Shown: piece by piece, positions 1 to 64,000 of the stretch
Position numbering within the stretch: position 1 is the first letter of the stretch
Layout: every line of letters starts with the position of its first letter
From: Turritopsis dohrnii
Lineage: Eukaryota; Cnidaria; Hydrozoa; Anthoathecata; Oceaniidae
NCBI GenBank assembly: GCA_027922465.2
Contig: BQMF02000487.1
Span: 62,001 to 126,000, forward strand
DNA: 64,000 nt
Reading direction: 5' to 3'
Position numbers and translations under genes: made by a program
The notes under the pieces: generated by a model
Database searches by the model: none
What the model was told of the DNA's origin: nothing
Seen by the model: the letters and a program-made list of their open reading frames with translations, nothing else

Positions 1-2648
1 TGCGTTTGTTAAGTTTAGTTATGGTAAGTTTGCATTTACAGTGTGAATTATATATCACACCGTCGGATGAGACATTTTGATACACATTGACAGTGCAAAA
101 TGATTGTTTGTTGACGTGGTTTGTATTTTGCAGATATATTTTTTTCATGTCCAAAGTTTGGAAGGATGTCCGAAGTTAGGACGATTGACGGTAATTTTAT
201 AAACTATTTTGCTTTTTAGGACCACATCTATTGGTGCTTTCCTTGATGACAAAAATTTTGCTAACTTTCTTGATAGTTAAGATCATGACGCATGGTGCAT
301 TTATTCGTTTCAGTGACTTATTTATCGTTTTTTGTTTAACGACATTTTATATACACACTACATTTAACAATGAATGTTTTCGTTCTTTCAAATTTTTATT
401 TTCATAATTCTTTCTCCAAAGCTGTCTTGGGATAGCTTGAATATTCAAAGTTCTAATCCTTTATTGCTTTAGGGCATGTGCTGATATCTTGGAAATATGA
501 TTGAAGTTGGTATATGTGTCACTTGCAATGTAAAATCTGCATGCAACAAGTTTTGTTACAAATTAGTACTTGTTACTTGTTAAACTTGTTGATTTTGTAA
601 TAACTGCTTGTAAAGTACAACTACATGCGCTAGCACAGTTTTAAAGCTATTTCCATGGATGCTTCAAGATTAGTCTTTGGTGCCTAATAGACGTCCCTCT
701 ATAAAAATGGCTTCAGACATGATGACTAAGCCATAACGCGAAACAGAATTCGATAAAAAATGTCCACTACCCATTCCCAATTACTAAACGCTTTCCCGCT
801 GAAGTTCGCTGTAACGAGTCTTTAAAATAGGAGCACACAGCATGCCAACCGATTTCATTTCTGTTTTGTGGAAGTTACAGAAGAATTCAGTTTTAGAACT
901 CCATTCTTGCCATCTAAATGTCATTGTGAGAACATTTCTAACGGAAAACAGTGTTTTTGAGAAATATGCGTGACAAAGAAGAAAAATAAAATGAAGAGAT
1001 GATAACGAATAAACCTATGCTGTGAATTAACTTTCCATGTCAAAAGTGAATGCATGTAATACAGTGTGTTTCAAAAAATTGGCAACGAAAATTTACATTG
1101 CATTTTTGAAGTAAATATCAAATTAATTTTTATAAATTTTATGTCGATGGAATCCTTACTTTTTGGTCTTTCTCGTGATGTTATTATTGTAGCAAATGAA
1201 AAAGTAGAAGAGAAAATAAGTTTGGAAAACTCATTGATTTCTTAATGAAATTGACTTTTTCTGAATGATTTTGTCATACTTCCGCCAAGTATATGCATAA
1301 ATTCCATATAAACAATAAGTCATATTTGGGCAATTCACATAAGCATTCTGAAAATATCTAGAAGATTAATATCCATGATGTCCTTCAAAATTGACCCAAA
1401 TAACCAAATTTGAAAAAAGAAATTTTATCCAATAGAGAATTGTCTGTGGAACATTTAATTATATTACCAAAAAGTCTCAATTTAAGAAAAAGCACCAAAA
1501 GATCTGTTTCAAGCCATAGCCCAGTATATATACATTCGAAAAAGCAATGAAAATAGATTAAAAACAACCCATGTCACCAGATATGAGGCAAAAAAGGAAC
1601 CAAAATTACGCAATGGATGATGACGTCATCTGAAACTAAAAAAGGGATAAATGATTGACTGCGAAGAAGAAGATTCACACCGTTGCTGGTATAAATTGCC
1701 TGCCTTTGGGGAAACTTCGTGGTCAAACTTACCTACATTACTCGTAATTACTTTCAACCTACATGTAATTACTATATGTAATAAAACTGACTGCGTGGAT
1801 CATTCCTAAATGTTAAACATAACATCGTAGTTAAGCTTATACATTATTCAAGATCGCTAAGATGCCAGAAAATAACAACTCAAATCAATTTAAAAGTTTT
1901 AATCGCATCACATAGGATACGAAGTTAATTTTTTTGAGTCGATCAAATTATGAAAAATAATGTTTGGCAAAGAATTGGGTAAAAATATATGTCCGGTGAA
2001 GTAGATTACTTACAAAATATTTAGCATAATAATCCGATTTAGATACTTGATCGGTTAAAATTATTCAATTGCCTACTTTTTTTGTCATTTCATGTTACCG
2101 AAATGAAGCTGGATTTTACCTAAAAAATTCGGTACGAACTGCTCAGTTTTAAACAAACGAAAATATTCAATAAACTGAAAATATTCAAAAAATATCAATC
2201 GGCTGGCAGGATATTTTTAAATGTTTTTATACAATAACCACAAGCGAAAAATAAGGTTGATGTAATATAATCATTAATAAATTCTATTGCAACGACGCTT
2301 CAGCATCAGGATTGTGGTGCAGCCATGTTGCCTATCGGAATCATCATCTCTCGGTTCCAAGGAGATATCGTGTCGGCAACCATGTTTTTGTTTACGTTAA
2401 TAAGCGATCAACAAAAGTAGTTGACACTTGTAATAGCAATTATTGACTTTAGCTTCGTGGTTTTCAAACTGCATAACTGATGCTCCAACAACCATGACGC
2501 TGGATTTGGGTGCAAAAACATTTATACCACTCAGCTGCTCCAACTACAAAACATGAATTACTTCATCATACTGTGCATACAAAGACATCATTTTTTTGAC
2601 AATATTGTTTCTAAATTTATGGGTAACTTTAAATTCTTTTCCAATGAT
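1..2648. other. Non-coding flank downstream of receptor gene A
   Basis: I see no supported gene here. The stretch is AT-rich and matches copy B in four blocks separated by insertions in B. It contains the empty target sites for three copy-B insertions: near 600 (TATATATTTCCCC-ended element), near 1375 (CACTG-ended element) and near 2345 (element with 72-bp inverted repeats). Short open frames here carry no recognisable domain. Confidence 0.6.
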
Positions 2649-5600
2649 TCACTTTTCAAATGATTTGTTTTGACGAGCATGCTTAATGCCTTCTCTCTGT
2701 TGTTGTGACCTAGCAAACATCGACAGAGTTCCATAAGCTTTTTCGATGGGAGTGCCGAACAAGTAATAGATCTAAACAAACATTTTTCTTATCAGAAATA
2801 TTACATTTGCAAAAGAACAGTTTTTCCTCTAATTTGTACCCTCTTTACTAAGCACCTCATGCATAAAATAAAACACCTCCTCAATTGCCTTTGAAGGGTC
2901 TCCTAATAACCATGTAACAGGTAAACCCTTGCGCACAGAGCCTAACTATTTACCTGTGATGATGCGACTTGATGAGTAAAATATAGCATACAGCAAGTAT
3001 CGAGCAAAAACGCCAATGTTTATAAACATTAGAAACTCAACCATTAAAGGATCGCGCGCTTACAGTCAACAAGAATCATCATTGATGATAATTCATTGCA
3101 TAACAACTTTTGGGGCAACAAAATCCAAAATAAAAATCGAAAAATAAAATAAAATGCGTTTTTTTCTTACCTTTGGGACGAAAATCAAGAACAATGTACC
3201 GGTGACCGAAATGAATATGGTTAAAGCAACGATAATATACGCTATCGCAAATTTACTGCTTGTGTAGAGAGCTGATGCACATATAACACCGATAGCTGTT
3301 ACCACTGATACATTGTAAACTGCCATTCCTAAATCATCATCAATTTATCAACATTTCATTGCTGTATCCTTTTTTGTTGAAACTGGTTTTGGTCTCGGGA
3401 CCAATTCAAATAACTTTACCATTACCTATATATTTGGAATCGTTCAATAATGGGATACTGACATTTCTTGATTCCCAAGCCAGGAACGAACCAATCAGTA
3501 ACAAGCATCCTTTGTATGCGTACATCGCCATTGTGAACTGAAACTGATACTGGCACGAACACCGATGGAGAAAAAACGTTTCTTTGATGCCACCATTAAT
3601 CTAAATGTCCACACAAAGAATATGATATCCGCACAAAACATATGATATTCACTCAAAATATATGTTATGCAGTATTTGAGATGTAAACGTTGAAAAGCTT
3701 TTCTTTGAACATGTGGATTTTTTCTCGACATTTAAACTTCATATACGTAAGATATTGTCACCTCAGTTTTAATGTCGACCTCCCGCAATGAAAATGGCGC
3801 GACACAAATCCAGAAAATGAATATCACTCCATCAATTGACAACAGCAAAAGCAATAACAAGCAAAGATGGCGGTTTTTGAGTGTCTAAAGAATAGCAACC
3901 ATAAAGAAAAAAATCATGTGACTTGGGCAATGAAATTGGTGCTTTGGTGGATAAAATGCATGATTAAACGTACTAAAATATTTTTTAGGATTTCTTCAAC
4001 TCTCGACAGAGATTATTTTCATGAGAGGGTGAATACTTACAACTCTTTTGCAGTTCTCTGATGCTTTTATTATTTTGTATACTCTCCAAGTCTTCAAGAA
4101 AAAACAGCTGAAGATCAACGTGAAACCAACTAAGACAATCAAGGTCAAACCCTAAAAGGTAACCAACTAGAACATTAGTTTCACTTTGGTTATGTTTCAT
4201 ATTCTTATTCTGTAAACTACACTGATGGACCTCCGCCATTACCCTTTGGCAGCATCGTCAAAATAACTGAAACTTTTCTTGTGACACAGCAGTGGATTGC
4301 GGTAACAAACCATAAAACATTATGTGAATTGTCTTATAGCGTTAAAACGAAGCCAAAGTAAAACACAATAAAAACTGTTAAAGTAATGTTATTAAATAGA
4401 GAACAAAGTTTTATGGTTACTCATCAAAACCCACTAGAGCGTCACTATTGTATAATTTTCATTATCGATGTTATTTTCAGGAAGAGAAAGTATTATTATA
4501 AAACGTTGAATGCTCAACTAGTGCGTGTGTAAGTGAGTTTTTGAACAAAAGTAAGATTTAGTTCTTTGTTTACAATGTAAAATATGATATTTTTCATTCC
4601 AGTGGAAAACCAAGAGGGGAAAAGGAAGAACGAGTGGAAGAAAGTCTATTTTTACGATAGAAACGTGTGTTAGAAAATGCAGGAAATTTTATCCATTGTT
4701 TCTTTGTTTTTTGGGGTTTCTTTATAATTATCAAATGTGGCTATACATACAGATGAAAGTGCTGCAGTGAAGTTCTTTAAAAATGGCTGCAGAAAGGATG
4801 GTTTTTATTTACATTGGTGAGAACGTTTTATTTCTTTTCTTTTTTCTTAAACTTGAAACTCACGAAAATTTATAAAGTTAATTCTCTAAAGCTATCAGCA
4901 TCGCAGGCAGTATCATCAAACTTTGCTGATAATTCTCTGCGATGATTATAGTCTCGCATTGACGAATTATCTAGTATTCACCAATCGTATACAAGACGAC
5001 ATCAACCAAATAAATGAAGATTCTTCCAAATTGAAATCTCACATACACTACACATGATCTCCATCGCTTTGTTTGTTAAAAATCTGGAATCCAAACCATA
5101 TAAGATTATAACTGTGTAGCAGATGAAAGCACCAGCAAGGATTCCGTTATTGACCAAAGGTGAAGACATCTTGATAACCCTAGAACATATTGGCATTTAC
5201 ATCTGCAGGGACCGCGGAGCAAAATTTCGTTTGACTAATTAGGCCCAAGAAAATTTTGCGAATTTTATTGGACTAGAATGGCTAAAACTGTAAAAAAAAA
5301 CCTATATCGACAAAATTATTGGAGGTCCCCTAATCTTGCATATAAATGATTTTAGATGGTGGGGTTAGCAGTCAAAACAAACCAACAAGGATAATGAACA
5401 AACTTTTTTATATGCAACAAGTTTATAAACAACACTAGTAAATTTTCTCAAAAAGTTAAGCAACAGTACTACCAAAATCTTAGATAAACTAGCAACATCA
5501 AATTTTGAAATGATGCAGCACTTGCATAGGTACAGAACATTTCTTGAAATTGTTACACTTAGTGGTTACACAAGATTGTGCTCTCTATGTAATGATTTGA

Positions 5601-8600
5601 ATGTCCTAGATTTTGTGCTTAGATACTTTAATTAAACAACTTAAACGTACACAAAGGTTTTCAAGACTGAAAATACATATGTGTTTGATTAATGCTTAGC
5701 TACAAATTAAGCAGCATTACTACTATTGACTGGCCTTGGTTACTTATGTAAAAAGACGTGTATGTGAAAAAATGCACTAATTAACTAACAGAGTTGAAAA
5801 TACCCTAGCACCCAGATTTTTTGCAAACAGTTGCAATCTTCATAGTGATTTGCTTGGACTTAAAAGTTGCGTTTTCAAAATATACGGAAGCCGCTATTAT
5901 TAAGCTCTACATGCAAACTCGATTATTTTTAATTATATTTAAATCTATTTTAAGAGGGCCAGATACGTTGGCTCTTATCTTTTAAATTCCTCATGGCAAA
6001 GTTGGCGTGGCGGATTGCAAAGCGCAACAATTTGCTATCCTTACTTTTCATTTCTGTAATAAACATTCACAAACAAGAACGCAGCTGCAACAAAATAACC
6101 AAACATGGCCAAGCCCCAAGCTGCTATGACAACTGGTAAATCAAACGGTACTGTAGTAGCTAGCAACAAATATGTGGAATCTCTTGTTATTTTTCCCTCT
6201 ACAAAGATGATCAAAGACGAATATAGCTAACATTATATAAAAGGTTTTCGAATGTGAGTATTTTAAAAGCTTTACCTGGAAAAAGTGATTTTGGATCCTT
6301 GATGAAATCCAGATAATCGCGATCGGCTTTATACACACCTATATCTAAATTTTTATCTGAAAGAAGCAGATTAATCAATAAGCAGTGTAGAGTCTTTGCT
6401 TACACCACCTTCATGTACAATGCAAAAAGCTTTATCGCAAGAGTAAAGTACATTTGGACATTCTGACCATTAAAGACTTTGGATTATCACTGTAAACATT
6501 TTATAGTTGTTAATAAGTTTCATAATTAGGAACTTAGATGCATATTAGGAACACTGAAACCATAATCATTACTGGATAAATGAATATGGGTGAAAAATTA
6601 GCCATACGTTTTTCTTTTTCTTTATTCCATTTAAATTGCTGAATAAGTATCTCTCCAAGTCTTTCATATTGAGCATTTTTATCAAATATGACTCGGCCCT
6701 GGAAGTAAGAGGAAGGAAGTAGCAGTACATACATATATAGGTTCAATGCTTTAATATTTTTACTTCCTAAGCTTACTAATCTTCAATTGTATAAAATTCA
6801 GAGTCGTGAAGAAAATCAGTGTATTCCTTCTTAGTTCATCAAAACTGACAGGTGGATCTTCTGGTCAACCGCTTTCCCAGGCTTTCGTTTCTTTCCAATT
6901 TGAAACAAGAAATTTTCATGCGGTTACGACAACAGCATTTATGATTGGAAAAAATAATAAAGGTGTCAATATGAGCATTCCTTTTATTCAATAGAAAAAT
7001 ATTACCGAAAATCCTTCAAAATCCAAATTCCGAACTTCTTCAATAAACCGTTCAGTATTTTTGGCACCTTCGTCATGTAAACCTCCAGGTAAACCTGTCA
7101 AAACAGCAATCATTAGTGCGTCATTTTTATCAAATAATGAAATTTGTCTGGAAATCTTATATGAAGTTCTTTCACCTTTTTCTCCATACTTTTTCAGAAT
7201 TTTATCAAAAGCCAGTGCGTACGCATACACTGCGTCAAAACCGAACATGGAATCCACTCTATATTGACTAGCTGGTACAGGCTTTTCTGCAAGAGTAAGA
7301 TTTGGGTTTTTCGATTTTCGACGCCAAGACTTCAACCATAGTCTATCTTTAACAAGCTTGGCTTGCTCCCAAATCTTTTCTGCCGTCTAAAATGAATAAC
7401 CATCCACTTCGAAACAGTTAAGTATAACATTAAAACATAAAATAACGGAACAGCAAAATCATCTTCTTATTGGAACTTCAATCAGGAATTTGATTGAGAA
7501 AAAATTTACAGAATTTAAGGAATTTTTTGAGAAAAAACATACCATATTAGCCACAGTCAGCCTGCCATCTCTTCTGCGTGGAGAGCGTTTAAATTGAATA
7601 AAGCCATTTGCTACTTCTTTCAGTTGGTTAGCTGTACAGTTGAAATATCCATAATGATTAGCACCATTAAACCAATGATCATCAAGTGATATCGGCAAAA
7701 TCCATTGATATTCTGGATGGTACATTCTTCGGTGATAAGCCTAAATTTAACATCAAATTTCTATCTGTAACATCATTTTTGGAAATGATATAGGCAAATT
7801 ATCTAAGTATCCTTTAAAACCATATAAATCATAAGAATTCCATGTTTTTGAAAGAATATCCTTTTGCCATGCACGTACAGGTACATGGCTTACTGAGGTT
7901 ATCTATATGAACATACAACAGGTTGTTTGTGTGAACCTTGTTCTAGGTGAAATAAGGGACAATCAAATTTACCGGTTTTACATTGTCTTAGTTTAGAGCG
8001 ATTTAAGAGCCTTTAAAACTTTAATCGATAGATCGCATTTTTTTGATGCTATAACCTTTTTATTCCCCAAAATTGCGTGGGCACTTATGTGATGATGGGC
8101 ACTTATTCAATGACGGGTACTTACGAAGTCATGGGTTAAGATTTCCAAATCAAAGGGTGGCTGTGATTGATTATTAATAAAGGGATGATTACTAAATGTG
8201 TTCAGAAAATAGGTGGGTACTTTAACTACAGGACCAATCCATGTTGTATGTTGAACGCTCAAAACGTCGTCAACAAATAGATGTGTCACAAGAAACTGTC
8301 GTTTATAAATTGTTTTCCCACAGAGGTGGGTGCTTATTTGAGAATCTCAATTGCATTTATGGCTTTGAAAATATTGGCACGGTAACGACCTACTTAAAGT
8401 AGAAAGGAAAACGACCTACTTAAAGTAGGAACTTTCCATAGAAATACTTACATGGCAGAACACGTGATGTGCATTGTTATAGAATACTCCAACAATGATT
8501 TTTGCATCAGCAGCCTAAAACGAAGCAAATTTTAAGCCGGATTTCCAATAGAAAAAATTGATAGGTCTATCAGCACTTATCACTCTGGGTACATTGATTA

Positions 8601-11600
8601 ATTCTCGAGATAACTATTTATAATTATTCCTTTCTTTAAAATAAGTTTGAATATGCGTACTACATTGAAAAAGTTGAATTGTTTTTAATTTTTCACGTAT
8701 CTTACCGAAACATATCAACGTCAATCAATCTGGCCAATCAGATATTACATTCCAATACGATACGCGCATCAATTTTTTCTATTGGAAATCCAGCTTTACA
8801 TGCCCGATACTTTTCATAATTTTATACAGAGAAAGCTTTTGCAAAAAATGCTTTCTAACAAAAGCACTGGGCCTAAATTTCCTGGTTTTTTTCCAATTTG
8901 TGAAAAATGAATGGCAACTTTGAAATATGCATAGCCAAATTACTAAGTGTTTACATTTTCATGAAAATTGTTTTTTTGGTCCAAAAATCACCATTTATCC
9001 ATATCGGGCTGTATTTGGTGGACGTTGGAGATGCTAAATTTATGGAACTTTTAAACTTTTAAACATTCGAATAAACGCAAAAAAAAGTAAGCTCGTTATG
9101 CTTATTGTTATTTTGCTATTTTATAGATTTATTGTCAACTTTGACAAAGTTCACATGTTGCAGATACAATGTTAACATATCAGAAGGGCCTATTCATATC
9201 ATGCAAGGATCTATTCACACGTATCTAATATGATGTCTAATCACGTGATGGAAGTAATGTAAACAAACAATTAAATGACTTCTGTTAAAGTCCACTTTGT
9301 AATAATCGTTCCATTTTGTAATACCTGTCCCGATCTGTAATAAAATTGTCCCGATTTGTAATACCTGTCTCGTTTTGTAGTAAAATCGTCCCGATTTGTA
9401 ATACCAACAAGCTGTCCCACTTTGTAATAAGGCTTGTCCCACTTTGTAATACCAAAAGTTGTTCCACTTTGTAATAACTTTGTAATACCAAAAAAATGTG
9501 ATAACCTCGTTCTCTGCTTTGTAAGGATTGATTAAAATAGTAGTACAAGTTCAACAAAGCTTCCACCCAGCAAGTAGTTGTTAGTGATCGGGACATTTTC
9601 ATTTGTGTTGAATATTACCATGACTATCACTTCTTTACTTTATCTACACAAATATTTCCATCTGATTTTGTACAGTTGTGCGTGACATGTAACATGTTAA
9701 TTACAGATGACGTTTCTGGAACAATAAAAAAAAACAAAGGACAAAAACATATGAAATTTACGTTTCATACATTACATACTTGATGTATTTTTTTGTAGGC
9801 ATGTATTTCATGACAAAGTGGGATCTAATAATAGTGTACCGAGAAACTACTTTGTGGACATAATTGCGATGTATTATAATTTGAAATAGCCGTTTTTTAA
9901 TTCTTCTTTCTCTCCTTTTACAAATACCATCATAGCCTTTATAGTCTGTTCGCATACCTTAGCAAAACGAGTTTCCCGGAAACAAATAGCGATGAAAAGT
10001 AGTTATGATAAGACACGTGGTATATGAATACGCACGATATTATGCTGTACGCTAAGGGTTAATTTTGCCTACGTTTTTATCGCGACTAAAATAATAAATT
10101 CCAAATCCCCCGATGAATATTGCAAATAATTCCAACGTCTGCTCCTACAGTAAATTGCGACGTCAGTTTGGGGTTGCTTCTTCATAAAATGCCTGTTTGA
10201 AAAAAATTCTCCGAGGGTATTACAAAGTAGAAAATGTGGTTATTACAAAGTGGGACAGCTTTTTGGTATTACAAAGTGGGACAATCCTTATTACAAACTG
10301 GGACAGCTTTTTTATTACAAATCGGGACGATTTTATTACAAAACGGGACAGGTGTTACAAAGCGGTACAATTTTATTACAAATCAGGACAGGTATTACAA
10401 AGTAGGACGATTATTGCAAAGTGGGCTTTAACACTTCTAAAGAATTTCACAAACCTTGATAGCATTCATTTGTGTGGAAAGATCAAAGAAAGAATTGAAT
10501 CCTTGTAGCGTTACAATGTTGTAACCCCTTTGTCGCAAGATCTCATTCAAATCAAGTGCAACCTTAAAAACAAGTATAGGTAAGTTTGCACTAATAATGA
10601 AAAAAGAAATTTTAACAATGAAACAATTAAAAATAATCGCCCGGTAACTAGGCAGCTGACGTAATTGTTTCCACCTTGAGTGAACCTAATATCATTACAA
10701 TTGAAATAAATTTCAGGGGGCCAAAATGACCGAAAATTGGGACTTGAGAACCTTTTTATATGAAATTTGTTTGGTGATGAAAACCTTTCAATGCTAAATA
10801 TATGCTTTATAACGAATTCGTAATCACAACAGTTCTACAGTAAAAGCAGCCAATCAGAACAATTCTACAGTGAAAGCAAGCCAATCAGAACAGTTTTGAG
10901 CATTTTTTTTCATCTATAATCTTTCGAACAATTTTGTAAGTTCTACCTGTGTCAAATGTGCAGCTTTGAATGGATATAATATAGCCATACGCTTCCATTG
11001 AAATTGATTCAATACTTTACCCAAACTTTTGTATAATGTATGCGTTGTTGGAGGAATTCTAACTAAATAAGGATGTCTTTTTATCTCCTGTTGATAATCC
11101 TTATAATTGAACTGTTTCAGTGAGGAGCCGTAAGATATCTAAATGATTCAAAGGAGGTTAGAACAGAGAGATGTGCATTTCTGGTAAACATTTCTTTTGC
11201 CTTTATTTACTATAGAGTCACATGGTAATGGACACTACTATAAGGAAATAAAACAAAACAAAAGAAGTTACCCAGTGGGCAAAATGCGTCAAAGTGTCTC
11301 TGCGATGAAGGGCATTTTCTTTAAAATAATGTGTATATTTCTATAGAACTACACTCCTTCGCAGTGACTTTTCAACAATGTTGCCTACTGAGATAAGTAT
11401 TTGTCAAAGAAGATGAATACCTGAGGAATATTTCTTTTTGTTGCAGAATAACCTAACGCTATAGTTTGATGACTGTAAGTATCCAGAAGTCCATGAAGTT
11501 GAAAATTTGATCGCGCTAGGCGAAAAAAACTGACCAACGTGAAGCCAACTTTATTCTGCAAAATAGTCACAATGATCTGTTTCAGATTTTGATCGGAAAG

Positions 11601-11902
11601 GAGAAAATGAGTTTTCATCACATGAACGAAGTAAGGATTGAAAACTCTTTGTTGCCATTTCCAAAAATGAATATACTTACAAGACCTTCCTCACAATGCA
11701 GAACTATTTCATAATTTTTCAAGATGGTATCGTCTTTATTGATCAATGTCGCAGCAAGAATCAATGGTGATTCCAGCATTAACAAATCATAGTTCAAATG
11801 ACCATACAACACACAACCCAAGTTAAGTTTTTTCTTGAGTACAATACCTTTACTTTCAGAAGACAACCATAAGATTGGAAAAAGAAGTATTCGAAATAAC
11901 AT
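2649..11902 (-). CDS. GABA-B-like metabotropic receptor, copy A (16 exons, intact)
   Basis: Class C G-protein-coupled receptor at the plasma membrane. Exons: 11681-11902, 11421-11576, 10947-11138, 10455-10562, 8452-8514, 7543-7740, 7006-7386, 6608-6698, 6276-6356, 6045-6132, 5047-5179, 4041-4151, 3762-3884, 3426-3549, 3171-3328, 2649-2771. All junctions are GT-AG and every phase is consistent, giving 783 residues without a stop. A signal peptide ([17 protein letters not shown]) leads a venus-flytrap ectodomain to about residue 500 ([29 protein letters not shown]). Seven membrane segments follow. Family marks are [10 protein letters not shown] after TM3, [20 protein letters not shown] and LNDSKYIG around TM5-TM6, and LFLIFVPK at TM7. 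The C-tail is only 40 residues, with no obvious coiled coil of the kind used for GABBR1/2 pairing. Ligand is not provable from sequence. The acceptor of exon 14 is the least certain junction. Confidence 0.9.
9278..10438. mobile_element. Non-autonomous inverted-repeat DNA transposon with 6-bp target duplication
   Basis: The element spans 9284-10432 inside the intron between exons 4 and 5 of receptor gene A. Both ends read GTTAAAG(T/C)CCACTTTG inwards. Each end continues for about 200 bp as an array of roughly 20-nt sub-repeats built on TTGTAATA plus TCCCACTTT or TCCCGATTT: 9291-9490 in one orientation and 10211-10431 in the other. ACTTCT flanks both ends (9278-9283 and 10433-10438). The matching intron of gene B (50583-50944) has a single ACTTCT and no element, which is a clean empty site. 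No transposase is visible between the arms. The superfamily is not assignable by eye. Confidence 0.9.
11273..11390. mobile_element. Short MITE, CAGTGGGC ends
   Basis: A 118-bp sequence begins CAGTGGGCAAAATGCG and ends TGTTGCCTACTG, with an internal GCAGTGACTTTT near the right end. Relatives lie at 51815-51933 (allelic position in copy B), 52653-52769 and about 14240-14352. It sits in the intron between exons 2 and 3 of receptor gene A. It has no coding capacity. Confidence 0.6.
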
Positions 11903-14350
11903 TATTTGTTATTAGGAGAGAATCTAAACGTTGCTTGTCTCGTAAAAGCGTTTGATACAATTGGTCCAATTGAAAGTACACTTTCTTTTATTGATGACAT
12001 ATTTTGAAACAACGTCGTTTAAAATGTCCATAATTACAGTAATTTGCACCAATTAAAGGAAGTAGTCATAACAATTTTGTTGTTTAAGGATAAAAATATG
12101 TCATTTTTCAATGAACTTTTTCACTATGAAGATCATCAAGAACGGATGCTATTGTGTAAAATAAACACAAAATGAGCGTAGGATGAACAGCCCAACGCAT
12201 ACCATTCACTTTGTGATTATCAAACTTTTACGCATGTCTTTTACATTCTTTGGTGTCCGAAAATGCTGGAGCATTCAGAAGTTTTAGGCTAAGATTTCTG
12301 CAAACATTAATGAAAATGAGAGGCCTTTTTTCGCTTAAATCGAAGACCCGCTAAGACACTGAATAACCAATAAAGGAGTGCATATCATACATACTAATAA
12401 AAATTTCTAGTTTTATCAACTCCTCAATTTTCTTTCATGGCATTTTGTACGGACATTTTCGTGACCACGCTAGGCTTGGACAGTGAAGAAACTAATGGCT
12501 TTCTTACTTTCGCAGAAATCTGAAAAACACTGCTGTTAATTAATGAACTATAATTTGTTTCCGAACTCACATATCACGTGTAAACCCAAAAGATGTGTAG
12601 GCCTCAAATTTTCACAGGACAGATTTTTATTTTTGTAATGATTTGCATGCTTTCTATCGGAAATCGTTAAGAATTGAGGAAAATGGCGTGTTTATCTATT
12701 TTTAGAACTATGAGATATTAATTATCATAATTAAAAAAAGTTATAGCAATCATAGATAGCTTATGTTAGGATAATAAGAAAATATAATGCGCGTTAACAC
12801 TTCAGAGCTTGCAAAAATTAAATTCAAAATTAACTTGGATAGTAAATTTGTATTTATTTCTCCTCAGTATCGAATCCAATGATAATTCATTGGTTGAGAT
12901 AAATGCCGTTTATTGTTACTATAGCAACTGTTTCAAATATGAATTTTTTTTCGTGATTAAATATTGTCGTTACTGTGATTAATGTTGTCAAATTGCCAAC
13001 ATTCCTCATGTTGAGAATACCCAACTGAAATGTTTTTGTGGTTTGAAGGATTATGTTAATATTGAAGTGATGTTTTGTGCATTTTCATCCTTTCAGCTTC
13101 TTCGCTGTTTTTTGGGGTTTTTTTTGACTGAATTCGAAACTGGTAATTCATTTGAACGGAAAAAACATTTGCTGGAAGTTTTGGACTTGTCTTATTTTCA
13201 TGCCCGAGAGAAATATCCATCATTTCACACTGATAAGGTATTACACAATGGTAAAGAAAACCAACGGTTGCTATGGAGAACGTGATCAGGCTTTTCAAAG
13301 GAGAGGAAAATCCATGACGTCATTTTTAAAAGTCACTGCAATATCTTCATTTCCATGTACCGTTCCGTATATCCTTCTTATTCCCTAAATTCAAAACTTA
13401 TTAAACGCCCCCACCTCCTCCTCTGATAAGTACCCGGCCGATTATTAGAAACTAACAAATTTTCCTCAGCCTAGATCCAATCGCTTTGAGCTCCAATGCA
13501 CAATATCGGGAAATTGGGATTTACGGCATTTTTTATTAGCACGTGAGGGAGAAGCTAGTGGCCTACTCTAAATTTCCTCAGATAATGGATTTAATTACTA
13601 TTAGAATAATAATAGAAAAATAAAAGCCGGAAATATGCGTGGCCCTCCACTGAAATTGATTGTTCAATGGATTCAAGCGTGGACAGTTCTCGGATCGTGA
13701 CGTAATCAACAAAAATTCCGTTGTTGTGCATTATCAATAATAAATGATTTTGTTAACAATTTAATAACCGCCCTACTCTTTTGAGAGCCTCCTGAATGTA
13801 ATTAGCGCCCGGGCGGTTAATAGAGGAAATACGGGGTAATTTCAATTACATTCGTGGATTGGCTCAACAACAAAATGTGGTTTAACACGTAATAACTTGA
13901 TTATTTTTAATAAAAATAACATATTCATGTAAACAGCTTCTTCTTTACAAGGACTCCTACAGGCATATGTTCCTGAAACATAGGTGCCATTTCGTAATTA
14001 TCAAATCTATTACTTCCTCTACAATAATTTGATTTTTCCTTCCATAAAAAGTAAAAAACTAAAAAGTTGAGCCTGAATTTGTATAAAAGACTATGAAAGG
14101 ACAGACTATGAAATTATTCTCGAGTGTGATGATGTAAATAGGAAAATGTTTTACGAAACTTCTTATTAAGGTACGTTTCAGAAGTGAAAATATTTTTATC
14201 ATTAGGACCTCAATTTTTACTCCGAACTTAGCCTCTTCCCAGTGTGCAAAATTGACAAAAGTCACTGCGAAGAAGAGCATTTTTATTGGAATTGTGTGGA
14301 TAATTCTATAGAAACGAACTCCTTAGTAGATGTTTTTTAACATATGGCCG
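11903..14350. other. Upstream region of receptor gene A
   Basis: This is 2.4 kb of AT-rich sequence 5' of the receptor start codon. It should hold the promoter, but I see no motif I can defend. It contains a palindrome-ended repeat (13364-13835) and a decayed CAGTG-type MITE at its right edge. The short open frames at 13043-13388 on both strands overlap each other and have no domain, so I leave them out. Confidence 0.5.
13364..13835. mobile_element. MITE-like repeat of the CCGTATTTCC family (copy A)
   Basis: The left end reads CCGTATATCCTTCTTATTCCC and the right end GGTTAATAGAGGAAATACGG, an imperfect inverted pair. Blocks rich in ATTAGCGCCCGGG and AACGCCCCC lie just inside. The same sequence is at 53567-54058 in copy B, so the insertion predates the duplication. 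A partial relative is at 22083-22330, and better preserved relatives are at 30785-31253 and 45296-45701. Confidence 0.6.
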
Positions 14351-14352
14351 GC

Positions 14353-15969
14353 TGGGCTAACTCTGTATTTGTGTCTGTAGTTGCCCAGCCGATCTTAGAT
14401 CGAAATGAACATTGGAATCGGCGTTTTTCTTCATTAAATTTTGCTGTTTACGGAAAGTCCGTTCGGATTTCGGATTGTTTGTTTATTCAGAAAAGTTAAT
14501 GACAGACCCAAAACTTTATGCTAAATGCAATACAAAAAGGGCACTTTCAATAATAACTCATAAAAGAATTATCTTTTCTGTACTTCTGAAATACTTTTAG
14601 AAGTTATTTTAGACCTTTTTTGTTGATAACTTCTCAATTCAATCTTTAAAATTTTTAATATCCAGTCTGTAAAATATACACACAGAGCTCGTGAAACGTT
14701 TTCGCTTATGTTTTGAGGAAATTGTAGATGTAGCTTTGTAGAATCTTTGAAGAAGAATTTTAAGACTTCTTTTCTATCTTTGTCAACTGCTGCCATGGAA
14801 ATATTATCATGAGAACATTCCTTGAAGGCAATATTTATGTTTAGTCAACTCTGGGAAATGTTCTTGAAAAAGAAGATGAAGGATTGATAATAAACAAAAC
14901 TGTGCTGTGAAAAAACTTTGAATATCACAACGGAAATGTATGTAGTATCAACATTACTGGTGAATACGTCTAATCAATAAATCCATGAAACACGTCCAGT
15001 TCATTTAATAAATATTACACTGAAGTTTGAAGATATTGTAAAAAAGTAAACAAGTGAAATTGTCATTGAAATCACAAAATTACTTCACTCGCGACTGAAT
15101 TGACCCATAGGTCTACACACTGATATAAACCGAAAGTATAAACATCATGCACAAGATATTGGTGAACGATTATGTTTAATCAAACAGTTTTTCTGGCTCC
15201 GAAATATCTCAGTGAATTGAAAAGTGGTTGAGATTAACATTAAGTTTAATAAATTAAAGAAGGGAGTAATTTGGTGAATTCCAGACTGTATCAAAATTTT
15301 AGTCACTGTGCAATGCTCAATCAAGTTACCACTGTGTGGGACTGATTAGTGTTAAACTCACATTGAAAAAGATGACATTGTTCAAAATAATCAAGATATT
15401 TTTATACTACACCACTCGATGCAGGCGCGGATTAAGTTTGGGATACATACGATGTTAGGAAAAAAATCTTTGGATGATAATTAGAATCAAACCAATATAC
15501 ATACATATAAATTGAAAAATTGGCATGTAATATGTGCTAGGACACAATATAACATGTTTGAAAAGAACATTGTAATACGGATCCTAAAAACTTTTAATTA
15601 TGTCATTTGTCTTTTAGTGCACAATTGCTTTATTTATAAACTCCATGAAAAGATTCAAGTGGTAATATGCAGTCAGTGGCGGATCTAGAGGGCAGGCGCA
15701 ACTTGTGGTGAAATGCATTAACATAATTTGTCAATTCAGTTTATATTACCAATTGTATGTTATGTTGATTTAAATTATATACAATATAATTTTTATATTG
15801 TCATGGATTAAAATCTTTGAAATGCTCAAGTTTCTCCTGCTCCTACTAATCTAAGTTGTGAACAATTTCATGAAACGTCTACTTAAATATGCTACCGATT
15901 CGCATTGCTGGCAAAATTTGGAAGGTTTACACAAAGAGCTATTGTTAGATCCTGGTGTTTGGCAGTCAC
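14353..15969. other. Intergenic, no gene recognised
   Basis: AT-rich DNA between the duplicated block and the last alkaline phosphatase exon. Parts near 14500-14600 resemble 36410-36530. An open frame at 14569-14796 (minus) has no recognisable domain. The missing downstream exons of the phosphatase should be here if the gene were complete, and I do not find them. Confidence 0.5.
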
Positions 15970-17765
15970 TTTAGCATGATAATCGAGAGAACTTCCTTTC
16001 CTTTGCTCGACGGGCAATCCCCTCGAGAAACGTTTTCATTGACAGAAATAACTCCTGTTAATATAAGTTATATCATGATTTATTTATTTTTTATTTACGA
16101 ATCTTTACCTCTTTACCCTCTTCAGTTCCTTAAGGTACTATTATCGATGAGGGTCCATCGTAGGAAGCCCTAGAACATAAGAAAAAACAAGAAAAAATTA
16201 TTAATAAAAGGCCATGATCACATTAGGTTAGGACAGTTAAAGAAGGAAAATGCGAAGAACAACAATTTGTAATATGGATTTCTTCCAATTACATATGTCT
16301 TCTAAAATCTTTTTAAGAAAAGATCCGCCAAAAATCAGTGAATTGAAAAAAATTTATTGGCTTTAGAGTAACAACATATACAAAACTAAAATGCATGGTT
16401 CGTAAAATTTCCGATTTCAAGCTGTGCTTCAAAATCCTTGTTGTTCCCTTCACTAAAACAGCACAAAAGTAATATGAAAAAATCTAAGCGATTTTAGCAT
16501 ACGAACTTCCTAAGTAACATAATATAATATAACAATAAATTAGGAAATATACGAAAAAACATTTTGTCTCCAGCCTCCCACCAAAAAGCAAAGTCGGCTA
16601 ACAAGTGTATATCACCGTGTAACAACAACACGAAAAGTTAGATGATGATAATGATGATGATGATGAGCAAAATGGAAAACTGACTTTTACCTACCAGTAA
16701 AACTACTATGCCTACTGAGCTTGCGCTCGCAGCGGGGACAATAAAAGAGAAACCGCGAAAATATCGATGCTGTATATCAAAATTGATATTACGTCATCAA
16801 TTTTTATGTCATACTGAAGAAAGTACCTGTCCTGGCTTTAACACCTGTCATGAAAGCTGTAGCAGTTCCTGCTGAATCAGGAGTTTGTATGTCTGTATTG
16901 TATGTTTTTGATAAGGCAACATTGGGAAAGTTTTGGTGATTTTACCAGTTCAAAACATTCTCTTCTCCTGAAATAAAGAAAAAAGAACAAGAGGCCCTGG
17001 TGCCTGAAGGTCAGCGCTCTCTGCAAAGCTGAAAAATAATGATCTGCAATGCAAAATCGAAACACATTTTTACTCTGGGAAGGTCAAACTAGGAATTTCT
17101 GAAATATATCTAGAGTGACAGTGGTTAAAGGAATAAGTCATTTTATTTTAAAAAAATTGAAAACAGATATTGAAGTCATAAAGCAATGTATAGCATTGCA
17201 AATTTAATTCAATACAATACATCAGAGACATTAAATATACAAAACATTTATTCAAATGCTTCACATTTCTCTGTAGCTACACATATAAAACAAATTTTAA
17301 CTAGATAACAATTTCATGTATATTTATCTACAAGAAGTCATATCCAATTGAATTGAATTGAATTTAAATCTGATTTCGAGTAAATTAAAAATTATAAATA
17401 TGATCAAAAAGAAGTTACTAACTCTATACTTCACAAAATTCAGAGCAAGCTGTGATTCTCATTATCACCAAGTTCAAAAGCAAACATCTCTCCCATATAA
17501 TTTATAAAAAGGAATTGCTACAGATTAAAAATAGGTGACAATGTTATTGTTGTATGTTTGGCACAGTGCACTAACTTATATATTTTAGCCTATTGAAAAT
17601 AAAAAAAAGTAAGCAAATGACGATTATTTGATTAAGAAAATAAAAGAAACTCACGGCCATGCAGACACACAGTATCGGAAATACAAAAGTGACAATCTTA
17701 CAAAAAAGCCAGTTTGGAAATTACAATTAGTTCTGACAGCGTTCCATAAGTTTTAAAGTAATAAT

Positions 17766-17862
17766 TATCCAAATTCTGATAACTCATAAGCCCAATAAAC
17801 CTGGTACGCCTCTGACTCTGCTAACTCAGAGTTCGATGTAACAACATCGCCAACAATTTTCC
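17766..17862 (-). other. Possible orphan terminal exon inside the phosphatase intron
   Basis: A pyrimidine-rich tract and AG on the minus strand precede about 30 open codons reading IVGDVVTSNSELAESEAYQVYWAYELSEFG and then a stop. The coding-like composition stands out from its AT-rich surroundings. I do not recognise the family. It could also be chance. Confidence 0.2.
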
Positions 17863-18272
17863 TAAAAAAATGTGGAAGGTGACATTGAAATGTTATCTGA
17901 TGAATTTAACATTAAATTTCTATAGAAAAGTTTTAAAATTCTTGCAACCTTGATCAACATTGCTTTATAGATGAGTTTCTAAGTGACGTGATGTTTATAA
18001 ACATTAGTGTTTTTTGCTCGATAATTGCTGTGAGTTTCAACATAAATGCTTAATAGATCAAGTCAATTTCCTACCAATATGCGCAAGCATCTTGGTTGGC
18101 AATTAGATGCTCTCTGCACACTGTCGGTTAAACCAGTTCTCAGGAGGCGTTTTTAAGACAAAAAAAAATTATTAAAAATAATACTCATTGCCACTCGAAA
18201 TCTATTTTTGTGAAGTTTATTAAATTTTTAGTTTAAACAGATCTTTAACTGGTAATTAACATCAGAAGCTCA

Positions 18273-18274
<2 letters not shown>

Positions 18275-18309
<35 letters not shown>
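18275..18309. repeat. (TA)n microsatellite
   Basis: About 17 uninterrupted TA units, inside the intron between phosphatase exons 2 and 3. Confidence 0.95.
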
Positions 18310-18314
<5 letters not shown>

Positions 18315-18499
18315 GTAGCAAACCAACATCTTTATAATATGATTTTTACCCTGTGTGTAAATGGAACTTAAAAAAAGTTTCTTTCAAATGTACAATGCAT
18401 ATATATATTTATTAGAATGGTTTTGTATCTATTCAAAGTTTCGGTATGTTGATCAATACACAAACACAAACAAATCAAATTCCTGTGATGGTAAAATTG

Positions 18500-19480
18500 G
18501 TATATTTTATTCTACGGCATTGAAATATTGATTAATTTTCCCCTGAAAGAGTCACCAATTGTATCTGAATGAAGCCTTGTTTTCTTTGATGATGAACACA
18601 GCAGCAGGAAAAGGAGAAATAAACATGAAATGATTTTTTTGCTGTGATTCTTTTAAAAGGCATGGTTTTTTTACTGTTCAGACTATCAGTGAGTGTAGCT
18701 GCACTCAGTTGGGGATTATGTGTTACAAATTCTCTTACCTCTTGAGAGTGTTTTTGAAGATTGCAGCCATCATCAATTTTTGGCTGTGTGGGATCGTTAT
18801 CAAAGCATACCAAAATGTATAAATGTAATGGAGATGTATCGACATCAGCAAAAGGAATCGTTTTGCGTAAACAATTCCCTTCTAACCATAGAAATTTCTA
18901 TTTCCATTTCTATGTTCTAACTGACTAGTAAAATATAACATACGACTCGTAGCATCATAGCGAAGTTTTGAGAAACTCCACGCAGAGATTTCATGATTTG
19001 CTGTCTTCATGGCCACACTCACAACAAGAAAACATTTTAAAATATTTTCTTTTAACCTATTCATGTAACAACCATAGTTGGAAAATAGCCTCTGATTCAG
19101 CCTACAACAGACTTCAGCCTACCATCGAGGACACAAAATCTTGGGATTACGGACGTACAAACGCTAATGAAAGATCAGCTGCTATCGCACTGACCAAAAA
19201 TAGAAAAGATTCTAAAGTTACTAGCATTCCAAGATGATACTCATAGACAGGTTCTATGAAGTTTTACAAATTATCAAGCTGGTATAGTGATGATGCCTCA
19301 TTAAATTAACCAGTGCTATACAGGGTTCACCAATGGCTGCCAAATATGTGCAGGAGTACTTCTCCTCCACCATTGCTATCAACCAAACTACCAAACTATG
19401 GATCCTTGCTGCATGGGATTGATCAAAACTTTTGTTTGTTTCTTTTTTCAGTTTCGTTTTCTCGTTTCCCAATAACTTGA
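18500..19480. other. Open stretches of unknown origin in a phosphatase intron
   Basis: Several frames are open for 60-93 codons on both strands. One minus-strand frame (18532-18813) contains FDNDPTQPKIDDGCNLQ and a plausible GTAAG donor just after it. No frame gives a recognisable domain and they contradict each other in strand. Decayed mobile DNA is the likeliest explanation. Confidence 0.25.
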
Positions 19481-20022
19481 ATAAAATTTAAAATATTCAA
19501 AATTCGTCTGAGTTTACAAGAGGGAAAATGGGTTTTACATGCCTGGAAATTGAGAATGAAAGGAGGAGAAAAAGAGGGTTCTGCGACCAAAGTTGCAAAA
19601 AAACTCGTTATATTTCCACCTGTCATATCTTTTAATTGACCATCCAAAATTCTTCCGGCAGTGACAGTACTAACACCCATTCCATCGCCAATAAACAAGA
19701 TTACACCTTTCGCTTTCTTGTTAATGTTTTTGATTTGAAGGTTGTCTTTAATCAAGTCGACACCATCCTTAAACCATTGATTGTCTTGCTGTCGTTCATA
19801 AATTTCATCTGCAGTTTCTATGGAAAATTTTCAGATTGCTATCAAACTGCATTTTAAGTACAAATTGCCCTTTACTAGACATTCATTTTGACTTCATGTT
19901 TCAAGTCCTACCATTTCTAATACTTCTTCATGTATAAAAGAAAGAGATAGAAATCAGATTGAAATTATACCTGCCCTAACTGCAACCACTATACAGAAGA
20001 TTAGAAACCATATCCCAAACAT

Positions 20023-22080
20023 GATGGCAATCAACAATCAACTATTAAAAAGTACAGAAAATTCACAAAAACACGAGATGTGGGCAGTTAAGGAATGTTT
20101 ATGCATATTATATGACAAATACATATGTGATATCAAATTTCATTTACGCATCGTTAAAAAGACAATATTGCAACGTCATAATCGAGATTGCAAAGACCAA
20201 ATCATTCACCTTTCGATATATCAATACCGCTGCTAGTTGCCTTGGTGAATAGGAATACAAGTCGGAGGTCACTGTAATTTTAATTGGCACTTTTTTTTGT
20301 TATGCTTTTATTACTAAACATTTCCTGCCACAGGTTTTGAAACTTTATCTTACAAGACGTGAGAGGGTAGTAACATTATCACATGTTGATTTCGATACTG
20401 TAAGAGGGCTTTTTCCATCACATGATATGATATCAAAGAGACAGATGACACGTGTATTTTTATGTACTGTTTTGATGACAACAAGAAAAACGAAATGATG
20501 AAAGATCCATGCGACACATCGTAAACCCTTTTGACAAGCATCTTGGCACTCGCTTTCCATCTCACTCCTCTCTCATAGGATTCTTTAGCAATACTTATGT
20601 TCAAATCTATTCAAGACAATCAAAAATTTAATTTCCTTCTTTTTGATGGAAATTTGAGATGTCATACTGGCTCGCTGTTAGCCAAAACACTCTTGATACG
20701 TCGCTGAAGCTCTTGAAAGGATCTTAGTTATTAATTCAAAGTCTATAATGCTTATGAATTATGAATATATCATGATTTCTGGAGCAGCATGGAGCTGTGT
20801 GACCTGATCACAACCAATTAAGATAACTGGATTAAAACAACAGTAACGACCATTTCCTTTGCTTGAGACCTTTGCTTTCGAGAGTAAAGCCCATAATACA
20901 CAAATTTAGTGAGATGTGTATAGGGAACTTACGAAACTGCGACTGTAACGAAAACTACGACACAATACATTCATAATACAAAAAATCGTTGGTGTGTGAC
21001 TTCTAAACATTGCTTTCTATATTACCAATAATGACATTAGTAAAATTAAAAGCTTTTCCCAAGCATGAAGTAGAGTTCAATCCTAAAGGAACTTATAAAG
21101 TAAAATTAATTTCAAGCTTTACTCACGTCGTCGAACTCGTTTTCGTCACTTAATGAAAAATCATCACATTTTTAACCCCCAAGATAAAGTTCCAACGTAT
21201 GCATAGCATTATACTATAAGACATCGAAAGGACCTTTTATGGCCTGGTGTGATTATACTGTTTCAGCTTAGCAGATGTAAATTCTTTTCTTGCGATAAAT
21301 AAAAGTCATTATTTCGCATTATTTTCATCACAATCCTGTTGGTATGAATTTTTCTGAAGATTTTGACAATAGTCTGATATTGCTGATAGATGTGTCCAAT
21401 TCAATAAACAGTTACATGGTAAAACTTTTTAAATAGAAGTTCTTTTTACAAGAGGTTTCCTTTTTGTTTTGTTTGTTTAAATAGGTCGCTTCCTGAAAGG
21501 TCGAAGCCACTACTAGGCAGAGAGCTACAAGATAAAGAGACCGGTGTTTATCATCCTAGATTAGACATATCACTGAAAGCAGCACATCTACACTAATAGA
21601 CGAAGTAGGGGTGCTAGACCGGATGGTATATCTACCTGTCCCTAAAGACAATTGTGTCTTGCCAACCAGCTGCTTTTAGACAATATATATGATCATTCAT
21701 CATCAACATTAATGCTATCACTTGAGTTTGTGTTTCTGGTATCACTTTTATCGGGGAAAGAAGAATTTTTCAATTTAAAAAAATGTATCAAAAAATTTTA
21801 CTTGATGTTTTCATACTTTCCCATAATAAAGTTTAAGCTGTTTGATCAAATAAAATAAGTGTGTTGTTGATCCATTTTCTTTTGAAGAATATGATACGTC
21901 AACACCCATAAGTTGTCGTTTAAAAAACGAAAATAAGATGTGCTGCAAGAAATTAAGGTTTTGGGTGGTGCGCGAAAGTTAAAGGAGTTAGAAGCAATTT
22001 GAATAGCAATAAAACTTAAAATTGCTGCCGGTTACGGCAGCAAGTCAACGGCATTTGTTAATCTTACATCTTCATTTCCT
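20023..22080. other. Upstream flank of the phosphatase fragment; no gene seen
   Basis: AT-rich sequence with only short unrelated open frames (for example 20345-20604 on the minus strand, two overlapping frames). No promoter element is clear enough to report. Confidence 0.5.
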
Positions 22081-22479
22081 TTATGTACCGTATTTCCTAT
22101 TTATTCCCTAAATTCACAATTAACATATTAAGCGTCCCCTCCCCCTCCTCTAATTAGCGCCGGGGTGGTTATTAGAAAATAACAAATTTTTTTCACTCTA
22201 AATCCAATCACTCTAAGCTCCGGTGCGTAATATCGGAAAATCGAGATTTACGGCTTTTTTTATTAGCACTGGATGGAAAAGCTAGTGGCCTACTCTAATT
22301 ACTACTAGAATCATAATAGTAGAAAAACTAGCATCTCGCGTAAAGGTTTTTTACAGACCTTAATTTCGAATGGGATGTGCGTAAGTGCCATTCCAAAAAT
22401 AGGTGCCGAAAAATTAAACCATAGAAATGTAAGTGAAAAGTGTACCCATGTTGTAGAGCTCGAAAAACTGGTCAAAAAA

Positions 22480-23740
22480 GTGTGTGGAATCGTTTCGCTA
22501 CGACCAACCGTTGCAGAGATATTGTGGATCAAAAGTTTTGATGGCGTCTATCCGCAGTAAGAAATAAAATTTAATCCAAAATTTTGCGTCACCCCATCCC
22601 CCGTATTGTGGACCCTAAAAGACGTCAGTTATCCCTATTGGTTTTCGAGATATTTACCCAAAAACGTCGCGTTCGATTTGGGATTCAATGCAATCCTTAT
22701 AATATATCAAGGGGGATATATTAAAAAACTGACGTCACGCCAACGCTACTGTAATAGATTTTTGTGTGATCTTACGTGAAGAATCCTTATTCAAAATCAC
22801 CGTTCCCAAATTTAAATGCAGAAGCAAAAGTTTTTGTTCACCTTTTTTAATTGGGTGTGTAAGGCCATTGACGTGTACTTTACGTGATTTATAAGAGTGG
22901 CTAGTAACCCTGGTAAAAATGCTTACCGTGTTTAACTTTAAAAAGGAGGTGTCAAATTCACCTTTCCCGTGTGCAAACCCCCGCGACGAAAATTTCAATT
23001 TGGGATTTGTTAACAGAAAATGTACCCATGTTCTAGAGCTCGAAAAACTGATCAAAATTCTATGGGAACGTTTCAGTACGATCAAACGTTGCTAGGCTAG
23101 ACTCAAGCATTGAAGCCCGTGAAAATTTTTTGTCTAGGACCTCTTGATCCTGTTAGAGCACCACTTAAAGTAGCAGAAAAACTTGGGCAGCCATTATGTA
23201 ACAGTACAAATTCCCCGATTTGCCCGGTTTTGTGGAATCGGATGAACTCAAAAAAGTGATTTTTTCAAACATAGTCAAGTGACCCCTCATTCTGTAGGAA
23301 ATTCAATGATGATTCCGAATCACATTAGAAACAATAGTTCAAAGTCAAATCATAAGGTGCAATAGGGCGCAATCCAAATGGAGAGCATAATATCTCTTGA
23401 GAAAACATTGTGGCAATGAATCTATATATCAATAGCCGATTCTCCGTCCGTTTGTCCGTCACGCAAAATGGTAGATTGAGTTATAAGAGTGGTTATTTTA
23501 TTTTATTTTGTGCGACGTCAGTGTGAAACCATTGTATTGAGGCCCTAATCGAATACGACGTTTAGGGAAAATGTTATCGGTAACCAATAGAAATAACTGA
23601 CGTTTTTTGGGATCCACAATATTGGCCATGGGGTGGCGAAAAAATTTGGCCTAAATTTTTGGGGACGGGGCTCTATGACGTCATCAAAACATTTGATCGA
23701 CGATATCTCCGAAACGGTTCGTCATAGACATGTGATCCTA
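22480..23740. mobile_element. Diverged inverted-repeat (foldback-like) element
   Basis: About 190 bp at 22520-22710 reappears in reverse complement at 23540-23730. Shared landmarks include CACCCCAT, TATTGTGGA, ACGTCAGTTAT and CTATTGGTT in the same order. A second related pair (ACCCATGTT(G/C)TAGAGCTCG) lies at 22442 and 23023 in direct orientation. The true ends are not clear, and no transposase is visible in between. Confidence 0.6.
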
Positions 23741-23945
23741 TACATTTTCTTGCTCAGAATTTCGAGTTTTACAAGATGGTAACACTTTCCATTGTCAATC
23801 CATTGTCCTCCCGCCCCATGTATAGCTAATTGCAGAGGCGTAGTTAGGGTCAGTCAAAAAACGTGGAGGAGTTCAAAGTTATGATATTTCTTTTCAGTCT
23901 TAAGTGGCAATTAGGTTACTTGCGCGATTTTTTGTTCTACTCTAA

Positions 23946-24320
23946 GGGGCTGTTTATATGAGAGGCGGGACGGGACGTTTGCCGGGACGGGACGAAAAAG
24001 GTTATCCCGCCTCCACTGAAGTTTTCATAAAAAAATCTATCTTGTGTTTATATGAAAACAAACTATCCCGGGACAAAAAACGTCCCGTCCCGGTTAGGCG
24101 AGATCTCGCTTTCTCAAACCGGGATCCCGCTTGAAGCGGGACGTTTTTCATCATATAAACACACTGTCCCGGGACGTTTTATAATGTTTTAAATGCAATT
24201 GCTGTCTCGTCCCGGCAAAACTCCTGCTTAATGTTTTTTCATGTAAAGGCGGGATAAAGTCATTCCGTTTTTTGTCCCGTCCTGGCAAACGTCCCGTCCC
24301 GCCCTCATATAAACAGCCCC
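23946..24320. mobile_element. MITE with GGGGCTGTTTATATGAG ends
   Basis: A 375-bp near-palindrome. It starts GGGGCTGTTTATATGAG and ends CTCATATAAACAGCCCC, flanked by TAA on both sides. The interior is rich in GGGACGGGACG and its complement. It is G+C-rich against an AT-rich background and non-coding. Confidence 0.85.
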
Positions 24321-24389
24321 TAAATGACTAAACTCTCTTCCACAAACTTTGACTGACCTCTGGCTACGCCTCTGAATTGTTGGCTTAGT

Positions 24390-25560
24390 AAATACGATCA
24401 AAGCGTGAAAAATGATGCCAAGCTATTTTCAAGATATATGGACGATATTCTTAGGGATATTAAATCATCTGAAGTTGATAACAAACTTAACGAAATCAAC
24501 AACTTGCATCCGAATCTCAAATTTACGATCGAAAGAGAAACTGAAAATAGCATTCCATTTTTGGATATGAGAATTATTCGTTCGGAGAATTGCTTATCAT
24601 CTACCTGGTATTCAAAGCCAACAGACACAGGGTTGACCATGAATTTTCATGCGTTGGCCCCTAAAAAATATAAGCGGTCCGTTGTCTCGGGTTTGGTGTA
24701 CAGAATCTTCTACTCATGTAGTTCGTGGGAAAACGCTGATATCAGTCTCAGAAAAGCTAAAACGATACTCGACAATAATCAATATCCTGCTGGATTTTAT
24801 GAGCCAATAATTGAAAGAACTCTTAACAACATTCTAAGTCATGACGAAAAGGAAAAGGAAAAAGGCGAAGAAGAAGAAGAATGTAAGTTGTTATTTGTTC
24901 AGTATCGCGGGAAAGCTACTGAAAAGTTTGAAAGTAACTTGAAACGCATAAAGGCACCCTGCAAAGTAATTGTGACTTTAAAGAAAACGAGAAATGTGAT
25001 CATTGTGATCATGCCATCATTAAAGCCCAATGTGAAAAAAGCTTTTAAGAGCGGTATCGTTTACAAAATTACATGTTCGCGCTGTACCGCGCGTTATGTC
25101 GGTCAAACCAGCCGGCATTTACTCTACCGCATGAAAGAGCACAAAAGCATAAGCTCACCAGTGGGAAATCATTTCAATGCGTGTGATCAAGTGTTAACAA
25201 TGGATGACGTTGAAATCTTAACAGTTTCGACTAAATCAATGTCCCACTTAATGACTTTAGAAGCACTATTTATAGAACATTTAAAACCTGAGATCAACAC
25301 AAAAGACGAATACAGGAGTCGTACGTTAATAATTAAAATATAGTCATGTGAATTCGTTTATTTTTTTAAAATTTGTTCTAGCCGATTTTTATTTAGTTTT
25401 TGTATGTATAGTGGATGTAGAGAGATGTGAGATGACTTTTATTGTATATACACGGTTTCTTTGCAACGGTTTTAACTTGTTTTTATATTTGTTTTAGACC
25501 TGAAGGTGAAATAATAATTTCGAAATATATTATCAATACTTTACATTGTTGATTTCATAT
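24390..25560 (+). mobile_element. Penelope-like retroelement, 5' truncated
   Basis: Only the C-terminal part of the polyprotein and the 3' tail remain. The coding part (24405-25343) starts in the middle of the reverse transcriptase. The tail runs to about 25560. At 25500-25525 it carries CTGAAGGTGA followed by a short hairpin and GAAA, resembling the decayed hammerhead-like motif seen in Penelope elements. The upstream boundary lies about 70 bp after a MITE. The LINE that follows at about 26040 is a separate insertion in the same orientation. Confidence 0.85.
24405..25343 (+). CDS. Penelope-like reverse transcriptase / GIY-YIG endonuclease, C-terminal part
   Basis: 312 open codons. The catalytic RT motif RYMDDIL is at residues 10-16 and FLDMRI near residue 53, so the RT fingers and most of the palm are missing upstream. 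A linker with an acidic/lysine run (EKEKEKGEEEEE) follows. From residue about 218 comes a GIY-YIG type endonuclease: GIVYKITCSRC, YVGQTSRHLLYRMKEHK, then EALFIEHLKPEIN. The frame is intact to a TAG stop, but the first Met is internal, not a real start, so the element is dead as it stands. The family is non-LTR-like with telomerase-type RT and uses the endonuclease for integration. Confidence 0.9.
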   Translation: MKNDAKLFSRYMDDILRDIKSSEVDNKLNEINNLHPNLKFTIERETENSIPFLDMRIIRSENCLSSTWYSKPTDTGLTMNFHALAPKKYKRSVVSGLVYRIFYSCSSWENADISLRKAKTILDNNQYPAGFYEPIIERTLNNILSHDEKEKEKGEEEEECKLLFVQYRGKATEKFESNLKRIKAPCKVIVTLKKTRNVIIVIMPSLKPNVKKAFKSGIVYKITCSRCTARYVGQTSRHLLYRMKEHKSISSPVGNHFNACDQVLTMDDVEILTVSTKSMSHLMTLEALFIEHLKPEINTKDEYRSRTLIIKI

Positions 25561-26013
25561 TTGATGCACTCAAATTAAGTCACAATAAATACTAAAATAT
25601 CAGATGAAGCATATAAAAGTGGTTGAAGCATAATAAGCGTGAATAATCGCCATAATAATATGTTAATATTGCATTCCATATCCCCTAGAGTATCATCAAA
25701 ACAAGTAACTTTGCCAAAATTCAATCATCTTACGCGTGAAGGTTAATAATGAATTTGTGTCACAATTTTGGTTTTGTCGTTGTTTATTACAAAATATCAC
25801 TTTATTCCCATAACTTTCCCATGATTGAGGATCCACAAAAAGAAAGGAAATGCACAAATACTAGAGAAAAACGTATTGGTTGGTCTGTGGCAAATTTTTT
25901 CAAGAAGTGGAAAGTGACCTTCTTAAAAATCTTCGCGGAAAATTTTTGCTACGTTAATTTCCACTATTTGGGAACTGAGAAAGTATTTCTCAAAGAACTT
26001 TGTTGAGAACAGT

Positions 26014-28763
26014 ATGTCAAAGGCAAATTTTCATTGGTCGATACTGACATTTCGCGCGAAACAAATTATCAAAACTACATTTTTATATGTCCGTGAGGAT
26101 ATTCCCTGCAAACTCTTGAAATGCAAATTTCAAGAATCAGCTGAATATCTACTTGTTGAAATAAACCTACGTAAAAAGAAGTGGCTTCTTTGCTGTTCGT
26201 ATAACTCAAAACGATCTTTGATTGAGAGTCATCTTAAGGTTCTCGCAGATGAATTGGACCTAAATTCTGGAAGCTATGATAATATCCTCCTTTTCGGAGA
26301 CTTTAATGCCGAAACCTCTCTCCCTGTTTTTGGCGAATTTAACCAACTGTATGCTTTGCATAACATTGTAAAGGACAAAACATGCTTTAAAAATCCAGAT
26401 AATCCATCATGTATTGACCTATTTGTTACAAACAGTCCTCTGAGTTTTCAGGACACACATACGGTAGAAACGGGCCTTTCAGATTTCCATAAGCTAGTCC
26501 TAACGGTTATGAAAACGCATTTTACCAAATGTGGTTCGAATAAAGTCTATTACAGAAACCATAAAAATTACTGTAATGAAAAATTTCGAGGGGAGTTAAT
26601 GGGAAAACTTGATATCAAAGACTTTCTTGGCACAGACATGGAGAAAACCGATGAAAAGGTTTTAAATGTTTTGGACAATCATGCCCCTAGAAAATGCAAA
26701 TACGTACGAGGTAATAATGCTCCTTTCATGAACAAACAAATGAAAAAAGCTATTATGAATAGGTCGAGACTTAAAAATAGATACCTTAGATGCAAGACTG
26801 ATCTAAGCTGGGTTGAATACAAGAAACAGCGCAATAAGTGCGTCAATGTTCTCAGGAGAACGAAACGGGACTACTATAATAATATTAATATAAAAAGTAT
26901 AACAGACACTAAAAAATTTTGGAAAACCATTAAACCTCTTTTTTCGGATAAAGCTCTGATAAAAGAAAACTTTACGCTTGTGGAAAATGGTGAGATTGTG
27001 CGCAATGAAAGAGATGTTGCCAACAAATTTAATGTTTATTTTACAAGTATTGTGCCTAATCTAGGAATTTCTTTGAATGAAAAGCTTCTTACAGAGGATT
27101 GCGAAGGAGCCCATGACGAAATTTCTAAAATTATTTCAAAATACCAAAACCACCCTAGCATAAAGAAAATAGAAGAATTTCATTCAACGGGCGAAACGTT
27201 TTCTTTCAAACATACTTCCTTAGAGAAAATTCGAAAAGCAATAGAGAGGTTAGATCCGCAAAAGGCTTCACAGGATTCTGATATACCTACAAAACTGATA
27301 AAAGAAAACTGTGATATTTTTGATAGTGTCTTGTTAAACAGTGTCAATTTTATGTATGATATGTGTAATTTTCCACCCAGACTAAAACCTAGTAATGTCA
27401 CTCCTGCTTTCAAAAAAGGTGACAGATCAAATGTTAAAATTATCGACCTGTGAGCATTTTACCTAATTTATCGAAGATTCACGAAAGGAGCATGCACGAA
27501 CAACTTGAAGATTATTTCAATTTGCTTTTCTCGAAATATCAATGTGGGTTCAGAAAAGGCTTTAATACTCAGCATTGTCTATTAGCAATGCTTGAAAAAT
27601 GTAAGAAAAGTCTTGATAATAAGGGACATTACGCAGCCCTACTAACAGATTTATCCAAAGCTTTTGACGTGTTAAATTACGATTTGTTAATCGCAAAGCT
27701 TCATGTCCATAGGCATGTCCATGTGACACTAAATCATTGAAACTATTGCGTAGTTACCTTAAGGGAAGAAAACAAAGAGTGAAAATAAGCTTCGCTTACA
27801 GTGATTGGATAGAGGTAGAAAGCGGAGTACCACAAGGATCAATTTTAGGTCCTCTCCTTTTCAATATTTTTCTTGCAGATTTGTTTCTTTTCACTGATAA
27901 GGTAGACATAGCAAGCTACGCTGACGACAATACACCATATATTTGCGGTAAAAATGACACAGATGTTTTACAAAAGTTAGAAAAAACAGCTGATGTCATA
28001 TCCCAGTGGTGTTTAGATAATGGCATGAAATTTAACTCTGATAAATGCAGCTTTTTATCAAACGCAAATGAAGATGCGTCTATTCTTGTTAAAGACAGCT
28101 TGATTCGTAACAGTGATTCTCAAGAGTTATTGGGAGTGACAATCGACAAAAAGTTAACTTTTGAGAAACATGTTTCTGATCTTTGTGATGCAGCTTCACG
28201 GAAATTACACGCACTTAGTAGAGTTGCTCCCTATATGGACCTTGAGAAAGCAATTACTCATGACCTCGTACGTTTCTTCCCAGTTCAGCTACTGCCCCCT
28301 GATTTGGATGAATCACAGCAGAGGTCTAAATAACCGCATTGATAGGATCCAAGAAAGGTCATTGAGGATTATCTATAACGATTTTGAGACTAATTTTCAA
28401 GAACTGTTGCAAAGAAATAATTCTGTAACGATACATCATAAAAACCTTCAATTTTTAGCTACTGAAGTGTACAAGGCTAAAAAAGGCCTTTCTCCTGAAA
28501 TCGTTACAGAGATTTTTGACTTTCGTGTTCCCACTTACGAGTTAAGAGGAACCCGCGAGAATAATAACATTAATCCAAAAACTGTTCAGTGGGGAACAGA
28601 AACCGTATCATACTTAGCCCCTAAAATATGGTCTTTAGTGCCATTAGAAATACAGGAATCCTCTAGTATCAATGAATTTAAGCAGAAAATCAAAAATTGG
28701 GTACCGACAAACTGTCCCTGCAGGTTATGCAAAACATACATCCAAAACGTGGGATACGTCTAG
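26014..28763 (+). pseudogene. LINE ORF2: endonuclease-reverse transcriptase, frameshifted
   Basis: First frame (26014-27453) gives the C-terminal half of the endonuclease: ILLFGDFNAE carries the catalytic Asp/Asn and SDFHKLVLT the SD-H region. It then gives the RT start, with RLDPQKASQDSDIPTKLI and VTPAFKKGD. A one-base loss near 27441 shifts to the next frame (about 27440-27715: PVSILPNLSKIHERSMHEQL, ALLTDLSKAFDVLNYDLL). A second shift near 27715-27740 leads to GVPQGSILGPLLFNIFLADL and the catalytic ASYADDNTPY. A third near 28270 leads to the C-terminal frame ending at 28763 (LVPLEIQESSSINEFK and a Cys motif CPCRLC). The order of RT blocks is complete. Confidence 0.9.
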
Positions 28764-29131
28764 CTTCAGAAACCTTTCCATGTGGTCTAATATCTGCCTG
28801 CTGTTTTTATTAATATTTATTGTTGTATATATTTTAAGTATTTTGTATTTTAATCATTATTATTCATTATTATTATTCCTTAGCGTAATTAGAGATATAC
28901 TTAAGATTTTAATTTCTCACTAAGCGGTAACCTTATCCAAGAGACCTTGGGATGGGCCGAGTTTACAAATTCAATTTCTGTTTTGGAAAGTTGTGCTATT
29001 TTAACCGACTGTTGACTTCAATTAGCATTATTGCTATTTTATTTTCTAAGGAGTTTATTTTAGTTTTATTGTATATATTCCACTTTTGTCAACATTAAAG
29101 AAAGAATAAATAAAATAAGTAAAATAAAAAT
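26040..29131 (+). mobile_element. Non-LTR retrotransposon (LINE, jockey/CR1-type), 5' truncated
   Basis: The element enters inside the apurinic-type endonuclease, runs through the reverse transcriptase and ends in an A-rich tail of AATAAA-like units at about 29098-29131. The tail is typical of target-primed reverse transcription. A 5' truncation and at least three frameshifts make it inactive. It sits immediately left of the start of duplicated copy B. Confidence 0.9.
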
Positions 29132-29532
29132 TTTCACACGCGCGAAAGAAATATATTTCTAAAGAAAAGTGTTTGCACATGCGTTTAGTACGCATGTGCA
29201 TACAATGATGTAGTTCAATCGAAAGTTTGCCGCAATTAGCTCTAATTCAGTAAGTGGAAATCCCCCTTAAGAGTCTTCTAAAAATCCAAACAGACACTAG
29301 TAACTTTCAGATAATACGGGGGAGGACGCAGTAAGAAAATGTGAGCGGAATGAGGAAAGTATTAAAATGTCGAACACATCACGATAAATAGGTACAATTT
29401 GAAAGGTCTGTGTAAATTCCATGGATCCACCGTTTAGATAGAGCCTTAAATCACACTTACATCACAATGCGCAATTCAGAGATTATCTCCGCGCAACGTG
29501 TGTTTCAAGGGTACAGTTGACTTATTCAAAAG
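29132..29532. other. Spacer between LINE and duplicated copy B
   Basis: 400 bp with no gene. It contains GCACATGCGTTTAGTACGCATGTGC, a small near-perfect palindrome at about 29175-29200. Confidence 0.5.
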
Positions 29533-30784
29533 TTTAGTTATGGTAATTTTGCATTTACAGTGTGAATTATATATCACACCGTCGGATAAGACATTTTGAT
29601 ACACATTGTAGTTTAAATGACAGTGCAATATGGATGATTATTGACGTGGTTTGTATTTTGCGGATATATTTCTTTTTATGTCCGAAGTTTGGTAGGATGT
29701 CCGAAGTTAGGACGATTGACGGTAATTTTATAAACTATTTTGCTTTTTAGGAACACATCTATTGGTGCTTTCCTTGATGACAAAAATTGTGCTAACTTTC
29801 TTGATAGTTAAGATCATGACGCATGGTGCATTTATTTGTTTCAGTGACTTATTTATCGTACTTTTGTTTATCAACATTTTATATACACACTACATCTAAC
29901 AATAAATGTTTTCGTTCTTTCGATTTTTTATTTTCATAATTCTTTCTTCAAAGCTGTCTCGGGATAACTTGAATATTCAAAGTTCTAATCCTTTATTGTT
30001 TTAGGCATGTGTTGATATCTTGGAAATATTGATTGAAGTTGGTATATGTGTCACTTGCAATGTAAAATCTGCATGCAACAAGTTTTGTTACAAATTAGTA
30101 CTTGTTAAACCTCAGTAAATGTTGTTGAGTATATATGAATACAACATTTTTCACTTTCTGCCTGTTTTAATTCCAATTGATTTTGTAACAAGATTCGCAA
30201 AAATGCGACTATATATTTCCCCAAAGTTGCAAACATTTTATCAATTATTATGTGTACATTGATAACCATGAGAAAAAATGTATCATTAAATAGGTACAGT
30301 ATAACTACCATCAACCTGATACTAAGATTGAATTTAATACCGCAGAAAAACTTACTTTGAACTTATTATGAAATGAAGTTGTTCACGGTCAAATGATAAG
30401 GTTTCTCTTAAAATATTTTGCCGTGGAGTTAAAAAGTGACTGAGAAGTTACTATGGACACGTAGCTAAAAATTATAAGACCTAAATGCGACTAATATTTC
30501 TCCTTAAACAACTGCATATCAACAACTCCATCAATGTGAAAGACAATTTCATCATGTATGATCTTTATTGTTGCAGAAGCTTGACAAGTTTCCTATCCTT
30601 TATACCATAAAATAAGGGTAAACAATGTAACTTAACAGAACACTTGCCTTTTGTAACTCGGACAAAACTATCTTACAAACATTATATACAATCAAATTTG
30701 TATACAGGTTTTCTGTACAAAAGAAGAAAATAAAATTGCTAAACTTAATTTTGATACCACGGTATACTTTTGGGTAGTCATATA

Positions 30785-31253
30785 TGCCGTATTCTCTCTA
30801 ACTAGCGCCCCTCTCCAGTAAGTGCCCCCCCCCCCCCCCCCCCCCTCCCCCCCCTCTTTAATAAGCATCCCTTCTAGTCAAAAATATTTTTATAAGCGCC
30901 CCTCTCCCGGGCGCTTGTAGAGTGACTAGACAGAAATTAGACTAGACTCAGAAATTTATAAGCGCCCGGGTGGTAATTAGAACTTTGAACAAAAAGCGAA
31001 AATTCTGTATATAATAGAAACAGAAGACTAAATGTCTAAATTTAAGTTATAAGTAAAAAATCTTATTTCGTTGCCATGAAAATATTATACAGTTGTTACA
31101 ATTGCAATGCCTCCTTCACAGCTAGCATGACCATTTCAAAATGTTTTTATAAGCGCCCCTCTCCAATTAGCACCCCTCTCTAATAAGTGTTGCCCCCCCC
31201 CTAATTTCCAAAAAAAAATTGTAAGCGCCGCACTTATTACAGAGAATACGGTA
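30785..31253. mobile_element. MITE of the CCGTATT/GCGCCCC family
   Basis: Left end TGCCGTATTCTCTCTAACTA, right end TTACAGAGAATACGGTA. Interior contains repeated AGCGCCCCTCTC blocks and a poly-C run at about 30827-30855. The second copy of the surrounding element has an uninterrupted site (near 54880). Confidence 0.8.
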
Positions 31254-31459
31254 AGCAAATAATATCAAAAGCAATCAAAATCTCTGAGTAACAAATATTA
31301 CGTGTAACATTTCAAATTAGGACAGAATAGTTCAAGTATATATTCAGAATAAACATCTCTCTTCAAAAAAATATGTTCACCTCATTGTTTATTTTGTGCT
31401 AAAAATGACCATATATAAATCCCAAATGGAAAAAAAAACTTTGGTAGTGAAAATACATA

Positions 31460-31947
31460 CCTTAAAGGTATTAAATTTCGTGGGTACTTAATTTCGCGTT
31501 TGCAAAATTTTTACTTTTCACGGGTATTTAATTTCGCGATTTTCGGCTTTGGAAATTTTTCGCGGGTATTTAATTTCGCGATTTTCGGTTCTACGAAAAT
31601 ATTCAGGGTATTCTAATTCGTGTTTTTTTTTCGATAAAGGGAAACTAAAACAATAACAAACAGCAGAAATAGACTGAAACAGTAAAAAACTTGAATTAAC
31701 TAGTTTATTTTACTCTCCCCTTCACAAGAATGCATTAGTTCTGCTAAGAATGCATGGGAAAAGCTAAGAAAAATTTTCGAATGCAAAATTTGGCGAATTT
31801 AAAATTTCGGGTAGAAAATTTCGCGGGTATTTAATTACGCGATTTTTGGTTTCGGACATTTTTTCGCGGGTACTTAATTTCGCGATTTTGGGTAAAAATC
31901 GCGAAAATCACGAAATTTTCTACCCGCGAAATTTAATACCTTTAAGG
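31460..31947. mobile_element. MITE with CCTTAAAGGTATTAAATTTC inverted ends, TA target
   Basis: 488 bp with perfect 21-bp inverted ends beginning CCTTAAAGGTATTAAATTTC and TA on both flanks, as in Tc1/mariner-type insertions. The interior repeats CGGGTATTTAATTTCGCG several times and mirrors itself. The sister copy near 55125 lacks it. Confidence 0.9.
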
Positions 31948-32344
31948 TATCCATAACCAAATCACTATATACATAGCTCAAAGTAGAAGTTCGTGTTCCA
32001 GCTTGATTTAATTTACAGACTGTCATTTGTATTGTGTTTTGATTTACGTTCGTTGTTCGTACAGGAAAATTGACAGTATATTAAATTTTGCAAAATAAAA
32101 TATACGATATATACAGTATCAAAACAGTATACGTGACCATGGAATTCATCCATAGCAAACTACGTTTCTGTTGTTGGATTAAATGACTATCCAAGGAAGC
32201 ACACTCGACCAGATTCTGTCAAGTTATTATGTGTCTCAATCCTGTGTTTTAAAATATTTTACGCAATTAGTTTCTGACTTCTTATTTTGCTTCTTATTAC
32301 TTGCTGCTCTTGTATATGTACTTTTTGAATTAACACACTGGTTG

Positions 32345-32870
32345 TTCTCCACATGAAAAGGGTTTCCTTTATTGTGGCTGGTGCATCGTGCTTTCAGTTC
32401 AGTTGGGATACATTATATCAGGATGTAAAATTAAAATAAATCTTCAGCCTGGTTATTGATAATGAATTTTCACCCTTTGCACTGAAACCACAGCTTCAAT
32501 GGTTTACTGTTCCAAGCATTTAATAACCAGTCACGTTTGTACTTGCAGTTTTTGTGATGTAATCTATGAATCAAAGAAACTGATTGAACTGGATGTGCTC
32601 CATATAAAAAGGATTTCCTTTAACGGCTGTATACATCATGTGCTTTTTTTCAGTGTTGTTCAGTTTGGGCCACATTTATCCAGGATGCAACATAAAAATA
32701 AATCTTCAGCGTGGCTTTTAATAGTGAATTTTCACCCTTTCACTGAAATCACAGCTTCAATGGTTTACTGCTCCAAGCATTTAATAACCAGTCACCATAA
32801 CATTGTTTGTTGTCAACAAAAACATCATCATCATTACATCAATTTTCTGGTTTTTACACGTTCATTCAAA
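32345..32870. repeat. Tandem duplication, about 264-bp period, two copies
   Basis: The block ending GCTTCAATGGTTTACTG(T/C)TCC and AGCATTTAATAACCAGTCAC occurs at 32492-32530 and again at 32756-32793, with matching sequence upstream of each. The sister element at 54278-56139 has one copy only (near 55710). Confidence 0.75.
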
Positions 32871-33530
32871 AGTTTTTACAAAGCTTTTTAAGACAACACT
32901 GAACTAAAACGATCCATTTCCATCATTTAACGTTTCATCCATTATTGAATCATTTCAAAAGCTAGCAGAAAAAAAACGAAAATCTTCCACTGTTCATCTG
33001 CTCTGCACTGCTGAAAAAAATGGCGTGCTGTAGGCTAGCCTCTGTTCTTATCTACTTTGGCTAGGCGAAAATTCAATACCGAACCGCGACTATAAAAGTG
33101 AACGGAGAAGATGATGAAGAAGGAAAATGCCGGTTTTAACATATATTTCGCCCTATGGGGAAATATATAATAACTGCTTATGAAGTACAGCTACATGCGC
33201 TAGCACAGTTTTAAAGCTATTTCCATGGATTACTCAAGAGTACCCTTTGGTGCCTAATAGACGTCTCTTCAGATATGATGACTAAGCCATAACGCGAAAC
33301 AGAATTCGATTAAAAAAATTCCACTGCCCATTTCCAATTACTAAAGGCTTTCCCGCTGAAGTTCGCTGTAACTTAATAACTACTATAGAACACATAAAAG
33401 CGAGCTCGATGCGAATATTAAAGGTAGAATACATATTGTAAAGTAAATTCAAAAAGTGTCAGAAATGTCGCCAACTAAGAATGCGCGCAGATGTCATGAC
33501 GTACTCTCATTCTTGTTTTTCTTCTACATA

Positions 33531-34048
33531 CAGTAGAATCCCGATAACTCGAACCCCCACGGGACTGAGAAACTAGTTCAAGTTATCGAATGTTCGAGTT
33601 ATCGGGGCATTCGATAACACGAATTTTTGCAGAAAAAAGGAAATAGTTTCAGTTGCTAAGAGATGTTTCTTTTTTTCACATCAAAACAGTACTACATACA
33701 TTATTGAAAAAAAAGATCAATTGTCGGTCCGAGTCAGTTTAGTTGAACTATTTTTATCAATAGCAATAGACAAAGAATTGAGTCTTTGTTAAATTGAAAG
33801 AAAAGTGTAGTAGGAATTGAAAAAAAAATCGATGTCCACTTTTGCTCCCAAGTTCGAGTTGTCAAGGGAATATTGCTCCAAGGGACATGAATGTTGGTTC
33901 GACTTATCGATTGTTCGAGTTATCGGGGGTTCGAATAGTCTGGGGTATCATATGAGAAAGTATTGGTAAGGCTCAAGGGGAATTCGAAATTGGTTCGAGT
34001 TACTGAAAGTTCAAGTTATTGGGGGTTTGAGTTATCGGGATTCTACTG
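33531..34048. mobile_element. Pogo/Tc1-type MITE, CAGTAGAATCCCGATAACTC ends
   Basis: 518 bp flanked by TA on both sides. The inverted ends are 28 bp with one mismatch, starting CAGTAGAATCCCGATAACTC and running to CCCCC. Further copies of GTTCGAGTTATCG lie inside. The CAGT(A/G)GAA start and TA target are typical of pogo/Tigger-derived MITEs. There is no transposase. Confidence 0.9.
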
Positions 34049-34049
34049 T

Positions 34050-36567
34050 AATTTTTTAAACAAATCTTATTAGTCAGCGGCTTTTCGTCGTCTATGATTT
34101 TGACATTTTTCGGATTTTGATTTCTTTTCCGATCTCAGATTGCTTGTTTATTGGTCAGCGCCGTGAGGTAACTGATCTTTCATTTACCCGTGTCTGTCAG
34201 TCAGTGTGTAATGCTACAGTACTTTACGCCCGCTTTAACGCCCATTATTGGTAACTTTCAATTTTGCAGTATAAACTCGGAAAGTTTAAAGCACGACATT
34301 TATTTTTGGAAAAAGAATCGCCAGTTTGTAACAATTTAGGTATACTACAATACAAACAGAGTTCGCTTCACTTAAATGAATAAATAAATTATTCATTTCA
34401 ATGCGCCTTTTCCCACCCTTAATTTTGATGTAGTGTATTCTGGGAGCGAAACGCTGCTAAAACTTTATGTCAACAAGGAGCAAGTATCAGTTGAATTAGT
34501 CTTTTGCAGATAATATAAAAACAACATTACTTGAAGCATATTGAATCGAGACGTTTACAACCACGTATCCCATGTATTTGACAGGAGACAAATTTATCAA
34601 GGAGAAAGAAAAAGTCAGGCAAGTTGCATAGATTATTTATTATATGTAAGTTGTGCAAATTATGTTTTCCTTTTTCCCTTGCTGAATTTTTCAATTTTAT
34701 TACATTATGCCCTGTAAGCACTTCACTGTAAACTGAAATTTTAAAGACCAAAAAGTTCCTGTAAAACGAATTGGGAAAATTGATGTTTCGCATTTGTAAG
34801 AATGGAAATGATCCTTATTAAAGGATTGCTTTCCAACAAAATATACGACTTTCAGTTCAAAACTTCTTATTACCTCGTTTGTTAGCTACAACACTGTTTT
34901 GTGTATCAAGACTTTCAAAGATCTAGTTCAAGAAGGCAGTTATTTGTTTGAATTCATTTTTTGGCTTCATGAAATTATAATTAAAAACATTTTTTTTTTT
35001 TTTTCGAAACGCGTGGTTTTTTTCTACCCATGGTCTTACAAAAAATTTTCTTATAAGAAAATATACAGCTCATGCATGTATAATTCTTTTGTCTTTAATA
35101 AATTAATTTCTGGTGGTTTATGATTAGAACCTTTTTACACTAACTTATCATTTTAACATATTTATTGCCTGTTTTCCACCAGTGAGATATAAAAAAACAC
35201 AAGCCTCAAAGAACTTTGTAGTAACTTTTCATAACTTTAAGTACAATTGTTGCTACCGTTTTGCGCCATCTGGCTCTTGTAATAATTACAAAATATAATA
35301 AGAATTATTTCAGATATTTTTTAACCAGATAAGAAGAAATATTTTCTGATGAATTTCCATGAATGAAAATTCATTTTACCTTGTTACGGATGGTAAATTG
35401 AAAATTAGGGTTTGATTGACCACTTTTGACTCACTCCTCTACCCACACCTTTAAATAGAGAAATTCAGCAATTATTTTCCTTTCAAGTATAATGGTGCTT
35501 TGAGTATTTCAAGTTAAAATTATGACTCTGTATGCAAGTTTCTTTAAGGTCAGCATTTTGGTAAATGGGCATTTATTGGTAATTTGTGCAGTTATATAAC
35601 TGTTTACACTTTTATTTTTAGTAATCAGCAACTGCTTGGCACTAGATCTTCACTGAATTGGTAGAAACGAAAACTCACTTGCGTGATTAACCAAGCACGT
35701 AAGGTTGTAAGCACGTAAAGCTGGAAAGTCCAACTATTAACTGAAATTTGAAGCTGAAATAAAATCGATTAAAGTAACAAAGTTGCTGCAGTTGTTTTCT
35801 TGCCCATATGATTTCTGTTAATACATAACTTATAACCATATGGTTCATATGCTGCCGGAAAAATCTTTCGGCTAATAAGGAGAAGGATTTAATTGTCTTG
35901 GAAACGTTTACCGATTACTTATTCTTAGCTTCCATGTTTTTGATGAATTTGTCCTTGACCTTTGAGCTAAGACGACTTCGATTCAATGAATTTATTGGAA
36001 AAATAATATGCGCATGTAATACGTTATGATCAATTTGTCATTTGGCTCTTAAGAATTTGGGTTTTTGGTCTTGATGGCATTTAGATCGGCTATCAATGTT
36101 AGAGAAAATAATCTGTATGAAAGGTCAGGTTTCTCCGGTTATCATTCATTCGACATTTGGCCTATTCCATACTACTGCGGAACACGGCATCATCACGGTC
36201 ACTTTAAATTTTTTGCATTGTGAAAATAATTGGGAGTCCTTTCATCATAGTGGATTTCACGCCCCCTGTAACCGTTATGGGCTTTCCAGTAACTAATCAA
36301 GCTGTATTTTAGAAATGCAGGTTTCTTTGTCGCAAGCTGTATTCGTGTGATATTTTAAGCATCCAATTTGCGCTGACCTTAAGGCCTGTGGGCCTCTTGT
36401 TTATAATAAAACAGACCCGAAACTCTGCTAAATGCAATGCCTTAAAAAGTTCGAGTTTGAAATATCTTTTGGGTTTGGAAATATCCGTTAGTTTCTCTAT
36501 GTTTCTTTCAATACTTTTAGAATTCTATGGACGTTTTATATGAAAGCTTTAAATTTAAAAGTTTTTT
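34050..36567. other. Part of copy B not present in copy A; no gene recognised
   Basis: With the preceding 160 bp and the pogo-type MITE, this belongs to a 3.2-kb block (33372-36567) present only in copy B. In A the flanks are joined as CGCTGTAACGAGTCTTTAAA. I find no inverted ends, no target duplication and no domain. A poly-T run lies at about 34990-35004. Confidence 0.45.
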
Positions 36568-37140
36568 TGAATGAGTCTTTAAAATAGGAGCACACAGCAT
36601 GCCAACCGATTTCATTTCTGTTTTGTGGAAGTTGTAGAAGAATTCAGTTTTAGGACTCCATTCTTGCCATCTAAATGTCATTGTGAGAACGTTTCTAAGG
36701 GAAAACATAGTGTTTTTGAGAAATATGCGTGACGAAGAAGAACAATAAAATGAAGAGATGATAACGAATAAACCTATGCTGTGAATTAACTTTCCATCTC
36801 AAGAGAGGAATGAATGCATGTAATACAGTGTGTTTCAAAACATTGGCAACAAAAATTTTCATCGAATTTCTCAAGAAAATATCCAATTAATTTTTATAAA
36901 TTTTATGTCGATGGAATTCTTACTTTTTGGTCTTTCTTGTGATGTTATTTTTGTAGCAAATGGAAAAGTAGAAGAGAAAATAAGTTTGGAAAACTCATTG
37001 ATTTCTTAATGAAATTGAATTTTTCTGAATGGTTTTGTCATACTTCCGCCAAGTATATGTATAAATTTCATATAAACAATAAGTCAAATTTGGGCAATTC
37101 ACATAAGCATTTCTGAAAATATCTAGAAGATTAATATCCA

Positions 37141-39286
37141 TGCACTGACAATTTTAATAGAGTAAATATGAGAACTCTAAGGGAGTCATTTCAGAGTGCC
37201 TGTGGCGACTCCTTTTGCGAGTCATTTTGACTCCCTTACAAGTATCTTTTTTTACTCCCTTTAGCTTCTCATTACCATGAATGACTCCCTTTCAGTTCTC
37301 AAAAATGACGATATTTGTGACTCTCCAAAGGGAGTCATTTGAAAATGATTCTCTTACGATTCTCATTTCGTGATTCCCGTTTGAGTATCATTTTGAATTA
37401 ACGCTCAAACAAGAGTCATTTTTTGATCACCTTAAGAGCTTCAATCCGCTATGAGTCCCTTCAGAGCATCATTGCGCTGATATCCAATGACGCCCTTCTG
37501 GGCATAATGTGTTAATATTAAATGACTCCCATTCTAGTATCATAATATTGAGGCACTTCTCAACGCTTAGTCATCTTGCTGATCTTGCCCCCGGATTTCA
37601 TGGTGATCTCAAGATAATTAAGAAAACAATGCCATTTACTTGAAATCATGTATTGATCTTTTCATCTAAGCACTATGAATACATACATACAAAAACATTC
37701 ATGAAAACGCAAATAGCTTATATACAAACTTGGATATTTCATAACAATAAATATTTTTTGCGTGTTTTTTAATTTCTACAATATACAATATTTCTTTTTT
37801 ATGCATTATAATTCGATTGTCTCCCCCACTTTTCAACAAAAGGTAGACTGAGAATGAAGAAAAACCACGAAGAAAGTTCACGGCGCTAATTTGTGTTAAT
37901 TAATATTTCATTCAAGATGAATACCAATTTTGTCTCGAAAATAGTAAGAATAGAAAGAAACACAAAGAAAAATTGAATTTTGGATTGCAGATTAAATAAG
38001 ATGACTTTTCAAAAATTACGTCACATACAGCCGAATAATGACGTTTACAAATGAAACTATACCAATAATACAGTGCGAACTCAAAAAACTGATCATCAAC
38101 ATCTTCATCATCACTGCTATCACCAGCAAGATTATTGTCACTTGCATTGATATCCAAAAGTCACTTCAAGTCTTGATGTTGAACTTTGGTGTTTTTGCAC
38201 AGCTCTTTTGATTTTTGAATTTTAATACACATCCAGAAATATTGCATTGAATAGCGAAGCTGCCCTGTATTGCATGAAAGTTCCAAAAATATTGCACGAG
38301 CCATTTGTAATTGACTGTTTTATAAGAGCAATCAAATTGACAGGAAAATTTCATAATAAGAATCTAAAGAAAAAGTAGTATACTGTAAAAAGTAAAGCTG
38401 TCACAAGTAATCAAAATATAGTAGCTAATCATTCAAAATCATTTAGCTTTTCCCCAAATACTTTCATTTGAAGTTTATGGCTGATAAAGAAAAACAGTGT
38501 ACTTATAACATATTTAGTTACTGTCTGCATAGCCGACCGTGTTTTGTGGGCATCATCGGTGTTTTGTTGTTCTTTAAAAGAAATTTAAGGAGTAAGCAAG
38601 CTAACTTATCATATAGAATATTAATATCCGATTATTTAAGAACAAGAAAACAAACGAAAGAAACTGTCAGTCACGCGGACACATTCAGTTTCGTCAAGAA
38701 AGGAATCCAAGAATAGTACAACTACATATCTCCTTATATGAAATATGTATATGTAACCAATGAAACCAGTGAACCAGTGAAGTTAATAAATTAGCTATAG
38801 ATGTTTTTTTTATTCAATGCGATCGTACAATTTTTATGGTTATATAGGGAAATATCTATACAAAAGAATAATTATTTAGTAAAAAGCAAAGAAAGTACCG
38901 TTAAGAGTTAATAACCGTATCTTTATTGTTTAAAGGTGTAAAATCTTTTATACCGTTATGTGACATCTGAGACTCTCATTAAGAATTGCTTACGTAAAAT
39001 TTTTTAAAACGTGCGAAAAAGTAGCTTTGTTTTTCGATTTGACTCTCCGACGAGCATCAAAATGACTCCCTTAAAGAGCCATTTAACTTACCTCACTTAT
39101 GATCACTTAAAGGAGTCAAATTGATTCCCTTCAAGGTGGTCATTTTAAGGAAATTGAAATTGACACCCCTTAAAAGCAAAATGACTCCCTTAAGATGCTC
39201 TCTGTATCATCTGATTTACTCCCTTAGGTTATCATTGTTCAATGACTTTCAGGAGTCGCAATGACTCCGCTAAAACTGTCAGTGTG
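37141..39286. mobile_element. CACTA/EnSpm-like element (CACTG ends), non-autonomous
   Basis: Spans 37143-39284. The ends read CACTGACA(A/G)TTTTA inwards and are flanked by TG on both sides; copy A has the single TG empty site near 1376. Sub-terminal regions (37170-37560 and 39040-39270) are packed with short repeats of GAGTCATT / AATGACTCC in both orientations, the known habit of CACTA elements. No full transposase is present. An acidic minus-strand frame (37912-38157, DNNLAGDSSDDEDVDDQFFE) may be a relic of an element gene. Confidence 0.8.
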
Positions 39287-39794
39287 ATGTCCTTCAAAAT
39301 TGACCCAAGTATACAAATTTAAAAAAAGAAATTTGATCCATTAGAGAATTTTCTGTGGAACAGTCAATTATATTACCAAAAAGTCTCAATTTAAGAAAAA
39401 GCACCATAAGAGCTATTTCAAGCCATAACCCAGTATATATATCATTCAAAGAAGCAATGAAAACGAATTAAAAAACAACCCAGGTCTGAAGATGTCTACT
39501 TCACCAGGAGCCAAAATTACTTCATGGATGATGACGTCATCCAAAACTAAAAAGTGGATAAATAATTGGTCATACGGGTTGCCAATTTGTTATAAAAATA
39601 TTTAAGTTATTCAAATATTCTTTTAAGTTATAAGGTTTACAAAAAAACCCACTGACTTCCTGCTGTCATAGGCTGCATTTTTTTTTTTTATTATAAAATA
39701 CATATCCATGTATGCAGTACACACATTAAAAAATGCTATAGCAATGACGCTTCAGCATCATGATTAAGGTGCAGCCATATTGCCTATCGGAATC

Positions 39795-42204
39795 ACCATC
39801 TCTCCAACCTCGAACCCAGGGTTTCTTGCCTTTTCGATATACGGATGGCGGCGAAGAAGACCCTGGTCCCGGCTGCTCAAAATCAACAGTATAGGTGTTG
39901 ATTTTAATTTATGCAATATTTGCCTCAGTAAGCCCCACATTTTCATAGTTGCTTTTTCAAGTAAGCAAGTTCTGCATAAATTATGTGAAAAATACTAGGA
40001 AGACGGCAATCCTTAGTATTTCAAACAGAAAGATCAGAAGAGAAGGGTTCACGATTAATAAACATGGAAAATGTTGTGAAGCTTTTTGAAAGGCTGCAAC
40101 TTGCTTTGTTATCGTGCAACCTTGATAATATTTGCTTCAAAGCTAAACAAACTATTTGTTTTGAACATTTGTTATTTGAAAGAGATGTTATTGCTGTTTT
40201 ACCAACTGGTTATGGGAAATCTTGATTTATCAGTTGCTTCTTAGCTTTTTACGAAATAGAAAAATTTCAAAAATAGTTATCGTTATTAGTCCCCTAAATT
40301 CGATCATTGAAAACCAGATGAATTTTTTAAACAATATTGGTATTCCTAAGAGTAATGCAGGAAGAGAATTTGCTATACAGATAATATTTTTTTCAGAAGG
40401 TAACTGTATGTACTACTTATGAGGAAGAAAAGGATATAACATTTCCCCCCGTTGATTCTGGAGGGAGAGCTTAAGTTGTTTTCTGTCATCCAGAGGGGGC
40501 TCTTAATGAAAAAACTTTAAAGCTATTTCGGAGCCAAGTATATCAAGATAATGTTGTGGCTGTGGTTAATGAAGCACATTGCATCGAGTTCGTGGTAAGA
40601 AATATATTGTTATTTGAAAATTTCTACTGTATTGGTTTTTTATCATAAAAACATGATCTTTGCTTTGTGGATATCATCAAACATTAAACATAACAATTCA
40701 TATAAAGATATAGCTCCTTTATATAATATTAAAGTACTGTCATTGTTCCTGATTCACAACAACAAACAATATGGAATGTAAGTTAAAGCAAATTCCACAC
40801 ATTTTTAAATTAAAAACACTGCACATCACTCTGGATCAAACTAAAACAAATAATTCTACTCAGTTACATTTTATAATCATGATCTTTGTTTATTTTCACC
40901 TTTGGAATTGGGAAGGTCATTCAGAATTAAGATCATTGACAATTATACATACTAAACTATGAAAATATAACTATAGTATAGCTATTTATTTTACGTAACA
41001 TTTGTTTTTTAATTGTGTTTTATATACCAGTAACAACAAACCTTACATTTTTGCTGCAACCTCCTTCAATCAATAAAACTGTATTAGACGTACTAAAAAC
41101 GAATTGTGTTAACCTTTCATATCCAGTGTTTTTCAAGACTGATGGTGAACCTTTTCTGACACAAACTTTTTAAATTGATGTTTCATAAATTGTTTTCATA
41201 TCTTTGAAAATATTTCGTTTTATTCCCAAAAGTATGTGTGGGCAATGATCGTTAATGACCCCAGCAATGGCCAATGGTTGTTTTGTATTTAAAGCTGACA
41301 GGACTTTTTTTTCTTGCATCAGTGTTATTGATGTAGTTATGATTTCATCATAGCGTTCATGATATGAGATGTATATATGATTGCGTTGTGTCAAAATTAA
41401 GCTGCTTTTTTGATTCTATTGTAGTAACCATTGATTTTGCAGGTGGTTACGTGCTGGTTTCAGGTGAACCAGTAGACATTCGTTTAATGGAAAATTTTTG
41501 TCTTTATTCAATTTGACTCCAAGAAGGCATTGCGTTTTCGACAAATAGTTTCTGGAAGGCCGTCACCATCATGTATGTTTACACCACATACCGTTAAAAT
41601 TTTCCTGCTTAAGTTTTTCTTTCACCAGACACAGAATGTACTTTTAACAAAAAGCTATTGTCAGTAATTACTGCACAATCTGCATGTTCCTTCAACTCTA
41701 GGTTTTCGAGAATAGACTTTTTTTAGGTGTAATTTTCAATAACTCTTCATTCATTATGTAACTAAAAATTTATATTCATCAGCAACTGATATGCTACTTG
41801 AAAATTATGGGGAAGGAACGGCACAAATTAGTCAGAGAACTAAAAGTCACACTAGCAGCCTTTTTTAACTAAAAAATATTTTAATAAAATCATTATTGTG
41901 CTACAAGTTTGGCCAAAAACACAAGTAGATGAAGGGTTGATAAGTTGGAATGTATGCAAATTAATATAATGGTTTTCCAAAAACAACGAATTTATAAAAT
42001 TTTCTCTTCCAAACCACGTGCTCGGACTTTCATTCTCACTCTCTGTGTTTACCATTTTGATAAACAACGCGCTGCTTAAATTATTCGAGAATCCTGCTGA
42101 ACCAATGGAATCAGAGAACGCAGCAGCCGGGACCAGGGTCTTCTTCGCCGCCATCCGTATATCGAAAAAGCAAGAAACCCTGGGTTCGAGGTTGAGCATC
42201 TCTC
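39795..42204. mobile_element. Mutator-like element with 72-bp inverted repeats and 10-bp target duplication
   Basis: Element 39805-42194. Inverted ends of 72 bp with one mismatch begin CAACCTCGAACCCAGGGTTT and end at CCCGGCTGC. Flanks are ACCATCTCTC and AGCATCTCTC; copy A has one ATCATCTCTC with no element near 2345. Long inverted ends with a 9-10 bp target copy suggest the Mutator superfamily, but I see no MULE transposase. It carries a broken helicase gene (40063-40593). Confidence 0.85.
40063..40593 (+). pseudogene. RecQ-like DNA helicase fragment carried by the element
   Basis: Frame one (from ATG 40063) reads VIAVLPTGYGKS, the RecQ-type Walker A. A one-base loss near 40224 turns KSLIYQ into a stop. 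The next frame continues IYQLLLSFL, IVIVISPLNSIIENQM (motif Ia) and FLNNIGI to about 40420. A further frame at about 40470-40593 contains FCHPEGALNEKTLK and VVNEAHCIEFV, where the expected DEAH box has Asn in place of Asp. Motifs III-VI are not found. It is clearly dead. Capture of a RecQ-like gene by the transposon, or an element-borne helicase, are both possible. Confidence 0.75.
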
Positions 42205-45030
42205 GTTTCCAAGAAGATATCGTGTCGGCAACCATCTTTTTCTTTATGTTAATAAGCGATCAACGAAAGTGTTTGACACTTGTAATAACAACTATTTACT
42301 TTAGCTTCATGATGTTCAAACTGCATAACTGATGTTCCAACAACCATGACGCTGGATGCGAGTACAAAAATATTTATACCAATCAGCTGCTCCAACTACA
42401 AAACATGAATTACTTTATACTATGCATCCAAAGACATCATTTTCTTTTTACAATATCGTTTCTAAATTTAAGGGTAACCATAGACTTCAAATTCTGTTCG
42501 AATGGTTCACTTTTCAAACGATTTATTTTGAGGAGCGTGCTTAACGGCTTCTCTCTGTTGTTGTGACCTAGCAAACATCGACAGAGTTCCATAAGCTTTT
42601 TCGATGGGAGTACCGAACAAGTAGTAGATCTAAACAAATATTTTTCTTATCAGAAACATTACATTTGCAAACGGACAGTTTTTTCTCTAATTTGTACCCT
42701 CTCTACTAAGCATCTGATACATGGAATAAACACCTCCTATTTAGGGTCTCTTAATAACCATACAACAGGTGAACCCTTGTGTACAGAGACTACCTAACTA
42801 CCTGTGATGATGCGACTTAAAATAAAATAAAATGTAACATACAGCAATTATCTAGCAAAAAACGCCAATGTTTATAAACATTAGAAACCCAGCCATTAGA
42901 GGAGATACGGTATCTCACTCACAGTCAACAAAAATCTTCATTGCTGATAATTCATCTCCAAACAACTTTTGGCTAGACAAAATCCAAAACAAAAGTCGAA
43001 AAATAAAATAAAATGCGTTTTTTGTTACCTTTGGGACGAAAATCAAGAATAATGTACCGGTGACCGAAATGAATATGGTTAAGGCAACGATAATATACGC
43101 TATTGCGAATTTACTGCTTGTGTAGAGAGCTGATGCACATATAACACCAATGGCTGTCACCACTGATACATTGTAAACTGCCATCCCTAAATCATCATCA
43201 TCAAATTATCAACATTTCATTGCTGTATCCTTTTTTGTTAAAACTGGTTTTCTAAAATTTTCCTTTTACCACCCATCATTCACAGTGCGTGAATTTTATT
43301 TTAGTTTTTTCTGTGAGAAAGTACATATCAGAAATGTTTGCAAGCAATGTATAGTGATACCTGATGTTTTTAAAATCCAAACTTGTTTTATTTACATTTT
43401 TTACCCACTTGCCAAAAAATCCCAGTTAACTTTCGAAGGAAATAATGACGCCTATTTTGAAAAATTGGTTCAGTTATTTCGAGTGTCTACTATAATAGTA
43501 TGAAAGAAGAAGAGTGTTGACGTAAACCTCAGTATTTTACTGCTGACGATGGCTTGCTTACTATTTAGGAAAAACAAGCTGTTAAAAGTAACTTTACCAT
43601 TACCTATATATTTGGAATCGTTCAATAATGGGATACTGACATTTCTTGATTCCCAAGCCAGGAACGAGCCAATCAGTAACAAGCATCCTTTGTATGCGTA
43701 CATCGCCATTGTGAACTGAAACTGATACTGGCAAGAACACCGATAGAAAAAAAACGTTTCTTTGGTGTCACCATTAATCTAAATATCCACACAAAGAATA
43801 TGATATCCGCACAGAAAATATGATATTCACTCAAGATATATTTTATGCAGTACTTGAGATGTCAACGTTGAAAAGCTTTTTTTTGAACAGGTGGATTTTT
43901 TCTCGACATTTAAACTTCATATACGTAAGATATTGTCACCTCAGTTTTAATGTCGACCTCCCGCAATGAAAATGGCGCAACACAAATCCAGAAAATGAAT
44001 ATCACTCCATCAATTGACAACAGCAAAAACAATAACAAGCAAAGATGGCGGTTTTTGAGTGTCTAAAGAAGAACAGTCACAAAGTCTCGTATAGTGTTAT
44101 ACTTTCTAGCCGGAAAGCCATGTGACTTGGCCTTCAGCCAATGAAATTGGAATTGGTGCTTTGGTGGAGAAAATGCATGATCAAATGTTCTAAAATATTT
44201 TTTAGGATTTCTTCAACTCTCGACAGAGATTATTTTCATGACAGTGTGAACACTTACAACTCTTTTGCAGTTCTCTGATGCTTTTATTATTTTGTATACT
44301 CTCCAAGTCTTCAAGAAAAAACAGCTGAAGATCAACGTGAAACCAACTAAGACAATCAAGGTCAAACCCTAAAAGGTAACCAACTAGAGTTTCACTTTGG
44401 TTATGTTTCATTTTCTTATTCTGTAGAATACACTGTTGGACCTACGCCATTACCCTTTGGCAGCATCGTCAAAATAACTGAAACTTTTCATGTGACACAG
44501 CAGTGGATTATGGTAACAAACCATAGAACATTATGTGAACTATCTTATAGCGTTAAAAAAAGCCAAAAGAAACAACAATAAAAACTTTTAAAGTAACAGA
44601 GAACAAAGTTTTATGGCTACTCATCAAAACCCACTGTAGCGTCACCATTGTATTTTTTCATTATCGTTATCGATAATTTTCATTATTGTAGTCATTTTCA
44701 CGAAGAAACACTGTCTGTTAATACGAAAGTGTTATTATAAAACTTTGTGGAAAACCAAGAGGGGAAAAGGAAGAGCGAGTGGGGAAGAAAGTCTATTTTT
44801 ACGATAGAAACGTGTGTTAGAAAATGCAGGAAATTTTATCCTTTTTTTTTTTTTTTTTTTTTTATAATTATCAAATTTGGCTACATACAGATGAAAGTGC
44901 TGCAGTGAAGTTGCTTAAAAATGGCTGCAGAAAGGTTGATGTTTATTTACATTGGTGTGAATGTTTTATTTCTTTTCCCTTTTCTTAAAACTTAAAACTC
45001 ACGAAAATTTATAAAGTTAATTCTCTAAAG

Positions 45031-45100
45031 CCTTGTTCAGACCTGGCGATTACGGCGATTAATTTTTGTTTCGATAATCGCCAGGTCTGAACCAGGCCTA
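45031..45100. mobile_element. Tiny palindromic MITE
   Basis: About 66 bp reading GCC(T)TGTTCAGACCTGGCGATTA then its inverse TAATCGCCAGGTCTGAACCAGGC. Absent from the matching intron in copy A. Confidence 0.7.
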
Positions 45101-45293
45101 AAAGCTTCTTTCAAAAGTTAATTCTCATATCCATAGTAGAAAAAACAACGATTAATTTGTTTGAACTTGAAGTTTCATATCTGCGTCGCAGACAATCATC
45201 AAACTTTGCTGATGATTGTCTGCGATGCTCATAGTCTCGCATTGACGAACTGTGTAGTATTCAACAATCGTAAACAAGACGACATAAACCAAA

Positions 45294-45703
45294 TACCGTA
45301 TTTCCTCTAATAAACGCCGCCCTTTATTAAACGCCGCACTTTATCCAAACGTTTGTAGTAAACGCCGCCCTGTAACAAACGCCTCCCTCTATTAAACGCA
45401 GCATCTTGTAAAGCGGCGTTTATTAGAAAACAGGCTAAACAATCTCATACTAGAAAACGGCGACAGTGATATTGCTCTTCTTTGACATTTTCGTGCACAT
45501 ATCTTTTGTGCAAAACATTTTCACACAATCTTTTGTAACGTTTTTTAGAATAAGAAAACATCGTTGTTTAAGTTTGCTTCTGTCCAATTTTTCATTTAGT
45601 ATTAAACGCCGCTCTCTAATGAACACCTCCCTCTATTAAACGCCGCATCCAAAACGTTGAATTTGTAATAAACGCCGCGGCGTTTATTAGAGGAAATACG
45701 GTA
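45294..45703. mobile_element. MITE of the CCGTATTTCC family, TA target
   Basis: Element 45296-45701, flanked by TA. Ends read CCGTATTTCCTCTAATAAAC and the exact inverse. The interior is full of AAACGCCGC blocks. It lies in the intron between exons 11 and 12 of receptor copy B; copy A lacks it (empty site near 5008). Confidence 0.9.
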
Positions 45704-48394
45704 CATGAGGATTCTTTCAAAATTGAAATTTCACATACACTACACATGATCTCCATCTCTTTGTTTGTTAAAAATCTGGAATCCAAACCATACAAGATTA
45801 TAGCTGTGTAACAGATGAAAGCACCAGCAAGGATTCCGTTATTGACCAAAGGTGAAGACATCTTGATAACCCTAGAACATATTGGCGTTGACATGTTCAG
45901 GGACTGCGAAGCAAAATTTCGTTTCAGGGGGCTAAATAATCAGGCCAAAGAAAATTTTTGCGAATTTTATTGGACTAGAATGGCTAAAACTGTAAAAAAA
46001 ACCATATCGACAAAATTATTGGAGGTCCCTAATCTTGCATATATTTTTTTTTAAATAAATGATTTTAGATTTTGGGTTAGCAGTCAAAACAAACCAACAA
46101 GGATAATGAACAAACTTTTTTATATGCAACAAGTTTATAAGCAACACTAGTAAATTTCCTCAAAAAGTTAAGCAATAGCACTACCAAAATCTAAGATAAA
46201 TTAGCACCATGAAATTTTGAAATGATTCAACACTAGCATAACTAAAGCACATTTCTTATAATTGTTACACTAAGTGGCTACACTAGATTGTACTCTCTAT
46301 GTAATGATTTGAATGTCCTAGATTTTGTACTTAGATACTTAACTAAACAACTTAAACGTACACAAAAGTTTTCAAGACTGGAAATACATATATTTGTTCG
46401 ATTAATGTTTAGAAACAAATTAAGCAACATTACTACTATTAACTGGCCTTGGTTACTTATGTAAAAAGACGTGTATGTGAAAAAATGCACTAATTGCTTG
46501 ACACAAACAACAGAGTTGAAAATACCCTAACACCTAGATTTTTGTAAACAGTTGCAATCTTCATAGTGATTAGTTTGGACGGAAGCCGATATTATTACGC
46601 TCTACATGCAAATTCGATTATTTTTAATTATATTTAAATCTATTTCAAGAGGGCCAGATAAATTGGCTCTTATCTTTTCAATTCCTCATGGCAAAGTTGG
46701 CGTGGCGGATTGCAAAGCGCAACAATTTGCTATCCTTACTTTTCATTTCTGTAATAAACATTCACAAACAAGAACGCAGCTGCAACAAAATAACCAAACA
46801 TGGCCAAGCCCCAAGCTCCTATGACAACTGGTAAATCATACGGTACAGTGGTAGACAGCAACAAATATGTGGAATCTCTTGTTATTTTTCCCTCTAGAAA
46901 GATGATCAAAGACGGATATAGCTAGCATCATATAAAAGGTTTTCAAATGTGACTATTATAAAAGCTTTACCTGGAAAAAGTGATTTTGGATCCCTGATGA
47001 AATCCAAATAATCGCGATCAGCCTTATACAACCCTATATCTACATTTTTATCTGAAAGAAACACATTAGAATCCGTGTAATCAATAAGCAGTGAAGGGTC
47101 GTTGCTCACACCCCCTTTAAGTACAATGCAATAAACTTTGTCGCAAGCGTGAAGTACATTTGGACATTCCGACCATTAAAGACTTTGGATTATCACTTTC
47201 AATGAACTTCAAATCTCATTGAAAAATATCGTTGATCGTTAAATTGAAATGTAAATGTTTTATATTTTTCCATAAGTTGCATAATTAGGAACTTAAATTG
47301 CATAATTAGAAACATTGAAACATAATCAATCCTGGATAAATGAACATGGGTGTAAAATTATCCATACATACGTTCTTTTTTTTCTCTATTCCATTTAAAT
47401 TGCTGAATAAGTATCTCTCCAAGTCTTTCATATTGAGCATTTTTATCAAATATGACTCGACCCTGAAAGTAAAAGGATGGAAGTAGCAGTAGGTACATGA
47501 GGTTCAGTGCTTCAATACTTTTACCGGCTAAGCTACTCTCCAATTATAAACTTAGAGTCGTGAAGAAAACGGTGTATTCCATCGTAGTTCATCAGAACTG
47601 ACAGGTGATTGTTCTCGTCAACCTCTTTTTCACACTTTCTTTTCCTTTCAATAGACCTTTCCCGAATTTCAGTTTAAATACTGAATTGTGACTGAGTTTC
47701 ATATCTTACCTCTCTTTTATGCAATTCATTGTTCCACTGATTTCATTACTTTATAACTTAATGATAGTCTCTATTATTTCTAATTCCCATTCCAATAATT
47801 AGAAGTAGTTACAATATTAAAAGCGAGGTTAGACACGACAACTCAGCCACAATGCATCGTTTAAACAAGAATTCGGGAAGGTCTATTTCAAAAAAGGAAC
47901 TTTCATGCGATTACAACAAAAGTATTTTTAGTTGGAAAGAAAAACAAAGGTGTCAATATCGGTATTCCTAATATTCCATAGAAAGATATTTACCGAAAAT
48001 CCTTCAAAATCCAAATTCCGAACTTCTTCAATAAACCGTTCAGTATTATTCGCACCTTCGTCATGTAAACCTCCAGGTAAACCTGTGAAAATAGCAATCA
48101 TTAGTGTGTCATTTTCATCAAATAGTGAAATTCTTGTGGAAATCTTATGTGAAGTTCTTTTACCTTTTTCTCCATACTTTTTCAGAATCCTATCAAAAGC
48201 CAGTGCGTGCGTACGCATACACCGCGTCAAAACCGAACATGGAATCCACTCTGTATTGGCTAGCTGGTACAGGCTTTTCTGCAAGAGTAAGATTTGGGTT
48301 TTTCGATCTTCGACGCCAAAACTTCAACCATAGTCTGTCTTTAACAAGTCTGACTTGCTCCCAAATCTTTTCTGCAGTCTTAAATGAATAACCA

Positions 48395-49555
48395 TCTTGT
48401 TATTCCTTCACGTTTACTTCTCATATCTCATTTTTATCTCGTATTAAACCCTATAAAACCCCTTATCCATTCTCTTAATATAAGTTCACTCTTTCCTAAC
48501 ATTCCTTTTGCAGCGATGGTGTAGTGGTTAATACCTTTGAGTACGACCAGTGTTCGAATCCAGTCATGTCGTATGTCGATATTCCACTCCGATGTGCTTT
48601 AAAAGCAGCGTATCAGCCCATTAGGAGTCATCAACTGACTGCACACTGACCATCGGACATGTTAGAGCAATACTACCTGGTGAGTCAATAAAAGTACCGG
48701 TGTTTCATAAAAAATATCTTTCGATTGAAAAATAGTTATTTTTATTTCTGAAAATAAAAATCCTTTACCTATATTTTGAGATATCACTTTTCTAATTTGG
48801 TTGAGTAGAAAGTAAGTTATGGACAAGAAACTGGAAGTGGTCCTTGTAAAAACCTTTGAAAAATGGACGAAAAAGCCGAACAAAATATTCCTGCGAGATT
48901 CTTTGATGAATTTCGATGATGTTAATGAAAAGGCTATGGGAATTGAAAGAAAAGACACAATTTGTCTGCTCACCTCTTTAGTAATATTTATCCTAGCAAA
49001 CTGGATGCATACCCGAACTCTTTGTTCTATGGAGTTGCGGCACTACTCAATATTTTATACAAGACACTCTTTATAAAACGTTTCAGTGAACAAAGCTTTA
49101 AGAAAATTTTCAAAATTTTGAACTTTTTACCTTACTTAATTATTGGGAATAAGAAAAATAAGTTTCAGCACATTTAATTGTATATGTTCCCTGTTGCTTT
49201 GCAATAAAAACATAAATTTAGTATTGAGACATTTTGCTTTATGTTTTATGTCCATAACTTTTTTTCTACTGAACCAAATTAGAAAAGTGATAAACCAAAA
49301 TATAGGTAAAATTGTCCTCTATGCAGAAATAAAATAACTATCTTTCATAGTTATTCAATGGAAAGATACTTTTTGTGAAACACTGGTACTTCTTTTTGAC
49401 TCAACTGGTATACGTATCTCTGGCGGTACGTCGACTACTAGTTGCAAGACGGCGGGCAGAAGAGTCAACCGTTATGGATGGAACCCCAAGGATCAAAAAA
49501 CCCCAATTACTAACTTACTTGCTTACGAACTACGGGAGGTAAATATACTTCGTAA
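48395..49555. mobile_element. Copy-B-specific insert with tRNA-like head and inverted arms
   Basis: Absent from copy A between receptor exons 6 and 7. At 48511-48585 it has a tRNA-like module with an A box (TGGTGTAGTGG, 48517-48527) and a B box (GTTCGAATC, 48552-48560), the pattern of a SINE head. At 48670-48835 and 49240-49410 lie inverted arms of about 165 bp (shared: TTTTCTAATTTGGTT, ACCTATATTTTG). The sequence between the arms has open frames without a known domain. Confidence 0.65.
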
Positions 49556-52500
49556 CAATTAAGAATAACATTAACACATAAAATAGTGGAACAGCAAAAT
49601 CATCTTCTTATCGGAACTCCATCAAGAATTTGCTTTGCCACAGAGAGAGAAAGCATACCATATTAGCCACAGTCAGTCTGCCATCTCTTCTACGTGGAGA
49701 GCGTTTACATTGAATAAAGCCATTTGCTACTTCTTTCAGTTGAGTGGCTGTACAGTTAAAATATCCATCATAATTAACATGATTAAACCAATGATCATCA
49801 AGAGATAACGGTAGAATCCATTGATATTCTGGATGGTACATTTTTCTGTGATAAGCCTAAATTTAACACCAAATCTTTATCTGTAACATCATTTTTCGAA
49901 ATGATATAGGCAATTTATCTAAGTATCCTTTAAAGCCATATAAATCATCCCAGCCGGCACAATTGTTATTAAAGATCAATTAAGATACAATCAAATGTAA
50001 TGGCTTTAAACTGTATTAGCTTTGGGCGATCTAAGGGCTTTTAAAACTTACGTAATGATGGGTTAAGATTTCGAAATCAAAGGGTGGCTGTAGTTGATTA
50101 TTCATAAAGGGGTGATTATTAAATGTGTTCAGAAAATAGGTGGGTACTTTAAGTATAGAACCAATCCAAAAAATATATGTGAAATACAAATCATAAACGA
50201 CAATTTCTTGCAACACATCTATTTATTGACAATGTGTCAAGTATTCAATGTCCATTATCAAGTCAAGACTTTTTTACAAAACATAGCTCTTTTATGCAAA
50301 ATTACAAGTGACTTGATAATGGGCGTTCAACGCCCAAAACGTCAATAATGAAAGAAACTGAGCAAAAAACTGTCATTTACGTTTTGTTTTCTCACATGGG
50401 TGAGTGCTTATTTGAGAATCTCAATTGCATTTCTGGTTTTCAGTATATTGCAGATAACTTTAAAGTGGGAGATTCTGGCACGGTAACGACTTAAAGTAGG
50501 TTTCCATTGAAATACTTACATGGCAGAACACGTGATGCGCATTGCTATAGAATACTCCAACAATGATTTTTGCATCAGCAGCCTAAAAGGGAGCAAATTT
50601 TTAAGCCTGATTTCCGATAGAAAAAATTTATGCGCGTATTGTACAAGAATGTGATATCTGATTGACCAGATTGATTAATCTTGACATGTTTCGGTACGAT
50701 GCGATACGATGCGGTACGGTACGGTATGATACGCGAAAACTTCAAATAAATGCAACTTTTTCAATGCTGTATTCAAACTTTTTTAAGCAATCAATGAACT
50801 TCACACATATTTGATATGAAAGAAAGGACCTATTCATATCTTGCCAGGATCTATTCATGCATATTTAATATGGTCTCTGATCACGTGATGGAAGTAATGT
50901 AAACAAACAAACAAGCAACTTCTAAACGTCAAAATTTCACAAACCTTGATAGCATTCATTTGTGTGGATAGATCAGAGAAAGAATCAAATCCTTGTAGCG
51001 TCACAATGTTGTAACCCCATTGTCGCAAGATCTCATTCAAATCAAGTGCAACCTTCAATGGAAGTCATGGTTAGTTTGTTCTAATAAGGAAACAAGAAAT
51101 TTTAACGATGAAAAAAATAAAATAAACGCCCCGTAATTAGGCAGTTGATGTAATTTTTCCACCTTGAATGAACCTAACATCATTACAATTGCAATAAAAT
51201 TCAGGGGGCAAAAACGACGATAATTAGGACTTAAGAACCTTTTTTACATAAAACTTGCTTCGTGATCAAAACCTATTGATTTTAACACTAAATATGCTTT
51301 ATAACAAATAAGTAATCAGAACAGTTCTACAGTAAAACCCAACCAATCAGAACAGTTCTACAGTAAAACACAACCAATCCGGAACAGTTCTACAGTAAAA
51401 CCCAACCAATCCGGAACAGTTCTGTGCATCTTTTTTTTTCTTTCTAAGACCTCATCAATAATCTTTCGAACAATTTTGTAAGTTTTACCTGTGCCAATTG
51501 TGCAACTCGGTATGGATATAATATAGCCATACGCTTCCATTGAAATTGTTTCAGTACTTTACCCAAACTTTTGTATGATGTTTGCGTTGTTGGAGGAATT
51601 CTAACTAAATAAGGATGTCTTTTTATCTCCTGTTGATAATCCTTGTAATGGAACTGTTTCAGAGAGGAGCCATAAGATATCTAAATGATTCAAAGGAAGT
51701 TAGAACAGAGTGGTGTGTATTCTTTTTCTTTTGCTTTTATAAACTTTATCTGGTAAGGTCACGTGGTAATTGACACCATAACGAAATAAATAAAACAAAA
51801 CCAAAGAAGTTACCCAATGGGCAAAATGCGTCATATGTCTCTGCGATCAAGGGCATTTTTATTGAAATAGTGTGTATATTTCTATAGAACCACGCTCCTT
51901 GGCAGTAATTTTTCAACAAATTTTCCCCTACTGGGTTAAGTATTTGTTAAAGAAGATGAATACCTGAGGAATATTTCTTTTTGTAGCAGAATAACCTAAA
52001 ACGATGGTTTGGCGACTGTAAGTATCCAGAAGTCCATGAATGTGAACATTTGATCGCACGAGATGAAAAAAACTGACCAGCGTATATCCAAGTCTATTCT
52101 GCGAAATAAGGAGAAAATGAATGTTCATCACATGATAGAAGTAAAGATTGAAAGCTCTTTGTTGCCATTTCCAAAAATGAACATACTTACAACATCTTCC
52201 TCACAATGCAGAACTATTTCATGATTTTTCAAGATTTTTCCTTATTGATCAACGTCGCAGCAAAAATCAATGGTGATTCCAGCATTAACTTATCATAATT
52301 TAAATGACCATACAATATACAACCCAAATTTAGTTTTTTCTTGATTTCAATACCTTCACTTTCAGAGGATAACCATAGGATTGAAAACAGAAGTATTTGA
52401 AATAACATTATTTGTTATGAGGAGAGAATCTGAACGTTGCTTGTCTCGTACAAGTGCTTGCTACAATTGATCCAATTGAAGTTACATTTTGTTTTATTGA

Positions 52501-52652
52501 TGACATATTTTAAAACATTGTCATTGAAATTTCAGAATTACTGTGATTAGAATCGATTAAAGTTAGTAGTCATAACAATTTTGTTGTTTAAGGATAAAAA
52601 TATGTCATTTTTTAATACGCCTTTTTCCTGTAAAGATAATCAAAAAGCGGCC

Positions 52653-52769
52653 CAGTGGGCAAGTTTATTGAAAAACCACTGCAAATGAGTGCTTTTCTGT
52701 AGAAACATACACATTATTTCAATAAAAATGCTCTTCTTTGCAGTGACTTTTTGACAATTTTGCCCACTG
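52653..52769. mobile_element. MITE with CAGTGGGCAA ends
   Basis: 117 bp, CAGTGGGCAAGTTT at one end and AATTTTGCCCACTG at the other. It is the best preserved of the family and lies upstream of receptor copy B, where copy A lacks it. Confidence 0.75.
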
Positions 52770-53566
52770 TTGTTAATAGATGAACTATACTTTCTTTCAG
52801 AACTTACATATCATATACCCAAAGATGTGTAGGACTCAAATTTTCACAGGATAGATTTTTATTTTTGTAATGATTCCCATGCTTTCTGTCGGAAATCGTT
52901 AAGAATTGAGGAAAATTGCGTGTTTATCTATTTTCAGAACTATCAATTAATATTTATCATAATTAAAACAATTATAGCAGTCATAGATAGCTCATCTTAG
53001 GTAACAACAAAATGTACTGTCGGTTAACTCTTTAGAATTTGCAAAATTAAACTCAAAATAAAATTGGATAGTAACTTTATTTTTATTTCTTCTCCATTGT
53101 GAATGCAATCATAATTCATTGGTTGAGATAAAGGCCGTTAATTGATACTATAGCAACTGTTTCATGTGTGAATTTTCTTTCGTGATTAAATATTGTCCAT
53201 AATATGATTAATGTCGTCCAATTGCCAAAATTCCCCATGCTGAAAATACCCAACTGGAATGTTTTAGTGGTTTGAAGAGTTATGTTAATATTGATGTGAT
53301 GTTTTGTACTTTTTAAACTTCTTCGCTGTTTTTGTGACCGAGTTCTAAACTGGTAATTCATTTAAACGGAAAGAAACATATGCCGGAAGTTTTGGACTTG
53401 TCTTATTTTTATGGCCGAGACAAAAATCCATCGCGTCACACTGATATGGTCACACAATGGTAAAGGAAACCAACGGATGCTATGGAGAACGTGATCAGGC
53501 TTTCAGAGGAGAGGAAAATCCATGACGTCATCTTTAAAAGCCACTGCAATATCTTCATTTCCTTGT

Positions 53567-54058
53567 ACCGTTCCGTATATCCTTCTTATTCCCTAAATTC
53601 AAAATTAACTTATTAAACGCCCCCACCTCCTCCTCTGATAAGTCCCCGGGCGGTTATTAGAAAATAACAAATTTTCCTCAGCCTAGATCCAATCGCTTTA
53701 AGCTCCAATGCGTAATATAGGGAAATTGGGATTTACGGCATTTTTTATTAGCACGGGAGGGAAAAGCTAGTGGCCTACTCTAAATTTCCTCAGATAATGG
53801 ATTTAATTATTATTAGAATAATAATAGCAAAATAAAACCCGGAAATATGCGTGGCCCTCCACTAAAATTGATTGTTTACTGGATTCAAGCGTGGACAGTT
53901 CTCGATCGTGACATAATCAACAAAAATTCCGTTGTTGTGCTTTATCAATAGTAAATGATTTTGTTAACAATTTAATAACCACCCTACTCTTTTGAGAGCC
54001 CGTTAAATTTCGAAAAAATTTAATTAGCGCCCGGGCGGTTAATAGAGGAAATACGGGG
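53567..54058. mobile_element. MITE-like repeat of the CCGTATTTCC family (copy B)
   Basis: Positional counterpart of 13364-13835, with the same imperfect ends and internal GCGCCCGGGCGG block. Confidence 0.6.
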
Positions 54059-54277
54059 TAATTTCAATTACATTCGTGGATTGGCTCAACAACAAAATGT
54101 GGTTTAACACGTAATAACTTGATTATTTTTAATAAAAATAACATATTCATGTAAACAGCTTCTTCTTTACAAGGACTCCTACAGGCATATGTTCCTGAAA
54201 CGTAGGTGCCATTTTCTAATTATCATATCTAATACTTCCTCTACAATAATTTGATTTTTCTTTCCATAAAAAGTAAA

Positions 54278-56139
54278 CAAGATTTGCAAAAATGCGACTA
54301 TACATTTCCCCAAAGTTGCAAAACTTTTATCAAATATTATGTGTACATAGAAGACCATAAGAAAAGTGGTATAACTACCATCAACGCAAATAAAAATGCT
54401 GTCCATACTAACCAGGGTAGAATTCAATTTAATACCACAAAAGAACTTATTTCGAACTTATTATGAAATGAAGATATTCATGGTCATATGACATGGTTTC
54501 TCTTATCATTTTTGCTGAGGAGTTAAAAAAAGTTATGAGTTATGAGAAGTTATTATGGACAGAGCTAAAAATTGGAAGACCTAAATGCAACTAATATTTC
54601 CCCTTAAACAACTGAATATCAACAACTGCATCAATGTGTATAAGGTAAACTCATCATAATAAACGTATGATCTTCATTGCTGCAGAAGCTTGGCATCCTT
54701 TTACACAGTAATATCATGGCAAACAATGTAATTTAACAGAACACAGCTTTTCGTAACTCGTATTAAACTATTTTACAACATCATACAATGAAATTTGTTT
54801 ACAAGTTTACAAAAGAAGAAAAGAAAATTGTCAAACCTAATTTTAATACTACAGTCTAAGTATTAAAAATACTTTGGGGTAGACAGCAAATAACTATTAA
54901 AAACAATCAAAATTTGTACTGTGTAGCATTTCAAATTAGGACAAGAGTTATTTTCCAAAAAGAGATGGTCTTAAAAGTGACAATTCATAAAATTAAATTC
55001 AAGTATTCAGAATAAACATCTCAGTCACAAAAATATGTGGACACTCATTATTTACTATGTAATAAAAATGACTTTCGTAAATCAAAAATGAAAAAAACAA
55101 ACAGATTTTGGTAGTGAAAATACACATCCATAACCAAATCACTACGAAGCTAAAAAAAGAAATTTGAGTTCTGGTTTGATCTAATTTACAGGTTCTTATG
55201 TTGGATTGTGTTTTGATTTATGTTTGTTGTTTGTGGAAGGAAGTTGACAATATATATATATATTATATATTATATATATACGTTTTACAAAATAAGATAT
55301 CATAATACAGTATCAAAACAGTATGTGTAATAATGGAATTAATCCATAGTATCCAGCCTATCCAGGCCAGGGAAGCACATTCAACCAGGTTCTTTCAAGT
55401 TATTATCTGTCTCAATCCTGTGTATAAAAATATTGAAGTAATTGGTTTTCTGAACATCTTATTGAATATACGACATCACGTTTTTACTTGCTGTTTTTGT
55501 AATGTACTCTTTGAATTAACATAATTGGTCGAACTACTTGTTCTCCACGTATAAAAGGTTTCCCTTGTGGTGGCTGTACATCATGTGCGTGCTGTGTCAG
55601 TTCAGTTTGGCTATACATTCTGTAACATTATCCTGTCAAATGGATGTAAAATATAAATAAATCTTCAGCCTGTATTGATAATGAATTTTCGCCATTGCAC
55701 TGAAATCACAGCTTCAATGTTTTGCTGTTCCAAACATTTAACTACCAACCAATCATCCATAGCATCATTATTGTGATTGTTATCAACAAAAATAAAACAA
55801 TTTTTTTTCTGTATTTTACACGTTCATTAAAAAGTTTTTACCAAACCTTTCATAACAACACTGAACTAAAACGATTATTTCCATCATTTAACAACCTTTT
55901 ATCTTTTGAATCATTTTAAAAGCTGGCAGGAAAAGCAAAGTCTTCCACTGACCATCTGCACTGACTGAAAAAAAATGGCCCACTACTTCACTGTAGACTA
56001 GCCTCTATTCTTATCTACTTTGGCGGCTAGGTGAAAATTCAATACCGAACCGCGGCTATAAAAGTGAACGAAAAGGAGAAGAAGGAGGAGAAGGAAATGC
56101 CGGTGTTAACATATATTTCGCCCTATGGGGAAATATATA
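54278..56139. mobile_element. Repeat element with TATATATTTCCCC-type ends, copy 2
   Basis: Same ends and order as 30189-33169 without its nested MITEs: CAAGATTTGCAAAAATGCGAC at the left, CCCTATGGGGAAATATATA at the right. In copy A the flanks are joined at AAAAAGTAAAAAACTAAAAAG (near 14050). An AT microsatellite lies at 55250-55282. No coding region is recognised. Confidence 0.75.
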
Positions 56140-56408
56140 AAAACTAAAAAGTTAAGCGTGAATTTGTATAAAAGACTATGAAAGGACAGACTATGAAATT
56201 ATTCTCGAGTGTGATGATATAAATAGGAAAATGTTTTACGAAACTTCTTGTTAAGGTACGTTTCGGAAGTGAAAATATTTTTATCATTAGGACCTCAATT
56301 TTTACTCCGAACTTAGCCTCTTCCCAGTGTGCAAAATTGACAAAAGTCACTGCGAAGAAGAGCACTTTTATTGAAATTGTGTGGATAATTCTATAGAAAC
56401 TAACTCCT

Positions 56409-56756
56409 GATGACGATGATGTCAGAATCACCAACACCATTTCACGTAATCCCGAAAGCAACTGTAATGCCGAAATACAAGTAGATCCAGCATTCCGATC
56501 TCGAATCAGTTTCGACGTCGATTTAAAAAAGGAAGTCGTTCACGAAAAGTTAAAAGTTTCCTCGAAAGTGAAATTTACAAAAGACGAAGACGAGTTTTTG
56601 AGTAGAGGTATCTCCAAATATGGAAAAGGTCGCTGGAGCCTTATACTGAAGGATACTGAATACTCGTTTAACCCTTGTCGAAATAAAGACTCGCTCCGCA
56701 TGCGCGCAGAATCTATGGGATTTAAACGTAACACGAGCTCTTGTGTAAATTTATAA
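56409..56756 (+). pseudogene. C-terminal end of a second recombinase, with Myb/SANT domain
   Basis: 116 codons including the stop, open from the junction with duplicated host sequence. An acidic start (DDDDVRIT) leads to DVDLKKEVVHEK, then a Myb/SANT-like helix set: KFTKDEDEFLSRGI, KYGKGRWSLIL, RNKDSLRMRAESMGF. It is closest in shape to the telomere-repeat-binding type. The first 49 residues align with residues 508-556 of the gene at 62332-64000 (DVQLKREVVNEQ), at roughly one third identity, so it is the end of a diverged relative. It has no start codon and nothing upstream, so it is a fragment unless it serves as a 3' exon. Confidence 0.75.
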
Positions 56757-56806
56757 ATACTGATGATCTGTTATTTCTTCTGAAGGAAATACAAGATTCC
56801 CTAACA

Positions 56807-57346
56807 TTAGTTTTCAATCTCTTCCTCATCTCCGCCAAAACACTCTTGTGTTGAGATTTCACAACAACCACTATTTTGATCAATTTCCTCACCATCGTCT
56901 AAATCAACGTGAACACAATTTCTTAAACATTTTTTGAAGAAACTGAAAAATTTAAGGCTACCTATGTAACTCACAGGACATGATGTACTCTTCAAGCACA
57001 TGATCGTCCTCCATCGCAACGATCTGTTCAGAACTTCCTTCATTTGCTGTAATAATACCTAATAACAGACATAAAAATCAATATTAAGTACCTTCTATAA
57101 ACAGAAACAACAGAAGAAAAAAATAAGTGGCTACATCTAACCTTTCTCAATTTCTTCATCACTGTATTCGTCACTGTATGGCCACCACACTAACCTTTCC
57201 GTGAGCTCAGGTGGAGAGTCAAAAAGGCCCATCACAATATCCATAATGTCATCTTCATCACTGTACACATGTATCGGTGAGTTTAAATATTCCAATAGTT
57301 CTTCCTTATCAAAACTTTCCATGTTGTTGCCAGCGAAAGCGTACAT
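56807..57346 (-). CDS. Small acidic protein, unknown
   Basis: Exon 1 (57142-57346) starts at ATG and encodes a strongly acidic chain (MESFDKEELLEYLNSP, VYSDEDDIMDIVMGLFD, WWPYSDEYSDEEIEK). Exon 2 (56962-57046) continues in phase (MEDDHVLEEYIMSCEL). A third stretch ends at 56807 with VHVDLDDGEEIDQ and GGDEEEIEN. The last intron would be only about 40 nt, and a continuous alternative frame exists, so the exon structure is uncertain. Total is roughly 140 residues. No family is recognised. It is convergent with the Myb fragment and follows the helicase on the same strand, across the repeat array. Confidence 0.5.
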
Positions 57347-57546
57347 AAGCAGATGTTACAAAATGATGTTCCAATTTAAAGAATTAACATTAGTTCCCAG
57401 GTTATCAACGAATCGTAAGAAAATAATTGCTATTTAAAGTATCGTTGCGCGTTGCGTTATGCTTTTTGTTTATTTCAAGTTTATCATATTTTTCAGAATA
57501 TAAACCAACACCATCACCCTCACAAACCCGATGTTGTTACCGACAA

Positions 57547-58522
57547 AAAAGAATTTCTTGTAACGCGTTGTTACCCGTTGTAACGTGTTGTTACCAGTTG
57601 TTACACCTTACGGAAAACTAATGTTAGCCAGACAACGACGCGTCGTAATATCAATACGTCAAATAAAGGCGTCGACGGTATAGTGACGGCTCGTCACAAA
57701 CGACATTCATACGGCGTCGTTGATGACAAAATGATTGCTTGTTACGCGTTGTTACCCGTTGTAACGTGTTGTTACCGGTTGTTACACCCTACGGAAACAT
57801 AATGTTGGCGACTCAACGGCGTGTGTCAGTTGGCAGACAAAACTTATACTGTCAGACTATGTAACAACAGGTAACAACGTGTAACAACACGTAACAGTAA
57901 GTAACAAGCCCAATGAGTCGCCGACATAGACAACGACCCGTCGTAATATCAATACGTCAAGTAAAGGCGTCGACGGTAAAGTGACGGGTCGTCCCAAACG
58001 ACATTCAAACGACGTCGTTGATGACAAAATGATTGCTTGTTACGCGTTGTTACCCGTTGTAACGTGTTGTTACCGGTTGTTACACCCTACGGAAAAATAA
58101 TGTTAGCGACCCAACGACGTGTCTTAGTTAGCAGACCAAACTTATACTGTCAGAGTATGTAACAACAGGTAACAACGTGTAACAACACGTAACAGTAAGT
58201 AACAAGCCCAATGAGTCGCCGACATAGACAACGACCCGTCGTAATATCAATATGTCAAGTAAAGGCGTCGACGGTAAAGTGACGGGTCGTCCCAAACGAC
58301 ATTCATACGGCGTCGTTGATGACAAAATGATTGCTTGTTACGCGTTGTTACCCGTTGTAACGTGTTGTTACCGGTTGTTACACCCTACGGAAACATAATG
58401 TTGGCGACTCAACGGCGTGTCTCAGTTGGCAGACCAAACTTATACTGTCAGAGTATGTAACAACAAGTAACAACGTGTAACAACACGTAACAGTAAGTAA
58501 CAAGCCCAATGAGTCGCCGGCA
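57547..58522. repeat. 298-bp tandem repeats with facing GTTGTTAC / GTAACAAC arrays
   Basis: The phrase TGATGACAAAATGATTGCTT starts at 57721, 58019 and 58317, an exact 298-bp period; a shorter first unit begins near 57547 and the last is incomplete. Each full unit has GTTGTTAC three times plus near copies (TTGTTACGCGTTGTTACCC...). About 70 bp later come three GTAACAAC in the opposite orientation. A CG-rich stretch with GGCGTCGACGG and GACGGGTCGTC follows. Units are almost identical, so the array has been homogenised or is young. It lies between the helicase and acidic genes. Candidate origin, recombinase-binding or Myb-binding iterons; function is inferred. Confidence 0.9.
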
Positions 58523-58697
58523 TGGAAATATGTTGGAATGCCGATAGAGTACAGTAATGCCTTAATATACCAAATAGTTGTTCTTGTGTGCTTGGGATAA
58601 GAAAGTTTTAAAGTTTGAACAAGGGTGTATTTGGTGAAAATCTACTTTCAGGAATTTGGTGAGGGTATTAAAACAAATTATCTGTCATCGTCACTTA

Positions 58698-61600
58698 TTA
58701 TTCGTCATCTGAAATTACAATAGTTTCTTTTGTGGGATTACCAATCTTGTGCCTAGAGACTTGCCAAAATTTGACTTCCTCCTCGTCACTTGATAGAACG
58801 ATGTGCTCTGGCGCTGGTTCAGCAACAATAAAACGCTTCAATGGCTTTTGTTCAAAGGTTTCGTCTTCACTATCGGTAATGAGATTGACGCAATCCAACT
58901 GTTTAAGTGGTTGAAACAAAACATCTGGCTTCTTTTCGGAAGTTTCTTTCACATGGCAAGTACTGCCACTCTGCTGTGGTTGACTGTGTTCCACCGATGG
59001 AAAGCATTGTGGAAATCTTTCACAGAACAAGTCAAACTCGAATTCCTGACGACGTAATTTTTTCCGCAGCAGCCACGCGTCATAAAACGTATCCGATTTC
59101 GACCAGTTGTTACGAAATCGTATTTCATATCTGAAAGATAGTTAAACACTGTAAAAGCATGTATGTAACACTTTACTGTAAGTGATTTTGTTTTCTTTTT
59201 CTATAAAGATGGTTTTCTTACCGATTAATGTCATCTTCCTCAATTTCATCTTCCAAGATGCCGTAGTGGAAAAGTTCGTATACCTTCAACATGTACTGCA
59301 AATCATTTGGTTCCAAATTGCTATCAAATAGATGAAAATCCTTTGACCAGCGCGACTCATCTTCTCGATCTACCTGTAAGAACAAGCTGTCAATCTGCGA
59401 CTGCTCAACATCTGAAGTTCCCAACGCAGTACTTTCTGTTAACACAGGGCTTCTCTCTCGCGATATTGTTGTTGCTAAGTCATCAATTGTCAGCAGATCA
59501 GTGGCATCAAAATCAAATTCATTATAAACTGCACCTTCTTCAAACGGAGTTTGCACCGAGGAATTTGAACAGGATTCAAAAAGTGGTGTTTCCGACAATA
59601 TCTCAGCGCAATAATGGAAGACTTGCATGCAGTTTCTTCGTAACCAAGCTGAAACGAAATGTTTGAACGCCTGATCAAATAGCTTTAAAGAGATTTCGAA
59701 ACAAACTTGGTAACTTTCCAAACCTGTTATGCTGCTGTCTTTCTTTGGAAGTGTCTTGGTTTTGAAAACCACAAGTCTTCGATAAACAGCGTGCACATAT
59801 GATGACTGTTATGGAGTGTAAAGCAACTTCATCAGACTTACCCTGCAAAAGTCGCTTTGCATCTTCACAACACAGACTATCAGCTGTCCACTCATCCATG
59901 AATACAAGTTCTGTATCTTCGTTCACTAGGTGTCCAGAGAAACGTCCTTCTCTTACTACTCCGGCAATGTTGGCACTAGGAATGATTCCTGGAGAAAAAA
60001 CTCACAATAATTAATTATAAAATAAATCCATAAATAATCAGTAATAAGTAAAGCATCAATAATGTACCTTCAAATGGTGCAACCCAACTAGTTTTACCGC
60101 TTTCTGGTGGTCCTTCAAGCAATAGCTTCGGCTCTTTCATGGGAAATCTACCATGGAGAAGCAACTGGTAGTACTTTTGCAAAAATGACTTCCTCTCCAC
60201 AAAACTTGGAAAGCTGTTTGTTATTCCTGAAACAAAGTGACTTGTAGCAGTTATTGACGCAGCGACAGAAGATTTTACTAATAATAACTGAATGTATTTA
60301 CACACCTTCAACAAACGGCTTTGGATATGGCACCATGTTTCGGTCATAGTAATAGCGAACAAAGGCTCTTGGTGTACCTTTCAGTTCAGGATTGGTAACA
60401 AATCGTTTACCCGCAATGTCAAAACAAGTACCAAACGGCTGTACTTCGATGTAGTTGTGGTCGACAGGTAGTGGACGAATCAGCATGCAGGCCGGCTCCG
60501 AAAGGAGTTTTGTTACAGATGTGATGCAGGGTGTCAACACATCTGCAACATCTTGATTGCACAGACTCTTCAACAGGAACTCCTTGATCGTGCAACAGTG
60601 AACTGATGTGAACTTAGCTTCCTTAATCTTCTTGTACACGTGCCCACGACAAAGAGAAAGTCCTTTAGAGTCCATAAGACGCCTCAGCACATCCACTGCT
60701 ACACATATTTGACTTGTCGGATGCCTAGCCACTACAGCTGAAGATGTTTGACCTACAACAGACAGCAGATGCGAAGTTATTGGCTTTTAATGCACGTTAT
60801 CTTCAAAATTTGCTATGAAATTATCATACATACGTGGTGCATCGTCTATCAAATGTACAGACAAGCAAGTGAATTTTATTTCATCTAATGCCTTTAGAAT
60901 TTGTGCATGTGACTCACTATCCAGTGAAGAACACAAAACTAAGTTCACGGGTGATTTTATGATGGCATCGGAATCAACGTGTCGAGGCAACACGATGCTC
61001 TGGTCGAATGCGGCTCTCCTCAAAACATGAACATGCGAGTTTATTGCCATTTCGACAGCTTCCGTAGCGTTGTGGTCCTTTAACACTTGGTAAAGGGCAG
61101 CAGAATAGGCCTCCACAGTCGAACTTTTCCCTAATGCAAAAGAGTAAACGGTGTTTATGATGATATTCAAATACTTTTGTTCGGCTGGAACCTACCTCTA
61201 CTTTTGATTAACTTGCACGAAGATATGTTTAGTACTGCCGATAACAACCGCTTTATCAGTTTCCTCTCGAACTCGGTAATGCCAATTTCTGACGTATTGA
61301 CGGCAATCCAGAAAGACAAACCTGAAGCATAATAAAAAAAATATCAGATGTTCACTAAACTACATCGTTATGTAAAGCGTTTTGTAAATATTTAAATAGA
61401 ACTTTTAGTAAAGAACATGTACCTGGAATTGTTCCCGCGTCATCCTCATCCGACTCTTCCATGTTACTTTCACTATCTGAAAGTTGCTGTCGAGTTCGTT
61501 CCAACTTCTGTCTTTTCTTCCTTCTTTCTGCTTTCCGCCTCCACTTAGTCACAGCAGTTATGCACGAAAAAAAGGCAACAACAGAGATTTCTTGACGCAA

Positions 61601-61816
61601 CACACTTTGTATTTGCTCCCTTTTCAGCCATATATTTAACTCCGCAATTTCCATATCATTATTGTCCACCTCCCATAGCGCTCGCACAGCGGTAACGTAA
61701 TATTTTTTTGCAAATACCGGAACAATGAATGTCTTTAGTGCAGACTTTAATGTTTCGCTTCTCAAAGTTCGCTTAGGCGTGCACATGTTGATGCGAAATG
61801 AACAAGAAATTATCAA
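58698..61816 (-). CDS. Superfamily-3-type helicase of the element (8 exons; sensor region missing)
   Basis: Predicted ATP-driven replication helicase. Exons: 61423-61816, 61196-61321, 60834-61130, 60306-60752, 60068-60226, 59842-59988, about 59805-59222, 58698-59130. Introns are 65-101 nt, with consistent phases except between exons 6 and 7. Walker A GPPESGKT is at residues 460-467, Walker B LVFMDEW at 502-508, then EDAKRLLQG. Exon 7 resumes at VYRRLVVFKTKTLP, which fits the region after sensor 1; the sensor-1 part itself has no room in the remaining 36 nt and the frame changes. The N-terminal 420 residues are unassigned; exon 1 has a basic run then an acidic DSESNMEESDEDD. The C terminus has three SUMO-interaction-like motifs (VNLITDSEDE, HIVLSSDEEE, TIVISDDE). 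Either a decayed copy or a misread junction. Confidence 0.75.
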
Positions 61817-62331
61817 CTAACTTAACGTAGCTTTATACTTTTCACTCGTTAAGTTATTTACGGTGAATTTCATGCTCGGTTCCCCTTGAGAATAGATTTT
61901 CAGTGAACACAGAATGAACACAGCTTTAAACGCTTAATTGTTCTTTAATGATCTAATGTGTTCTTTATAAATAATGGTTGTACATTTCGTGCACTCTTGT
62001 TCCTTTGGGATTGACAGATTTGTTCCGTTCAGCGGAGAGTAAAACGGAGTGCCTGAAAACGACCTATTTGTTCCTGATAACGCGCTTAATTGTTAACAAA
62101 ATGTTCCGCTTTGCCGTTCTCATATTGTTCTCACTTATATGGACCAAACTATTCTGTTTTAAAGAGAACAAATGATTCTATTCTTCAAAAAGAATTGATC
62201 ATTCTTTGGTGGAAAGAACAAACAAATTACTCTCTTGTGATTCGTTAAACATTGTATAAAATGTTGACTGATGTTTAAAGAACAGAAATGACAAGGAGAA
62301 GAGAGGAATTAATCGATTACAAAATAAAAAG
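61817..62331. promoter_or_regulatory. Divergent promoter with TGTTC/GAACA array
   Basis: The 515 bp separating helicase and recombinase start codons. It holds 13 TGTTC/GAACA sites between about 61904 and 62346: two GAACA, then seven TGTTC spaced 21-39 bp (about 61938, 61959, 61998, 62030, 62069, 62102, 62126), then four GAACA. Roughly one would be expected by chance. A TATAAAA lies at about 62254, some 75 bp before the recombinase ATG, and TTTATAAAT at about 61965 on the helicase side. It may be bound by an element protein or a host factor; it could equally be the origin. Confidence 0.6.
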
Positions 62332-64000
62332 ATGTCAAAAAGAACACTTTTCGTCAACTGGGTCGGAATCAATGGAGCAGCCAGACACAAAAGGAAGTTG
62401 ATATTGCGACCTAGTGATACGAACATCTACATTTGTCCAGTAAAGAACTGTTTGCACGTTGGCTTCAAAAGCAGTCGAGGATTACGGAAGCATATCGATA
62501 AGAAGCACGGTTGGTATTATTATTTTGACGAAGCACCAGACGTGAAGAGGGAAGAAGTAGTCGCCTATCAACCGACGAAAAAGAAAATTTGCACAGCCAA
62601 CAAGCCTGCATTTTCCGTAAACGAAGGCATTGGAAAGGACTTCTTGGAGTGGCTTTGTACGCCCTGTGGTGGAGGAAAATCCGAGAAAGAAGCGAAACAA
62701 TGTGCACAAAGATGTATGAAGTTTCTTATGGCCAGCATTGACGATGTCGAATCCGAATCTGTTTTAACGGAAGAATTTGTCGACTGTTGCTTGGGTACGC
62801 CCTCCATCATCATGGATTTCCTGAAAATGCTGGAAGAAGATTGGAAAATTACCAGTTCGGCGTCCTTAAATTACTTAAAGTCGATATCAGACATATTGGA
62901 TTTTCGAAAGGCCCACGGTGTGTCCGACAGTACTTTGCGTTGTTTTGCCGTGACCGAAGTATACATAAGACGTGGTAAAGAAAATCTGGGCAAGAAAAAG
63001 AGACTGGAATATTCTCGCAACCTCGATTTGGAAACGTTGATTGCAAGAAATAGTTGGGCGACTATGGAAGAAATGGAAAACGTTATCCCTTATCACATTT
63101 GTCGTTTTCGGGACGTTTTGCAGGAGTGTAAAGACGCCCAAAGAAGTCCGTCCGTATCGCAACTGGCATTTGCAACGAGATTTGTCGCTACCTATCTATT
63201 CGTGCGTGTCAAATGCTCCAGACCGATGACTTATCAGTACTTGACCATCGAAATGATAGAAAAGGCAAAGACAAACGGAGGTTTCGTCGATCAGAAAGAA
63301 TTCAAAACTGCCGATAGGTATTTGTTTGATACTGTTATTTTAGACTCTGAGACTTTAGAAATTCTTGATTTTTATATTGACTTAGTACGACCGAAACTGA
63401 ACCCGAGTTGCGATTACTTGTTGGTCACAAACAAAGGTAAACAATACACTGCATTCTCGACTGCGATGAGCATTCTCGTTCACGAAGCCATCGGAAAGTA
63501 CATCAATCCAACTCGTTATCGTCAGATCGTCGAAACAGAGAGTGCGGAAAGATTGACTCCGTCCGAACGAGAAGTTGTTTCACGAGACCAAAAGCACAGT
63601 TCGCACGTGGCGAAGGTGTCGTATCAAAAGAATCTGTCCAGAGACGTTGCTTCGCGTAGCAGACAATGCATGGAAAAGCTGGTCGGTAATAAACGAAAAG
63701 AAGTGAGTGCAGACATGATGGACGTTTTACGGACGATAAACGACACAGCTCGTACATTCGATCAACGTGTACTCAATCAAGCCGAAACGATTTTATCACA
63801 ACAACCGTGCACTAGCTCGTCATCGCAAGTGATCGTCGATGGTAACGACAACGATGACGACATAACAATAACGGGCACTATCCCGTCTACTGCCGGAAAA
63901 GACGTTACAAAGAATTTACAACAACGAAATCAATCGTTGGTGTCTTTGATCAGTTCGGACGTGCAGTTAAAACGAGAAGTCGTCAACGAACAAACCAAAC
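62332..64000 (+). CDS. C2H2 zinc-finger tyrosine recombinase (partial, runs off window)
   Basis: 556 codons are open from ATG 62332 to the last base, without a stop or intron. Residues 35-59 form a C2H2 finger (C35, C40, H54, H59; YICPVKNC, LRKHIDKKH). A helical middle follows. The recombinase core has first Arg R297 in CSRPMTYQYL, second Arg R397 in INPTRYRQI, with Thr where most families have His, and H422 in KHSSHVAKVSY with the presumed nucleophile Y431 nine residues on, the usual H-to-Y spacing. After it comes a basic region and an acidic patch (VIVDGNDNDDD, residues 500-510). The last residues align with the fragment at 56409-56756, which predicts a Myb/SANT domain just past the window edge. 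Likely integrase/transposase of the element; Crypton-like, but class not settled. Confidence 0.85.
   Translation, partial: MSKRTLFVNWVGINGAARHKRKLILRPSDTNIYICPVKNCLHVGFKSSRGLRKHIDKKHGWYYYFDEAPDVKREEVVAYQPTKKKICTANKPAFSVNEGIGKDFLEWLCTPCGGGKSEKEAKQCAQRCMKFLMASIDDVESESVLTEEFVDCCLGTPSIIMDFLKMLEEDWKITSSASLNYLKSISDILDFRKAHGVSDSTLRCFAVTEVYIRRGKENLGKKKRLEYSRNLDLETLIARNSWATMEEMENVIPYHICRFRDVLQECKDAQRSPSVSQLAFATRFVATYLFVRVKCSRPMTYQYLTIEMIEKAKTNGGFVDQKEFKTADRYLFDTVILDSETLEILDFYIDLVRPKLNPSCDYLLVTNKGKQYTAFSTAMSILVHEAIGKYINPTRYRQIVETESAERLTPSEREVVSRDQKHSSHVAKVSYQKNLSRDVASRSRQCMEKLVGNKRKEVSADMMDVLRTINDTARTFDQRVLNQAETILSQQPCTSSSSQVIVDGNDNDDDITITGTIPSTAGKDVTKNLQQRNQSLVSLISSDVQLKREVVNEQTK

What the first reader, a model, noticed from the sequence alone, without database searches (positions are those of the whole stretch)
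56409..64000. An animal mobile element that pairs a replicative helicase with a zinc-finger/tyrosine recombinase/Myb protein
Seen: a Walker A/B helicase gene and a tyrosine-recombinase gene are transcribed divergently from one short promoter, next to iteron-like repeats, in a compact block inserted in duplicated host DNA. Known: Crypton-type elements usually carry only the recombinase, while SF3 helicases with tyrosine recombinases occur together in some virus-like elements. Inference: this may be a replicating or virus-derived element family with its own origin. The C2H2-recombinase-Myb domain order is itself uncommon.
Basis: partly seen in the sequence, partly recalled or inferred. Interest (0 to 1): 0.9.

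Follow-up and report, generated by a model that had tools for sequence, protein, structure and literature searches.

The report
Animal transposon pairing recombinase with helicase
In this animal genome some copies of a mobile DNA family carry both a tyrosine recombinase (to insert) and a virus-type replication helicase beside an origin-like repeat array, so they look like DNA that may copy itself outside the chromosome and then insert; the copying step is inferred, not shown.

Summary
The genes are real, but the unit was misread. The window shows the end of one element and the start of the next in a head-to-tail array; they meet at 61820/61821. The helicase (61786-58698, minus) belongs to the left element, whose recombinase survives only as a Myb tail (56409-56756). 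The recombinase at 62332+ starts the next unit. This helicase copy is damaged: the SF3 B'-C segment kept by a 97% paralogue is missing. The pairing itself is genuine: 24 of 95 helicase loci have a recombinase in one convergent geometry (shift control: mean 0.2, maximum 2, in 500 trials), and pairs within 12 kb are opposite:same strand 42:1. But most recombinases lack it: 4 of 78 in the window's family and 21 of 76 in a second family have the helicase in place. A helicase element (~8 kb) holds a C2H2-YR-Myb recombinase, small ORF(s), 10-bp-phased repeats and an SF3-like helicase. All 30 close recombinase pairs scored are head to tail. No capsid or polymerase ORF was noticed in three elements read. 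Best reading: Crypton-like transposons, some of which are replicons. Circle and origin are inferred. The papers searched showed no description of it.

The parts
56409..56756 (+). 3' end (Myb/SANT tail, 115 codons and stop) of the recombinase gene of the left, truncated element
   Evidence: tblastn 48% to residues 494-601 of full-length relative P0001; frame read
57140..57322 (-). Small acidic ORF of the left element (MESFDKEELLEYLNSP...), perhaps exon 1 of a short gene; convergent with the recombinase
   Evidence: frames; a similar-looking small minus-strand ORF just 3' of the recombinase in C487 units (C487:126343-126813 and 151265-151513; likeness judged by eye); no Pfam match
57547..58525 (.). 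Iteron-like origin candidate: three 298-bp tandem repeats plus a partial copy; seven arrays, each of five GTNAC boxes at 10-bp spacing, in inverted pairs
   Evidence: 0 arrays in the other 56,408 bases of the window and 0 in 300 dinucleotide shuffles
58698..61786 (-). Helicase gene, eight exons in the models, probably nine; SF3-like (Walker A 60084-60116, Walker B 59873-59911). This copy lacks the B'-C segment (between 59840 and about 59793) and so is probably inactive
   Evidence: exon models; relatives in Clytia and Hydractinia 35-42%; about 140 nt missing relative to the 97% identical paralogue on C210
61787..61820 (-). End B of the left element (reads TTAGTTGATAATTTCTTGTTCATTTC from the outside inward), directly upstream of the helicase ATG
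   Evidence: resembles end B of array units, TTAGCTGAATAAAATCAGTTCAC (likeness judged by eye)
61821..61853 (+). End A of the right-hand element, CTTAACGTAGCTTTATACTTTTCACTCGTTAAG
   Evidence: 49 genomic sites with up to 2 mismatches, 0 for reversed control; edge of homology in recombinase loci
62332..63999 (+). Recombinase gene of the right-hand unit (runs past the window, 640-aa open frame): C2H2-type finger 62434-62508; presumed YR residues R297, K325, R397, H422, Y431; Myb domain beyond the window
   Evidence: XerA/XerD/Cre fold and TRF1-like Myb in the model of homologue P0001

Best explanation
It is a family of tyrosine-recombinase DNA transposons in which a minority of copies (~8 kb) are also replicons. 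One gene encodes a tyrosine recombinase with an N-terminal C2H2-type finger and a C-terminal telobox-type Myb domain; the other main gene encodes an SF3-like helicase; between them lie one or two small ORFs and an array of 10-bp-phased repeats. Proposed cycle: the recombinase joins the two ends into a circle (or uses a circle made by replication); the helicase binds the repeat array and unwinds it so that host polymerases copy the circle; the recombinase then inserts the circle, in the window's family at a TTAAG core in a target like CCTTAAGG, or at the A-B junction of a resident copy, which yields the head-to-tail arrays. Helicase-less copies move by recombination alone or use helicases in trans. 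Shown: gene pairing and order in a subset, ends A and B of the window's family, array orientation, selection on the recombinase, YR and Myb folds. Inferred: the circle, the crossover point, helicase-repeat binding, and replication.
Confidence: 0.62

Rival explanations
1. The helicase and the recombinase are two unrelated repeat families that landed next to each other here.
For: In the window the adjacent pair does belong to two different units; most recombinase copies have no helicase (74 of 78 and 55 of 76 lack it in in-element position); 60 of 95 helicase loci have no scored recombinase nearby.
Against: 24 of 95 loci in one fixed geometry against a shift-control maximum of 2 in 500 trials, orientation 42:1; a recombinase in both loci fetched from the helicase list, there only 38-40% identical to P0007 and P0039, relatives of the window's recombinase.
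Confidence: 0.05
2. It is a degraded endogenous virus (polinton-like, virophage-like or parvovirus-like) that lost its capsid genes and spreads as a transposon.
For: SF3 helicase and tyrosine recombinase both occur among polinton-like viruses and virophages (passages); weak Parvo_NS1 and phage-primase profile hits.
Against: No capsid, ATPase or polymerase ORF noticed in three helicase elements (ORF lists, not all profile-scanned); no relative in IMG/VR in four scans; the same small gene set recurs in divergent subfamilies. Ancient viral origin of the helicase cannot be excluded.
Confidence: 0.15
3. The head-to-tail arrays come from unequal crossing over or assembly error and say nothing about the recombinase.
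For: Blocks on C487 are up to 99.97% identical, which suits recent amplification or assembly error; internal 298-bp and ~620-bp repeats are hard to assemble.
Against: Arrays on several contigs with the same A-B junction, while other copies end at A against unrelated DNA. Crossing over could still expand an array once two copies exist.
Confidence: 0.2
4. The recombinase moves the element as in Cryptons, and the helicase serves another role such as repair or copy-number control, not an own origin.
For: Most recombinase units have no helicase; animal Cryptons are described as encoding only a YR.
Against: Helicase-bearing elements carry 10-bp-phased boxes, as expected for an initiator. Helicase-less units could use helicases in trans, but those on C487 carry a different repeat type.
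Confidence: 0.25

Closest known systems
Crypton DNA transposons (CryptonA of animals; Kojima and Jurka 2011, PMC3212892: abstract, sections 3, 5 and 8 and word-search passages seen)
   Same: Tyrosine recombinase as the only recognised integration enzyme; presumed circular intermediate; present in Cnidaria (Nematostella).
   Different: That paper says animal Cryptons have no C-terminal domain and speaks of transposons encoding only a YR; the words helicase and Myb do not occur in its main text. Here there is a C2H2-type finger, a C-terminal Myb and, in a subset, a second SF3-like helicase gene, small ORFs and a phased repeat array.
Polinton-like viruses and virophages with Yrec and S3H (PMC4642659, PMC12220804: abstract starts and word-search passages seen)
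   Same: Tyrosine recombinases and SF3 helicases in one group of eukaryotic mobile elements; circular donor proposed.
   Different: Those are described as 14-40 kb elements with capsid proteins and replicases such as PolB or TVpol-S3H; here ~8 kb with no capsid or polymerase ORF noticed.
Yeast 2-micron plasmid (FLP; named in PMC3212892, details recalled)
   Same: Circular eukaryotic replicon with its own tyrosine recombinase.
   Different: No helicase gene; host-type origin; not integrated in arrays (recalled).
Phage satellites such as SaPIs (recalled, not tested)
   Same: Works alike in outline: integrase, AAA+ Rep helicase and iteron origin.
   Different: Bacterial, packaged by helper phages; no homology tested.

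Membership tests
Tyrosine recombinases | Catalytic R...K...(HxxR)...H/W...Y and XerD-like catalytic fold | tested here: met
Crypton | YR transposon with short terminal direct repeats, no inverted or long direct terminal repeats | tested here: inconclusive
   Ends A and B differ and seem to share only a TTAAG/TTAG core; no complete host-element-host pair with empty site was obtained
Crypton (animal) | YR is the only gene and has no C-terminal domain | tested here: not met
   C-terminal Myb; a linked helicase gene in a subset of copies; definition from PMC3212892
SF3 helicase | Motifs A, B, B' and C in order | tested here: met
   All four in P0121-P0123; B'..C pattern in 21 of 30 helicase loci, A in 23, B in 16 (strict patterns, 3.4-kb loci). 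In the window copy B' and C are missing. Motif definitions recalled
SF3 helicase | Curated profile above cut-off or fold match | tested here: inconclusive
   DUF5906 18-23 bits against cut-off 27.6 in 4 of 12 proteins; phrog_1829 DNA primase E 7e-5 in 1 of 3 helicases; structure model too poor to use
Polinton-like virus or virophage | Major capsid protein and packaging ATPase | tested here: inconclusive
   No such ORF noticed in the elements read: L033 (frames of 70+ codons), L065 and L066 (ORFs of 90+ codons); most of these ORFs were not profile-scanned and other copies were not checked
Iteron-type replicon | Phased repeats bound by the element's own initiator and required for replication | not testable with these tools
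   Phased boxes present; binding and replication need experiments

The most novel reading that the evidence does not exclude
An animal genome hosts an integrative plasmid: a capsid-free, helicase-initiated, iteron-bearing circular replicon that shuttles between an extrachromosomal state and chromosomal head-to-tail arrays through a site-specific tyrosine recombinase, with the more numerous helicase-less units living off it as satellites.
Probability: 0.37. Interest if true: 0.9.

Novelty: new variant of a known kind. Interest (0 to 1): 0.72.

Why it matters
Eukaryotic DNA transposons normally depend on the host for copying; known exceptions that bring replication enzymes are the rolling-circle Helitrons and the large polintons and related viruses (general knowledge). 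A small capsid-free element with its own replicative helicase, origin-like array and recombinase would be a new way for transposons to multiply in animals, would link Cryptons to viral replicons, and makes testable whether animals carry true integrative plasmids.

Tried and rejected
Rejected: one linear element with a divergent promoter (ends A and B meet at 61820/61821); 56409 as an element end (truncated gene, no core); my first exon models A and B of the helicase across 59840-59723, because homologues showed a missing B'-C segment; my first idea, still in notebook entry 2, that end A lay downstream of the recombinase in 19 loci (loci are given in contig orientation, so A is upstream in all 30).

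Led nowhere: IMG/VR scans with recombinase, helicase exon, helicase alignment and recombinase alignment (no relatives); PDB by sequence (nothing credible); helicase structure (pLDDT 36; not searched further); Pfam on small ORFs; paper searches for the architecture, of which one search found 0 papers; passages of PMC5013282 on parvovirus-like sequences in animals (one cnidarian species reported; Hydra and Clytia not mentioned). Phage_P2_GpE and DUF7369 hits lie below their cut-offs and are not credible.

Not done: genome-wide search for end B, search with the Myb tail, scoring of all recombinases, an empty-site test, any check of pairing in another species. Rows dropped before counts: the 12 weakest of 107 helicase matches and the second of two rows for one C683 gene.
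Full report

The helicase. The minus-strand gene at 61786-58698 has eight exons in the models, probably nine, with introns of 61-118 nt. Four homologues at 35-42% identity were found directly, and a profile search listed 15 proteins, P0122 itself among them. P0121-P0123 carry Walker A, Walker B (FMDEW), B' (LQGGL..QKH) and C (GFFITTN), an SF3 signature; profile scores for DUF5906 are suggestive but below cut-off, in 4 of 12 proteins. The window copy lacks the B'-C stretch that the 97% identical paralogue on C210 keeps, so this copy is probably dead. Strict motif patterns found B'..C in 21 of 30 helicase loci, Walker A in 23 and Walker B in 16.

Where the unit ends. Thirty recombinase loci (of 78 matches) were compared. 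Homology between loci in different surroundings stops about 510 nt upstream of the start codon at end A; its outermost 14 nt are exact in 29 of 30 loci and one base shorter in L010. A pattern search with up to 2 mismatches found 49 such ends and none for the reversed control. In 16 of 30 loci the neighbour of A is, by eye, end B of another element (L023, L029 and L001 are variants of B); in 14 it is other DNA, which begins GTA in 10 of 14. Two B-host junctions read CCTTAAG|TTAG. This suggests a target like CCTTAAGG with TTAAG as shared core (inference; no empty site was shown). In the window A starts at 61821 and a B-like sequence lies directly upstream of the helicase ATG (61787-61820). So the helicase is the last gene of the left element and the recombinase at 62332 the first gene of the next one. 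The left element's own recombinase survives as the Myb tail at 56409-56756, cut off at a host duplication boundary. In the families of C1 and C9 the end beyond the helicase is ATA/TTA-rich instead.

Pairing test. Helicase exon 4 matched 107 places, all 112 candidates being scored; the 12 weakest rows were left out, leaving 95. Two recombinase searches with divergent queries listed 78 and 77 matches (78 and 76 used, no overlap), out of 904 and 886 candidates. Of 95 helicase loci, 24 have a recombinase in convergent in-element position, 10 have one in the divergent position expected of a tandem neighbour (two loci have both), 3 have one that fits neither, and 60 have none within 12 kb; orientation of all such pairs is 42 opposite to 1 same. 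Uniform scatter predicts 0.1 in-element pairs; shifting each helicase by 20-150 kb in 500 trials gave a mean of 0.2 and a maximum of 2. Seen from the other side the pairing is a minority: 4 of 78 recombinases of the window's family and 21 of 76 of the C9 family have an in-element helicase; 11 and 28 have any within 12 kb. All 30 adjacent scored recombinase pairs under 10 kb are on the same strand.

Anatomy. In C487:148.4-156.7k (end B at about 156650), C1 and C9 the order is recombinase, small ORF, repeats, helicase. The small ORF differs: an acidic minus-strand ORF in the C487 elements, a ~96-aa ORF on the recombinase's strand in C1 and C9. The repeat regions share a 10-bp-phased box: the window element has 7 arrays of five GTNAC boxes and C9 has 14; C487 and C1 show weaker versions (2 and 1 arrays of three or more; C1 has 5 arrays of TTACN), and none appear in 300 shuffles of each. 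Stretches L031 and L032, which hold helicase-less C487 units, have none of these boxes; L031 has AGGCCCGTCGTC-type repeats instead. No capsid, ATPase or polymerase ORF was noticed in the elements read, from ORF lists that were not fully profile-scanned.

Activity. C487 array blocks are 99.3-99.97% identical. Two divergent recombinase pairs have dN/dS 0.037 and 0.075, a nearly identical pair 0.135; for helicase exon 4, of ten pairs one gives 0.04, one close pair 0.61, and eight are saturated at synonymous sites. This fits long-term selection on the recombinase and recent amplification; for the helicase the evidence is thinner.

Mechanism and status. The anatomy fits an element that circularises and integrates by its recombinase and, where it has the helicase, copies the circle from an own origin. 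Gene pairing in a subset, ends, arrays and selection on the recombinase are shown; circle, crossover point and origin are inferred. It works like a Crypton joined to a viral-type replicon. It does not meet the published description of animal Cryptons (no C-terminal domain, YR only; PMC3212892), and no capsid genes as in polinton-like viruses, where tyrosine recombinases and SF3 helicases also occur, were noticed. Searches of open-access papers listed none that I recognised as describing it; only listings and the passages named above were seen. Repbase and subscription journals were not searched, so a database-only description is possible.

Noticed in passing
1-14323 and 29530-56408: Two largely collinear copies of a host segment at about 71-97% identity, interrupted by insertions; copy 2 ends exactly at the 56408 junction.
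   Followed up: partly
9176-10433: A repeat with inverted ends (9283-9478 and 10239-10433, 90%) built of ~20-25-bp TTATTACAAAGTGGGACA units; looks like another mobile element.
   Followed up: no
L031 and L032 (C487:126205-145500): Helicase-less units with ~620-bp repeats of AGGCCCGTCGTC type and an unassigned 118-aa minus-strand frame; possible satellites of the helicase elements.
   Followed up: partly
L065:5906-6193 and L066:2169-2462: A ~96-aa ORF (MFFKF...) just downstream of the recombinase on the same strand in another subfamily; no Pfam match above cut-off.
   Followed up: partly
L036, L040, L057-L062; L066:7918-7991: Helicase elements whose outer end beyond the helicase is ATA/TTA microsatellite-like rather than end B; perhaps a different target preference.
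   Followed up: no
L066:8134-8781: A 215-aa minus-strand ORF outside the helicase, by eye like the GIY-YIG end of a retroelement protein; probably a neighbouring element, not tested.
   Followed up: no
G000 end-A sites such as C74:125235, C86:640897, C213:468357, C670:3092: End-A copies with no scored recombinase beside them; possible non-autonomous derivatives.
   Followed up: no
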